NCBI RefSeq assembly: GCF_949628265.1
Contig: NC_088787.1
Coordinates: forward strand, 858,501 to 922,500
Reading direction: 5' to 3'
DNA length: 64,000 bases
Origin: Cloeon dipterum
Taxonomy: Eukaryota; Arthropoda; Insecta; Ephemeroptera; Baetidae
This document shows, in pieces, positions 1-64,000 of this stretch. Within the stretch, counting starts at the first letter, position 1; every line of letters starts with the position of its first letter. Position numbers and translations under genes: made by a program. The notes below the pieces were generated by a model. That model worked only from the letters and a program-made list of their open reading frames with translations. It had not been told where the DNA came from and ran no database searches.

Positions 1-3000
1 TGGCACATCATGACTCTTAATTACTCGGCAGACACTGCAAAAATAGAACTGCTCGTTCGTAAGGAAGGCCAGAGTCCGTTCATTGACAGTAGGCCAATGT
101 AAGTAGAAATATTTGAATTTTCTTATAATTTATTCGAATGTAAAATATGCCTTTAGGGATGGGGATGGCGTCATCCCAACAATCTTGCTGATAGGATCTG
201 GTCTGGTGAAGCATCATTCTTGTAAGTCCAAAATCCTAATTTGTGCATGCCTTTTAAAAGGAAAGCGCTAGTATATTGACGGCTAAACTCTGACTAGTCA
301 GAAAGTGACTTTATAAAGTCTGTGACTGTTCTAAAAACTTCACCCCCTGCAGCGAATAACCCTCTCTTGCCAATCAGAGTAGATGCATGGTCTTGCACCT
401 TAGCTTTAGCTTTTCTCATGATTAATAATTTAACTTTTGTTTCGCCTAAATTGGTGTCAAACGAAAACGCACGAGTTGAACTATAACAAAATTCGACAAC
501 ATGACCGCGAGTAATGAAATAACCGAGAAATCCACGCTCGAAATATGCTCTATTTCGCCTGGGGGAAGAAAGCTACAGCAGGAGCAAAAGTGACAGTAGA
601 GACATCTGCTCAAAGCAAGCCAGAGCAATGAAGCAGATCAGTCACGTGACTTAATCCCACGATCTCATTGGCCAAGAAAGCGGCAAATTTCCTCGTATTG
701 ATTAATTAAAATTATTTCCAGACAATCTTCTTGTGCCCGAAAATTCAAATAGTTGGATGGAGCGAGAAATCGACATCAAAGAAGCAAGCCCATTCTGCGT
801 TGACGTTGTTTACCTTTTGAAAAACAAACTCAACAGTTCGGAAAGCCCTTTGAATATCACATTGACGATGCAGAACGGCCTAACGGAGCATTTCACTCAT
901 AATGAAGCTTCAAAGAAAGGTGCTGCCACCTGGCAAGTTGCTAGGTTTGAAAATCCGCAACCTCGATTCAAGGGAAACATGACGATCAGGTTGAACGTTG
1001 GATCGAAAGACCTGGAAATTGGCGGAGTTAAATTCTGCACAGGAGGTTTGTTTTAATATTTCTCACGGTATTTTTATTTTTCTCTATATTCAGGAGACTT
1101 GATGGTCATTCCCAAGGACCACGGTGAACAGTATAACTGTCAGATATTGTCTGATCAACCCCCAAAAACAATTATAGATGATATTAAAAAAGGTAATAAT
1201 TTGTTAAAAGTTATAAAATCACGTACATGAATTCTCCTATTGTATCTTTTTACTTTTTGTAATGTTGCATGGATTTTGGATCGTCCAATAGTTATTTTTT
1301 AATTAGACGTTTTGTAATATTTAAATTTTAGTGGCTGTTAGTTGGAAAATTTGCGAACGACTCGGCAAAAAAGACTGTTCAGAGCTGAGAGCGGGACGGC
1401 ATTGCTTTGGAGGCTATTCAGGCGAAAAATGCCAGACACGTAATATTAATAACGCCTAAAAAAACAGTTAATTAACCATATTTCCTCGCCAGGCTGTTCC
1501 GGAAATAGTTTTGGAATGGATTGTGCAGAAAATTACCCAGCCGGCCGATGTGTCAACGACGAATTCAGCCGGAAAGACGGATCGTGCAATCTTGCTTGTG
1601 GAAATAGGACGTTTAGCTTTCCTTTTTGCACCACTCGTAAAGAATATCTAAAATTTGTTTACCCTCTTAGTAATAAACTCTTAATGCACAGCAATTAGAA
1701 AGGTGGACCCTGTTGTTGTCAGCGTCTCGAGAACAGCCATTAAATTGAGGATGCCGGACAGCAGCCAGCTCACTGGTCACGACCACATCGCCGTGCAGTA
1801 CAGAGAAGTAAAACCGTTAGGAACTATTACTTGAATATTTATAAAACCTCTACTTTTAGATTAACGGAGGACTGTTTTGGCACACCAAGGTTCATAAAGA
1901 GACGGACGGTGAATTTGTTGTACTGGATAATCTTACTCCCAACACGGACTACGAGATCGCTTTCGTTGTGTACGAACACAATTGGGAACTATACCTGCAA
2001 AGTTTGATTCCTAGCCAATTTGTCGCTGTTAGAACTTGCAGGCCGATTGGTGAGTTGCAAATTTAAAGATTTATTCTGTTATTTATCGGATTTCCCTAGA
2101 TGGCTCCAATCTCGAGATCCAAATCGATGATTCAGGCGCAGCTCTGATTTCTGCTGCAATTGAAGAGGATCACTGCCAGCTGCACGCTTTATATCTATTC
2201 CGTACAACTGATATTGAAAAAAGAAGGGATCAGTTCCAGGAAAAGTTTTCCCTGAAGAACAAAACGAACTACCAGCATAAACTGAATTCATGCGAATCTG
2301 GTTCTTACTACGACGTGATGCTCTTGGATGTTAACGAAAACGAGGTTGACGCCAGACTCAACTGCACGTCTGAAGACCATTTCACAGTTTTATCACCGCC
2401 CAAAAGTAATCTAAGAATTATTAGTAATTTAAAATAAATAACTTCGTGTTATCATATTTTTGCAGATCCTCTGGTTCCTAACCGATGCAGACCGATCAGT
2501 AAGTTGAATGTTTAAAAATGGTATTTTATTTTAATACAATTTGTTTAGATGAGTCGTTGGTTCAAATCACCATCAAGGATCCATTTAAAGTGTTCATCGG
2601 CACTAACACAAGCGCCACGGACAGTAGAAAAGTATGCGCGCCCAAATTAATGAGAGTTTCACGATCAACGTCTAGAAAAATCCTTATCACAAAGCAAGTG
2701 GCCGCTTTCGGGTACGAAATAGATTTCGGAGATTGCAACATTGGCTCCAAATATGACGTCACGCTGGTTGACCAGAAAGAAAACGAGTTGACGGTCAAAC
2801 ATGCGTGCTGGACACTCGAGCACAGGGGTGAGTTTTCAGATTTTTGTTTTGGAGTTAATTTAATTTTGTCAATTAAGCCTTTCGAGAAGTTGCCCCAACG
2901 ATCGGGAAAGTGGGAGCCAGGAAAATTGAGCTGGACATGGAGCAGAGTCTTAGTGGAATCGTCCATTACAAACAAATCCATGTCCACTTCCGTGAGAAGG

Positions 3001-3764
3001 TATTTTTTCTATTTTTCAAGAACGAGTAGGTTGAGAAAAATATTTCAGGAAAATATTGGCAAGTGGAAGAGCGTGACTTACAAGAAATCTATGGGTAGAT
3101 ATCTCACTGTGGATTCGCTCAAGCCTGGAACGTCTTACTTAATCCGTTTTGAGTGGAGTTCGCCAAACCACCCCTCAATCGAGGCCAAAACCATAGAGCA
3201 GGAGACGAGACCCTGCATCGCAATTGGTAAAAATATTTTTTAAGTTATATTTTTCTTATATCCAATTTCTTGCCGAGTACAAATACAGAAACCGTCATGT
3301 GCGTCATTAAACCAGCCAAATATAATTCATTTTTTACAGATAAAAACACGGTGGAGATGAAATTCGAGGCGCCATTAACCGCAGTGGCAAATTGGCGGCC
3401 GAATGCTCTGCATCAGCTGGAGGAGTTGTGCCACTGGCAGAGGATTACGGTGACCTCGGGTAAAAAGACCCTACTAAACATCAGGGTATTTGAACCGTCG
3501 CTCAGGTGGGACCTTTCTCCGTGCGAACCCGGCCGTGAATTCGTCTTCAGACTGCAAGACGAGCAGGGAAACTCAATTCAGACGAACGGCACGTGCTCGC
3601 TGCCCAGCCACGAAAGAGACGCGAAATTCTCCTCAACCTCCCGCTGGGCTAACCTGACGCCAAAGGCCGTTTTTGGCACGCTCCTGATTTTCGCATTTAT
3701 CTATTCCCTCTTCTACTGCGCGCATAGAATGGCAATATGTGCTTCTTGCTGCTTCTCTCCTTGA
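1..3764 (+). CDS. EGF-like/fibronectin-III-like type I membrane protein, 3' part
   Basis: Fourteen exons close in phase: 1-98, 157-221, 722-1045, 1094-1192, 1332-1439, 1493-1636, 1692-1807, 1860-2049, 2100-2405, 2466-2498, 2549-2827, 2878-2999, 3049-3226 and 3340-3764, giving 828 residues. The 5' end and any signal peptide lie outside the window. Exons 5-6 encode a Cys-rich EGF-like stretch (CFGGYSGEKC, then CSGNSFGMDC). Exons 7-13 carry fibronectin-III-like modules (NLTPNTDYEIAF, SLKPGTSYLIRFEW), several ending in a C-R-P-I linker. N-glycosylation sequons are frequent. The last exon ends in a hydrophobic helix (VFGTLLIFAFIYSLFY) and a short Cys-rich tail (ICASCCFSP), so a cell-surface protein without a cytoplasmic signalling domain is inferred. 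I do not recognise the family. For exon 7 the acceptor at 1690-1691 keeps the frame; the nearer one at 1697-1698 does not. Two broken inverted copies of the 3' end lie at 17.3 and 19.2 kb. Confidence 0.8.
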
Positions 3765-4276
3765 TTGCAAGAAAAATATTTTCATTTTTTTAATAATCGT
3801 GGAAGAAATCAGGTCATTTATATCCTTGAGTTTTTTTTAAGTATTTTTCAATAAAAAAAATGCCAATTTCATACAGTTAGAATGGGTTTCATTTTATTGT
3901 GACACAATAGCATTCGAATAAACTATTAAAATTGTGACAGTAAGCAATTCTATTTAATCGTCCAAGATCAACAGTCGTCGAACCGGTGTCCACTTCCAAT
4001 TCTTCAGCTGCTCTCTCTTTCCCTCTCTCTCTCTCTTAATTTATTTTACTAGTTTTACAAGAAAATATAATTGGAATGATTTAGAAAAAAAAACGATTTT
4101 AGTAGTATGAAAGACGCCATTTATTTCCAATTCAAATGAAATACATGAAAGTGTGATAACATGTTTTTATATTAATGGATTTAGATCAAAAGGTGTCCGC
4201 TCAATTCTTTTTTTAAACTCTGCGGCATCGCGATCACTTTCTTTGCTGATCGTAGACTCAGACATTTGGGATGCTC
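3765..4276. other. Convergent 3' intergenic region
   Basis: No gene is seen. It holds the 3' ends of two convergent genes: an AATAAA-type signal near 3850 for the plus-strand membrane protein, and the reverse complement TTTATT at 4120-4125 for minus-strand Y1. The segment around 4118-4140 resembles the 3' UTRs of Y3, Y6 and Y7. A CT microsatellite occupies about 4011-4036. Confidence 0.6.
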
Positions 4277-6406
4277 CTAGAGTATTAGAAAAGGGGGCGT
4301 GACAGCGGCCTGATCGTCTTTTGCTTCCTCGTAAAGCCCTTCCGCGGTGTCGATGTCATCGTTCTCATCCGGAACGGAATGTGCGGCAGCACTTCTCAAA
4401 TCCTCATTTTGGACTTCGGCTAGCTCTTCGCGGAAAACGGACATTTCCAGGGCCTCGTAGGAGTTTTGAGTAAGGGAGTTGTTTCTCTTCAGTCTCCAAA
4501 CGAGCCAACCAATGATCGAACTCAACAAGATCACGGATAATACGATAGAGCGGATAAGAATGATGATACCCCACTGATATTGTTTCAAACGTTCTGTCGG
4601 GATGCAGATCACCTGCAGATCGGTTATGGCAGAAATATCAGTAGGTGTCGCAGATTTTGTCGTGGTTTTGGTCGAAATGGAAAGGCTGGTTCTGGTTCGT
4701 TCTGTAGTGGTGGTTGGAGGGTGTGTTGGAACTGGAATAAAATATAAATATCAATTCAATCGTCTATAAATTAAAAATGGTCCGTGAATTCCCACGGGAT
4801 GTGCTGCTAATGAGCCAGAGGTTTAAAATAGTTAAAAACAATTTTAGTTAGGGAGTTTCTGGTTTAGTTATCTCCCCCTTTGACATATTGAAAAAGAATT
4901 ATGGAAATTTACCAGGCAAGGGCTCGAAGAGGTACGATTTTGTTTCAACGCCAGTCTTCAGAAGCCTGAATGTTGGTTTTAAATACAATCCACTCCGCAC
5001 GGTCGCCCAAAAAGTTCCATTTTGGTCCAAGGCAAATGTAAACGGCCATTTATAGGACATGTCATCCAGCTAAAAGCACAAGCAAATCATAAAAAACTCT
5101 CAGATAATTGTCATTGAAATACAGGATGGCTAGATTTGCTATCTAAGTTAAAAAATACATAGTATATATCACGTCAGCAAGCGACATTTGACATTTAAAC
5201 CTACAGATCGCGAAATATTGCAATGGGCAAAACAACTAAAACTCGGTACAAATATCCGAGAAAAATTTAATTAATCTTCTCACAGATGTTTTTTTAAATT
5301 GGTGACCTACCTGTAGAAAAATCTTCTCCGCAAATACCTGATTGTAGGTGTCCCAATAGGTTATCCGTCTCCGCCAACTAAAGACGGACATCAAGTTCCC
5401 GTCGTTGTCCATCAACATTCTATACGATCCCGATGAAACCCACTCTACGGCTAGTTTCGGATTTGCAGTTCTAGTTCCGTTGCGGAGAGCATCAACGGAA
5501 ATCGAATACAGTTCATTGGAGTTTAATTTGCCAAGGAAGAGCTGTCTCGGTTCCCTTTTAGGGGACAGTGCAATGGAAGAAACATTGATTCCTGCCGTGT
5601 CCACAATCCAGGATTCTTTTCTTTCCAAACTAAACACGACAATGTGCTGTCCAATACTCGGCGAGATGTAGGCAAACGTTCCATTGGGCGTTTCGTCGAG
5701 CACCAAGTCTTGTATTAGGTAATTTTCGGGAAACTGATGCACAAATACGGTTTCATCGTCGTTGTCCAAGTCGAATATCCATATTTTGGGACCGCAATTG
5801 TTGCTACCCTTATCAAGCACCCACAGTCTTCCGTCAGTGTCCACTTCCAGCCCTGATGCATCTACAATTTTGTCGCAGTCTCCCTTTTCCTGAAGAAGAG
5901 AAATGGTTTAGCCCATCTCAAGATTTTGGTTATAGACGTGATTTTTCTAACAGCAAGCATAGATTAAAATAACCAAGAAAAGTGATAAGCAGTAATCTTG
6001 AACATCCTGCCGATATGTTTAGCGAATTCCTTCTTTTCGCAGATTCGAAACAACTTTCCCATTAAAACGCACAAATATTAATTTTGCAACTTACATGCAT
6101 GTCCCACGAAGGAAATGGAGTTAGTTTCGGGGACGTAGAGGAAGCGTTGGTCGTCGGCAAAGACGCCAGAGTCACTGGAAGGTCTTTGAAGCTATTCGTA
6201 AGGCTGAGGAAGATCCTTGTTCCGTAGGCAGCCATGTAATAAATTTGGACATTTGTATAGCCTCGTGGGAAAATCCAAAATCCAAAATCCTCTTTCCTGT
6301 CCGACTCGAATTGCAATGCATTCCACTGATAGACGTCAGTGAATTCAAAGGCGATGGCCAGCGATGAAAGGCCAAGCAAGAAAATGGTGACGTAAATCGG
6401 AGTCAT
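4277..6406 (-). CDS. Yellow-like protein Y1 with C-terminal transmembrane exon
   Basis: Four exons on the minus strand (6406-6095, 5889-5311, 5069-4913, 4731-4277) close in phase to 500 residues. Exon 1 gives a signal peptide and the yellow-family N-terminus ending FPSWDMH. Exon 2 holds the beta-propeller core with VDTDGRLWVLDKGS, LVLDETPNGTFAYI and YRMLMDNDGN. Exon 3 continues with FALDQNGTFWATV. These are hallmarks of the yellow/major-royal-jelly family; some relatives act in dopachrome conversion or pigmentation, and the substrate here is unknown. Exon 4 is atypical: a Thr/Ser-rich stalk, a hydrophobic helix (IVLSVILLSSIIGWLVW) followed by basic RLKR, then an acidic tail of about 70 residues. 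A surface-anchored propeller is inferred. The start chosen is the ATG directly before the signal peptide. It is the only member of the array whose exon 2 reads VDTDG rather than VDSVG. Confidence 0.85.
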
Positions 6407-7164
6407 GCTTCTATAGTCACTTTTATCTGTTCACAAAAGGCACAAATACAAATTTGGCAACAGAGAAAACTATGAACGAAACATCAAAATCAGAGGGTCA
6501 TTCTATCGAACACACAGATAAAACAACGTTTCTTAAAAATAATTTCTTAGAGAAGTCAATATAAATGAGCTTAGTGAAATATTGATCCTCACCACTAACT
6601 CTGCTAAATTTTTGAAGAATTGTCTGCAGAGACCCGCACTTCCCCGTTGAAATCGAGGGAAAGAATAAAGAATGACTCGAGCAGGACTACCAGTCCATAT
6701 GCTTATGTGTAGTAAATATGAATTACAAGTAGTATAATAGTGCCTGATAGAAAACATATACATTCCAAAGAGTATTTTTGTTTAAATATTGTTTTATTTA
6801 CTTTGTGTATGTACAATGAACAAATAAAACATTCATAAAGGAACATCCTGCACAGTTTGGACGGACAAAAACATCGTTTGCATTGTTCATGTCAGTTCCT
6901 CATTATTATTTTTATCGCTTTCTTTGAATATTTACTGCATAATAAAACAACACACTGCTTTCTCTCTTTTTTATTTTGAAATTGATTGTACAGCTAAATG
7001 CCAAGTTTTAAAATAAAATATGAGGGTGAATGATTCATATTAGGATGAAACAATTTATTACCAAAACAAAAATACAAATGAAACACGTTTAAGGGACAAT
7101 AAATGTTCAGCATCGGCTATTTTACTTTCTTCGCTGAACGCGGAGCTAGAAATTTCAGCTGCTC
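6407..7164 (-). promoter_or_regulatory. Y1 promoter and 5' leader region, then Y2 3' flank
   Basis: On the minus strand a leader exon homologous to those of the other yellow-like genes ends at donor gtgagg just after position 6593. It contains the shared CTGCAGACAATTCTTC-type block. Upstream, near 6703-6709, a TATA-like CATAAGC sits where Y2, Y3, Y6 and Y7 have TATAAA, so the Y1 TATA box looks weakened. From about 6770 to 7164 there is only AT-rich sequence with TTTATT motifs that can serve Y2 polyadenylation. No other gene is seen. Confidence 0.5.
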
Positions 7165-7471
7165 CTCGAGATTTCGAGAAGGGGGCGTGTTGCAGTGGGC
7201 TGGTTTTTTATTTCCTCCTAAACCCCTCCGTGGGGCTGACGTCATCGTGGTTGTAACGAACATCAGACATTCGCTTGGAATCGTTGGAGTTTTTTAATTG
7301 GGATTTTTCCTCTTCTGTCTCAGAATGAGCCAATTTTACCTCAGCAGGCGTCGAAGATTTATTTTGTTGTGGTCGAAATAGTCATGCTGGATCGTTAATT
7401 CTGAGCTGGTAAGAAGCGTTGGTTTGGTCTTTAAAGATATTTTAGTCGTAGTTCGGATGGCTATGGCGTAA
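7165..7471 (-). pseudogene. Relic of Y2 exon 4 (stalk/membrane exon)
   Basis: Behind an intact acceptor (tttcag at 7472-7476) lies TTACGCCATAG, matching the TTACGCCC start of exon 4 in Y3, Y4, Y6 and Y10 but reaching a stop at the third codon. Thr-codon-rich sequence follows. The copy then jumps from the GCTGAGG stalk motif to the very end of the membrane segment (CTCATTCTGAGACAGAAG), so about 100 nt coding most of the helix are missing. The tail still resembles Y1 (AACTCC, then CGTCATCGTGG near 7240). The exon cannot restore an anchor, and the Y2 frame already stops in exon 3. Confidence 0.7.
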
Positions 7472-7850
7472 CTGAAACAAAATAAAGCAACTTATATGGT
7501 GTTGCATAGACATTCCAACCGTCATGAAATCAAAGTGAAATCAACTAACAAAAATTGAGTGCTGCAATACATTTCCCACCGCATTATTGATAAAACCAAA
7601 AGAGTGAGAAGTGAGGGAGATTTTAGCCCTTCTGGGATGTAACGCTATGGTTGCCCGATGTCAGAGATGGACAAAGGTTTTTCGTTGAGCGACTTCAAAT
7701 GCTCAGTTGGCACCTATGGAACCCGGTGAGCTAATAGCCCATGGAAAATATTGACCAGAGGTTAAGAAAATATTAATATGGATTTGTTTTCTCCCTAATT
7801 TAAACAAAAATACGTTAAATAAAACTTACCTGGCAAAACCTCGAAGAATT

Positions 7851-9323
7851 TTACACATCGACTGCAATCTTTAAAAGCCTGTATCTCGGATTTTGGCTTC
7901 TACAATTTACTGTCATCCAAATGGTTTCATTTTGGTCCAAGGCAAAAGTATATGGCCAAGAATGAAACATATGAGCGATCTAAAAACAAGCAAAGCAAAT
8001 GTTATTTTAATAGATTTGACTATTTAGAGTGATATATTTTATATTTAATCATTTGAACGGTCAGATTGCGAAAAATTGGTGTGGGGAAACAATTAAAAAA
8101 GGGAACCGAATAACCATTCAAAAAAATTAGAACAAAAATAATTATTCTGTTCTAAAATATAATTTTAAATTAGTGATCTACCTGATGAAAACGCTGCTCC
8201 TGAATTGGCTGGGAAGTGTTCCACGAAAGTATGTAGTTTGTGAAGAAAAAAGAGGTATATAAGGTCCCGTGGTCGTCCATCAGCATCCTATATGAATCAA
8301 TTCTAATCGAGTTTCCGATTAGTTTCGGATTTGCAATTCCAGTTCCGTTGCGAAGTGGGCCGACGGGAATTGAATACACTTCATTGGATCGCTGTTTGCC
8401 AAAGTAGATCTGTCTCGGTTCCTGATCCTTAGGAGACATCGCAATGGAAAAACCATCTACTTGTGGCGTGTGCACAATCCAAGATTGGTTTTTTTCCAAA
8501 CTAAAGACGACAATGTGCTCTTCTTCCCACCGCATGATGTACGCGAAGGTGTCGTTTGGCGTTTCGTCAAGCACAAAGTCGTGCATGAAATAATGAAAAG
8601 GAAACTTATGAATTAGTTTGGTTTCATTATTGTTGTTCAAGTCGATAATCCATAATTTGGAATTGCAAGCATCGCTGCCGTTGTCTAGCACCCACAGCCT
8701 TCCAACCGAGTCCACTTGCAGCCCTCTTGCATCTTCAATTTTGCTGCAGTTTCCCTACAAAATGAGAAATTGATTGGCTGCTTAAAAACAGAGTCAAACT
8801 TAAACTTTTGGATTTTGTTGAGTTCGCAACCAGTGGCTTCAACCACACATAGAGAAAGATTTACGAGAGCAAAAGAGATTTGGAATATTTTAGAACATGC
8901 TGCAGAGATTTCGTGAATTACGTTTAAATTTCTTCATAGTTAATGCAGATTATAAAAAATTTCCTATGCAAAAAGGAACATGTATATATTTTTGATTCTT
9001 ACATAAAAATGCATGTCCCACGATGGGAATGGAGTGAGCTTCGGAAATGCAGAGGACGCACTGGCCGTCGGCAAGGACACCAGACTAACCGGAATTCCAT
9101 AATTTTTATGCAGGCTGAGAAAGATTCTTGAACCGTAGACAGCCATGTAACGAGGAGAAATATTCTCGGGTTCGAAAGTCCCATCTTTCAAGGCCTGTGT
9201 CCTGTTCGCCTCTGCCGGCCACTCGTAGTCCAAATTATTCAACTGGAAGACCTGAGTGAAGTTGGCGGCATTGGCCAGGGATGAAATGCCGAGCAACAAA
9301 ATGGCGCACAAAAGCGGAGACAT
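7851..9323 (-). CDS. Yellow-like protein Y2, ends in exon 3 (predicted secreted)
   Basis: Exons 9323-9003, 8754-8182 and 7979-7851 give 340 residues. The start is the ATG before MSPLLCAILLLGISS, a clear signal peptide ending ANA. Family motifs are intact: FPSWDMH, VDSVGRLWVLDNGS, FVLDETPNDTFAYI, YRMLMDDHGT and FALDQNETIWMTV. Exon 1 uses a donor 6 nt further on than most paralogues (WDMHFY). In exon 3 the frame reads RYRLLKIAVDV and then TAA at 7851-7853, about ten codons before the usual exon end. The propeller should be nearly complete, but stalk and membrane helix cannot be made. It could be a functional secreted paralogue or a young pseudogene; the open frame through exons 1-2 favours the former. 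Confidence 0.75.
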
Positions 9324-9456
9324 GCTTCTGGCCGCTTTCAACTGTTCATAAAAGGTAGAAAAATAAAAATAAAGAAGCAACAGATGTTTTGAGAGTTTTA
9401 AACGAGACGTGCAACCAGAAAGTCAAATTTACCCAGTTAGGAACAATGTTTCTTAC

Positions 9457-9560
9457 CGTTTACTTGTGAAGTTAAGTCTGCGGAGATGGACACTTGACTG
9501 ATGTTAACGCGTGGAAGAATAACACTGAAGTGAATCTATGCTATTCAGTCCATGTTTATA
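9457..9560 (-). promoter_or_regulatory. Y2 core promoter and non-coding first exon
   Basis: Read on the minus strand, TATAAACATG (9560-9551) is followed by TTCACTTCAGTG, an initiator-like sequence, and by the leader exon with the conserved CGTTAACATC and CTCCGCAGACTT blocks. The leader ends at a strong donor (AACG|gtaaga, exon end 9457). The same order of elements precedes Y3, Y6, Y7 and Y8. Confidence 0.65.
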
Positions 9561-10420
9561 CAATCAAGTGTCGCGGATTAAAAACACTTGCATTTTAAAA
9601 AACAATAATATTTTCGAACTTTACTTGGGCGTAGAATGAACAAATATAACACTTTCTTACAAGTAATAACAGTTTGGGTGGACAAAAACATTACGTTACG
9701 ATTGTGCAAGAACCACAGCTTTCCCAGCAACCGGTGTAATCTTTAAATCCTAATATGCTGCTTTAAGGGCTTTTACAATTTCTGTTTTGTTGCAGCATGT
9801 TATTATTAAATTGGTTTAAAAATCATTTCAATCATAATAATTATGTGGGAAGAACAAGGCAACTAATATACATATATTCCGAATATTGTTTATAAAAATA
9901 TTGAATTATACAAAATAGGAGAACGATTTTATTGAAAAACATCACAACAAGTTCTTTCTCAGGGTTAATTTTTAATCGAAAATTGAACTATACCTTAGAA
10001 TAATTTGTCATTCTGAGAATAACTCATGTTTGCTCCTGATTTATATTTCTATCGCTGCAGAACAAAACAAAAAACTTCATTCTTACTTCATGTTTTGGGG
10101 TAACCTTTTCTAATCATATGAAACTTATTTAACTGAAAATGCCAATGTACAAGTAGGAAATTAAGGGGAATGATTTTACTAAAAATAAAATAAGAAGGGT
10201 GAAACTCTATTTATTTCAAATACAAAGGTAACATTTTTAATTTATTGGATTTAGATCAACAGGTTTTCTGTCAAAATTTTTGAAACCCCAACGGCTTTAC
10301 CGGCATCACTCAAACTTTCTTCACCAGTTGCGAACTTAGGAATATTCAGCAGCTTAGAGCAGGATAAGGAGATCTCGAATTATCGTCATTTTGGAATTCA
10401 TAAGGTATTCAGCCGGATTG
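9561..10420. other. AT-rich intergenic sequence and Y3 3' flank
   Basis: No convincing gene is seen. Up to about 10200 the sequence is AT-rich without long open frames. At 10209-10260 it resembles the 3' UTRs of Y1 and Y6 (tatttatttcaaatacaaag), including a minus-strand AATAAA. From about 10340 to 10420 it resembles the coding tail of Y6 exon 4 (GAATTATCGTCATTTTGG) but is out of frame for Y3. Confidence 0.5.
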
Positions 10421-10526
10421 TTAAGGAAAAAGGTCATTTTTTGGTGAAAGAGAATTGTTCATCCTTTTTAACAGTACGAACTTAAGAAGAATCACGGTAA
10501 TTACACTGGAGAATATAAGAATAACG
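10421..10526 (-). pseudogene. Out-of-frame membrane-helix relic of Y3 exon 4
   Basis: The remainder of Y3 exon 4 after the premature stop. In another frame it still encodes a helix like that of Y6 (LFSVILIFSSVITVILLKFV), followed by LKRMNNSLSPKN and a stop. The frame entering exon 4 from exon 3 is one nucleotide out of step with this helix: after ACG ACC the Thr/Ser-rich frame continues to TAG, while the helix frame starts at the overlapping ATGCAGGAGAAC, which matches Y6 in frame. The coding capacity is therefore a fossil unless the frame is bridged. Confidence 0.65.
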
Positions 10527-12378
10527 CTAAACAGCTGATGATCTATCAGGATTCTGTTCTCCTGCATCGGTCGTGGCAGATGTTTCCTCAGCTGGTGTGG
10601 AAGGTTTTGTAGTGGTGGTAGGAATGGCGGGCGTAACTGAAACAAGAATACGTCAACTATGTTACTGATTCAAGCATGAAGATATTCCAACCTTCATTTA
10701 ACCAAATTGAAATTCACAAATGTTATCGAAAGTATGAATAAAAAAAGGATCGTCAAGAGTTTCTGGGGTGGATCGAATGGAGTTAATGATGAAAAATTAC
10801 ACCAAAGAAATCTTACCTGGCAAGGCCTCGGAGGATTTTCCTTCGAGTGTAGCCTTCAAAAGCCTGTATCTTGGCTTATTTTCTTCATTAAACTCTGTCA
10901 TCCAAAAAGTTCCATTTTCGTCCAAGGCAAAAGTAAACGGCCATTCAGAACGAAGTCCTGCGACCTACAACCAAACAAAGCACCAACTAAATAATTCAGA
11001 ATTTATGAGAAAAATTTTATTGAAATTAAATATTCGAATTTTATGAAGTGTTAAATTTTTAGGTTATGTTAAATTGAGGCGAATGGTAAATACTTATATA
11101 TTTGTCACCACAAATATTTAACGAGGATCAGCAAATACAAAAATTAGAGCGAAATTAATTATTCTGTTCTCAACTGCCATTTTAAATTGATGACGAACCT
11201 CATGAAAACGCTGCTCCTCGAATGGTTGGGATCCGTTCCAAGAGCGTATGTAGTTCTTCCCCAAAAAAGCGGCGTACATGGTCCCGTGATTGTCCATCAG
11301 CATTCTATACGATTGTCCTGCAGTCCAGTTTCCGATTAGTTCCGGCTCTGCAGTTCGAGCTCCGCTGCGGAGAGCGGCGACGGGAATCGAATACAGTTCT
11401 TTGGATTCCCATTTGCTGCGGTAGAGCTGTCTCGGTTCCTGATTATTCTTAGGGGAAAGGGCGATGGAATAAACTTTAATTCTTGGCGTTTCCACTGTCC
11501 AAGACTTGTTTCTTTCCAAAGAAAACACGCCAATGTGTTCTTCCTCCCACCACGAGAAGTAGGCAAAGGTTCCGTTGGGCGTTTCGTCCAGCACCAAATC
11601 GTGCATCAAGTAATTTTCGGGAAACTGTTGAATTAGTTTTGTTTGATCGTTGTTGATCAGGTCGATCATCCATATTTTGGAATTGCAATGCGAGCTACCC
11701 CCATCGAGCACCCACAGCCTTCCAACCGAGTCCACTTGCAGCCCTGTCGCATATTCAATCATGTTGCAGTTTCTCATGCTCTGAAAAGGATAAATTATTT
11801 GGAATTGTTTTTAATGTTGACATGATGAACCAGTGAAAATTTGCAAAACTAAAATTCATATTATCCTCTGTTTTACGCACTCATTTGTTCAGAGCAAAAT
11901 CTCAGGTAAACAGAATCAAACTCTAATCTTTTCATAAAAATACTTTCGAAATCCCTGCCGAGTTTTCATGAGTTGCCAAGATGTTTCACTTTGCAGATTC
12001 AGAACAAACCCTCCCCATTTAAATGTAAAAACAATATTTTCCGATTTCGCATCTTACGTGCATGTCCCACGAAGGGAATGGAGTGAGCTTCGGGGGTGCA
12101 GAAGAGGCGCTGCTCGTCGGCAACGACACCAGACTCACCGGAATTCCAGCATAGATTCTATAAAGACTGAGGAAGAGCCTTGAACCGTAGACAGCCATGT
12201 AAATAGGTTCAATTTCGTCTGGTTCGAATGTTCTATCTCTCAAGGCCTGTGTCCTGCTCGCCTCCGACGGCCACTCGTAGTCCATTTCATCATGCCACTC
12301 GTAAACTAGGGTCAAGTTGGCGGTGGTGGCCAGCGATGAAAGATGGAGAAAGAAAACGGCGCTCAAAAATGGAGACAT
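10527..12378 (-). CDS. Yellow-like protein Y3, frameshifted before its membrane helix
   Basis: Exons 12378-12058, 11780-11199, 10964-10817 and 10636-10527 close in phase to 386 residues. The signal peptide is MSPFLSAVFFLHLSSLATT. The core keeps FPSWDMH, VDSVGRLWVLDGGS, LVLDETPNGTFAYF, YRMLMDNHGT and FALDENGTFWMTEF. Exon 2 uses the weaker donor GAG|gttcgt, where paralogues have gtaggt. Exon 4 begins VTPAIPTTTTKPSTP, the stalk, then an indel relative to Y6 carries the frame into TAG at 10527-10529, just before the helix. The predicted product is a secreted propeller with a short Thr-rich tail. An alternative acceptor or a sequencing error could restore the anchor; the sequence as given does not. 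Confidence 0.75.
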
Positions 12379-12865
12379 GCTTCTGGCAACTTCCAACTGT
12401 TCCAAAAGGCACGGAAAACGGAATCAAAAAATGTAAAAATTACTATGAGAAAATTCTGTTCGGAGCAACGAAAGAGACGCGCACCCATAAATGTCGAGAG
12501 AATTTATATTTACATCGGATTAAATATCAATATTTGATTTGCTAATAGAATTTCAAATTCTATTGTTATAATACAATATAATATGAACTTTAAGCAAGCA
12601 GCTTCTCCGCAAGTTGCATTGATTCTTTAAAAACTGTAGACTGAATGAAAGAGTTTGTTTTTCTACTTGATCTTAACACATAAATTCAACGATTTGACAT
12701 TAATCATTTTCACTAATGCATTTACTCTCGTAAAAGCAAACACTATTTAATTAATTAAAGAATAGCTAGGCGGAATGGAATTCAAGAATTGAAATTTACT
12801 TTTCCTCAAAATTAATACTTATAAGGGGAAAAAAGAAATAGACTATGTGAAATATTGTTTCTCAC

Positions 12866-12984
12866 CACTTTTTCTGCCAAAATTGTGAATAAAAACTTGC
12901 AGAGTCCGACACTTGCTCGATGTTAACGAGTGGAAGAAGAACTCTCAAGTGACAAGAGCAGGGCTTTCGGTTCATGCTTTTATA
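12866..12984 (-). promoter_or_regulatory. Y3 core promoter and non-coding first exon
   Basis: TATAAAAG (12984-12977 on the minus strand) is followed about 35 bp on by TCACTTGAGAG at the expected initiation site. The conserved leader block follows (GTTAACATCGAGCAAGTG, then CTCTGCAAG), ending at donor AAGTG|gtgaga, exon end 12866. Intron 1 then runs to the coding exon starting near 12400. Confidence 0.65.
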
Positions 12985-14740
12985 GTGCCAAGTAGTTGCC
13001 CTATGGTAAACACACATTCATTCCAAAGAGCATATTTGATTTAACAATATATTCACCAAAATATGACAAAGTCCAATAAGAATGAGGTTCCTAAGTGACA
13101 AGGTGAATCTCAGGGCTTTGCCCTTTGTCGAGGTGAAGTACGTTATTGACGAGGTTCTCAATTTGTGTTTCGTGTGCAGATATGACGAGGTTTATTTAGG
13201 GACTTCCACTTATACATCAGTGATAAAATGATAATCAGGAAGTGATGTAAATTTTGGAGAAAATCGGCATTGTTTGAAATGAAGGATTCTCTGAGGAATT
13301 TTGCAATGGTGATTTTAAATTAATTTTTGCACTTTCCTAAAGAAAGACTCGATCTGGCAGACAGATCTCGATTAGAGGATTCCAAATCATGGAAGTTCTG
13401 GAAATTTCGATGAAAACTGGCAGAAACCATCTGAAGGGGGACAACAGAGGGGGGCGTGTCACGTACTTTCCCGCATTGTTTCAGAAGCCGGCCCAATTTA
13501 ACTCAATTATCATTTTAATTACGCATTGTTATTTTTCCCCAAAAATTTTAAAGGTCCGCTAACGGCTCCTTGAAATTTTCAGACGAATTTCGTGCGAAAA
13601 AAGCAAATTTGCTCAACAGGAAAAAAACTGGAAAATAGGTAGTTTTTGACGCTACTATCAAATGGTGAATTTTGATCAGGCCATTTTGTAAATCTGCAAT
13701 TTTAGAAAAAATTAAAAATAACTTTCAAGACTCAAAAGTACAATTTTTTATCTTCTCACTATTAAATTTTCATAATTTTTCTCACCCCGGAAACTAATAT
13801 CCGAAATCGAATCGAATTTAAATTGCAAAATAATAATTATCTGGATGTTCTCAGACGAAAATTTTACTTGCGATTATTATTTTCACTCCAACAATAAGTC
13901 TGTTTAATTGCAAGTTCAAATCTAATTCACATACAGGACGCTCTCGAGGCTTATTGAACCAATTTTGATTGCACGTGCTTTGCAACCTGCTAAGCACCAG
14001 AGCAGAGCAGGTTGCGTTTAATGTTTTTTTTAAATGGCTTCACCGTGCGTTGAGATCCGGGATCTCTGCGGCTTGGCTGTGGACGCAGCCAGCCATAAAA
14101 TGCTCTCTCAATCTTGGATTAATTTAATTTAATTCGGAGATCGCACTTTCTGCGTCGATTCAAAATTTTATGATTTTTATGTGCACAAGAGATTGAAAAA
14201 AACACGGGTTTGGTTTTTAAGATGAACCACTGAGTGAAATTATGGTACATATATGCCTCTTTTTCATTATTGCTAATTTTGTTCCTCATTTTGTGTTTCA
14301 ACTGCACCATTTTCAAATTAATAAACAAAGTAATGCAGGCAAAGCAAAGTTTTTTATTTAAAGTCAACTCTTTAACTTTTGTCTGCGTTGATTTATCAGA
14401 ATTTGTTGGGAACTTTAAATCTGGAAGTTCCCCATCATTAACAAAAGTATATACTTAAGGCGAATCCAATTTTAATTATAATCTAAAAAGTTGCGCCCAA
14501 TCAACCTCCGAATTCATGAAGAACTACGCTTCTTTTTTAATGAAATCACATAGCACTGCCTCTGACTGTTTCTTAAATGGAAACTGTGAATCCCTTTTTG
14601 TACCAAAACAACGTTCTTTCAGTGTCAGAATATTCTTCATTGCAGTAGTAATCTTTTTTGGGCAACAAAACAAGACCAAAAAATCTAAAAGCACTTTACT
14701 CTCGACTGCCTGGAATGCGTTGTGAAAGGATGTTTTATTT
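12985..14740. other. Intergenic space between divergent Y3 and Y4
   Basis: No gene is seen in these roughly 1.7 kb. Two noteworthy items: about 13548-13800 is one copy of a dispersed repeat whose inverted partner lies near 46.74-47.0 kb, and 13983-14018 holds an imperfect palindrome around CAACCTGC/GCAGGTTG. That GCAGGTTG motif recurs near 26.45 and 32.16 kb beside the MP genes. From about 14393 rightwards the sequence is the parent of the duplicated segment at 17.99-19.23 kb. Confidence 0.45.
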
Positions 14741-14746
14741 TTTCAT

Positions 14747-14845
14747 TGTAAAAGTGTGGTGACACCATTGTTTTACTCACGAACTTACTCTCCGAGAGTT
14801 ATTTCTCCACACGTAATCAACGGGCAAGCGCGTGGGAGACGCCCG
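14747..14845 (+). promoter_or_regulatory. Y4 leader homologous to other yellow-like first exons
   Basis: CTCCGAGAGTTATTTCTCC and CAACGGGCAAGCG (about 14790-14832) align with the leader exon of the minus-strand paralogues (CTCGAGAGTTATTCTTCC, then CATCGGGCAAGTG). A weak TATA-like TGTAAAAG lies at 14748-14755. Here the coding exon follows within 60 bp (acceptor gtgagcag just before TTGGAAG), so intron 1 is absent or very short compared with the paralogues. Confidence 0.4.
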
Positions 14846-14903
14846 CCAGACTTATGTTTTTGTTCCTTTTGTGAGCAGTTGGAAGTTGGAAATAGCCAGC
14901 AGC

Positions 14904-17125
14904 ATGACTCCGTTCTTCGTCGCCGTTTTCTTGCTCGGCCTTTCTTCGCTGGCCACCGCCGCAAACTTCACCCTAGTCTACGAATGGCCCCATGGATTGG
15001 ACTTCGAGTGGCCGTCCGAGGCGAACAGCAGGACAACAAGACCCTTGATTGACGGAACTTTCAAACCAGGGAATATTTATCCTCTTTACATGGCTGTCTA
15101 CAAATCGAGGATCTTCCTTGTCCTTGAGAAACGTAATGGCATTCCGGCGACTTTGGTGTCTTTGCCGACGAGCAGCGCGTCCTCTGAACCTCCAAATCTC
15201 ACTCCGTTTCCGTCGTGGGACATGCATGTAAGTAGCAAAATTAAATGCTATTCGTTGAACGTTTTAGAGGGGAGAATTATTGTCTTGCCTTTTTTGTTTT
15301 TCTCATTTAATTTTGTGACACAAAAAAATACAAAATTTCAATCAAAGGATTTAATATAAATTAAATTATAAGAATTCGGTGAAACGCTCGGTGTTTAATT
15401 GCTCATTTTATTAAAATATTGCATGGATATTCGGTGCTAAAATTAGGAAAGTGAGTGTGCCATTCTGCTCTGCGAACCCCATATAAATTCTTGTGCAAAG
15501 TGGCAATCATGAGAAATCTTCAATTTGTCTGGAACTTTGAATATTATTTAGCGGTCGAGAACTGATAATAAATAGTCCGGCAATCATCTCTAGGAACTAA
15601 CAAAATAAATTCGGTATAAAACTCTGGTTAATTGTTTTTAATAGAGCACGTGAATTGTTTTTTGCAGGAATTTGGAAACTGCAACAAAATTGAAGAAGCA
15701 AGAGGACTGGAAGTGGACTCGGTTGGAAGACTGTGGGTGCTGGACAAGGGTAGCTCCAATTGCAAATCCAAATTATTGACTATTGACTTGTCAAACAACA
15801 ATCAAACCAAAATCATTCATTGGTTACCTCCTTACAAACACTTGAATGACTTGGCGCTCGACGAAACGCCGAGCGACACAATTGTTTATATCCCTGTTTG
15901 GAATGAACAATTGATCGTCATCTATAGTTTGAAAAGAAACGATACGACTCAGATTCGGTTGCAAAGAATCAACGTTTTGTCCGTTGCCCTGTCCCCTAAG
16001 GGTCAGGAACCGAGAAAGCTCTACCTTGGCAGCGACTTCAATCTTCTGAATTCAATATCTGTCACCGAAATATATCTGTCACCACAATATAGACAATTAT
16101 ATACGAAACCAATTGGAAGATGGAGTGCAACACCTTATAGAATGGTGATGGACAACCACGGGACCTTGTATTCCGCTTTTTTCTCGAAAAACTACATACA
16201 TTCTTGGAGTACTTCCCAGCCATTGCAGGAGCAGTGTTTTTATGAGGTAGGTCGTCAGTTTTAAATATCATTTGAGAACAGAACAATTAATTTTGTTCCA
16301 ATTTTGTAAAGAACATTTAAAATTATTTGTCAACTCTGTAATATCTTGAGCGCTCAAGAAGAAATATTTCGGTAACGTGTGAGCCAGTTAAGAGTGTGTG
16401 CTCATGCTCAGCCCAACTCTCCATATTTTTACATGGAATTTCTTAATCATCGAGACCGTACTTTGCTTGGTTTTAGGTCGCTGGGCCGAATAATAATATT
16501 TCTCGGCCGTTTACCATTGCCTTGGACCAAATTGGAACTATTTGGATGACGGCGATCGATACAAATGAAGGAAAGCCAAGATACAGGCTTTTGAAGACTT
16601 CAGACGGTGAACCATCTTTGGAGGAATCTCCAGGTAAGATATTATCCCATTAATATAAAAAAATCCATTCATTGCATTGCGCAAACATTTCACGAACCTT
16701 GTTTTGAGATTTGATTTATTTTTTCAGTTACGCCCGCCCCTCCGACCACCACAACCACATCCCTAAAGACCAATCCAACGTCTGTCACCACTACAGAAAA
16801 ATCCAGTCTTCTAAATTCGACCGCAACAACATCTTCGACGCCTGCTGAGGAAACGGCTGCAACCGCCATCCTGACGCAAATGTCGCAAATATTGCGCCAA
16901 TTTCGGCTTTTTAACTACATTCTTTTCTTATTCGTCGTAGTTAACGTGATCCTGTTGACTTTGCTCATCCTGAGAAAGAATAAGAACAATTCCCTTCCAC
17001 CAAACACCAAGGAGGAAAACAAAATGACCATTTTTCATGACAAGTCGGTCAAATACCAAAAATTCCATAATAGCGTCAATTCGTTATCCCCTTCTCCTGA
17101 TCAAGAAGCAGTCGAAATATCCTAG
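14904..17125 (+). CDS. Yellow-like protein Y4 with C-terminal transmembrane exon
   Basis: Exons 14904-15227, 15668-16246, 16477-16633 and 16728-17125 close in phase to 485 residues. The start is the ATG opening the signal peptide MTPFFVAVFLLGLSSLATA. Family motifs are FPSWDMH, VDSVGRLWVLDKGS, YRMVMDNHGT and IALDQIGTIWMTA. Exon 2 is more divergent than in its neighbours: LALDETPSDTIVYIPV lacks the usual FAYI, and an insertion lies after ISVTEI. Exon 4 codes a stalk of about 45 residues rich in Thr and Ser (VTPAPPTTTTTSLK), a helix (YILFLFVVVNVILLTLLIL), the basic stop-transfer RKNKNN and a short tail with SLSPSPDQEA. A plasma-membrane or luminal anchored propeller is inferred. The 5' part of this gene was copied to make Y5. 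Confidence 0.85.
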
Positions 17126-17321
17126 AAATAACAGTGATTCTTTTCCAGCTCAAGTAAGCAAATATAAATGCATTATTCCACAATTTTTATAGTTTATTCG
17201 AATATCAGTGTAGGAATTGAAATAAATTAACTCTTTCCACATATATCGTAGGATTGGAAAAACAGTTCAAAGTGTATTGATGATGTCATGTAAAATACAT
17301 AAAAAAATAAACTCAGGGATA

Positions 17322-17693
17322 TAAATGACCTGATTGCTTCCCCGATTCTACAAAATGAAAATATTTTTCTTGCAACGAAGGAGCGAAGCAGCAGATTACA
17401 TTCTGCAATTCTATACGCGCAGTAGCAGAGGATGAAGATAAAGGTAAAAATCAGGAACTTACCTAAAACAGTCTTTGGCATCAGGTGCTCCCAGGGGGAG
17501 GTTGAGGAGAAGTTTTCGTCTTTTTCGTGGTTGGGCAGCGAGCACGTGCCGTTCATCTCAACGGAGTTTCCCTGCTTGTCTTGCATCCTGAAGACGAATT
17601 CAGGGCCGGGTTCGCACGGAGAAAGGTCCCACCTGAGCTTCGGTTCAAGCACCCTGGTGTTTAGTAGGGTCTTTTCACCCGAGGTCACCGTAA
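17322..17693 (-). pseudogene. Inverted copy of the 3' end of the EGF/FN-III-like gene
   Basis: The minus strand matches the last exon and 3' flank of the gene at 3448-3840. It encodes TSGEKTLLNTRVLEPKLRW, DLSPCEPGPEFVF and the closing hydrophobic segment, with the C-S-L-P motif preserved. The reading frame is open but extends past the parental stop. No promoter, start or upstream exon adjoins it: homology stops at about 17693, inside the parental exon. The missing upstream part continues at 19.24-19.80 kb. Not expected to be functional. Confidence 0.75.
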
Positions 17694-17989
17694 AATTATT
17701 TTTGGAATCAGAAAAGGACTTTCTAAAAAATGTATTCAATGTGAATGTAAATATTTAGAAAACATAGATTCATAGGAGTCTGAATATAGAAACCCAACTT
17801 TTGTTAAAAAAAAAACTTTAAAAGAGAGAAAGCAGAGTTTTTCTGCAGTATATTTGCACTGAAAGCAATAATAATTCTTATTTCTGTCCGAGGAACGGGA
17901 AGAAGCGCAATTTCCATATAATTCATTTCAATTCTTATTCAATATTTTCTGATACCGCAGTCAAGAGTTATAGGTCACTTTTCATTAAC

Positions 17990-19234
17990 AGGATTTGATG
18001 GGAACTTTAAATCTGGAAATTCCCCAGAACCGAATCCAATTTTAATTATAATCGAAAATGTTGCGTCGAATCAACCTCCGAATTCATGAAGAACTATGCT
18101 TTTTTCGCTTTTTTTATTAAATAACATAGCTCTGCCCAACTGTTTCTTAAATGGAAACTGTGAATCCCTTTTTGTACCAAAACAACGTTCTTTCAGTGTC
18201 AGAATATTCTTCATTTCAGTAGTAATCCTTTTTAGATAACAAAACAAGACCAAAAAATATAAAACCACTTAACTCTCGACTTCCTGGAATGCGTTGTGAA
18301 AGGATGTTTTATTTTTTCATTGTAAAAGTGTTGTGACACTATTGTTTACTCACGAACTTACTCCCCGAGAGTTATTTCTCCACACGTAAACAACGGGCAA
18401 GCGCGTGGGAGACGCCCGCCAGACTTATGTTTTTGTTCCTTTTGTAAGCAGTTGGAAGTGGCCAGCAGCATGACTCCGTTTTTCGTCGCTATTTTCTTGC
18501 TCGGCCTTTCATCCTTGGCCACCGCCGTCCATTTCTCTCAGGTCTTCGATTGGTCCAATGGATTCGACTACGAGTGGCCGTCCGAGGCGAACAGGACAAG
18601 AGCCCTGAGTGACGGAACTTTCGATCCAGAGACCATCGAGCCTATATTCATGGCTTTCTTTGGTTCAGTGATCTTCTTCGCCCTTGAGAAACGTGATGGC
18701 ATTCCAGTGACTCTTGTGTCTTTGCCGACGAACAGCGCGTCCTCTGAACCTCCGAAGCTCACTCCGTTTCCTTCGTGGGACATGCATGTAAGTAGAAAAA
18801 TTAAATGCTATTCATTTAAATTTTAATTGAGAGAGTTAATTGTCTCGCTTGCCTCTTTTGTTTTTCATTTCATTTTGTGATGTAAAAAATTTACAAAAAT
18901 TCATTTTAGATTAATTGATATTTAATAAATTGTAAGAATTCAGTGAACCGCTCAGTGTTCAATTGCCCATTTTCTAAAAATATTGCATAGTATGACTATT
19001 GGATAGTCGCGCGGTGCTAAAATTAGGAAATTTTAATGTTATTTATAGCAGTCGAGAACTGATATTAAATAGTTCGGCAATCGCATCTCTCGGAATTGAC
19101 AAAATAAATTCTGTATAAAACCCTGGTTTAGTTTTTAAAAGAGCACATGAATTTTTATTCTTGCAGGAATTTGGAAACTGCAACAAAATAGAAGAAGCAA
19201 GAGGACTGCAAGTGGACTCGGTTGGAAGACTGTG
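17990..19234 (+). repeat. Duplicated segment (copy of 14393-15735)
   Basis: From GGGAACTTTAAATCTGGAA onward this 1.25-kb block matches the upstream region, exon 1, intron 1 and start of exon 2 of Y4, with scattered substitutions and deletions in the intron. It carries Y5. Between 17694 and 17990 the sequence is AT-rich with no recognised match. Confidence 0.7.
18470..19234 (+). pseudogene. Truncated yellow-like copy Y5
   Basis: Exon 1 (18470-18787) is open and complete, from signal peptide MTPFFVAIFLLGLSSLATA to FPSWDMH, with a normal donor. Exon 2 starts at 19167 with EFGNCNKIEEARGLQ and reaches VDSVGRLC, where homology ends at about 19234. The next bases belong to an inverted fragment of the EGF/FN-III-like gene. 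About 85% of the propeller is absent, so this is a broken copy of Y4 unless the chimera is transcribed. Substitutions such as PETIEPIFMAFFG show it has diverged since duplication. Confidence 0.85.
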
Positions 19235-19243
19235 CACAGCCTG

Positions 19244-19803
19244 CAGACGAATTCACGGCCGGGTTCGCACGGAGAAAGGTCCCACCTGAGCGACGGTTCA
19301 AACACCCTGGTGTTTAGTAGGGTCTTTTCACCCGAGGTCACCGTAATCCTCTGCCAGTGCATGGCACAACTCCTCCAGCTGATGCAGAGCATTCGGCCGC
19401 CAATTTGCCACTGCGGTTAATGGCGTCTCGAATTTCATCTCCACCGTGTTTTCATCTGTAATTTGATGTTTGTTTATTGAGATTTGATGGCACCTATGTT
19501 GGTCTTTGTATTAGTACCCGTCAAGAAATTGGATATCCGCCGACATCCGCCTGTTCAAACTTTCAGATATCCTGAAGGATATCCAATTTCTCCAAATCCC
19601 AGACAAACACACATTGAGTAGGAATTTTTAAACAATAACATTTTTACCTATAGCGATGCAGGGGCTCGTCTCCTGCTCTATGGTTTTTGCCTCGATTGAG
19701 GGGTGGTTTTTTGAACTCCACACAAAACGGATTAAGTAAAACGTGTTAGGCTCGAGCGAATTCACAGTTAGAAATCTACCCATAGATTTCTTGTAAGTCA
19801 CTC
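19244..19803 (-). pseudogene. Inverted fragment of the EGF/FN-III-like gene (exons 13-14)
   Basis: The minus strand corresponds to parental positions of about 3545 back to 3062. It includes exon 13 (SYLIRF-type coding near 19.70 kb), an altered intron with a 14-bp palindrome, the acceptor cag near 19455 and the start of exon 14. Relative to the parent, a 4-nt insertion (GCCATGCACTGG for GCCACTGG, near 19360) shifts the frame. Its last ~100 bp repeat what is also present at 17590-17693, so the two fragments are halves of one interrupted copy. Confidence 0.75.
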
Positions 19804-20507
19804 AGACATTCAGTCAAATGGTAATAGAAAAATCGACTAAAAGCCCGTCTAAATGTAGTCAACTATATTCCCGAAAATACCCGTCTAAAACTCACAGGGT
19901 TAATTATGACAGAAAAGCGTTACCTTTGTCGCCGATTATTAGAGGCTTCAACGATCGATCAACCTTCTTTGTCCGAGCGAAAGCACTACTGCTCACTTTG
20001 AAAAAGTAATGATGACTTGTGGGCATTTGCCAACGCTCGAACGCTCGCGTTTGTTAATACTTGAAAAATAATCGTGCCGCAATTAGCTTGAGTGTAAATA
20101 AACATGCGTCTAAATTACGCAAAGAAATTAATCACAATTTTGGGGGTAATTTTGAAATTATGATCATTTCACAAATCACTTTCTGGTTTCAATGTGTTTT
20201 TATAAAATCAATCTTAGCGTTACGAAAAAAATTATTTAAAAATCAATAATTTCATATATACGTATAACTACGCTAGGACTATTTTTATATTTATTTCTAG
20301 GTGAAAAATTTCCCATAGGGGCCCCCTGAGTAAATCGCTTCCCTATCCTTGGATATGCGCAGACCCCGCTCGTTTTTTTCCATTTCCCTGTTGCCTAATA
20401 GGTGGAATAATTGTATCTAAAATAGAATTAGTAGGTTGAAACACTTTTTATTTCAAATACAAACAAATATAACATTTTTAAATTATTGGACATAGATCAA
20501 GAGGTGT
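19804..20507. other. Intergenic, Y6 3' flank
   Basis: No gene is seen. About 20315-20365 (CCCATAGGGGCCCCCTGAG and following) resembles the start of the repeat in the ETHE1 intron at 58.86 kb. The Y6 3' UTR, with TTTATT (minus-strand AATAAA) and tttatttcaaatacaaac, occupies about 20445-20507. Confidence 0.45.
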
Positions 20508-22848
20508 TTATACAAGGTTCCGAAACTCCACACTTTCTTCGCCGGTCATGAACTGGAAATTTTCGGCTGCTCGTAGATCAGAAGAAGGGGACCTCGAATT
20601 ATCGTCATTTTGGAATTCATGGTAATCTGCCGGCTTTTTACGGATAAAGGTAATTTGGTGGGCCTCAATGGTGTTTGGTGAAAGAGAATTAATCCTCTTT
20701 TTTCTCAGGATGAACCAAAACAGAATCACGGTAAACACATTGGAACAGATCAGAATGATGTTAAACAGCTGATGAAGGTGCACTTTTTCGGTCAGGATGC
20801 TGTTCTCCTGAACCTCAGGAGGCTTTGTAGATGGAATGGGCGCACAAGATCGTTCTGTAGAGGTAGGAGGCGTTGGTTCGGACTTTTGAGAAACGGTAGT
20901 AGTGCTGCTGGTGGTTGGAATGGCGGGCGTAACTGAAACAAGAATACGTCAACATTATGTTACTGATTCAAGCATGAAGATATTCCAACCTTCATTTAGT
21001 CAAATTGAAATTCACAAATTGTATCGAAAGTATGAATAAAAAAAGGATCGTCAAGAGTTTCTCATGGGGTGTATCGAATGGAATTAATGATGAAAAATTA
21101 CACCAAAGAAATCTTACCCGGCGAGGCCTCGGAGGATTTTTCTTCGAGTGTGGTCTTCAAAAGCCTGTATCTTGGATTATTTTCTTCATCAAACTCTGTC
21201 ATCCAAAAAGTTCCATTTTCGTCCAAGGCAAAAGTAAACGGCCATTCAGATTCCAGTCCTGCGACCTTCAACCAAGGAAAGCACCAACTCGATAATTTAG
21301 AATTTATGAGAAGAAACTGATTGAAATATATAACTGAAATTTAGGAGGCTTAAATTTTTACCGCGTTGAAAATTTTAATTTTGCGAGAGCTAGGAGAGGT
21401 TAAAGATTGTCTTTAATTGAGGCGAATGGTAAATACTTATATTTGTCACCACAAATAGTTAACGACAGGATCAGCAAATATATGTTACAAAAGTCCAAGG
21501 AAAATTAGAACGAAATTAATTATTCTATTCTCAAATAATGCCATTTTATATTGATGACCTACCTCATGAAAACGCTGCTCCTTGAATGGCTGGAAAGTAT
21601 TCCAAGAAATTATGTAGTTTGTGGATAAAGAAGAGATATACAAGGTCCCGTGGTTGTCCATCAACATTCTAGCTGGTTCTGTAATCTTCTTGTCGATCCA
21701 ATTTCCAATATGTTTCGGATTTGCAGTTCGTGTTTTGTTGTTGCGAAGTGCTGCGACGGAAATTGAACGCAGACCATCGGAGTTCCAACTGGCAAGGTAG
21801 AGCAATCTCGGTTCCTGATTCTTAGGGGAAAGGGCGATGGAGGAAACATCCATTCCTGGCGTTTCCACTGTCCAAGACTGGTTTCTTTCCAAACAAAACA
21901 CGCAAATGAGTTCTTCCTCCCACCACGAGAAGTAGGCAAAGGTTTCGTTGGCCGTTTCGTCGAGCACTAACTCGTGCAACTCGTCGCCGTAAAAAGAAAA
22001 CTGATGAATAAGTTTGGTTTGATCGTTGTTCATCAAGTCGAAAATCCATAATTTGGCTTCGCATTTTTCGCTACCGCTGTCCAGCACCCACAGCCTGCCA
22101 ACGGAATCCACTTCCAGCCCTGCTGCACTTTCAATTATGCTGCAGTTTCCCATGCTCTGAAAAAGAAAAATTATTTGGAATTGTTGTTTATGTTGACATG
22201 AACAACGAGTTACCTAATGAAAAACTAAAATAAAAGTTCATATCCTTAATTTGTTTTATGAACTCATTTGTTTCGAGCAAAATCTCATGTAAACAGTGTC
22301 AACATCTAATAATTTTCAGTAAATTTCACACAGGCAAAAAATCAACAAAGAATAAATAAAAATTTCTGCACGGAAAGATTTTGCCAAGAAAAGTGAATCA
22401 CAATACTTTCAAAATTCCTGAGAAGTTACCATAAATTGCCAAAAGTAGCTTCTTTACGCCGAATCGGAACAACTTTTCTAATTAAAACGTACAAAAAATA
22501 GCATTTAATTTTGCAACTTACGTGCATGTCCCTCGAAGGGAATGGAGTGAGCTTCGGGGGTGCAGAGGACGCACTGCTCGTCGGCAAAGACACCAGAGTC
22601 GCCGGAAAATTCGATATTAGGTTTTTCATGAGGCTGAGGAAGATCCTTGATCCATACACGGCCATGTAACGAGGCTCAATATTCCACGGTTTGAAAAATC
22701 TATGTATCTTCAAGACCTGCGTTCTGATCGCCTCCGAGGGCCACTCGGACTCATTTTCATCTTGCCATTCGTAGACCAGGGTGAAGTTGGCGGCGGTGGC
22801 TAGCGATGAAATGCCGAGCAAGAAAATTGAGCACAAAAATGGAGACAT
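20508..22848 (-). CDS. Yellow-like protein Y6 with C-terminal transmembrane exon
   Basis: Exons 22848-22522, 22156-21563, 21265-21118 and 20932-20508 close in phase to 497 residues. The signal peptide is MSPFLCSIFLLGISSLATA. The propeller keeps VDSVGRLWVLDSGS, LVLDETANETFAYF and FALDENGTFWMTEF. Odd residues: FPSRDMH replaces the invariant FPSWDMH at the end of exon 1, and exon 2 has a KKITEPARMLMDNHGT insertion. Exon 4 encodes a Pro/Thr/Ser stalk (VTPAIPTTSSTTTVSQK), the helix LFNIILICSNVFTVILFWFI, basic LRKKR and a tail of about 60 residues. It is the best template for judging the frameshift in Y3, which shares the stalk and the SLSPN motif. Confidence 0.85.
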
Positions 22849-23187
22849 GCTCCTGGCCTCTTCCAACTGTTCAGAAAAAGTCAAGCAAAGCGAATATAAA
22901 TAACACAATATTGATCTTGAGCTTGAGATAACTCAAATAATGGAGCGACGAACAAGACATATGCAAACAGAAAGTTGAAAAGGAGTTGGATCGAACACGC
23001 GACCTTCTTTTTTACACCAAACAACACAGAACTCTTATAAATTCGAAAAAAATGAACGGCCGAAAAGAGATTTAATTAAAAAGGAATATTAAATTGTGTT
23101 TGCACAGGAACAGGATCTCATACAGAGTTACATAAATATTTTCTGACTCTTAGTTAGAGAAGAAGAGGAATAAGCTCAGTTTCTTAC

Positions 23188-23310
23188 CACTTTCTCTGCC
23201 AAAATTGTGAAGAAAAGTTTGCGGAGTCCGACACTTGCTTGATGTTAACGCGTCGAAGAACAACTCTCAACTGACTCGAGCAGGGCTCTATATTAATTCA
23301 TGTTTATATA
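23188..23310 (-). promoter_or_regulatory. Y6 core promoter and non-coding first exon
   Basis: TATATAAACA (23310-23301, minus strand) precedes an insect-type initiator TCAGTT (23274-23269). The leader exon has the conserved GCGTTAACATC and GACTCCGCAAAC blocks and ends at donor GTG|gtaaga (exon end 23188). This is the clearest of the minus-strand promoters. Confidence 0.65.
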
Positions 23311-24040
23311 GTGACTCGAGAAATAGTTGCCCGATGGAAAACACATACATTCCAAAGAGCATATTTGATTAAACAATAGATTCATCATACTTGTACGTGC
23401 AAATGACAAATATATATAACATCCTACAGTTCGGATGGACAAACGTCGTTATCATTGTCCAAGACCCACAGCCACCCATCGGTGTCCAAATTTCCTAACC
23501 TCTGCTGCTAAAATTTCTCGCTTGATACAGCACATAATAGGAAGATTCGTTTTTACATCTGTTCAATCATTTAGTGGCATGAATATTAATCCGAAAACTA
23601 TATTTAAATGAAAATAAATTAAATCCAAAGATTAAGAAGAACAATTTGATTGAAACCCCTCATAAATAACGAGAACATTCAGGATGAATTTTTATATTAT
23701 TATTGCGAAAAACCTGTAAACATTTTGTAAACTTAACTTAATGTCAGCTCTTGATTAAATTATCATCGTGCTCTGTAAATATTTGTAGCATAACAACACA
23801 ATACTCTCTCTAATAATCTAACACACTCTTTCTTTTAGGGAAAACTTTCCTGCTTACTAAACATTTTCGCAGCAAATTGTCCAGTTTTACAAGAAAAAAT
23901 AGGCAGAATGAATTTATTAAAAAGAGAAAAATATGGATGAAACATTATATATTTATTTGCAATACAAAGGAATTGATTACATGTTTTTTAAAATATTGGT
24001 TTTTGGTCAACAGGCTGATTTAGTTTCTTCTCAAATACAT
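23311..24040. other. Intergenic, Y7 3' flank
   Basis: No gene is seen. From 23945 to 24020 the sequence matches the 3' UTRs of the paralogues (tatttatttgcaatacaaagg, then ggtcaacagg). It adjoins Y7 intron 3 with no exon 4 between them, which locates a deletion. Confidence 0.5.
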
Positions 24041-25412
24041 TTAAAAATTCACTAAAGGATTCTTACCTGGCAAGGCCTCGGAGGCACCGACTGAAGCCTT
24101 TAAAAGCCTGTATCTAATATGCTTTCTTTCTTCTTGAAATACTGCTACCCAAAAAGTTCCATATTGGTCGGAGGCAAAAGTAAATGGCCAAAAAGAATCC
24201 AGTCCAACGGCCTAAAACCAAGCAAAGCAGTCAAGATTATTAACAATTTATAATAAAAGTTATTTTAAATCGGTGACCTATACCTGGTGAAAACGCTGCG
24301 CCTGAAATTTCTGGGTTGTGTTCCAAGATTGTATGTTGTTTGCGGAAAGAAAAGCGGAATATATTGTCCCATGGTTGTCCATCAGCATTCTATACGAATC
24401 AATGGTATTCCACTTTGCAATTGGTTTCGGATTTGCAGTTTCGGCTCCGCTTTGAAGTGTGGCGACGGGAATTGAATACAGTTCTCTGGAGTCGTATTTG
24501 CCAAGGTAGAGTTGTCTCGGTTTCTCCTTAGGGGAAAGAGCAAGGGAAATAACCTGTGTTCGTGGTGTTTCCACAATCCAAGATTCATTTCTTTCCAAAC
24601 TAAACACGACAATGTGTAGTTCAAGCCACCGCGTGATGTAGGCAAAGGTTCCTTCGGGTGTTTCGTCGATCGCCAAGTCGTGCATCCAGCCGTGAAAAGA
24701 AAACCGGTGAATAATTTTGGTTTGATCGTTGTTGATCAGGTCGATCGTCCAAAGTTTGGCATTGCAATAATTGTCGCTGCCGCTGTCGAGCACCCACAGC
24801 CTTCCAACGGAGTCCACTTGCAGCCCTACTGCCCATTCTATTTTGGTGCAGCTTCCAAAATCCTGCGAAAAGAGGAATTCATTGGCTCTTTTTAAAACAG
24901 TGTCCTGTTTAACGAATGACGCTCAGTAAATAAGTTTTTCTTCGAAAGTCAATTGCATTCAACCCAATCAATTCGGATTTAAGACAAAATTTATGAAAAA
25001 ATCTCAAGAATTGCGTATTAATTAATCTCTTTGCAGAATTATAACGAAAACATTCAAATGGACAAAGAACATTTTAATTTAATTTACTTACACGAAGATG
25101 CAAGTCCCACGAAGGAAATGGAGTGAGTTTTGGAGGTGCAGAGGACGCGCTGTTCGTGGGCAAGGACACCAGGGTCGCCGGAATGCCACTCATTTTCTCA
25201 AGGCTGAGGAAAATCCTTTCTCCGTAGACAGCCATGTAACGAGGTTCAATTTTCTCTGGTTTGTAAGTTCCATCTTCCAAAGCCTGTGTCCTTCTCGCTT
25301 CCGAAGGCCACTCGAAGTCCATTTCATGCCACTTGTAGACCTGAGTGAATTTTACGGCGGCGGACAGCAATGAAAGATGGAGCAAGAAAATGGCGCACAC
25401 AAATGGAGACAT
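24041..25412 (-). CDS. Yellow-like protein Y7, fourth exon deleted
   Basis: Exons 25412-25092, 24862-24284 and 24211-24067 encode the signal peptide MSPFVCAIFLLHLSLLSAA and a propeller with VDSVGRLWVLDSGS, LAIDETPEGTFAYI, YRMLMDNHGT and FASDQYGTFWVAV. After exon 3 the donor (CCAG|gtaaga) is still present, but no stalk/helix exon exists downstream: intron sequence runs straight into 3'-UTR-like sequence. Reading through the donor adds GKNPLVNF and a stop at 24041, for 356 residues in total. A secreted product made by intron retention is the simplest prediction. In the leader the splice donor equivalent to Y6 gtaaga reads ttgaga (25514-25509), so its first intron may also be miswired. Confidence 0.75.
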
Positions 25413-25514
25413 GCTTTCCGGGCTTTTCCAACTGTTCACACAGAATTGAAATTGACTTTTCTTCAAAATTAATTCTTAGAAAAGTAACGAAACAATAAGC
25501 TAAATGTTTCTCAA

Positions 25515-25632
25515 CACTTTAACTATCAAAATTGTGAAGATATGTCTGCGGAGTCCACACTTGCCCGATGTTAACGCTTGGAAGAATAACTCTCGAGTGA
25601 ATCGAGCAGGTCTCTCAGCTCATGCTTATATA
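25515..25632 (-). promoter_or_regulatory. Y7 core promoter and leader
   Basis: TATATAAGC (25632-25624) is followed by TTCACTCGAGAG at the expected start and by GTTAACATCGGGCAAGTG and CTCCGCAGACAT, as in the paralogues. The leader donor, AAAGTG|gtaaga in Y6, is AAAGTG|ttgaga here; the GT is lost. Confidence 0.55.
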
Positions 25633-26587
25633 GTGACAAATAACAGTCACCGATTGGATAATATTTATATTCCAAACAGCATGTTAAATTTGAGTGATCA
25701 ATAATTTAACTGTGCTAATATGTACAAGGAAAAAATAAAACTTTCTTACAAGTTACACCCTCTGCTCGGTTTGGACGGACAAAATCATCGTTACGATTGT
25801 CCAAGACCTACTTGCAATGCAGCAGAGATCCTGATTTTCAACGCAGGGAAGCCTAAAAAGAAATAATAATTTTTGCAATTCGACCTATGAAAAAATTTGA
25901 TGGGCCTATAAGATATTTATGAATTAGAAAATTCTTCCCTAAAAAATGTGGCGTTAATAGAAATTTCTATTAAAGAGATTTATAAAAAGTTTGAACATCT
26001 GTGAATCCTATATGGTAAATACATCGAAGGAAATTTCCGAACATCTAATTTTCGCCAATATTTCTAAACCGCGTTAAGGTAATTGTGTTTGTTTTCCCTT
26101 TATTAATTATATTTTTATCTCAATCATTTCCACCTATTTTTCTTGTAGAACTGAGCAGTTTTCAGTAAGATCAATTTAGTATTCCCTGCAGTGTTTTGTG
26201 TTGTTCACAGAAAGCGATAAAAAATTAATCAGGAGCTATGAAATGCATGCATTGGATTTCCATCTATGGACACGAATGAATGAGCCTCTTTCAAGTTGAC
26301 AAATAAATAAATAAGGAAGTTCAATTCTTCCTCGAACTCGTGTCGTGCAGAGGAAATGAAAATGAGCTAGGCGAAACCAGTCAAAATATGCCGTCTTTTC
26401 TGAATGAATTTTCGAAACAATGCGAGTGCAACCTGCGTTACTCTATTGTCCGGCAGGTTGCATACTAATCTCCAATTCAAGCAGAGAATAATATTATTGG
26501 TTTTTTTACCGGATAAGGGACTACTTATTTTTTTAGAAAATGAAAAATAGTTTGAAAATTCCGATCTCGATTTTATTGAAGCATCTG
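25633..26587. other. Intergenic between Y7 and the MP array
   Basis: No gene is seen. AT-rich sequence; at about 26415-26465 it has GTGCAACCTGCGTTACTC and GCAGGTTGC, a motif pair also found near 32.13-32.17 kb and, decayed, near 28.35 kb. It therefore belongs to the repeat unit of the MP array. Confidence 0.4.
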
Positions 26588-27263
26588 CTATACATTATTA
26601 TTTCCGTTATTTGCAGCGTTTGGATTTTTCTGTTGTTGGATACCGCTGAGCACTGTCACAACTATAACTAGAACAAATAGAATTGGGTGTTATCGTTAGA
26701 ATAACTTGATTATTGGGAAAACACTTACTCATCAAAATTAAATAATAATACACAAGTACAATGGGTGAATAGAGTAAAAATGCAATCGGCCACACAACTA
26801 CGCCAAAACCCGCAGCCCAAAGGTCCAGGTTGGATATGTTGGTGAGCGCACAGAAGACCAGCAAGCCAAAAATGTTGAAAATCGAGCAGACTAAATCGTC
26901 AAAAATTAAAATCAATCAGGTATAAGGTATATATTTTCAAACGTACTTATGAATACGAAGCAAACACGGATATATTTAAACACCGATGAATCGCTTTCGA
27001 TTGCGGCATCCTAAAAAATCTTTTATTTGCAAACAATACAATAACTTGAGAAATTAAGAACTCACCTCAACAACGAGGGGATCGAATTTAAGCTCTATTT
27101 TGGTAGCAAGTTCCGTAGATTCAGGCCTTGGCTCCGATTCTGGAGTGTTAGGAATTACCTTAGGCTCCTGTTTAAAAAAAAAATAAATATTGAGAATATT
27201 TTTGTTCTGAATACAAACCATTGGAATGACGCAAGTTGCAATTTTCGTTTGAGATTGCTCCAT
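26588..27263 (-). CDS. Small multi-pass membrane protein MP1
   Basis: Five exons (27263-27219, 27167-27066, 27010-26947, 26890-26729, 26667-26588) close in phase to 150 residues. The N-terminal third is hydrophilic and Pro/Glu-rich (MEQSQTKIATC, then ESEPRPESTELATK). Next come hydrophobic stretches: IRVCFVFIICSIFNIFGLLVF, then FGVVVWPIAFLLYSPIVLVYY with LILMIIVVTVL, so three or four membrane helices are inferred. The C-terminus is Asn/Gln-rich (NPNAANNGNNN). I do not recognise the family; the layout recalls arthropod small four-helix proteins of unknown function. It is the first of four tandem genes of identical exon structure. Confidence 0.75.
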
Positions 27264-28531
27264 ATTTTTCCTGATCAGCAAAATAGAAACGATTCAGTGA
27301 AGGAACGAAATAGTTGTGACTAAAATATTATTACTTTATTACACTAGTGCTAATACATTTCAAAAATAGTGGGGGCTGTTTATTTTTATTTCGTTTGAGT
27401 TTTTAATGTTATTGAGTTCCTCTATTTCATAACATTTATTTTCCAAATTATGAGTAACGTGTTATACAATGTTAAAAATATGCTTTTATTGAATGTAATT
27501 TCATGTTTGTTATTTTGATAACCATGAGAATTTATAATAAAATTTATTATTCTTACAGAAGTGAGCGACAGTTTATCACGCTTCTCAATATTATAATTTT
27601 GAAACAAGAAGACAGAAAACGAATGGACTCTTAATCCAAATGGACGTGGAGAAATTAGCCGAACTATAGGTTTTTAACCAAAATAATAGTTTTCTAAATA
27701 ATCAATCCAAAAAAGGAGCATCGTAATAAAAATAGCGACATTAGAGAACTCTGTGCGACGTAACATCGTTGGCCTTTTTTCAAACTTCTACGCCATGCTA
27801 TTAGGTAGTCAAACGATGGTCCAAACCAATTTACTCATTCATTACTGTTTAAATACTGGACAGTATCTGCTGCGAATGTGAAATCATTCAAGAAGGGCAA
27901 AACATTGGAATGAAGAATAAAACTGCCGTTATAAAAATCTGAATGTTTTTATTTCTTTTTTTCAATAACACCCAGCATGAAAATACAGACATTGGAGGAG
28001 TTATATAGATATTTTGAATGATAGTCCATGAAGTTTATTCAAATTAAAATACAATGTTTAATTTCCCAAGATCCGCTGAGATTTCACTCTAAAGAACAAA
28101 ATAAACATAAAAATGCTGATATTATTTGCTCAAACAATGATCTAAAGTTACATCTCAGCGAATGTAATTGATTTGATCATGCATATAACTTTTGGTGTTT
28201 TTGCTGGAAACTTTTTCTGCAAGTGTTCGGCCCTTTTGGCATTGTGAGATATTTCTATATCTTATTGAAACATCAAAGACAACGCTTTTGAATTGATGCT
28301 TTCCACCAGGTCCTCGGTGAACTGCTGTATTTTGTATTTTCTAAGCAATTCAAGTGAAACCTGCGTCCGGCATGTTGAATACAATTCTCCTATTTGAGTG
28401 AAGATTATTAAAAAGACGCGAACTAATTTATTTTCTTGTACCGGATGAGAACGAAACTTCAAAACATTTTTTGCATAAGCCTACATATTTTCTAGAAAAT
28501 GAAAAATTAGTTTCAACTTCTGATCTAGATT
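27264..28531. other. Intergenic between MP1 and MP2
   Basis: No gene is seen. The immediate upstream of MP1 (27270-27310) has CACTGAATCG on the minus strand, an initiator-like site shared by all four units. The rest is AT-rich with short repeats shared among units, such as GAAACATG and the TTTATTG-type stretches near 27.48 and 29.49 kb. Confidence 0.4.
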
Positions 28532-29282
28532 TTATTGAAGCAACTGCGAAACACTATTATTTCCGTTATTTGCATCATTTCGATTGTTCTGTTGTTCGAT
28601 ATCATTTTCTGCACTTCCACCATGAAGATGCCAGATCATTAGCAACAATCCAACTAAAAACAAATAGCATGTTAGTTATCGTTAGAGTAGACGCACTTAA
28701 GTATAGGAAAAACACTTACTCGCAAGAACACAAAAGTAAAATAAACTATAATAGGGACAATCATTGATAATCATAAAGGTGACCACTGCAAACCACACAA
28801 GCAAAGAAATGATTACGCCGAATAATGCAGCCGAAAGGTACAGGTCAGACTTTCTGATGTAATTGTAGATGACCAGAAACCCATAAATGCCGAAAATCGA
28901 GCAGACTAAATAATCAAAAATTAAAATCAATTAGGTAAAGGGTATTTTCAAATGTACTTATGAACACGAAGCAAACACGGATATTTTTAAACACCGATGA
29001 ATCGCTTTCGATTGCGGCATCCTAAAAATCTTTTATTAGCAAACACTGCAATAACATGTGAAATTCAGAACTCACCTCAAGAACGAGGGGATTGAATTTG
29101 AGCTGTATTTTCGTAGCAAATATCGTAGATTCAGGCCTTCGAATTAGCTTCGATTCTGAAGAGTGTGGAATAACCTTTGGCTCCTGTTTCAATTAAGAAA
29201 AATAAATACTGATAATATTTTTGCTCTGAATACAAACCATCTGAACGACGCAAGTTGCAGTGTTCGTTCGAGGTTGCTCCAA
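28532..29282 (-). CDS. Small multi-pass membrane protein MP2 (first ATG lost)
   Basis: Exons 29282-29238, 29183-29076, 29021-28958, 28905-28720 and 28653-28532 keep one open frame of up to 174 residues. The N-terminal MEQ codon of MP1 and MP3 is TTG here (29282-29280), so either a non-AUG start or the ATG closing exon 1 (29240-29238) is used; the latter gives a protein 14 residues shorter. Body: hydrophilic segment ESKLIRRPESTIFATK, helices in ICSIFGIYGFLVIYNYI and FGVIISLLVWFAVVTFMI, and an Asn/Gln-rich tail longer than in MP1. Frame conservation despite the lost start argues that it is still translated. Confidence 0.65.
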
Positions 29283-30104
29283 CCTTGCCTGATCAAAAAC
29301 TAGAAACGATTCAGTGAAGGAACGAAATAGTTGTGACTCAATTGTTTTCAATTTATTTCACTAGTGCTAATGGCTTTTTATTTTTCTTCCGTAAGAATTT
29401 TGAATGTTATTGAATTCCTTTGTTTCCTGTAGTCAGAAAAATAGTTTCGAATTATGAGAAACATGTTGTGCAATGTTAAAAACTTGCTTTTATTGTATGT
29501 GATGTTAAATATTCCGTTAATCTATGAGAATTTATTGTTTAGAAGCATTAAGTGGTAGTTTATCACTTGATTGAACGCGTTTTTTGGAAATAAATTGAAT
29601 CTAGTTTTATCCTAATCACTCCACCTATATTTTTTGCGCATCTGTAAGGTCAGATCGCTTCTTTTATTATCTCACTGAGAGGCGGAAACTCATCACTGCG
29701 CATGCGTGACCCAATTTAAAACCTTCTGCACAGTCGAAATTCCCACCGGGGGGCTGGCTTGCATTTTTTGTGGTTTCCCGCCGGTCAGAAATAAATAAAG
29801 CGTTGAAATTATGAAGGCCAATCAGCAGAAAGTACAGCGACCGATCAGAAGTGTAAAAAAAGAGGCGTGTCGACCAAATGATTTCATTCCGTTTTCCCGA
29901 TGAGCCATCTAACGGTCGATTCACCAATTACCAGGCTAATCATTTGTTAGTAAAGAAATAGCAACAAAGATATTCATTTTCTAGAAAATATGTATATTTT
30001 CTAGAAAATGAAAAATAGTTTGAAAATTGTGATCTAGATTTTATTGAAGCAACTCTGCTACACATTTTATTATTTCCGTTAATTGCAGCGTTTGGATTGT
30101 TCGT
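29283..30104. other. Intergenic between MP2 and MP3, with a promoter-like repeat
   Basis: No coding gene is seen. About 29645-29940 is the first copy of a GC-richer repeat described separately. It is followed by a block around 30030 (tctagattttattgaagcaa) that also closes MP2 and MP4. Confidence 0.45.
29645..29940. repeat. Promoter-like dispersed repeat, copy 1
   Basis: Matches 31660-31990 in the same orientation: ACTCATCACTGCGCATGCGTG, then AAAACCTTCTGC, TTTCCCGCCGGTCAGAA, GAGCCATCTAACGG and GATTCACCAATTACC. The CTGCGCATGCGTG core resembles an NRF-1-type palindromic site, and CCAAT motifs are present. Copy 1 has small insertions relative to copy 2. Confidence 0.65.
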
Positions 30105-30783
30105 CTATTGTTGGCTACCATTTTCTGAACTGTAAAGACTGCTGAGAATTCTCAAAACTACAACTAGAAACAAATAGCACGGGTGTTATCGTTAGAGTAA
30201 CTATATAATTATTGGGAAAACACTTACGCATCAAAGAGATCCAATAATACGCAAATATATCGGGGAAAAAGATGAACCATGCAATCGGCCAGACAACCAA
30301 ACTAGAAATTGCTACGCCAAAACACGCAGCCAAAAGGTCCAGGTCGGACATGCTGATAAACGCGTAGAGGACCGACAAGCCAAAAATGTTGAAAAACGAG
30401 CAGACTAAATAACCGAAAATTAAAATCAACTAAGTTTAAGATACAATTCAAAAGTACTTATCAACACGAAGAGGAAAACACAGATTGTTTTAAACATCGA
30501 TGAATCGCTTTCGATTGTGGCATGCTGCGGGCTATCCTAAAAAATATTTTATTAGCAAACACCGCTGTTTATTGAGGTATGTAGAACTCACCTCAACATC
30601 GAAGAAATTGAATTCGAGCTGTATTTTCGTAGCAAATACCGTTGGCTTCGAATCTGCAGATTGTGGAATCACGTTGGGCTCCTGTTTAAATTCAGAAATA
30701 AAAATCTTGTGGATATTTTTGCTCTGAATACAAACCACTGGAATGACGTTATTTGCAGTGTTCGTCGTTTGAGGTTGCTCCAT
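30105..30783 (-). CDS. Small multi-pass membrane protein MP3
   Basis: Exons 30783-30736, 30681-30592, 30536-30458, 30404-30228 and 30163-30105 close in phase to 150 residues. It opens MEQPQTTNTANNVIPV; the last codon of exon 1 is GTG, so unlike MP1, MP2 and MP4 it can only start at the first ATG. Exon 3 is 15 nt longer than in MP1 (DSPQHATIESDSS). Helices: ICVFLFVL with SFFNIFGLSVLYAFI, ACFGVAISSLVVWPIAWFI and the C-terminal LVVLRIL. The tail is shortened by an early TAG after ENGSQQ. Confidence 0.7.
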
Positions 30784-32376
30784 ATTTGTCCCGATCAAAA
30801 AAATGAAACGATATTCAGTGAAGGAACAAAATAGTTGTGACTCAAATGTTTTCAATTTAACACATTAGTGCTATTGATTTTAAAAACAGTAGGGGCTTTT
30901 TATTTTTCTTTCCTCTGTTTTATGAAATCAGAAAAATAAAGTCCGCGCATAACTTTTCGAATTATGAGAAACATGTCAATAATAACAGTATTCAAATAAC
31001 CGGATTTCAAACTGAATGCAGCATTAAATGAAATATGATTTCCAAAATTGAATTTAAGACCGAAAATAAAGAAGCTCAATTAGATATTGATTTGTCACCA
31101 CTAACTCTGCCAAGTCTTAGGAAGTTTCTCCCACACTTGCCCGAAGTCAACGCATGGATGAAAAACTCTCAAATGACCAGAGAGTTATTTTCTCGAACGT
31201 TATTTATTTTATAGAGGCAAAGTGGGAGTGTCTCCTAATGGAACATAATGCGAGGTGAGGGTGAGGGAGAAATAGTTTCACAACACTAACTTGCGACCAA
31301 AATACATAACATCCAGGTGCTCGAGGGTTAAAGTGCTTTAGATTGCAAAACAACCAAAAAAGATTGCGTCACTATTTAGAAATCTACTGTCCCATAGGAG
31401 GATGTGGAATTTCGATATAATAAACATGTTTTGGTCCTCTAGGAGATTACTTAGTTAATGCAGGTTAACAAATATCCTTAAGAATATCGCGTTCGGCAAA
31501 TTGGAATGAAAACCATTGTGGTTCCATGGAGGATTACTTTGACGCAGTTTGAGCAATATATTCTCGTGAAAGAGTGTCTGGAAATACCACAAAAGGATTC
31601 ACAAGGCGCTTAAATTGACGTGTTTTTATGGTTGTTTGATATTCGCCCATTTTGAAGCTGCGCAGTAAACTCGTGCGCATCTTTAACATGCGCAGAATAT
31701 ATGTTCAAATCGCTTCTTAAACTCACAGGGAGGTTGAAACTCATCACTGCGCATGCGTGACCCAAATTAAAACCTTCTGCGCAGTCGTAATTCCACCAGG
31801 GGCTGGGTTGCGATCTGTGTTGGTTTCCCGCCGGTCAGAAGTCAAAATGGCGTCGAAATTAAAGGAGACAGTCCAGCGGCCAATCAGAAGAGGCGTGCTG
31901 ACCGAGTAATTTCATTCCCGCGTATTTTGTTACATTTCCATGGCCTGATGTGCCATCTAACGGTTGATTCACCAATTACCGGGCGAATCAGCTGTTTGTA
32001 AAGAAAAATATCCATTGTGCTGAAGCTATTGTCATGATTAATTTCATTTTACGATTGGAGCTATATTCCACCGTACTCTACCAGACGCCATATATCTGAC
32101 CGTCGTTTTAATCTTGGTATTTTTGAAACTTTGCGAGTGCATCCTGCGTTACTCTATTGTCCTGCAGGTTGCTTATTGTTCTCATATATTCGAGCACAGA
32201 ATAATAAATAGCGCGAGCAAAATTAATCTCCTTTTTCCGGATAAGAAAGAAACTTCAAATGTGTGCATAATCTTACATATGTTTTTTTTCTATAAAATGA
32301 AAAATGGTTTGAAAATTCTGATCTAGATTTTATTGAAGCAAATGCTAAACATTTTTATTTCCGTTATTTGCATCAT
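30784..32376. other. Intergenic between MP3 and MP4
   Basis: No gene is seen. Around 31098-31200 there is a decayed yellow-type leader on the minus strand (CACCACTAACTCTGCCAAG, then CTCCCACACTTGCCCGAAGTCAACGC), indicating that a yellow-like promoter once stood here. About 31660-31990 is copy 2 of the promoter-like repeat. Confidence 0.5.
31660..31990. repeat. Promoter-like dispersed repeat, copy 2
   Basis: Partner of 29645-29940. It keeps CACTGCGCATGCGTGACC, GGTTTCCCGCCGGTCAGAA, a YY1-like AAAATGGCGTCG and CCATCTAACGGTTGATTCACC. No transcript start or open frame is evident next to either copy. Confidence 0.6.
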
Positions 32377-33074
32377 TTAGAGATTGTTCTGTTGTTGGAC
32401 ACCATTTCTCGTTCCTTCAGACTTTACCATTGCCGAGGTCACTTCAGTAAGTCCATCTATAAACAAATAGCATGGTTGTAACCGTTAGAGTAGACGCAAT
32501 AATTAATTATTGGGAAAACACTTACATATCAAAAACACCCACCAAAGTAGATGATATATAACAAAATCGGGAAAGACATTAGATATAAATAAGCCCAAAC
32601 CCGCAGCCAAAAGGTACAGGGGGGAATTTTTGATGAACACGAAGATGACCAGAAACCCAAAATAGCTGAATAAAGAGCAGACTAAATAACAAAAAATCAA
32701 AATTAAAATCAATTAGGTACAAGATATTTTCAAATGTACTTATGAACACGATGAAAACACAGATTCGGTTATACACCGAATCGCATTCGCCTGCGGCTTT
32801 TTGCGGGATATCCTGTGGCGTTAAAAAATATTTCATTAGAAAACACCGCAATTTATTAAGGTATTATAGGAACTCACCGCAACAACGAGGGGATCGAATT
32901 TAAGTGGTATTTTCGTGGCAAATACCGTAGATTCAGGGTTTGGCTTCGATTCTGGACTGTTGGAGACCTCGGACTCCTGTTTAAATTAAGAAAATAAGTC
33001 TTGTGGATATTTCTGCTCTGAATACAAACCATTGGAATGACGCAAGTTGCAGTGTTCGTTCGAGGTTGTTCTAT
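32377..33074 (-). CDS. Small multi-pass membrane protein MP4 (first ATG lost)
   Basis: Exons 33074-33030, 32976-32878, 32812-32740, 32681-32526 and 32456-32377 keep one open frame of up to 150 codons. The MP1 start codon is ATA here (33074-33072). The only nearby ATG is the last codon of exon 1 (33032-33030). The hydrophilic part contains NSPESKPNPESTVFATK; exon 3 reads DIPQKAAGECDSVYNRICVFIVFI; helices follow in LFSYFGFLVIFVFI and AAGLGLFISNVF. The C-terminus is GVQQQNNL. Same caveat on the start as MP2. Confidence 0.65.
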
Positions 33075-33742
33075 CCTTGCCTGATAAAAAACTAGAAACG
33101 ATTCAGTGAGGGGACGAAATACTAGTTGGGTCTAAGATGTTTTCGGTTTGATATATTTTAAAAATAGTGAGGGCACTTTACATTTTTACTTTTCGAATTA
33201 TGAGAAACATATATATTATGCAATGTCTAGGTAAAAATATGTTTTATGTATGTATTAATCGTATTATAATGTTTGTTATGCCACTAACCGCTGAGAAAAT
33301 GACTCATTGTTATACAGTTGCGTCAATTGCAATGTGTCGAACAAGGGCAAAACTTGGAACGATGAATAAAATTGTAATAATAAAAAGCTGAGTTATTTTC
33401 TTTTTATTATTGAAACACCCAGCATGAAATATCCGAAATATCCGGCAATTTCTTGCCGGGCAGATCTTCTTCCTCAAGGGTAGGATTATAGGACAATATA
33501 TTCGGATTTTTTCACTGTTAATCATGCGAAAAATGATTAAAAATATTTTAGAACACAATTTTTTAATTAAATGCCGCAGCAGCAGGATTGGAAATTGACA
33601 GTTGGGTGGCTGTGAGTTTTGGACGACGGAAACAACGTTTCTCCGTCCAAACTTGTAAGAATGAATGTTTTTATTTGTTCATTTTACATACCACTTATTG
33701 TTTAGTCAAATAAGATCTTTGGAATGTTTTCTGTTGGGCGCT
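33075..33742. other. Intergenic before Y8
   Basis: No gene is seen. AT-rich; MP4 minus-strand initiator-like CACTGAATCG lies near 33098-33107. Confidence 0.4.
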
Positions 33743-33852
33743 TATAAACATGGACTGAACGCAGCTCTATCTGGAGTCACTTCAGAGTTAGTCTTCCAAG
33801 CGATAACATCGCGATCAAGCGTCATACTCCGCAGACTAAACTCCACAAATCG
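33743..33852 (+). promoter_or_regulatory. Y8 core promoter and non-coding first exon
   Basis: TATAAACATGG (33743-33753) is followed by GAGTCACTTCAGAG at the expected start and the conserved leader (CTTCCAAGCGATAACATCG, then CTCCGCAGACTAAACTCCAC) ending at donor ATCG|gtaagt (exon end 33852). It is essentially the mirror of the Y2 promoter. Confidence 0.65.
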
Positions 33853-33975
33853 GTAAGTGATTATGAGCTTATTTCTTAGCTCCTCCTAAACCCTAAACCC
33901 TTCAGCTTGTCAGGGTAGGTGGAGACCTGTCTAACAATGCATTTTTTTGAACAGTTTACAGAATTAGCTAGAAGC

Positions 33976-35246
33976 ATGTCTCCCGCGTATTTCGTCGCCA
34001 TTTTCTTGCTCCACCTTGCCGCGTGCCTGACCTCCGCCGTCAACTTCGCTCAAGTCTACGAGTGGCCTGAAATGGACTACGAGTGGCCTTCGGAGGAAAG
34101 CAGGGCACAGGCCCTAGAAGATGAAACATTCATGCAAGAGTATATTGAGCCTATTTACATGGCTGTCGACGGAACAAGGATCTTCCTCAGCCTTAAGAAA
34201 TATCCAGGCATTCCTGTGAGTCTGGTGTCCTTGCCGAGCAGCGCAGCGTCATCTGCGTCCCCGAAGATGACACCAATCTCTTCGTGGGACACGAATGTAA
34301 GTTTTATTAAGAACAAATTTTATTCTGCTTAATTTGTTTTAAAATACAAAGTTGGAAAACTGCGACAAAATTGATAAGGCAAAAGGACTGCAAGTGGACT
34401 CGGTCGGCAGGCTGTGGGTGCTCGACGAGACAAGCTACGATTCCAAATGTTCTGCCAAACTGTTTATTTTGAACTTGACAAACGATCAAACCGAACTCAT
34501 TCATCATTTCCCATTTCGCTATTTTCTGGACGACTTGATGCTCGACGAAACACCCGACGGAACCTTTGCCTACATCTCGCGGTGGAATTATCCACACATT
34601 GTCGTGTTTAATTTGGAAAGAAAGCAGTCTTGGTTTGTGCACACGCCAGGAATCGAGGCTTCGTCCATCGCCCTGTCTCCTAAGGTCCAGGAACCGAGAC
34701 AGCTTTTCCTTAGCAATTTTTACAAAAATGAGCTGTATTCCATTTCGGTCGCCGAACTTCGCAATGGAATTAAAACTTCAGATCCGGTACTAATTGGACA
34801 GTGGTCTGGACGCGCAGAAAGAATGCTGATGGACAACCAATGGATACTATATGCCGCCTTTTGGAGCACCAATTACTTATCCTTTTATGACTCATATTAC
34901 CCGCTATTTGAGGAGGAGCGTTTTTATGAGGTAACAGTTACAAATTTTGAAATAACTCACATGAAATTAGTTCACTCCAAATAAGAATAGAATTAATTTG
35001 ATTTATAAGAAATAGAGAGTCAAATTGGTGATAGAGTCAGAGGTGAAAATTATTTTATTGAGCCCGAGAGCATGTTTTGCTTGGTTTCAGGTCGCTAGCT
35101 TCGATTTTCCTTGGTATTTTACTTTTGCGCTGGACAAAAATGAAACTCTTTGGATGACAATGTACAATTGGGAAAATCAGCCAAGATACTCGCTTTTGAA
35201 GGCTGCGCTCGGAGAAAGGTCGGACATGTTTGAGAACTATAGCTAG
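33976..35246 (+). CDS. Yellow-like protein Y8, stop codon at the exon 3 donor
   Basis: Exons 33976-34296, 34352-34930 and 35091-35246 give 351 residues. The first coding exon starts at acceptor gaacag (33954), with ATG 21 nt later. The signal peptide has MSPAYFVAIFLLHLAACLTSA. The core keeps VDSVGRLWVLDETS, LMLDETPDGTFAYI and FALDKNETLWMTM. FPSWDMH is changed to ISSWDTN. Intron 1 is only 55 nt and its acceptor is an A-rich tacaaag. Exon 3 ends FENYS and TAG, with the stop directly against gtaagt, so splicing to any exon 4 would not extend the protein. An exon-4-like acceptor (attttcag, 35312-35319) survives downstream. Predicted to be secreted. Confidence 0.75.
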
Positions 35247-36127
35247 GTAAGTATTTCCACCAAGTATACGATAGCTCCAATTCTCTCTCCTGATTTACAA
35301 GCAGAAGAAAAATTTTCAGCCCCCAACCGACGAAGAACATGCATGAAAATGAGATGCCTCCGACAAATTTGCTCAAAACCCAATCATTGTTAAACATGTT
35401 TCATTTGTATTAAAAATAAAAAGCGTTCGATCCTCCTAAAATGATTTTCATCTGAATCATTCCATTCCCATCCCCGGCTGCTGGCGCCTCTGCGCGGCCG
35501 AGTGTTGAACTGCCAGAGAGGAGAGCGAAACCGCGTTGACACACTTCCTGCTAAAAGTCTAAGCCGCAGAGTCGAAATAACGCCAATCACTCACACCACG
35601 ACGGGACGGGAAGCCGGTGCCGCGAGTCGCGAGTTTGCACATCCGCGGCGAGTTGCGCTCTCTTAAAATTGTGATCAAAAACCGCGCGAGAAAGACGAGA
35701 GCGCGGACGCGGCGCTGCATTCACTGATCCGGCGAGCGCAAGAGAAGTGCTGCACTTCCGCAGCTCGCAATATTTCGCCACTTAAAAGACGGTAAGTAAA
35801 AAAAACTGTTGACATGGGTCACTTTAAAATCTTTTGGGAAAACCTCGAGTACACTGTAAAATTTCTAGTAGTTTTCTTTGAGCTAATCTCCATAGCTGTA
35901 CTTGCGGGTTTTTAAAAATTAATGACACATGGTTTCAAAGGAAAAAAATAATTTTATTTTTAAGAATAAAAAAACCTCTTTGCTTGTGAATTTGCAGCTG
36001 ACCATGGGACAATTAGCAGAAGACGAATAATTTTTTATAAACAATTTTCATTCTTTCGGAGCCATTATAGGAATTCAGTAGACCTTTATAGGAATGCATA
36101 AACTTTTTTGCCATCTTTTTCGCGGCA
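35247..36127. other. Y8 3' flank and CpG-rich first-exon-like block
   Basis: No coding gene is seen. About 35277-35350 is shared with the 3' flank of Y9 (37295-37360). About 35476-35672 is a GC/CpG-rich block duplicated at 45762-45974. It leads into a strong donor (AAGACG|gtaagt, about 35790), so it looks like a promoter plus non-coding first exon, possibly for Y9. Confidence 0.5.
35476..35672 (+). repeat. Duplicated CpG-rich promoter/first-exon block, copy 1
   Basis: Shares GGCTGCTGGCGCCTCTGCG, GTGTTGAACTGCCAGAGAG, AGAGCGAAACCGCG, GTCGAAATAACGCC and AAGCCGGTGCCGCGAGT with 45762-45974. Both copies are followed within about 120 bp by a canonical gtaagt donor. Confidence 0.65.
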
Positions 36128-36378
36128 GAAAATACCCCTCTCTTGGCGTATTTGCGGTGGATATGGAAAACAACACTCGATTTGTTTAGAAACACGCGAG
36201 CAAAGGCGAGTGTGCGATCCGTCGAGAGCATTCAGTGTCGCACATCCGTCTATACTTTCACATCGCTTTGCAGCCGCTATCATTATCTTCGCCAGACGAA
36301 ACCGCTTGCCCTTTCCTCACCCTTGGCTTGTTTGATAAAAAAAGGCGCTCTTGAATTCGATCAGTAAAAACAGCAGCG
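36128..36378 (+). promoter_or_regulatory. Two adjacent core promoters upstream of Y9
   Basis: The left part (36128-36245) is homologous to 37758-37905 upstream of Y10 and carries GAGCATTCAGTG, an initiator with TCAGT at 36232-36236. The right part (36297-36378) is homologous to 62756-62838 upstream of Y11: GATAAAAAAAGGCGCTCTTG is followed 28 bp later by TCAGT (36361-36365). Y9 thus has copies of both promoter types found singly at Y10 and Y11. Confidence 0.6.
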
Positions 36379-36912
36379 CAACATCACTATACTGACAATT
36401 CTCGAATTAGATTCAAATTTGGTTTATTACGGATCAGCAGGGCAACTGTGCCCCATACATCCACATCCAGAACTTAACAAAAATATAACAAAGCATTTTT
36501 TTGTATTTGATAACAGAGGGAATAGTAAAATCAGTCTATCATATCAGTATTTGGCAAGAAATGTTTGGCTCAGTTTTTGTTTGAATGCACTTGAGTTCCC
36601 ATTCATACACAGATTCGGCGACAGGTTGTTCCACAGGCGATAACAAATGACTTGGAAGCACTGCTCAGGCACTGTTACACTGACAAAGGGGGCCCGAAGT
36701 CGCATTCGATGCGCCCGTGACCTACCCAAAAAATCGACATCATGCGAATTAAGTAACCGTGCATTTGGCGTTTTCTATTTGTGAATTGCAACCTGCGAGT
36801 GAGTGTCATTTCGTCTTATTTATATTTTAGATTATGCTTGTTTCTACATTTCGCATAATTTTATGCATTATATAATTGGTTTACTTTGTCGGCAGTTAAA
36901 AAAGCTGGAAGC
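36379..36912. other. Leader/intron region of Y9
   Basis: No open gene is seen; presumed 5' leader and first intron between the 36.36-kb start site and the coding exon. The acceptor just before the start is gtcggcag (36889-36896). Confidence 0.35.
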
Positions 36913-37221
36913 ATGACTTCGTTCTTCCTTGCCATTTTCTTTCTCCCCCTTTCATCCCTGGCCGCCGCAGCCAACTTCACTCAGGTCTTCGTGTGGCCTG
37001 ATAATTTGGACTACGAGTGGCCGTCCGAAGCAGTCAAGAAACAGGTCTTGAAAGATGGAACTTTCAAACTTGAGAATATCCATCCTCGTTACATGGCTGT
37101 ACACGGATCAAGACTCTTTCTCAGCCTTCATAAAAATGATGGAATTCCGGTGACTTTGGTGACTTTGCCGACGAGCAGCGCTTCCTCCGAGCCTCCGAAG
37201 CTCACTCCATTCCCTTCCTGA
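36913..37221 (+). pseudogene. Yellow-like exon-1 orphan Y9
   Basis: A complete yellow-like exon 1 (102 codons): signal peptide MTSFFLAIFFLPLSSLAAAA, NFTQVFVWPDNLDYEWPSEA, YMAVHGSRLFLSLHKNDGIP and LTPFPS. It then hits TGA where paralogues read FPSWDMH and a donor. Exons 2-4 are missing: about 75 bp on, the sequence matches the 3' flank of Y8. A deletion from the end of exon 1 to the 3' region is inferred. With two promoters intact it might still make a signal-peptide mini-protein of 102 residues, but a pseudogene is more likely. Confidence 0.75.
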
Positions 37222-37757
37222 CACAAGAGAAAAAATTGTCTTCTACCTAACCGCAGCGAGGCCCACCAAATGATCATACTCAATAACGTCGATTCGAGGT
37301 CCCTTTCTCCTGATTTTTAAAGCATCCGAAAATTGCCAGCCCAAAACGAGCAAATAAATTGAAAGCGGGATGCAATTTAAAAGTCAACGCCCTCTTTAAT
37401 TTTCTGTACATTTTATCTTGTAACTGTTTGAGCGTGCAATAGAGAGTGTGCCGTGCCCAGGAGGATAATCAGCGCTCTCCGTTTTTTTTTGCAACAAAAG
37501 GTCCGCGTCCGGGTGAGCATGGCGCTGGGTATGTGCTTTTTTAACAATAATAAAAAAAACGCGGAAAATTGATTATTTCTTTGTGATTAGTTGAGTTGAT
37601 TGTTTGCCTGATTTTAAAAATTCTGGAAATTTTTAACTTGCGTATTTCTGACAAGTTACACCAAGACTTGCGAGGGTTTATCGAGGCATAAAAATATTGT
37701 TTTTTTTCCTTAAATACGAGTATATAGAACTTGCTTTTGGCATGTTTTTCTCGGTTT
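37222..37757. other. Y9 3' flank
   Basis: No gene is seen. 37295-37360 resembles the Y8 3' flank (TCTCCTGATTT, then CAGCCC). The rest is AT-rich with a few GC-rich stretches. Confidence 0.4.
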
Positions 37758-37936
37758 AAAATATCCCTAACTCGGCATATTTGCGGAGGATATAGAAAAA
37801 AACACTCGATCTGTTTTCAAAAACAGATCAGAAAAAGACGACACGTGCGAGCAGAGGCGAGTATGCGATCCGTTGAGACGCTCGAGAGCATTCAGTGCCG
37901 CGCCGCCGTCACGCACGTCTCGCCACATGAAAAACA
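37758..37936 (+). promoter_or_regulatory. Y10 core promoter and non-coding first exon
   Basis: Homologous to 36128-36245. GAGCATTCAGTGCCGCGCC supplies a TCAGT initiator (about 37892). The leader exon runs to donor AAACA|gtaagt (exon end 37936). No good TATA box is at the usual distance, unlike the Y11-type promoter. Confidence 0.5.
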
Positions 37937-38114
37937 GTAAGTAAAAATGTGTTTGCCTCAATTTACTGTCGACACATTCTTCTTTTTTAACTTTTGAAAA
38001 TAACCCGAAGGCGCTGAAAGTTAAAAGAAATGTTCCTGTTTTCTTTTTTCTAATTTAGATTATACTTACTTGTTTCTACATGTTTTATTATTTGTTTTAA
38101 AAAAGGCTGGAAGC

Positions 38115-39787
38115 ATGACGCCATTCTTCGTCACCATGTTCTTTCTCCCCCTTTCATCCCTCGCCACCGCCGCCAACTTCACTGAAGTCTTCGAGTGGCC
38201 CAATAAATTGGACTTTGAGTGGCCGTCGGAAGCGAGAAGGACACAGGCCTTGAGAGATGGAACTTTCGAACAACAGAAAATTGAGCCTGTTTACATGGCT
38301 GTCTACGGTTCAAGGATCTTCCTAAGCCTTGAAAAATATAGTTACATTCCGGTGAGTCTGGTGTCTTTGCCGACGAACAGCGCGTCCTCCGCACCCCCGA
38401 ATCTCACTCCATTCCCTTCGTGGGACATGCATGTAAGTACGATTTCCAGGAAACAGCATGAAATGTTGCTTCCTGTTTCCATTTACTGTCTTGCAATACA
38501 TTGTAGAAAGAGTCAATTCATTTCTCATTTTGCAGGAATATGAAAACTGCGACAAAATTGAAAAAGCAAGAGGGCTGGAAGTGGACTCGGTTGGAAGGCT
38601 GTGGCTGCTCGATGAGGGCAGCCCCAAATGCTATTCCAAATTATGGATTATCGACTTGTCCAACGACGATAAAACCAAAATCATTCACCGGTTTCCTTTT
38701 CTCTCTTCATCCATGCACGACTTGGTGCTTGAAGAAGCGGCCAACGGAACTTTTGCCTACATCTCACGGTGGGGTGAACAAAGCATTGTCGTGTTTAGTT
38801 TGGAAAGGAAACAGTCTTGGATTGTGGACACGCCAAGAATGGAGGTGTATTCCATTGCCCTGTCCCCCAAGGATGAGGAACCGAGAAAGCTCTACCTTGG
38901 CAATTGGAGTTCCAATGGACTCTATTCAATTTCCGTCGCCACTCTCCGCAACGGAACTCGAACTGCAAAACCAAAGCTAATCGGAAAATGGACTTCAAAT
39001 AAATCGTACAGAATGCTGATGGACAACAACGGTACAATTTATGCCGCCTTTAAGTGGAAAAACTACATATCCTCGCTTAACACTTCCCAGCCTTTCGAGG
39101 AGCAGCGTTTTCATGAGGTAAATTCAAATAACAGAATAAATATTTTTGTTGTAATTTTGGATCGTCGTTAAATTATTTTATCTGCCTGCTCCTGCTGTAA
39201 TTCTTTATCGTCGAGTCGGTGCATTGCTTGGTTTCAGGTCGCTGGACAGGATAGTTATTGGCCGTTCACTTTTGTCTTGGATCAAAATGGAACTTTTTGG
39301 ATGACAGTGTTTGATTTCCAAAGAAAGCCAAGATGCAGGCTTCTGGAGGCTGCAATCGGAGCCAAATCGTACATCATTGATGCCTCCCCAGGTATTAGTT
39401 TACTAGAAACATAGAGACAACTTTTTAATGCCAAAAAATAATGAATAATCACATTTCCTAAGACCAAAGAGCACTTTGCAAAAAATTAATAAAAATGGTC
39501 TCGCTGCTGGGCTTGAATACATAACATTTTTTTATTTCTAGCTGCCAATTTCCGCTTTCAATCCAATGTAAAATTGCAAATTCATCCTTGTTTCAGTTAC
39601 GCCCGCCACTGCGACCAACCCTACCCTTTCCCGAGACACCAAACTTACGCCGCTGACCAACTTGTTGCACCTTTTTATCATCGTCGTGATCTGCTCCTTC
39701 GTATTGATCATTCTCTGGCTCATCCTGAGACAGAAGATGAAAATTATCTGTGTGCTAGAGAACAACGGGGTAGTCATGGTCAAATAA
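38115..39787 (+). CDS. Yellow-like protein Y10 with C-terminal transmembrane exon
   Basis: Exons 38115-38432, 38536-39117, 39238-39391 and 39597-39787 close in phase to 414 residues. The signal peptide is MTPFFVTMFFLPLSSLATA. Motifs FPSWDMH, VDSVGRLWLLDEGS, FAYISRWGEQ, YRMLMDNNGT and FVLDQNGTFWMTV are intact. Exon 4 is the shortest of the anchored forms: stalk VTPATATNPTLSRDTK, helix LLHLFIIVVICSFVLIILWLIL, basic RQKMK and a tail of only about 14 residues ending VVMVK. AATAAA follows at about 39835. With the other anchored members it shows that the membrane exon occurs on both strands of the array and is ancestral. Confidence 0.85.
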
Positions 39788-40286
39788 AAAGATCCATGAC
39801 GAGGAATTTTTTGTGTTGATTGACTGAGAATGGAATAAAAAGGCCTGCTCTGTCATTATATAGACTTGAAATTTGTTTTGCTCTTCTTCTAGCACGTGCC
39901 AAGACCGACGGGAAGGTATTCCGATACCTCAGTGATTTAATTTCAGCCATGAATAATAATGGAAAATGAGATTGCTCAAATTTTTGCCGCCGAGCAGGAA
40001 AGAGGGGTGTATCCTGTTCACTTGCCATCTCCAGTTTCTCACGCAGCGTCACCAGAGAATTATTTTGATCTGCATATCACTCTTTTCAAAGCGTAGAAAT
40101 AGCAATTTTCTGATCGAAAATAATAGGAGTTTTTTTAAGTAGATAAAAATGCAAATTCGATGCCCCTCTACTAATTCTACAAGGTTGAGTCTTTTTTTAA
40201 ATCGTATTATTTTTCCGGATTTTAGCAATTTTTTTATTGTTGAAAAATTATGAGAATCAAAATATCGCCGACCCAATTTCAAAGTC
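39788..40286. other. Y10 3' flank
   Basis: No gene is seen. Holds the Y10 polyadenylation signal (about 39835) and otherwise unremarkable sequence. Confidence 0.45.
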
Positions 40287-40724
40287 AAAATGGTAAATAT
40301 TTGGATAAATCAGTTTAAATTTTGAAATAAGTGCGAATTCTCATATTTGAAATAACCGCGGTTATTTAGACTGATTCAAGTAAGCAATCTGTAAAGACCA
40401 GCCCTGGCCCTGGACCAGCCACAACCGGTTTTCCCGCACCAAAAGCAAACAACAAATCGGTTTTCCCAGAATTCTCGTGCGAAGACCAGCATGACCGCCA
40501 TGTTGAATTCGCTGCTGCGGTCTTCCTGCCGCCTGTGACGTCACTTAAGATGGCGGCGCAGTCGGTTCCAGTCGGCTCTCGCCCTTAGCATAAGGAGAGT
40601 AAAGGTAGGAGATGCGAATAAACAGCCAGAGTCACCAAAAGAGGGGAAGGGGTGGGGGCGAACAACCAGCGAGCAAGCGACGTTTACCTTTACCTTTACT
40701 CTCCTTACCTTAGCAGCAGCTGTG
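40287..40724 (+). repeat. Third copy of the ETHE1 promoter segment, upstream of the BTB gene
   Basis: From AAATGGTAAATATTTGG to CAGCAGCTGTG this matches 43358-43641 (degenerate ETHE1 copy) and 57388-57653 (intact ETHE1). It contains the shared CTTCCTGCCGCCTGTGACG, a palindromic CRE-type TGACGTCA (40536-40543) and a YY1-like AAGATGGCGGC (40547-40557). Relative to the other copies it has a short CTGGCC-rich insertion and the 117-bp element at 40591-40707. Homology ends before the ETHE1 coding start; BTB 5' sequence follows directly. Confidence 0.8.
40591..40707. mobile_element. 117-bp MITE with 17-bp terminal inverted repeats, hAT-like
   Basis: The ends are perfect inverted repeats: TAAGGAGAGTAAAGGTA at the left and its reverse complement at the right (40691-40707). 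It is flanked by an exact 8-bp direct repeat CCTTAGCA (40583-40590 and 40708-40715). The two homologous promoter copies at 43.6 and 57.6 kb have a single, uninterrupted CCTTAGCA or equivalent, so this is a filled site. An 8-bp target duplication points to the hAT superfamily; the element is too short to encode anything. Confidence 0.85.
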
Positions 40725-40823
40725 TCGAAGCCAGCATTTCACTCACTCACACATTACATCAGCGTCTGTTATAATTCCGAATTTTGTCCTCTGCGCTTTG
40801 CCTGCTGACAGGAATCAATCATT

Positions 40824-42697
40824 ATGGCTGATGGGAATCTGGTGACAGTGGCCTCCAAGAAGCTGAAGGCCCTGCAAGAGGGGCTCCTTACGGACGTTGT
40901 CTTCCTCGTTGGTGAAAATGACGAAACGGCCGAGGTAGTATATATCATTTATTTTTTAAAAAGCATCGCAATGTAATGAATTCGAAAAATGTAGGAAATT
41001 TGGGCCGTCAAGTTTGATTTAACTGTGAGCAGCATGTTTTTCGCCAACCTTTTCAACAGCCCTCTGACCCTGAAATGTGACGGAAAAATCAGGTTGAAGA
41101 ACATCGAGCCTCAAGTCTTCAAATTGATCGTCGAGTAAGACAATTTTAATCATTATAATTTTTATAGGCTTTTAATATAAGCCACAGAGACCTCTCTAAT
41201 TTTGGCCTGGTCTTTATTTCCCAGGTTTACTCACCTGAGTGGACATCTGTTGTCCGAAGTGGACAGTTTGGACACTTGCCTCAAGTTGGCAGCGGCCGCT
41301 GATGAATACATGATTGACGATCTGACTGCTCTGTGCTCCAAACTGCTCGAGGACAAGTTCCTCGCCGTGGACAACGTGTGGACAGTGCTGAGCAAGAATT
41401 TCAGGGTGGACACCATATCTTCCGCTTGTCTCAAGGTACAATTAAATTGATTACCTGATTGGTTCTGACGAATGCGATTGTGTAGTTTCTAGGCTCAAAG
41501 GCGAACGTCTGTTTGAAGCATCCGAGTTTCCTCGAGGCCAGTGAAGAAGCAGTGAAGCTTTTCTACAATTTGGACGAGATGAGCATCGAATCCGAGTCGG
41601 AACTTCTGAGTGCTTGTCTTAGATACATCAAGACCAAAGAGAATCAAAGGTAAATTATATCTTTATTTATTAATTTAATCAAAGCTCTGAATCTTTTTTG
41701 TCCTCAACAGAGAAGTGTTTCGCCAATGCTGTCTTCCTGGCCTGCGACTTCTGGCTCTTGACTCTGCTGACCTCGTCAAGGTGTTTCCCATGCTCACTCT
41801 CGAGGAGAAGACCAGCATTGTGACCTGGAAAAGCCCTCTGATGGCTGCAGAGAAGCCTCAGCTCGCGGCTGGCCTCTGTCCGATTTCAAAAAGGAGATCG
41901 GAAATTATGAAAATCACCGGAGAGCAGACGCTGATTTTGGTTCCAGACAGTCATGTCCTTGGCGTCAGAGATGTTTTCTTGACTAAAAGCTTCATTAAAT
42001 CGACTTGTAATGGTGGCTTGGCTTCACTTGCGCTTTTCCCGAAAAGAAACATCAGAATCTGTGGCTTTGAGCTCTTCAATGCGCTGAACATCAACGAGGA
42101 AATTTTCCAAGACAGTGCAGAGTAAGTTTTCTCAATATTATTTTCTAAATTTCATACTTGCAACCTGATGCTGCCACTAGTCGGTCCTTGAAATTTCTTT
42201 GATCTGTGTTGTAATCTTGGGAAAAAACGATTCAAATTACTTCAGATATCTTTTACCTTGTTGCCAGCACAGAATAATTGCAGTTATCAAAAACCTGAAC
42301 TAAACTGGTTGAAATTTTCAGAACAAACAAAGACGAAGGCATAGCTAAAATCACCGCAAATGTCAACAACTGCTCTAGCATGCCATATCCACTCTCTACA
42401 GACGTGAAAGTTCCAGAAAATCTTCCATTAAATGGCTGGTCTTTCGTCAATCACTCTGCTCTGGTTCCTGCTGGTGGATCTTTCACTTTGTGGGTATATT
42501 TCAAGTGTGGTAGCGTCTTCAGGACTCAGCAGTTCACTGAGCATCTGGTAAAAAGCGTCAATTCGAGCGCTGCCTTTGATGTCTTCAGTAAGATTGGAAT
42601 TGCAAACAGTGCCGAACTGTCTGAACACTTGGAGACAAAATTTCCAGCTGACACCAAGTTGTGCATCATCAAATCAATTCAATTCACCGAGATCTAA
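40824..42697 (+). CDS. BTB/POZ-BACK domain protein
   Basis: Exons 40824-40934, 40995-41134, 41225-41435, 41486-41649, 41711-42121 and 42322-42697 close in phase to 470 residues. Residues about 10-110 form a BTB fold: LLTDVVFLVGENDETAE, MFFANLFNSPLTL, then FKLIVEFTHLSGHLLSE and LAAAADEYMIDDLTALC. A BACK-like helical region follows (VDNVWTVLSKNF, ESELLSACLRYIKTKE). The C-terminal 230 residues look like a beta-rich domain of the kind attached to BTBD3/BTBD6-type proteins, but I cannot confirm a PHR domain. A role as substrate adaptor for cullin-3 ubiquitin ligase is typical of the family and only inferred here. AATAAA follows at about 42714. Confidence 0.8.
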
Positions 42698-43164
42698 CTC
42701 GAGATTATTTTTTGAATAAACAAATTCACCATTTATTTTTTAATTGAGATGAAAAGTTTGCTCATTCTAGAGTGGATCTTGGCAAATGAAATATTTTGTA
42801 ATTTGTTTTTCGAATAAAATTCAAAATTAAATAAAATTCATAAAAATAAAAATTACCTCTTCGATTTATTTTATTCCTTATTTTAATTTGGTCACGATTA
42901 CTGCCCTATCGTCTTCTAATTGACGTAATATGATGTTGAACCAAATTTGAGATGTTTCTGACTCGCAGGCGAATTATAGCGATTTTTCAAAAGTTTCCTT
43001 TTGCACTCTCGGCACCGAAATGAGCAGCGTAAATAGAGGCGCCGCTGATCTCCTGGGCCATTTATTATGTTTTTACGATTTAATCACACCGGGGAAGCTA
43101 AAACAAGGCCAAATCTCGAGTTTGGACCCGATCCGGTCATCAGGACCCTGAAATACGACCCTTC
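42698..43164. other. BTB gene 3' flank
   Basis: No gene is seen. Two polyadenylation-type AATAAA motifs (about 42714 and 42813) and AT-rich sequence precede the start of the ETHE1-type duplication. Confidence 0.45.
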
Positions 43165-43588
43165 GAGCTGCCATGCTAATCTTTTGGGAGCGGATTGTGA
43201 AGGGGCGCCTGTTGCTCAGTGTGCGCAAAAGAACAACGCGTCGGGGGCGGAGCTTGTTAACAAATACCGAGCTTTTACCGGTACTTTTTGGGAGAAAAAC
43301 TTCTACCGTATACATCAATAATAAGAAATCTATGAATGCTAGCAAATTTATTTTATTAAAAATGGTAAATATTTTGATAAGTAAGTTAAAATTTTGGAAT
43401 AAGTGCGAATTTTCATATAAAAAATAACCGGTTATTTAGACTGACTCAGGCAAGCAATCTGTTAGGACCAGCCGCAACCGGTTTTCCTTCACCAGAAGCA
43501 AACAACAAATCGGTTTTCCCAGAATTCTCGTGCGAGGACCAGCATGACCGCCATGTTTTATTAGCTGCCCCGCACTTCCTGCCGCCTG

Positions 43589-43610
43589 TGACGTCACTTA
43601 AGATGGCGGC
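43589..43610 (+). promoter_or_regulatory. CRE and YY1-like pair in the broken ETHE1 copy
   Basis: TGACGTCA (43589-43596) and AAGATGGCGGC (43600-43610) are preserved, so this copy may still initiate transcription although its coding part is broken. Confidence 0.5.
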
Positions 43611-43792
43611 GCAGTCGGCTCTCGCCCTTCGCAGCAGCTGTGATGCCCTTGACGCGAGCGACTTGCTTTGTTTTGATTCGGATCGCGCTGGTTTCGCGAT
43701 GCCTACGTGAGTTTCGACACCTGAATTATTAATCCTGCGCAGCGGACCGGCGGAGACGTCACGCAACCGAGTCATTATATAAATCGCTGGAA

Positions 43793-45365
43793 ATGCTGTC
43801 GAGCGTCACGAGAGTGGTGGGCCGACTCCTGCCGTCTGCAACTGCAACTGCGTCCAGAGCCATGGCCACCAAGACGATCCCTTTGTCCGACGACTTCCTC
43901 TTCAGACAGGTGAAAATCCGGAAAAGCTGGCCAATAGGGGCCACGCTTGGGCCCCTCGACTGAATCCGTTCCCTATCTTTCAATGTTAAAAAATCAGCAA
44001 AGTTGCGAATTTCAGCGCCAAACCCGAGCAATCGATGCGTTTAATCGCGGGGAGGCATAAAATTAAGTCAGAAACTAAATCCAGCCCATAGGTAAATTTA
44101 AAAAAATTAAAACCCTTCACTTAAAAAACATTGCAGACTTTAGGGGGCGTGGGCTGAGGGGGCGGGAGGGTGCAGTTTTTGATTTCATTCGACGCGGAAT
44201 ATTACGGCGAGTATAAAAAACTTTGGTTTTTTTGTTCTACGACCCATAGGAGCCGAGTTATTAATTTTTACAAGTCGAAAAAAAATTGCAACATTTCAAA
44301 ATTTTTGTTTTCTGGGCCCTATTGGCCTGACGGCGCTGATTCAAGTATCAATCGACGCCCCTTGGTGAGGCGCGTCTGCCCGTGTGCAATTTGTCAAAAT
44401 CGGAACATTTTTCGAATTTTAAAAAACTAATTTCTGCCAAATTTTTGGAAAAGTCAAAAATTTTAATGCAAAATTTTGGACCAGGCCAAAAATTTTAAAC
44501 ATAAATCCCTCAATCGACGCGAAATTTAGCAAGGATAATTTTGACACCAAATACAAGCCGAACCGATCAAAATTATGAAAAAAACTTGTTTTTTTGCATT
44601 TTTTCCGGACGGACAACATAGAAAATCGAAAATTTGCGATTTTTTTTATAACGGGGCAAATTTAAAGGGTTTTATTGACTCCATCGAACGCGTAAAGCTA
44701 CTGCTGGTCTGGAAACCGATTTTGAGATTTTTCGCGCCCATAGAAAAATTAAAATTAATTTTTTTCTGTTTTTTCGACTTCGCGATGTTCTCGGTCAAAA
44801 TGGTTTTATTTTTGTTTAAATTCGGCCGTTCGTCCGATCGTCGACCACGACCCCTCATTGGACAGGTCTCAGACAGGGCTTTAACCTGCGGTACCCTGAC
44901 GACCTTTTTCAGGGTACCTCGACCTGATATATGCTCCTAAGCCTTTTTTTCATGCCTTTTCACTAATTTCAAGCACATTTTTACCCTAACTCTTCACTGA
45001 CCTTCCTCAGGTCGCGTGACCTGTTGATTTTTTGTGATTTTCCGGCTCGGTTGCCTATATTTGAGTCTTTAGGTCAATTTCACAGTTGCCCGAAGGTCTC
45101 AAAAGACGAAATTTTTAATATTTTTTTTTATAATTTTCAGGTTTGACCGAGACGACGGTTGGCGAGGAGAAAAAGTTCAACGCGCGGCTGACGAAGCCTC
45201 TGAAGGAGTTCGTGGACATCATGGACAACCTGAACCTGCCGTACCCCAAGATGATTGGTTAGTTTTTTACCGTTCCGGCTCGAGTGGCCTCTTACTTAAT
45301 TGTTTTTTTCTTAATTCGCAGATAAGGCCGTGCCCGCCAACCGCGTCTGCGGCCTTCAGTTCTGA
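43793..45365 (+). pseudogene. ETHE1 pseudogene lacking exons 2-4
   Basis: Exon 1 (43793-43909) is intact: [38 protein letters not shown]. Fourteen bases into intron 1 the sequence jumps to the middle of intron 4. The junction reads CCGGAAAAGCTGGCC, whereas the parent has CCGGAAAATTC and CCCAAAGCTGGCC, an AAA microhomology. Exons 2-4, which carry every metal ligand, are gone. Exon 5 (45141-45257) and exon 6 (45322-45365) survive with intact splice sites. Splicing exon 1 (phase 0) to exon 5 (phase 1) gives GTT TGA, an immediate stop. The product would be a mitochondrial-targeting-like peptide of about 40 residues. Confidence 0.9.
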
Positions 45366-45510
45366 TAACAACGCACGCAGAGTCTATTTTACGCCTGTTA
45401 TCGCATCAAATGCGCCTCCTGTTCAAATTAGGCCACTGAAGTGTGATTTCTCGCACTAAACTTGTGATAAGCAGTATTTTACTTGGTTTTTAAAACCAGA
45501 TTATATTTTA

Positions 45511-46224
45511 ATAAATTATTGAGATATTTTTATTATATTTATTATCAGACTTTAATTTACAGTTGTCGATGTATATAAACCGAGTATTAAACAAAAAAGT
45601 CACAGTGTCAATGTAATTTTTATTCGCGCCGTGCATTTTGCTGCCTCTGGGCTCTGCTGATCTGCTCCTGCACCAATTTGGTTTCCATCGACGGCTGCTG
45701 GCGTTCCGTACGCATTTTCACTGGAGCGCGGCAATTAATTCTCGTTTATCTCGACGAGTTTGGCTGCTGGCGCCTCTGCGCGGCCGAGTGTTGAACTGCC
45801 AGAGAGAGGAGAGCGAAACCGCGGCGACTCACTCCCTGTTAAAAAGTCTAAATCGAGAGAGTCGAAATAACACCCAGCCGCTCGGCACTCACACCACGAC
45901 GAGAAGCCGGTGCCGCGAGTTTGCACATCCACGGGCGCGGCGCACGGAGAATTTCGCTCTCTTCAAATTTTGAGGGCAGCTGCCCTGAAAATGTTCCGAC
46001 TAAACGTGAGCTCAACTATTTGGTAAGTCTAATTTTGTGTAATTTTTTGGGGGGGTAAATATCATCTGATGGCATGAGTCATTAAATTAAAAAAAAATAA
46101 TAATGCGCGAATGATAATTCCGCTATTTGCATTGATTTTTTTTAATTTATAAATATTACTTGCGAATTAACCAAATATTTATCGTGTGCCGACTGCTGGG
46201 GCCAGAGCGGCCTTGAAGCTGGTT
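45511..46224. other. Intergenic, with duplicated CpG-rich block
   Basis: No coding gene is seen. 45762-45974 repeats the block at 35476-35672 and runs into a canonical donor (ATTTG|gtaagt near 46021), consistent with a promoter and non-coding first exon. I see no coding exon that clearly belongs to it before the NACHT gene. Confidence 0.5.
45762..45974 (+). repeat. Duplicated CpG-rich promoter/first-exon block, copy 2
   Basis: Partner of 35476-35672, same orientation. It differs by small indels (AGAGAGGAGAGCG for AGAGGAGAGCG) and ends before CTTCAAATTTTGAGG. Confidence 0.65.
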
Positions 46225-46530
46225 CCAGCCCCTGCTCACTCATATGGCGCGAAAATGCGCCAGCTAAGAAGTTCTGCAGCCACACACAGGTGGCAGGTCG
46301 ATAGCTTTTTAAGCCAATCAGAGGCCGTCTCGGAGTTTGTTGCCGGTTACGCCCACGGGCAGAGGGAGGCGAAGAGGGGCGTATGTGCGGAGTTTTTAGT
46401 GGGCGTAACAGGCAACAAACTCCGAGACGGCCTCTGATTGGCTTAAAAAGCTATCGACCTGCCACCTGTGTGTGGCTGCAGAACTTCTTAGCTGGCGCAT
46501 TTTCGCGCCATATGAGTGAGCAGGGGCTGG
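46225..46530. mobile_element. Foldback/palindromic MITE with 132-bp arms
   Basis: Arm 1 (46225-46356) and arm 2 (46399-46530) are reverse complements over 132 bp with one mismatch (GTTGCCGGTT against AACAGGCAAC). The loop is 42 bp. Directly outside the arms stands CTGGTT on both sides (46219-46224 and 46531-46536), a probable target-site duplication. Near-identity of the arms implies a recent insertion or gene conversion. Superfamily not assigned; the ends read CCAGCCCCTG and CAGGGGCTGG. Confidence 0.85.
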
Positions 46531-47940
46531 CTGGTTCTTAGACTTTTCGTGCGCATGTTGCTATTTTTTCTCCCCTCCACATCCGCCGACCAGCCACGCG
46601 GCAGACCCACAGAGAAGCTTAAAGTGGAATGATTGCGATTTTTATGATTTTTATTTTATAAACTGATGTTAAATGGACCAATTTTGACCTAAAGTGGCCC
46701 AAAATCAAAATTTTTCGAATTTCACTGGTTTCGCCCTCCTTTTTTGAGCAACGCAAATTAATTGCTTGCGGGGTGAGAAAAATTATGAAAATTTAATTGT
46801 GAGAAGACAAAAAATAGTACTTTCGGGTCTTGAAAGTATTTATTTATTCAGAAATTACCGATTTTTGAAAGGAGTGTGCGTTTGGCTTCATTAAAATTCA
46901 GCAGTTGACAGTAGCGACAAAAAACTATTTCTTAACTTTTCACTCAAAATTCGTCAAAGGTTTTCAACTGGCCATTAGAGAACCTTTAAAGTTGTTTAGA
47001 AAAAAATCAAAATTCCCAAAAATTAAGTTAATTTTTTCGCGAACCCTCTATGAAAAATTATTTATTATTTATTTAAATTCCGGACCATTTTGGCTATCAG
47101 AGACTCGGCGGAACACAGAAATTGTTAAATGATTTAAATAGACAGAATCATTGCGTACTACGTGCGTTAGACTTTTCGTGTTTGTGTTGCTCTTTCGTCT
47201 CCTCATTCGCCGAATTTTCGCCGAATTTTTTTCGTCTAAAATTTAGTCAAAGAGCAAGCGTAGTGATAAAAAAGGTGTGCCGTGTTTGCAGACTGCTGCG
47301 ATTCGAGCCGCCTTGACAGGCTTTTCGTGAGCGCGCACTGTCCTTTTCTCTCCTTTCCTCATACACAGACAAGCCGCTCCTTATATCTTGGAGTCAGCTG
47401 GCTGTAGAGCTCTGCAGGGGTGGATTTTTTCTCTGGCACTCACCCACGGAATTCTAAGTTTGAACCCGCACACGCGGGTTTTTAACCCACACACGATGCA
47501 TATTATAAATTTTTCTAATAATTATTTGTAATTATTCAATTGCTATGAAGTAAAACTATTTTTTACAAAAATGCTTCTAACAAAATTTAAATGGGCTAGT
47601 AGCTTAATTAGTGCAAAAATACAGTTAAAAACGTTAAATTCTTTTTAATTTTTTGTCTGGCGTTACACTGGCAATCTCTTTGTCAATGTGAAATCAAAAA
47701 GTCAATCATTTATTTCATTTCCGATATTATTTTGTAAATTTCATGAATTGCACTAAAGTATTTCACGTTTTTTTAACATGAAACCGCATCCGCAACGCAC
47801 CCACCAACAATTACAAAATATTAAACACCAACCCACCCCGCGGTGCAATTAACCGCACTTTTACACCCGTGCAGGGCTCTACGTGTGCAGCGCGCCGCTC
47901 ACGTAGGTCGGTGGCTCTCAGGTGTCTCGGGGGCGGATCG
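46531..47940. other. Intergenic, repeat-derived
   Basis: No gene is seen. 46735-47000 is the inverted partner of the dispersed repeat at 13548-13800. Three diverged AGACTTTTCGTG-type segments (46.54, 47.17 and 47.32 kb) each precede CTC-rich sequence. 47415-47875 starts CAGGGGTGG and ends CACCCGTG but has no convincing target duplication. Confidence 0.4.
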
Positions 47941-48212
47941 CGGCAACGCAACCTTGAGAGGAAATGGCAACGCTGGGCATAAGGCAAGCATTGTACAGTG
48001 TTTTTTCAAGGTCGAGCTAAAAAAAAGGGCCGGGATCCGCCCCCGGCAAGCTTATTAAAAAAGTATCGGTCGATACTCTGGGCGACACTTCGATATTGTA
48101 CCGTGAGGTGGGGTGGATTACGTCATTGTTTTTTTTTAGCTCGACCTTGAAACACTGTACAATGCTTGCCTTATGTCCAGCGTTGCCATTTTCTTTCAAG
48201 ATTGCGCGGCCG
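47941..48212. repeat. Inverted repeat upstream of the NACHT gene
   Basis: The left arm (about 47941-48028) and right arm (about 48129-48212) are imperfect inverted copies: GGCAACGCTGGGCATAAGGC and GCAAGCATTGTACAGTG, then TTCAAGGTCGAGCTAAAAAA, read back on the right arm. Inside, GGATCCGCCCCC (48034-48045) is the inverse of GGGGGCGGATC (47929-47939), so two inverted repeats are nested. A decayed terminal-inverted-repeat element is likely. Confidence 0.65.
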
Positions 48213-48969
48213 TAACATTTTAGAAATAAATATTTAGAGAAATTATTTTTATCTGGGCTACTTCAATAAGTTTTTGTTTCAATATTATGATTTCATAGAA
48301 CCATCAACGATGAGATAAATGCTCAATTAATAAATTGGCTACATCAGCTCTACACGAGAAAATTTCCTACCTTCAAATATGGAAGATATCAAAAGGAATG
48401 TTGCGGAAGGTAGGCACGCCAAAAGGGTTTGACCTTGCACTTTCCTGAGCCTGCTTTAGCTTATTCCCTTTCGTGCCCTAATCGTTAAAAAAGTTAAATT
48501 TTACCTTCTTGCGTTAGTGCATGTTTGATTGAATAATGTATTGATATTCCTAGAACCTTCCAGCCCCTCCCCCCCCCAACAAAAAATACAACTCAAAAAT
48601 TCGCGCCTCCTTGGGGCCTGGCGCATTCCTGCCTAAAATCTCGTAATCCCGTTTACAATTTTGACCCAGTCCCGAACTGGACACCACAAGTGCTACCCAA
48701 GGGATGAGCAGGGGGACAGAGAGCGAGAGGTGGCACGTCTTGGCCGGTCCGCCGCAAGCAGGAGAGTCACGACGTCACGTTGCGAGTGTGTGTGTGTGCG
48801 ATCTTTCCCCTCCGTGAGAGGTGATTCTGACAGTCTCCCTCCACTCTCCCCTTTGGTTGCGTCCAAATATTTTACTTCGGTTACATCAGTACTAATATTA
48901 TTGATCGTAAAACGTCAGATAAACCCCTGACGGCCCTGACATTGTTTTTATTTTTTCCCAGAGAAGAAA
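48213..48969 (+). promoter_or_regulatory. Probable promoter and leader of the caspase-NACHT gene
   Basis: GC-richer sequence with a GT microsatellite (48785-48799) and a TCAGT initiator candidate at 48886-48890 (TTACATCAGTACT). The first coding exon is entered by acceptor tttttcccag (48951-48960), so at least one non-coding exon lies upstream. No TATA box is at the right distance. Confidence 0.35.
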
Positions 48970-51900
48970 ATGCCTGATAGGCCAGCCAATGTAGGATATT
49001 TTCTGTCGAAAAACCAACCCAAACAAGACGCAGACAAGTATAACTATCGTAGAAAATATCCGACAAAATTAAATCAAAACCTTAATTATCAGTGTTTGTG
49101 TCCTCGTCGTTCATTACAACTTTGAAGAAACAAAGATCGAAACCTGGATTCGGAGAGGTGATGGTCAGGACGTGAAGAATCTGAAACGGACCTTCGAAGA
49201 GAATCGTAACTGCAACTTCCACAGTATTTTGTCACCAGAAAAAGGTGAGTTGCTCGAACTTCTCTCCGATCAAGAAAAACTGCTAGGATTATTTGGCTGT
49301 TCAGGTAAAACGAATCACTGTTCGATAAATTGTGTTCCATCATAGTGATTTTACAGATGTTCCATCAGTGTTTGTGCTTTACATTCTTTCTCACGGCCAC
49401 AGAGATGGAATAATCTTCACAGACCACTTCAAGGACGATGTTCGCGTTGAAGATCTGGCCAGCAGTAGGGACCCGAAAGAGTTGTTCGTTTCCTTCACAA
49501 CAACCGAGATATTCGAGTCTCTGAACAAGCTGACCGGTTTTGAGGAATGTCTGAAACTAATTAACTTTGGTGTAAGTCCTTGATTAAATCTCCGAAACTT
49601 GTATCGAATTAATTTATTTATATATAGCCATGTAGAGGAGAACTGGCAGACAAAATTTTCGACCCGAATGAAAAATACATCGAATACAACAACGAAAATT
49701 CTTGCCGAATAACCTACATCCCTTGGATGAAGAACACGGTTGTGTTCTTCTCAACGGTCGAAAGTAAAACTTTTGTCAATATAAATTTTATTAATTAATT
49801 TGCAATACCATCCTCAGCGACCTTGGCCAACAGAGACCCGTCAGCAGGAACACCTTTTGTCCACCATTCTTGCGATGTTTTTAATTCGCTTGAGAAGGAC
49901 GAGAGTCTCGTTAATGTCCTGACAACTATTCAATATGAGATTCACGCAAGTTACACAGGACAAACACCAGAATTCAAGATGTCTTCGCAGGACAGAAGTT
50001 TCGTCTTCTCAAAGTGAGTTTTCGTGATTTTACAAGATTTCCCTTGGGTTTTAGGACCTATATAGGCTATCAGGGTTCGCAAAAACCCGCATTTTTCCGA
50101 AAACACTCACTGCATTGCAAAATACTGTTTTGTGCTGGTTTTCCTGCAATTTTGCGCATTTTTCCGAAACACATGCATTCTTATGGAAAATAAAAAATTC
50201 TTATGATGGATGACCAAAAATAGATTTTCAAAATTACTAAAATCAGTATTAGAGCCAATGGTCCCACCAAGAGACTGAAAATTTTAACTCTCAACGTAAT
50301 TTTCTGAAATTGCAGACTCTTTTCGAGCGAAAATTGACTATTTTCGGGTTAAATTTTGAAAAATTCGAAAAACCCAAAACTGGTGGGTTTTTCCAGCCGG
50401 TTTTTTGCGCAAAAAACCAGAGGTGTATTTTTGGCGCATTGGAAAATTGGCGAACCCTGTAGGCCATCAGCTAAGTGATGAAAAATTTTGTTTTTCAGAA
50501 GTTTTACTGACTCATCTGCCTCAACATTCGACGCTAAAAGCAACAAAATGGATAAGAAACGCGGTTTTTACTCTTGGAAGTCAAGCTCTGGGGAACACTT
50601 GCGACACCGCCTTGCGTTCTTATTTTCCGCAGAGCCAAATAAGCAGTTGGAAGAAATTAGAACATCGCTGTCCGAAAACTTAAATTTTGAGACCAGCGAA
50701 ATGAAGCTGAGTGGAACGCCGTGGACGTCCATTAATAAAGGTTGAACGACTTAATTTAATTGAAAATCTGGTAATTATGCAATGCATATTTCAGCCTCGT
50801 GGCGAGACCTCGACATTGGCTGCATTTTCCTGATATTTTTTGGCCTTTTGAGTAAAAACAAAGACACGAATGAGGTTTGCGTGCAGGTGGACGGTCAAGA
50901 AACTGCGGTATCTGAAATACTGCGCGAGTTTATCGGGCCAACGAACGAACAGTGGATTGGAAAACCGAAAGTATTAATCCTTGTGAATCAGGAAACGAGC
51001 TCATTCGACGCAGTAAGTGTTTGGTTTATAGTCAATCTCGAAATATTTCTAGACAAATTAAAAAATGTCTTATTAAGTAAGAAACTCATAATATTTCTGT
51101 TTTAAAGATGGCATCAAAAAGAGCCAGGATGGATATTCCAGCCACAAACCACAGTGGATGGTTAGTCTTTGTCTTGCACAACAAAGGTTAATTTTTAAAT
51201 TTATCCAAATTTGTGAGTTAGTACATGAATTTTCATTAATTTAGCTACACTTCAAAAGCTGATAGAAATCTTCAACGGACAAGATTTGAAAAGAGAGAAA
51301 ACTTTGCAAGAACTGCTCACAAGTCATCTTCTTTCCGAATCAAAAGAAAATAGGGATTTTCTTAACTCGACACTTCAGTATCTCCTCAATTTTCCCGACC
51401 CTTTTGTTAAACCCACCTTCTCAGTTACCAAGCCTAAAAAATCTCGAGAAAAACACATAAGCTTCGACATCTTGATTAAGGAATCGGCAAGAGAAAATAA
51501 GATTTTTATCATGAGTTCAGTCGCAGGAACAGGAAAGACGACAATCCTTAGGGAAATGGCTTTTCAGCTTGGAAAACTAAAACCAGAATCACAAATTTTA
51601 CTCGTTTCCCTGCCGGAAGTTTCGTTCAGCTCTCTAAAGCGGAACGTGAACGAAACTGAATTTCTCGCGAAAGCCACACATAACCCACCAGAGAAAATAG
51701 CCAAGAGCATAGAAAACAAGCTGTGTGTTGTGTTGCTTGATGGGTTCGATGAAATCATTCGTCCTGAAAACCAAGAAACAACACTGAAAGTAATACAAGC
51801 TCTAGAAGAGAAGCAGATATCCGTGTGGATCGGAACGAGACCTCACGCAGCAGAAGCAATCCAAAAGCGGGCATCAAACGCTGTTCTAGTGCAGATTGGT

Positions 51901-54900
51901 CCCTTGGATGAAGAGCAGCAAATCGAGTTATTTCAGCTGGAGACGGGCAAGAGTAAAGACGAAAGTGAATTGTTCATCAAGAACTTCGCATCAAAGGACA
52001 TCTTGAGAAATCCTTTGCACCTTTCTTTGGTTGCCAAGTACGGGGCAGAAGGTAACTTGTACCAAATCTACGACAAGGTTGTGCGACACAAAGTGGAACT
52101 CTCTCTTCGAGACAAGGAAGGATATGACGAGAGCAAAAGGATCGAGTTTAATGAAAAAATTGCCAATGCCATGGGAGATCTCCAAAAGTTAGCAAGTTGC
52201 CACATCAGAGGAGTTAAACTTGCTGATTACACGAAAGACGACCTACAAAAAAACAATTACTATGGCATTGCAACGTTTGAAAACAACAAGGCGAATTTCA
52301 TTCATCAAACTTTCGCCGAATTTCTTGCAGCCCAGTATTTTGTAAGTAATATAGATGATTTCATCACCGACACTGCAAAATTATTTTTCGGGACATCATT
52401 TTCGTGGTGCAGAAAGTTTGTCGATCTGTTCTATTCCACGGTTTTGAATGACAATGAAATAATTAAAGAGCATAGAGCATCAATTCTTAGAGTCATGAAG
52501 TTGAATCCAGATGCATTTTTGGGATTGATTGCTAAAGATGGTTGTATTAATATTTTCAAAATGATATATCCATTTATCACCTTCCGTAAAAACGAAGAGA
52601 GTAATTGCAATTCTGTTGCAAATGATAAGACTCTCTTGGTCAGAGCAATCGAAGGCGAAGCGGAAGAAATTGCTATCATGCTGCTACATTCAGACTTGAT
52701 CAACAGTGATGATGAGATCCTTACAACTTTACCTTTCCTGTTGAGGTCAGTAGCAGAATCAAACGCAACTCTCTTCTTCGAGAAGCTCAGGACAAAATAT
52801 CCTAAATTGCCAGATATGATCGGCTCTAGAAGATTTTGTATAGACGCTGGAGTGATAGCAGCAAGAAAGAATCACGGCGAAATCCTTGATCTTCTGCTCG
52901 AAAGCGGTGTCGACAAAGATTTCGTACATCCTGAGGAAGGAAACGCTCTACATTGTGCTGTCAGTTATGGAGCTTTGAAATGCGTGGAAGTTTTGCTTAA
53001 GCATGGCGTGAAATTAGCAAAATGTGGATTTAGAGAAGAATACTGCAACCCATTGGAAGAGGCTGTTTTAAAAGAAGATGTGAATCAGGTCAAGTTCTTG
53101 TTGGAGAAAAATGTCAATGGACTGCCACGCTACATAGAAATATTCGGAACCAATGAAGATGATACATTTTCGCATGCTCTAAAAAGATATGTTTGTGAGG
53201 GGGGAAGAAACTTTGAATTCATAAAATGTTTATTAAAAGAGGGTCCAAGTTTGAATTACGTGGGAAATGGCTATGAAAATGGTCTTCTACAATTTTTTGC
53301 TGAAAGGGATATTTTTGAAATGTGTGAATGGCTTATTGACGTAGCAGGGCTCGACGTGAACACTTTACGACCAAGTGGAGAACCAAGATTTAGATTGGAA
53401 GAAAAGCGCGTCAATTTATGCATGGAATATTTTCTAATGCTGCAGAAGAGTGACATTAACACGACGGATAAAAGAGGAAAAACTGCTCTTCACTGCGCTG
53501 CGGAACGTGGATATTTTGTACGTGTCCAAAAATTGATCGATTCTAAAGCAAACGTTCGAGCTGTAGACGAAAATGGATGGAATGCATTTCATTTTGCATG
53601 CAAAAGTAACACTGACCAAACAGTAAAAGTCATTCGATTGTTGCTCAACAATGATCGTGAGCTGGCCAAAGTGAAAACCAAAAGTGGTCAAACAGGGCTG
53701 CATATTCTTCTGAAATTCAGCGAGATCAGCGATGAGTCCTTGGTAGAGGGAGCACGTTTTCTGATCCAAGAGATTGGATTAGATGTCAGAGCAAAGGACG
53801 AAGATGGATGGAATGCATTTCATTTTGCTTGCTATAAATACAGTCAACATAAAAAAGAAGTGATTCGATTCTTGCACAGCACTGATAGTCAGCTGGCTAA
53901 GGAGAAAACCGGAAGTGGACAAACAGGGCTGCATATTTTTCTGAAATGCAGCGATGACCACTTGGTTGAGGAACTGTTTTTTATGGTCGAAGAGATTGGA
54001 GTTGACGTAAGAGCAAAGGACAACAATGGCTGCACAGCGTTGCATATTGCATTTGACAAAGGAAATAATTGCGTTTACTATTTGATGACAAAAGATATCG
54101 ACCTGGAAGTAAAAACCAAACGGGGGAGAACGTGCCTTCATGCAGCCGCTCTAAGGGGTGATTTAGAGGCTCTGCAAAATTGGATAGAACTGGGAGGAAA
54201 CTTGGATGTGGTAGATGAAGATGGATCGACTGCGTTGCATTTGGCTTCAGAAAAAGGACATTTGCAATTTGCGAAAAAGCTTTTAGAACGCGCGGCAGAG
54301 GAAGTTAATAATCCAGAAAATGCTAAGGGATCTGTTGGATCCACACTGAAGGAGATCGTGGTGGTAAACAGATGTAACAAAAAAGGAAGGACAGCTCTGC
54401 ACCTTGCTGCTGAATCAGGAAATGTTGATTTGGTGGACATTTTGCTTGAAAATAACGCAGATTTAACCCATACGGACCTTGAGGGAAAGAATGCAATCCA
54501 CTTCGCTATCAAAAACGAAAGAATGTTACGGTTCCTCAATGAGAAGAACGGAGATCTTGTGAATCAGCGTACATTAGATGGAAACACAACTCTACATTTG
54601 GCAATAAACCTCTTTAATAAAGATGACATGAACATCATTCGGTGGATTGTAAATAAAGTAGGCAACAACTGCTTGAACGCAAAAAATGCTTATGGCGACA
54701 TACCACTCTTACTTGCTTGCAAAAACGGGGTGTGGAATGTCGCCGAATTGCTGCTGACCAGAAATGTTGAGGTCAATGTCTCGAACAGGTGGGGAGAAAC
54801 TGCAATGCACTACGCCGCAAGAAAAGGAAACTTGGAATTAATGAGACTTTTGCTTAAGAAAGGTGCGGATTTGACTCGAAGAGACAACAAGGGAAAGAAC

Positions 54901-55854
54901 GCATTGCATCTCTCCGCAGAAAATGGAAACTTGTCTTTAGTGAAGCTGATGCTTGAGAGCGGTGCGGATTTGACTCAAAGAGACAACAAGGGAATGAATG
55001 CCTTGCACCACGCAACGAGACACTTTGAGATATTGTTATTTCTTCACGAGAAAAACGATGGATTGTTGAAACAGCGTCTTAAAGACGGAGACACAACCCT
55101 CCATTTGGCATTAAAAACGTGGGACATTGACACTGACACAATTCTTTGGCTTCATGAACAATGCAAAATTTATATGAATTCAAAAAATAGCGAGGGTGAG
55201 ACACCGCTTCTGCTGGCTTGCAAGTATAGAAGGTGGAATGTTGCTAAAATATTGATGGATAAATGCGTCGATATAAACGTGAAAGATAAAAATGGAAGAA
55301 CGGCCCTGCACTACGCCGTTAGTTTGGATAGATTAGATCGACTTGAAGATTTATTTGCTTTTGATTTGGTGCAAGAGTTGCTCAAAAGAGGCGCAGATTT
55401 AGCGTTGACAGACAACGATGGGATGAACGCATTTCACCATGCGATAACAAACTTTCGCATGGCTTTATTCATTCATGAGTTGAATGGTGATTTGGTAAAA
55501 CAGCGTTTGAACAATGGAGATACCACTTTGCATATGGCAATCAAAATACGCGGATGGAATAGGAATGATGAGTTTCTTGTTTGGCTTGTGGAGCAAGACG
55601 TCGTTGATTTAAACGCAAGAAATGCTTTGAAAGAAACTCCGCTGATTCTGGCTTGCAAGGAGAGGCTCTGGGAATGGCAATGGAAATGCAAATTTTTTGA
55701 AATACTTTTGTCAAAAAATGTGGATGTGAACATAAGAGACATTTGGGGGAAATCTGCTCGTGACTACATAGACGAAACTTGTCCATTTCATTTACTTAAA
55801 AGGTTTGATGAACTTGCAGAAGCTTCACCCAGTAAAAAAATGGGAATGAGTTAA
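48970..55854 (+). CDS. Caspase / caspase-like / NACHT / ankyrin-repeat NLR-like protein
   Basis: Nine exons (48970-49037, 49093-49304, 49357-49571, 49628-49763, 49818-50013, 50499-50740, 50795-51012, 51108-51186, 51245-55854) close in phase to 1991 residues. Residues about 24-275 form a caspase (C14) domain: RRGDGQDVKNLKRTFEE, catalytic His106 in YILSHGHRDG, Cys167 in FGPCRGE (family QACRG) and Arg216 in ANRDPSAGTPF. Residues about 285-480 are a second caspase-like unit: CIFLIFFGLL replaces the SHG His, GKPKVLILVNQET replaces QACRG, and GWLVFVLHN is p10-like. NACHT: Walker A GTGKTT (Lys553), Walker B VVLLDGFDEI (Asp621-Glu625), sensor IGTRP, and FIHQTFAEFLAAQYF in the winged-helix region. About twenty ankyrin repeats fill residues about 1010-1980. 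A cytosolic danger sensor that activates its own protease is inferred. There is no CARD or death domain. The first intron boundary is the least certain. Confidence 0.8.
50071..50459. mobile_element. 389-bp hAT-like MITE in intron 5 of the NACHT gene
   Basis: The element starts CAGGGTTCGC and ends GCGAACCCTG, a perfect 10-bp terminal inverted repeat of the CAGGG...CCCTG type common in hAT elements. The flanks are TAGGCTAT (50063-50070) and TAGGCCAT (50460-50467), an 8-bp target duplication with one mismatch. It explains why this intron is 485 nt while most others in the gene are about 50-95 nt. Confidence 0.75.
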
Positions 55855-57227
55855 ATTCACTTTTTCTTGCCCAGATTTCTGACCTGTTTACTTTTTCTTA
55901 CTCCAACGCTTGATGACTTCAAGCATCGCCACCAACGTAAATGAGGACAGAGAAGGAATAATTAACTCTAATTTAAGTTGGAAAGTGTCAGATGAGTTAA
56001 TATTATTGTATGCATGACGTTTTCAGATTATATATATAGTTTCATAATTTTACTTTATTTTAATTTTAATGCCTGTTTTATACAAAGATTTTAATCAATT
56101 TTATAGAAAATGAGCTTTGTATAACTTTGTTTCATATTTCGAAATAACGAATTTTATATGTTACTTAGGAGTGCAAACATTCTGTATAGATTTTTATGTT
56201 AATAGAGTGTTTTTTAGGGTTATTGGCAGTAGCAATTAATTCTTAAAGAAAAGCGACGGTTAGGAAATTTTTGTGCTTAGAAGAAAATAATTGTATATCA
56301 TGTGTAAATAATAAGAATGGTCTGCTAAATGCTTTTTACAATAAATTGAAATAACTTGTAAAATAAAATTTTGTTAAATTCCTAAAACAGCAATATTTTT
56401 ATAATTCCTTTCTATTTTTTTTAAATCATGTACAAAATCTATTTGATTCCCTGCATGTAAATACGTTTCTTACCTGGTGCCGCCCCTTTGGAAGGTCGGC
56501 TGATTTTCCTCCTTCAAATCTATTCCTGAATCATGAAATTATTTCCTTTGGTTCAATAAACGCGGACGCGTTTGGTTTACTTGAGTAATATTTATTGTTG
56601 TAAATTTTATTTTAAATGCATGGAACAATATCAATTAATTCTTGCACGAGACAAAAGTTTGCTGAGCAATCAGAGTCAATTTTTTCGATTCGAGAATAAC
56701 AAAAAATCCTGAATTTTCTTCTCGTGGAGAGTGAATCTTTATTGTTTTTGGTGCATTGGCACGGAAATATTTAGCGGAGCGGGAAAATTATCGTCCGGAA
56801 AAAGGAACGCTCGAAATTGTTCGATTTTACTGCAAACGTGAAAGATTAGCTATTCTGGCAAATTAACTGGCCAAAAATTGCAATCGTTCTGAAAATATTA
56901 ATTTCTAGCTGCTAAAGTTTATGACGGAAGGTGGCAACGGAATTATCAGGAACGACCTGATTTGTTGAGCCGCAGGATATGACGAAACGATCGAGATAAT
57001 TTTTAGCCGTCTGTCCGGCCGAAATTGGCGGCCAAGAAACGCACATCTTTTACGAAATTTTGGCTCCGTGCTGGCAAACGCAGCGGAATGTCCGGAAATA
57101 AAGCAGGTACCTTTTTCAGGACAGATCCACACACGGTAAGTCGGAGATTCTGGCGACAATTTCATGTTTAGTACCGCGTCCACTTCGTCCGCAGCATCCA
57201 GCATCTATACACTCAGCACTCGCGTGC
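55855..57227. other. NACHT gene 3' flank and unassigned sequence
   Basis: AATAAA near 56340 probably ends the NACHT transcript; another lies near 56556. The rest to 57227 has no gene I can support. A minus-strand frame at 57204-57109 sits between a possible acceptor and donor (see rejected items). Confidence 0.45.
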
Positions 57228-57599
57228 TGCCATTCTAATCTTATGGGAGATGAAGTGGCGCTTGTTGCTCTAGGGGCGGGGCTTGTTAATTTACACCGAG
57301 CTTATACCGGTACTTTTTGGGAGAACCACTACTTCCGACTTCACCATTACTAAGAAATCTTTGAATAAAAGCATATCAATTTTATTAGCAATCGTAAATA
57401 TTCTGATAAATCAGTTGAAGTTTTGAAATAAGTGCAAATTTTCATATTTTAAATAACCGGTTATTTAAACTAACTCAAGCCAAGACCAGCCGCAACCGGT
57501 TTTCCTTCACCAGAAACAAACAACAAATCGGTTTTCCCAGAAGCGAGGACCAGCTTGACCGCCATGTTGAATTCGCTGCTCCGCTCTTCCTGCCGCCTG

Positions 57600-57621
57600 T
57601 GACGTCACTTAAGATGGCGGC
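57600..57621 (+). promoter_or_regulatory. ETHE1 promoter: CRE and YY1-like pair
   Basis: TGACGTCA (57600-57607) and AAGATGGCGGC (57611-57621) lie about 190 bp before the start codon, inside CTTCCTGCCGCC...GCGCAGTCGG, which is identical in all three copies. A TATATAAAT at 57788-57796 is only 8-15 bp upstream of the first ATG. If it acts as a TATA box, transcripts would begin inside the targeting sequence and use the second ATG (57876, context GCCATGG). Confidence 0.55.
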
Positions 57622-57803
57622 GCAGTCGGCTCTCGCCCTTAGCAGCAGCTGTGATGCCCTTGACGCGAGCGGCTTGCTTTGTTTTGATTCGGATCGCGCT
57701 GGTTTCGCGATGCCTACGTGAGTTTCGACACCTGAATTAATAATCCTGCGCAGCGGACCGGCGGAGACGTCACGCAACCGAGTCATTATATAAATCGCTG
57801 GAA

Positions 57804-60294
57804 ATGCTGTCGAGCGTCACGAGAGTGGTCGGCCGACTCCTGCCGTCTGCAACTGCAATTAGTGCGACCAGAGCCATGGCCACCAAGACGATCCCTCTGT
57901 CCGACGACTTCCTCTTCAGACAGGTGAAAATCCGGAAAATTCATTTCTGAAAGGGCTAGCCGTCTGTCAACGGACCCTTTGCCGCGTCCTGAAGGACGAA
58001 AAGGCCGCAGAGAGCGTTTTATTCGTTGGGAGGCGCCTGGTGAAAGTGGTTCTGATCTGTAATTTAGCCAATTTTCACTTTAAAATCGCTAAAATTCACG
58101 AATGTACCTCGCTCTAATCTGTAATTTCGCTCTTCCATGCACAAATATCGTGGTTCTGTACTGTAATGAGACCAATTTTTCGATTGTGGCAGCTGTTCGA
58201 CCGGGAGAGCTGCACCTACACGTACCTGCTGGCCGACCTGGGCAGCAAAGAGGCCGTTTTGATCGACCCTGTGCTGGAACTGGCCGAAAGGGATGCGCAA
58301 CTCATCTCGCAACTCGGGCTCAGCCTGAAATACGCGAGTAAGGCTTGGAATAAAAGGCGAATTCGGGCCGATTAAATGGATTTTCTGGTTGCAGTGAACA
58401 CGCACATGCACGCCGACCACGTGACGGGCTCGGGAAAGCTGAAGGAGCTGCTTGCCGGCTGCCAGAGCGTCATTTCCAAGGCGAGCGGCGCGCAGGCCGA
58501 CGTGCACGTGGGTGACGCCGAGCTCGTCGAGTTCGGACGGCACCAACTCGAGTGCCGCGCCACGCCCGGACACACCAACGGTGCGATTTCATTGAAATTG
58601 GCCGCCTTTGCAACTGATTTCTTTATTTATGGGTGCCAGGGTGCGTGACGTACGTGTGCAAGGAGCAGGGCGTGGCGTTCACCGGCGACGCGCTGCTCAT
58701 CCGAGGCTGCGGCCGCACCGACTTCCAGGAAGGCAGTCCCGCCACCCTCTTCCACTCGGTCCACACCAAAATCTTCTCGCTGCCAGACGAGTTCAAACTC
58801 TACCCGGCACACGACTACAAAGGTTTTTAATTAATTTATTAACAAAAAACCCAAAGCTGGCCAATAGGGGCCGCGCTTGGGCCTCTCGACCGAATCCGTT
58901 CCCTATCTTTCAATGTTAAAAAATCAGCAAAGTTGCGAATTTCAGCGCCAAACCCGAGCAATCGATGCGTTTAATCGCGGGGAGGCATAAAATTAAGTCA
59001 GAAACTAAATCCAGCCCATAGGTAAATTAAAAAAAATTAAAACCCTTCACTTAAAAAACATTGCAGACTTTAGGGGGCGTGGGCTGAGGGGGCGGGAGGG
59101 TGCAGTTTTTGATTTCATTCGACGCGGAATATTACGGCGAGTATAAAAAACTTTGGTTTTTTTGTTCTACGACCCATAGGAGCCGAGTTATTAATTTTTA
59201 CAAGTCGAAAACAATTTGTGACATTTCAAAATTTTTGTTTTCTGGGCCCTATTGGCCTGACGGCGCTGATTCAAGTATCAATCGACGCCCCTTGGTGAGG
59301 CGCGTCTGCCCATGTGCAATTTGTCAAAATCGGAACATTTTTCGAATTTTAATAAAAATATTTCTGCCAAATTTTTGGAAAAGTCAAAAATTTTAATGTA
59401 AAATTTTGGGCCAGGCTGAAAATTTTAAACCATAACCCCTCAATCGACGCGAAATTTAGCAAAGATAATTTTGACACCAAATACAAGCAGATCCGATCAA
59501 AATTAAGAAATAAACGTGATTTTTTGCATTTTTACCGTACGGACAATATAGAAAATTGAAAATTCGCGATTTTTTTCCTAACAGAGCAAATTCAAAGGGT
59601 TTTATTGACTCCATCGAACGCGCAGAACTACTGCTGCTCTGGAAACCGATTTTGAGATTTTTCGCGTCCATAGAAAAATTAAAATTAATTTTTTTTTCTG
59701 TTTTTTCGACTTCGCGATGTTCCCGGTCAAAATGGTTTTATTTTTGTTAAAATTCGGCCGTTCGTCCGATCGGCGACCACGACCCCTCATTGGACAGGTC
59801 TAAGGCAGGGCTTTAACCTGCGGTACCCTGACGACCTTTTTCAGGGTACCTCGACCTGATATATGCTCCTAAGCCTGTTTTTAAAGCTTTTTCACTTATT
59901 TCAAGCACATTTTTACCCTTGCTCTTCACCGACCTTCCTCAGGTCGCGTGACCTGTTGATTTTTTGTGATTTTCCGGCTCCGTTGCCTATATTTGAGTCT
60001 ATAGGTCAATTTCGCAGATGCGCGAAGGTCACAAAAGACGCAATTTTTAATATTTTTTTTATAATTTTCAGGTTTTACCGTGACGACGGTTGGCGAGGAG
60101 AAAAAGTTCAACGCGCGGCTGACGAAGCCTCTGAAGGAGTTCGTGGACATCATGGACAACCTGAACCTGCCGTACCCCAAGATGATTGGTTAGTTTTTCA
60201 CCGTTCCGGCTCGAGTGGCCTCTTATTTAATTGTTTTTCTTAATTCGCAGATAAGGCCGTGCCCGCCAACCGCGTCTGCGGCCTTCAGTTCTGA
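57804..60294 (+). CDS. ETHE1: Persulfide dioxygenase ETHE1, mitochondrial
   Basis: Exons 57804-57923, 58193-58337, 58395-58580, 58640-58822, 60072-60188 and 60251-60294 close in phase to 264 residues. The enzyme oxidises glutathione persulfide to sulfite and glutathione in mitochondrial sulfide catabolism. An Arg/Ser-rich presequence ([16 protein letters not shown]) precedes a metallo-beta-lactamase fold: [34 protein letters not shown] (His92, His94, Asp96, His97), ATPGHTNG (His148), [17 protein letters not shown] (Asp167) and YPAHDYKG (His208). His92, His148 and Asp167 correspond to the family's iron ligands. The C-terminus has [11 protein letters not shown] and [11 protein letters not shown]. 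The exon 2/3 junction codon reads ATG, giving YAMNTH where the family has YAVNTH. The only intact copy in the window. Confidence 0.95.
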
Positions 60295-62755
60295 CAACAA
60301 CGCACGCAGAGTCTGTTTTTACGCCTGTTATCGCATCTAATGCACCTCTTGTTCAATTTAGGCCACTGAAATGTGATTTCTCATACTAAACTTGTGATAA
60401 GCAATATTTTGTTTGGTTTTTTAAAAACCAGATTATATTATAATATTATTGAGATAGTTTACCATATTTTTGAGGGCAAATTTATTGTTTGAAAAGGTGT
60501 TGTAAAGGTTTGCAATGAATTTAAAACAAATAAATCTGTAACATTTTGCCACCATTTGTGGTAACAATAATTTTTTGACTTTGATTCTAATTGTTTTCCC
60601 CGTCAAGAAACAAATAATTAGTATAAATTGTTAATTTAAAAAGTAATGCACGCATACATATTATTTATTTCCTGGAAGAGCTCAAATTTGAAAGCAATGA
60701 TCAGGATTGTTTCATATCAAGTAGAAGAAAGAAAAGGAAAATGGAAAATCCATCGTTGAAGTCTCCAACGTCCCCGCGCGTTGAATGTTTCCTGAAAATT
60801 GATCGTTTTTTTAGAATAACAGAATAGAGACTGCGAAACCCTTGAAATCTAATTTTATTTCTCAACAAAGAGTTTCTCTCGAATATTTTATATGCTGTTG
60901 GAATCGACATCTGACAAGAAAATGTGCTCGAGCGCTGGAAATTTTGGAATAAAATTGATTTTTTTCTCTTTTTCATTAATTGCAAATTGCGGAACAATTT
61001 TTTTACCGACAAACTGCTCATTGCATCGAATAATTTTCATTTGCAACCCTCTGCATCCACGCACTGAAATTTATAATAATTTTTGAGTGCCATTTTTCGC
61101 ATTCTGAAACTGGAGATTTGAACGCCTGCACCTGCGCCGCTTTTACAATTTACAGCGTAATTTTTCTTACCTGTGTCACGCGCCGCGATCTTGCAGCGAC
61201 TGCAGTCCAGCCCTTTTTCTCCTTTTTTGTTTAGTGTGCTTCAGCCGAGAGGAGGAGCGTCACGGAAGAAATACTCTCGAAAGAGGAAATCCAACCAATG
61301 CGCAGAGCGCAAGCGCAGCAGCTGCCAAGCAATTATTTTTACTAACGCGCGCACCTGCAAGCTTTTTAATGTCAAAACTGGAGTTTCTTATTCTTCATAA
61401 TCAAAAAATCAAAAATTGAGGGATAAGATTAAGATTGGTAATGGAAAATTCGCCTATTTTCCGCAATTTATGGGTTCGCACCTGTTCCGTTGCATCCGTA
61501 GGTATAATTCCGGTCTCTTGGAGACCTTTGGCGCCTGTAAAAAATTTAATTTAATTCTTTTACGGTTTTTTTGCGACGCAAGCAAAGTGCACAATCGCAA
61601 AAATACTTTTCTTTCTTTTAAAATTCAGCCGCTAATAATTGCAAACGTCAAACCCGACCCCTCGTCGGATTTGATTCGGAGTACCCTGCTGACGACATTT
61701 TCAGGGTAACACGTGGTCGTTCACCAGTGGCAAGCGCTTGAATTGATATTAATTTGAGATGTTTTGCGGCCGCACATGCAACAAAATTCTTTGTGTTGTT
61801 GCGATTACCACTAAAAATAAAGTGAGTCTGGAGAATTAATTAATTCTATTTTAATGGTGACGTGTTTTTCAGCAATCAATATTGTAAATCACTGTTCGAG
61901 ATGGACAGAGGTCAAGACCAAAATTTCTGAGAAGCGGATGAAATTGACCAAGCGGAAGAATTACAAAAAAAAATTGTGGCATCAGATTGAACAATATTTT
62001 TCTGTTATTTGAAACTAATGTTCTTAAAATATGCCAGAAATGTGAGTCTAACCAACTGACGAGAATTGAATAAGAAAACAAAATTGCTTACCGCAAAAAT
62101 TATTGCTCTGCTTTTTTAAATTTTAGTAAATGCATAGAAAATGCATAAAACTGAACGTGGAGCGGATCCTTATCAATATTTGGCACTCTCTCAGAAGGAC
62201 GACGCTCGCGTGATAAATAAATGACCTTTGCCATTTTCCCGTCCGGTCCCAACGCAAAGAGATTATGAGTGTCATTCGGGGCTTTTAATCACGCATGTCC
62301 ATCAAAATTTATTGATTATTCGCAGTCGATGAAATACTTGATGAAATGGGATTGTTTTTCGTGTTGTTAAATAAGTTAAAATCAAATGATACCTTTTTGA
62401 ATTAATTCACTGCACTCGCGCCGCATTTTTCCGTTCATATGTATTTCTATATTGAAATATTTATCACATTTAGAGATGGAGACGAGAGGTTAAGATCAAA
62501 GTGCCAAAGCAGCCTTTTTGACCTCTTGTGTGCGATGCTTAATTTTTCGAATTTTTCTTGCGTTACGTAACAAAATCATTATAATAAATAAAATTATGCA
62601 GCAATTTCATAAAAATAAACAATAGGATTTTACAGTTGATGATCTTTAGCCGCATAAAATATTTAAGAAATCATATTTTCCTCGCCCCGTCAGCATTGAA
62701 TTGTTACAATTGGGACTGCTTGGCAACAGCAGTTTGACTCGACACCCTTGAGACG
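60295..62755. other. Long intergenic region before Y11
   Basis: No gene can be supported in these 2.4 kb. 61100-61350 is relatively CpG-rich (CACGCGCCGCGATC, ACGCGCGCACC) and could be a promoter, but no conserved frame follows. A TACCCTGCTGACGAC...TTTTCAGGGTA hairpin at about 61680-61710 resembles those in the ETHE1 introns. The rest is AT-rich. Confidence 0.45.
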
Positions 62756-62791
62756 AAATCGTTTGCCCTTTCCTCTGCGGATCTCCTCTGA

Positions 62792-62856
62792 TATAAAAAG
62801 GCGCTCTTGAATAATTCGATCAGTCTAAAACAGCAGCGGAGACCATCTCTCTTCTG
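62792..62856 (+). promoter_or_regulatory. Y11 core promoter and non-coding first exon
   Basis: TATAAAAAG (62792-62800) is followed 30 bp later by the initiator TCAGT (62820-62824), textbook insect spacing. The short leader (CTAAAACAGCAGCGG...CTTCTG) ends at donor gtaaga (62857). The 62756-62838 block is homologous to 36297-36378 upstream of Y9. Confidence 0.75.
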
Positions 62857-63271
62857 GTAAGAAATTCCTTTTTCTCGTCAGTCTAATTAGCTCCGTGAAA
62901 ATTGCAAGGAAATTGTTTCGAATATGTTCAAATTTGTTGTTAAATGTGTTGGGAAATTATTATAAAATAATAAATCACTCACGGAGAGACAACAAAATCA
63001 CATTTCCCTGAATACTCTTGCCTGCACTCACGATCTTTATCAAGTATAAGATTGAAACCAAACAAAGATGAAAAATCCCTGTTTTGAATTGTTAAAATAA
63101 TATAATTTAAAATATACTTGGCCTATTAACCACTCAAATTAAGTTATTTATCGTTCGCTGGACGATTTTAATTATTTCATTCGAGTCTGCATCGTGCCTT
63201 TCATAGCATATTCCTTTTTATTTTATTAATCTTATCGTTCTTTTCGTCAAAAGTTTAAAAACGTTAGAAGG
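62857..63271. other. Y11 first intron
   Basis: Presumed intron between the leader donor at 62857 and an acceptor just before the coding start (acgttag at 63261-63267). Nothing else is seen. Confidence 0.45.
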
Positions 63272-64000
63272 ATGACGCCATTCTTCGTCGCCATTTTCTT
63301 GCTCGGCGTTTCATCCCTGGCCACTGGCGTAAACTTCACTCAGGTCTTCGAGTGGCCCGAAGCATGGGACTACGAGTGGCCGTCGGAGGAAAGCAGGGCA
63401 CAGGCCTTGAGAGACGGAACTTTCAAACCAGAGGAATTTAATCCTCGTCACATGGCTGTCTACGGAACAAGGATCTTCATCAGCCTGTCTAAAGAATTTG
63501 GTGACGTTCCGGTGACTCTGGTGACCTTGCCGACGAGCAGTGCGTCCTCCGCACCCCCGAAGCTCACTCCATTTCCTTCGTGGGACATGCATCTTAATGT
63601 AAGTTGCAAAAATAAACGCTACATGGTTCTTTAGCTTGAATCGCATTTCAGAAATGCCAACAAAATTCGATTTGTCATTTTTTTTGCAGGGATCGGAAAA
63701 CTGCGACAAGATCCAAACGGCAGTAGGGCTGCAAGTGGACTCGGTTGGCAGGCTGTGGCTGCTCGATGAGGGGAACGAGACTTGCAATTGCAGTGCCAAA
63801 CTATGGATTTTTGACTTAAACAACAATACAACAGAACTCATTCATCGATTTCCTTTTCACTTCTATATTCACGACTTGGTGATCGACGAAACGGCCAACG
63901 GAACCTTCGCATACATCGCGCGCTGGATGGTTAGCCACTTTGTTGTCTTTAGTTTGGAAAGAAAGCAGTCTTGGTTTGTGGACACGTCAGGAATCGATGT
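63272..64000 (+). CDS. Yellow-like protein Y11, 5' part (runs off the window)
   Basis: Exon 1 (63272-63598) starts with signal peptide MTPFFVAIFLLGVSSLATG and ends FPSWDMHLN, using the 6-nt downstream donor also seen in Y2 and Y7. Exon 2 begins at 63690 (GSENCDKIQTAVGLQ) and is open to the edge, with VDSVGRLWLLDEGNETCNC, LVIDETANGTFAYI and SLERKQSWFVD. It is closest in feel to Y8 and Y10. Whether it keeps the membrane exon cannot be told. Confidence 0.8.

Follow-up and report, generated by a model that had tools for sequence, protein, structure and literature searches.

Gene structure and domain content

The window, here meaning the whole 64,000-nucleotide stretch of Cloeon dipterum DNA that was analysed, holds on its forward strand a gene that can be rebuilt from the window sequence as nine exons between positions 48970 and 55854 (Table 1). 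Joined together these predict a single open frame of 5,976 nt, or 1,991 residues, and the proposal of the initial annotation that the nine exons close in phase was borne out, with a GT donor and an AG acceptor at all eight junctions. Upstream of the start at 48970 there are ten codons without an ATG and then the nearest in-frame stop. Two of the nine neighbouring ORFs that were scanned matched the major royal jelly/yellow family (MRJP), which makes the insect-like character given in the initial annotation plausible.

Table 1. Features of the predicted caspase-NACHT-ankyrin gene, in positions of the window.
Feature	Position	Strand	Content and basis
Exon 1	48970..49037	+	Initiator Met and N terminus of the caspase unit; similar peptide at 7 paralogue loci
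Exon 2	49093..49304	+	Caspase p20; holds Arg43 (S1 arginine position)
Exon 3	49357..49571	+	Caspase p20; catalytic His106 at 49392-49394, SHG
Exon 4	49628..49763	+	Catalytic Cys167 at 49631-49633, PCRG; intersubunit linker; start of p10
Exon 5	49818..50013	+	Caspase p10; Arg216 at 49832-49834; end motif GQTPE.K
Exon 6	50499..50740	+	Degenerate caspase unit begins
Exon 7	50795..51012	+	Degenerate p20 core; other residues at the positions aligned to the catalytic His and Cys
Exon 8	51108..51186	+	Conserved ATNHSGW segment; possibly p10-like, without profile support
Exon 9	51245..55854	+	NACHT, helical region, ankyrin repeats, stop
NACHT domain	51520..51933	+	Pfam PF05729, E 2.3e-9; Walker A GTGKTT 51526-51543; Walker B LLDGFDE 51733-51753
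FIHQTFAEFLAAQYF	52297..52341	+	Read from the sequence; presumably akin to a motif that follows NACHT in animal NLRs
Ankyrin-repeat region	52855..55773, limits approximate	+	Pfam Ank families; motif count
Candidate polyadenylation signals (AATAAA/ATTAAA)	56340..56367, at 56340 and 56362; another at 56555	+	Motif only

The caspase, NACHT and ankyrin domains that the annotation had named were all recovered when Pfam was searched. Peptidase_C14 covers residues 24-272 (E 1.4e-12, profile positions 3-232 of 233) and spans both p20 and p10, and the caspase-3 chain aligns with a profile of this first caspase unit over positions 3-248 of 253 (E 4e-10). Exon 9 carries NACHT, scoring 37.7 bits against a cut-off of 26.7, and Ank_2 in 15 stretches (E 1.9e-125); a motif count gives 17 repeats, and the earlier estimate of about twenty is reasonable. 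His106, Cys167, Arg216 and the GTGKTT and LLDGFDE motifs likewise lie where they had been placed. Residues 1-528 matched C14 in Pfam but no CARD, Death, PYD or BIR domain, and the Pfam matches to exon 9 include ankyrin families and no leucine-rich repeats (LRRs). The pairing of NB-ARC and CARD known from proteins of the Apaf-1/Dark type is absent from the window protein, which has NACHT and no CARD. NCBIfam and PADLOC gave partial matches only, either to the NACHT/P-loop and ankyrin parts or to unrelated families. A bona fide NLR by definition has LRRs (available part of PMC12909245), and the protein, first described as an NLR, therefore keeps the NACHT half of that label and is strictly a NACHT-ankyrin STAND protein.

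Between the caspase and NACHT, residues 276-528 matched no Pfam family above the cut-off. The corresponding unit gave no Pfam caspase match in any of eight family members scanned, and four unrelated weak matches were obtained, the best at E 0.042. A family profile of exons 6-8, built from 8 of the 14 copies that were spliced, did match the large subunits of solved caspases, with a best E of 2.7e-6 to an ancestral effector caspase, and this sustains the degenerate caspase-like unit of the initial annotation. In that match IGKPK of the degenerate unit aligns with the strand that precedes the catalytic Cys. The residue aligned with the catalytic His is not His in any of the 14 copies and the one aligned with the Cys is Gln, Val or Ile, so that by alignment both catalytic residues have been lost throughout. 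Adding the start of exon 9 to the profile gained no p10 match, and comparison of the first with the degenerate unit, profile against profile, found no relationship (probability 1.3%). The kinship of this unit to caspases is thus drawn from its match to solved caspases and not from direct comparison of the two units, and since the match is limited to the large subunit it is named here a degenerate p20-like unit.

A family of about a hundred genes

The gene had been treated as a single one; it is in fact one of about a hundred. PF05729 has at least 101 matches in the genome (190.1 Mb, 10 contigs), a lower bound because only the best candidates were scored, and the reading of the locus as a single oddity is rejected by these about 100 copies. 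All the matches listed lie on contigs C1-C5, of 33-43 Mb each, and the NACHT matches mostly on C4 (46) and C2 (34). Exon 3 and exon 7, used as single-exon queries of the genome, gave 113 matches each. The degenerate exon 7 was found on the same strand less than 4 kb upstream of 97 of the 101 NACHT matches (median 536 bp) and the caspase exon 3 less than 6 kb upstream of 93 (median 1,590 bp), both being present for 92. Exon 7 was never found within 4 kb downstream of NACHT or on the opposite strand (0/101 in either case), and exon 3 occurred within 6 kb downstream in three instances, perhaps from neighbouring copies. There is no NACHT match within 4 kb downstream for 16 of the 113 exon 7 matches, 11 of these 16 being on C3.

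Every seventh NACHT match by score was sampled, giving 15 loci, or 14 less the window's own. Exons 2-8 were all present upstream in 11 of the 14, some of them in L057 and in L059, which lies partly outside the stretch examined, and none in L046, the strongest NACHT match. Four further loci chosen by hand also carry the upstream exons, and L058 has a frame change in NACHT. Prokaryotic contamination or origin was considered and rejected; two short peptide patterns from the caspase unit, in a scan of low sensitivity, returned 122 stretches in genome_contigs, none of which was confirmed as a relative.

Adaptor domains do occur in the genome, with at least one match for CARD and at least 10 for Death (E up to 0.1). 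Measured against the 101 NACHT matches, the closest CARD or Death match found is about 201 kb away, and the others 2.8 Mb or more. The two NB-ARC matches of the genome overlap NACHT matches, and an insect apoptosome gene was not recovered in the genome by the NB-ARC model. Because of this, and because an exon-by-exon search can miss small domains, the CARD, Death and NB-ARC counts are lower bounds.

Constraint, catalytic residues and S1 pocket

The dN/dS values (NG86) of nine pairs, which are few and related, were 0.20-0.53 in the caspase exons 3-5, 0.10-0.51 in the degenerate unit (exons 6-8) and 0.28-0.63 at the start of exon 9. Four pairs that were followed to the end of exon 9 gave 0.61-1.40 for the part after NACHT and 0.48-0.99 for three later segments, and in all four these values were above those of the same pair for the caspase and degenerate units. 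The repeats do not exceed the start of exon 9 in every pair, as L060-L061 has 0.63 at that start against 0.48 and 0.61. On these figures the ankyrin end appears to evolve more loosely than the caspase end, and a constrained effector with looser repeats fits a receptor. The ankyrin part has up to 201 gap columns, all large ones involving L060 or L065, whose frame ends early, and ankyrin indel counts are left out of the argument.

His106 and Cys167 are invariant in all 14 spliced copies, which have 57 invariant columns among 223 ungapped ones. Over the 18 loci that were read, His is kept in all 17 that could be tested and Cys in all 18. Four of these loci, L057, L058, L059 and L063, lie outside the spliced alignment and for them the motifs were taken from exon matches or from the reading frames, with CRG present in each and SHG in L057, L058 and L063; the His exon of L059 is outside the stretch examined. 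A loss of Cys in L059, suggested by a tblastn alignment, was rejected as the frame shows ACRG upstream.

In the alignment with caspase-3 the two S1 arginines correspond to Arg43 and Arg216 and the S1 glutamine to Gly165, and we take positions 43, 165 and 216 to have these roles in the S1 pocket. The canonical S1 triad for Asp at P1 is Arg, Gln and Arg, and it marks Asp-specific caspases, not the fold. This triad was not found in the 14 aligned copies, where Arg43 is present in 13, Arg216 in 10 and Gln in none, the glutamine position being Gly in 13 copies and Ala in one. Where L038, a canonical caspase from this genome, has QAC, the window family has GPC, GSC, GAC or APC. Ten loci bearing a caspase were scanned for motifs; QACRG turned up in one (L038) and SWRN in one (L039), too small a number to compare. 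Since the S1 pocket is non-canonical in every aligned copy, cleavage after Asp cannot be assumed. The catalytic dyad appears to have been constrained while the S1 pocket has changed, and P1-Asp specificity is doubtful on this alignment.

These substitutions bear on a reading in which one gene encodes a caspase fold that serves for docking or oligomerisation and has no useful protease activity. The S1 glutamine missing from every copy, the loss of Arg216 in four of the 14 and the replacement of QAC would agree with it, but His and Cys are kept at every testable locus, more than 50 alignment columns are invariant (57/223), Arg43 stands in 13 of the 14 copies and the dN/dS of the caspase exons is 0.20-0.53, and we regard this reading as unlikely. 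Somewhat less probable again is an active protease family with a non-immune role, for example in tissue remodelling, transposon control or competition among the copies of the gene. Such a role would suit ankyrin repeats, whose binding partners include many host proteins, but the copy number, the clustering and the looser ankyrin end resemble those of immune receptor families, a pattern that is suggestive of an immune role and not specific to it.

One gene or two

The splice phase of the window gene was the best of the three at 112 of 116 paralogue junctions, and a GT-AG pair in that phase was present at 113, by a junction score with a mild penalty for departure from the boundary that the window predicts. 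Since the model of the L056 exon 8/9 junction used a piece from late in exon 9 and has an intron of 585 bases, 111/116 is a safer figure than 112/116. With the window gene itself, which has 8/8, the totals are 124 junctions tested, 121 with the pair and 120 best. An extra intron in exon 2 is needed by the close paralogues L051, L060 and L061, and L058 looks alike.

The pairwise distances among 14 members are strongly correlated along the chain, with r of 0.95 between caspase and degenerate unit and 0.94 both between caspase and NACHT and between degenerate unit and NACHT, values that were reached by none of 2000 permutations. Synonymous divergence is also even along the chain, being 0.528, 0.524 and 0.522 for the window against L053. 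Intron 5 has 485 bases in the window and 49-132 in all 13 paralogues, and the long intron contains an AATAAA at 50189 and no terminal repeats of 14 or more bases. Read-through of the exon 5 donor runs straight into a stop, as it would at any phase-2 GTRAG donor. Given this stop, the length of the intron and the AATAAA, a caspase-only isoform of the window copy, formed by retention of intron 5, is possible.

One gene is far likelier than two because the paralogues keep the splice phases and because caspase and NACHT divergence track each other. That a NACHT-ankyrin gene and an adjoining gene for a caspase, single or in tandem, were wrongly joined is highly improbable: the NACHT-ankyrin part is one long exon that could stand alone, and a complete caspase unit precedes it with its immediate stop and intronic AATAAA, but a stop of that kind follows from the donor type, intron 5 is short in every paralogue, the distances correlate, and order, strand, spacing and splice phases are alike in nearly all copies examined. 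As predictions from the genome, the architecture and the single-gene status are very likely, and the gene would be transcribed as one mRNA. The direct fusion that had been claimed, in one gene with an intact dyad and neither CARD nor death-fold in the chain, is backed by both sequence and family evidence.

Comparison with known systems

Animal NLRs usually have CARD, Death or PYD domains and LRRs, and in the Apaf-1/Dark apoptosome a STAND ATPase activates a caspase by oligomerising. Like the animal NLRs (NLRC, NLRD, NLRP) and inflammasomes, the window protein has NACHT between an N-terminal effector and C-terminal repeats and belongs to a lineage-specific expansion; unlike them it is without CARD, Death, PYD and LRRs. 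Apaf-1/Dark, as described in the available part of PMC2246300, has NB-ARC, a separate CARD-recruited caspase and WD40 repeats or none, against NACHT, a fused caspase and ankyrin repeats here.

The bacterial metacaspase-NACHT-WD40 system resembles the window protein in the direct fusion of a caspase-fold protease to NACHT and a repeat domain; it has a metacaspase, one protease unit and WD40, whereas the window protein has an animal caspase and ankyrin (PMC3501461, available part). Caspase-X of Acropora corals has two caspase domains per chain, one of them without the catalytic His and Cys, and the inactive domain restrains the active one and lowers killing in HeLa cells, modelled like c-FLIP and caspase-8 (PMC4715348, available part). 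The second caspase unit of the window protein similarly lacks the catalytic His and Cys, a likeness that holds for the p20 part, the p10 half being unsupported. Unlike in caspase-X the inactive unit comes second and not first, no NACHT or ankyrin is described in the available part of that paper, and its 4 A. millepora and 7 A. digitifera proteins compare with about 100 loci here (PMC4715348).

In a survey of sponge NLRs, CASc (caspase) is named in the legend of the figure of NLR architectures, and a caspase-NACHT protein of an animal may therefore have been observed before (PMC12909245, available part). No report of an insect caspase-NACHT family or of the four-part architecture was found among the matches listed from the open-licence PMC literature, where hyphenated or fixed fusion terms gave 0 papers. 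NLR, NACHT, caspase and ankyrin each have 0 occurrences in the main text of the paper on the Cloeon genome (PMC7250882).

Proposed mechanism and significance

The reading that we favour, and hold to be probable, is that of an adaptor-free, single-chain STAND receptor encoded by one gene, in which NACHT oligomerisation would activate the receptor's own caspase and the dead unit would be a cis-regulator. The ankyrin repeats would sense a ligand, either directly or by guarding a host protein, and NACHT would bind ATP and oligomerise. This would bring the fused N-terminal caspase units together and activate them with no need for CARD or death-domain adaptors, as the initial annotation had also proposed, and cleavage of substrates by the activated caspase may serve cell death or immune signalling. 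The dead unit would pair in cis with the active one and restrain it, or shape its active site, until oligomerisation; such a cis restraint can be likened to that of c-FLIP with caspase-8.

For the lineage as a whole we suggest, tentatively, that nearly the whole NACHT repertoire of an arthropod, probably an insect, about a hundred genes, could consist of self-contained receptor-proteases with altered caspase specificity. On the same reading, and with the same reserve, sensor, ATPase switch, executioner and cis pseudocaspase regulator might be united in one chain, a single protein thus doing work that is spread over several in the inflammasome or apoptosome. Should the protease prove active, the family would make it possible to test whether a large NLR-like repertoire exists in some insects, and whether, as the receptor oligomerises, a pseudocaspase fused in cis holds back its active partner or licenses it. 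It would then be a family of animal intracellular receptors that carry out their own verdict, in which about a hundred diversified sensors feed a single conserved effector.

Structure around and within the window copy

The intron between the last exon of the first caspase unit (exon 5) and exon 6 spans 49-132 bases in 13 paralogues as against 485 bases in the window copy. The extra length is probably an insertion and, with an AATAAA at 50189 inside the intron, the transcript of the window copy could possibly stop early, within intron 5. The inverted repeat situated about 0.8 kb upstream of the gene also has a perfect inner 23-nt pair and resembles a DNA transposon of the small, non-autonomous type.

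Features in the window and elsewhere in the genome
Feature	Location	Description
Major royal jelly/yellow-like ORF array	window 5236-40000 and 63230-64000	both strands
Inverted repeat	window 47941-48212	63-nt arms, 90% complementary
Intron 5	window 50014-50498	485 bases
Tandem duplication in ankyrin part	window 54815-55007	99-nt unit, 1.9 copies, 82% matches
L046 (NACHT locus)	C1:9155645-9156121	genome's best NACHT match
L058 (NACHT locus), frame change	around 3558-3563, numbered in gene orientation	within NACHT, close to Walker B
Clustered matches to the degenerate-caspase exon	contig C3, 8.34-8.63 Mb	no NACHT match within 4 kb

Atypical family members and neighbouring ORFs

Judged from exon matches, the cluster on C3 would represent family members that are either diverged or NACHT-less. 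L058, with its frame change, is probably a non-functional copy. No caspase exons were found upstream of L046, which is therefore predicted to be a NACHT protein of another kind than the caspase-fused family.

The major royal jelly/yellow-like ORFs share an N-terminal motif; Pfam confirmed two of them and gave no match for one short exon of this kind. The ORFs at 45073-45459 (no Pfam match) and 59860-60243 have a near-identical stretch in common, which suggests a duplicated segment or element.

Within the gene, the tandem duplication in the ankyrin part is a possible source of sensor variation.
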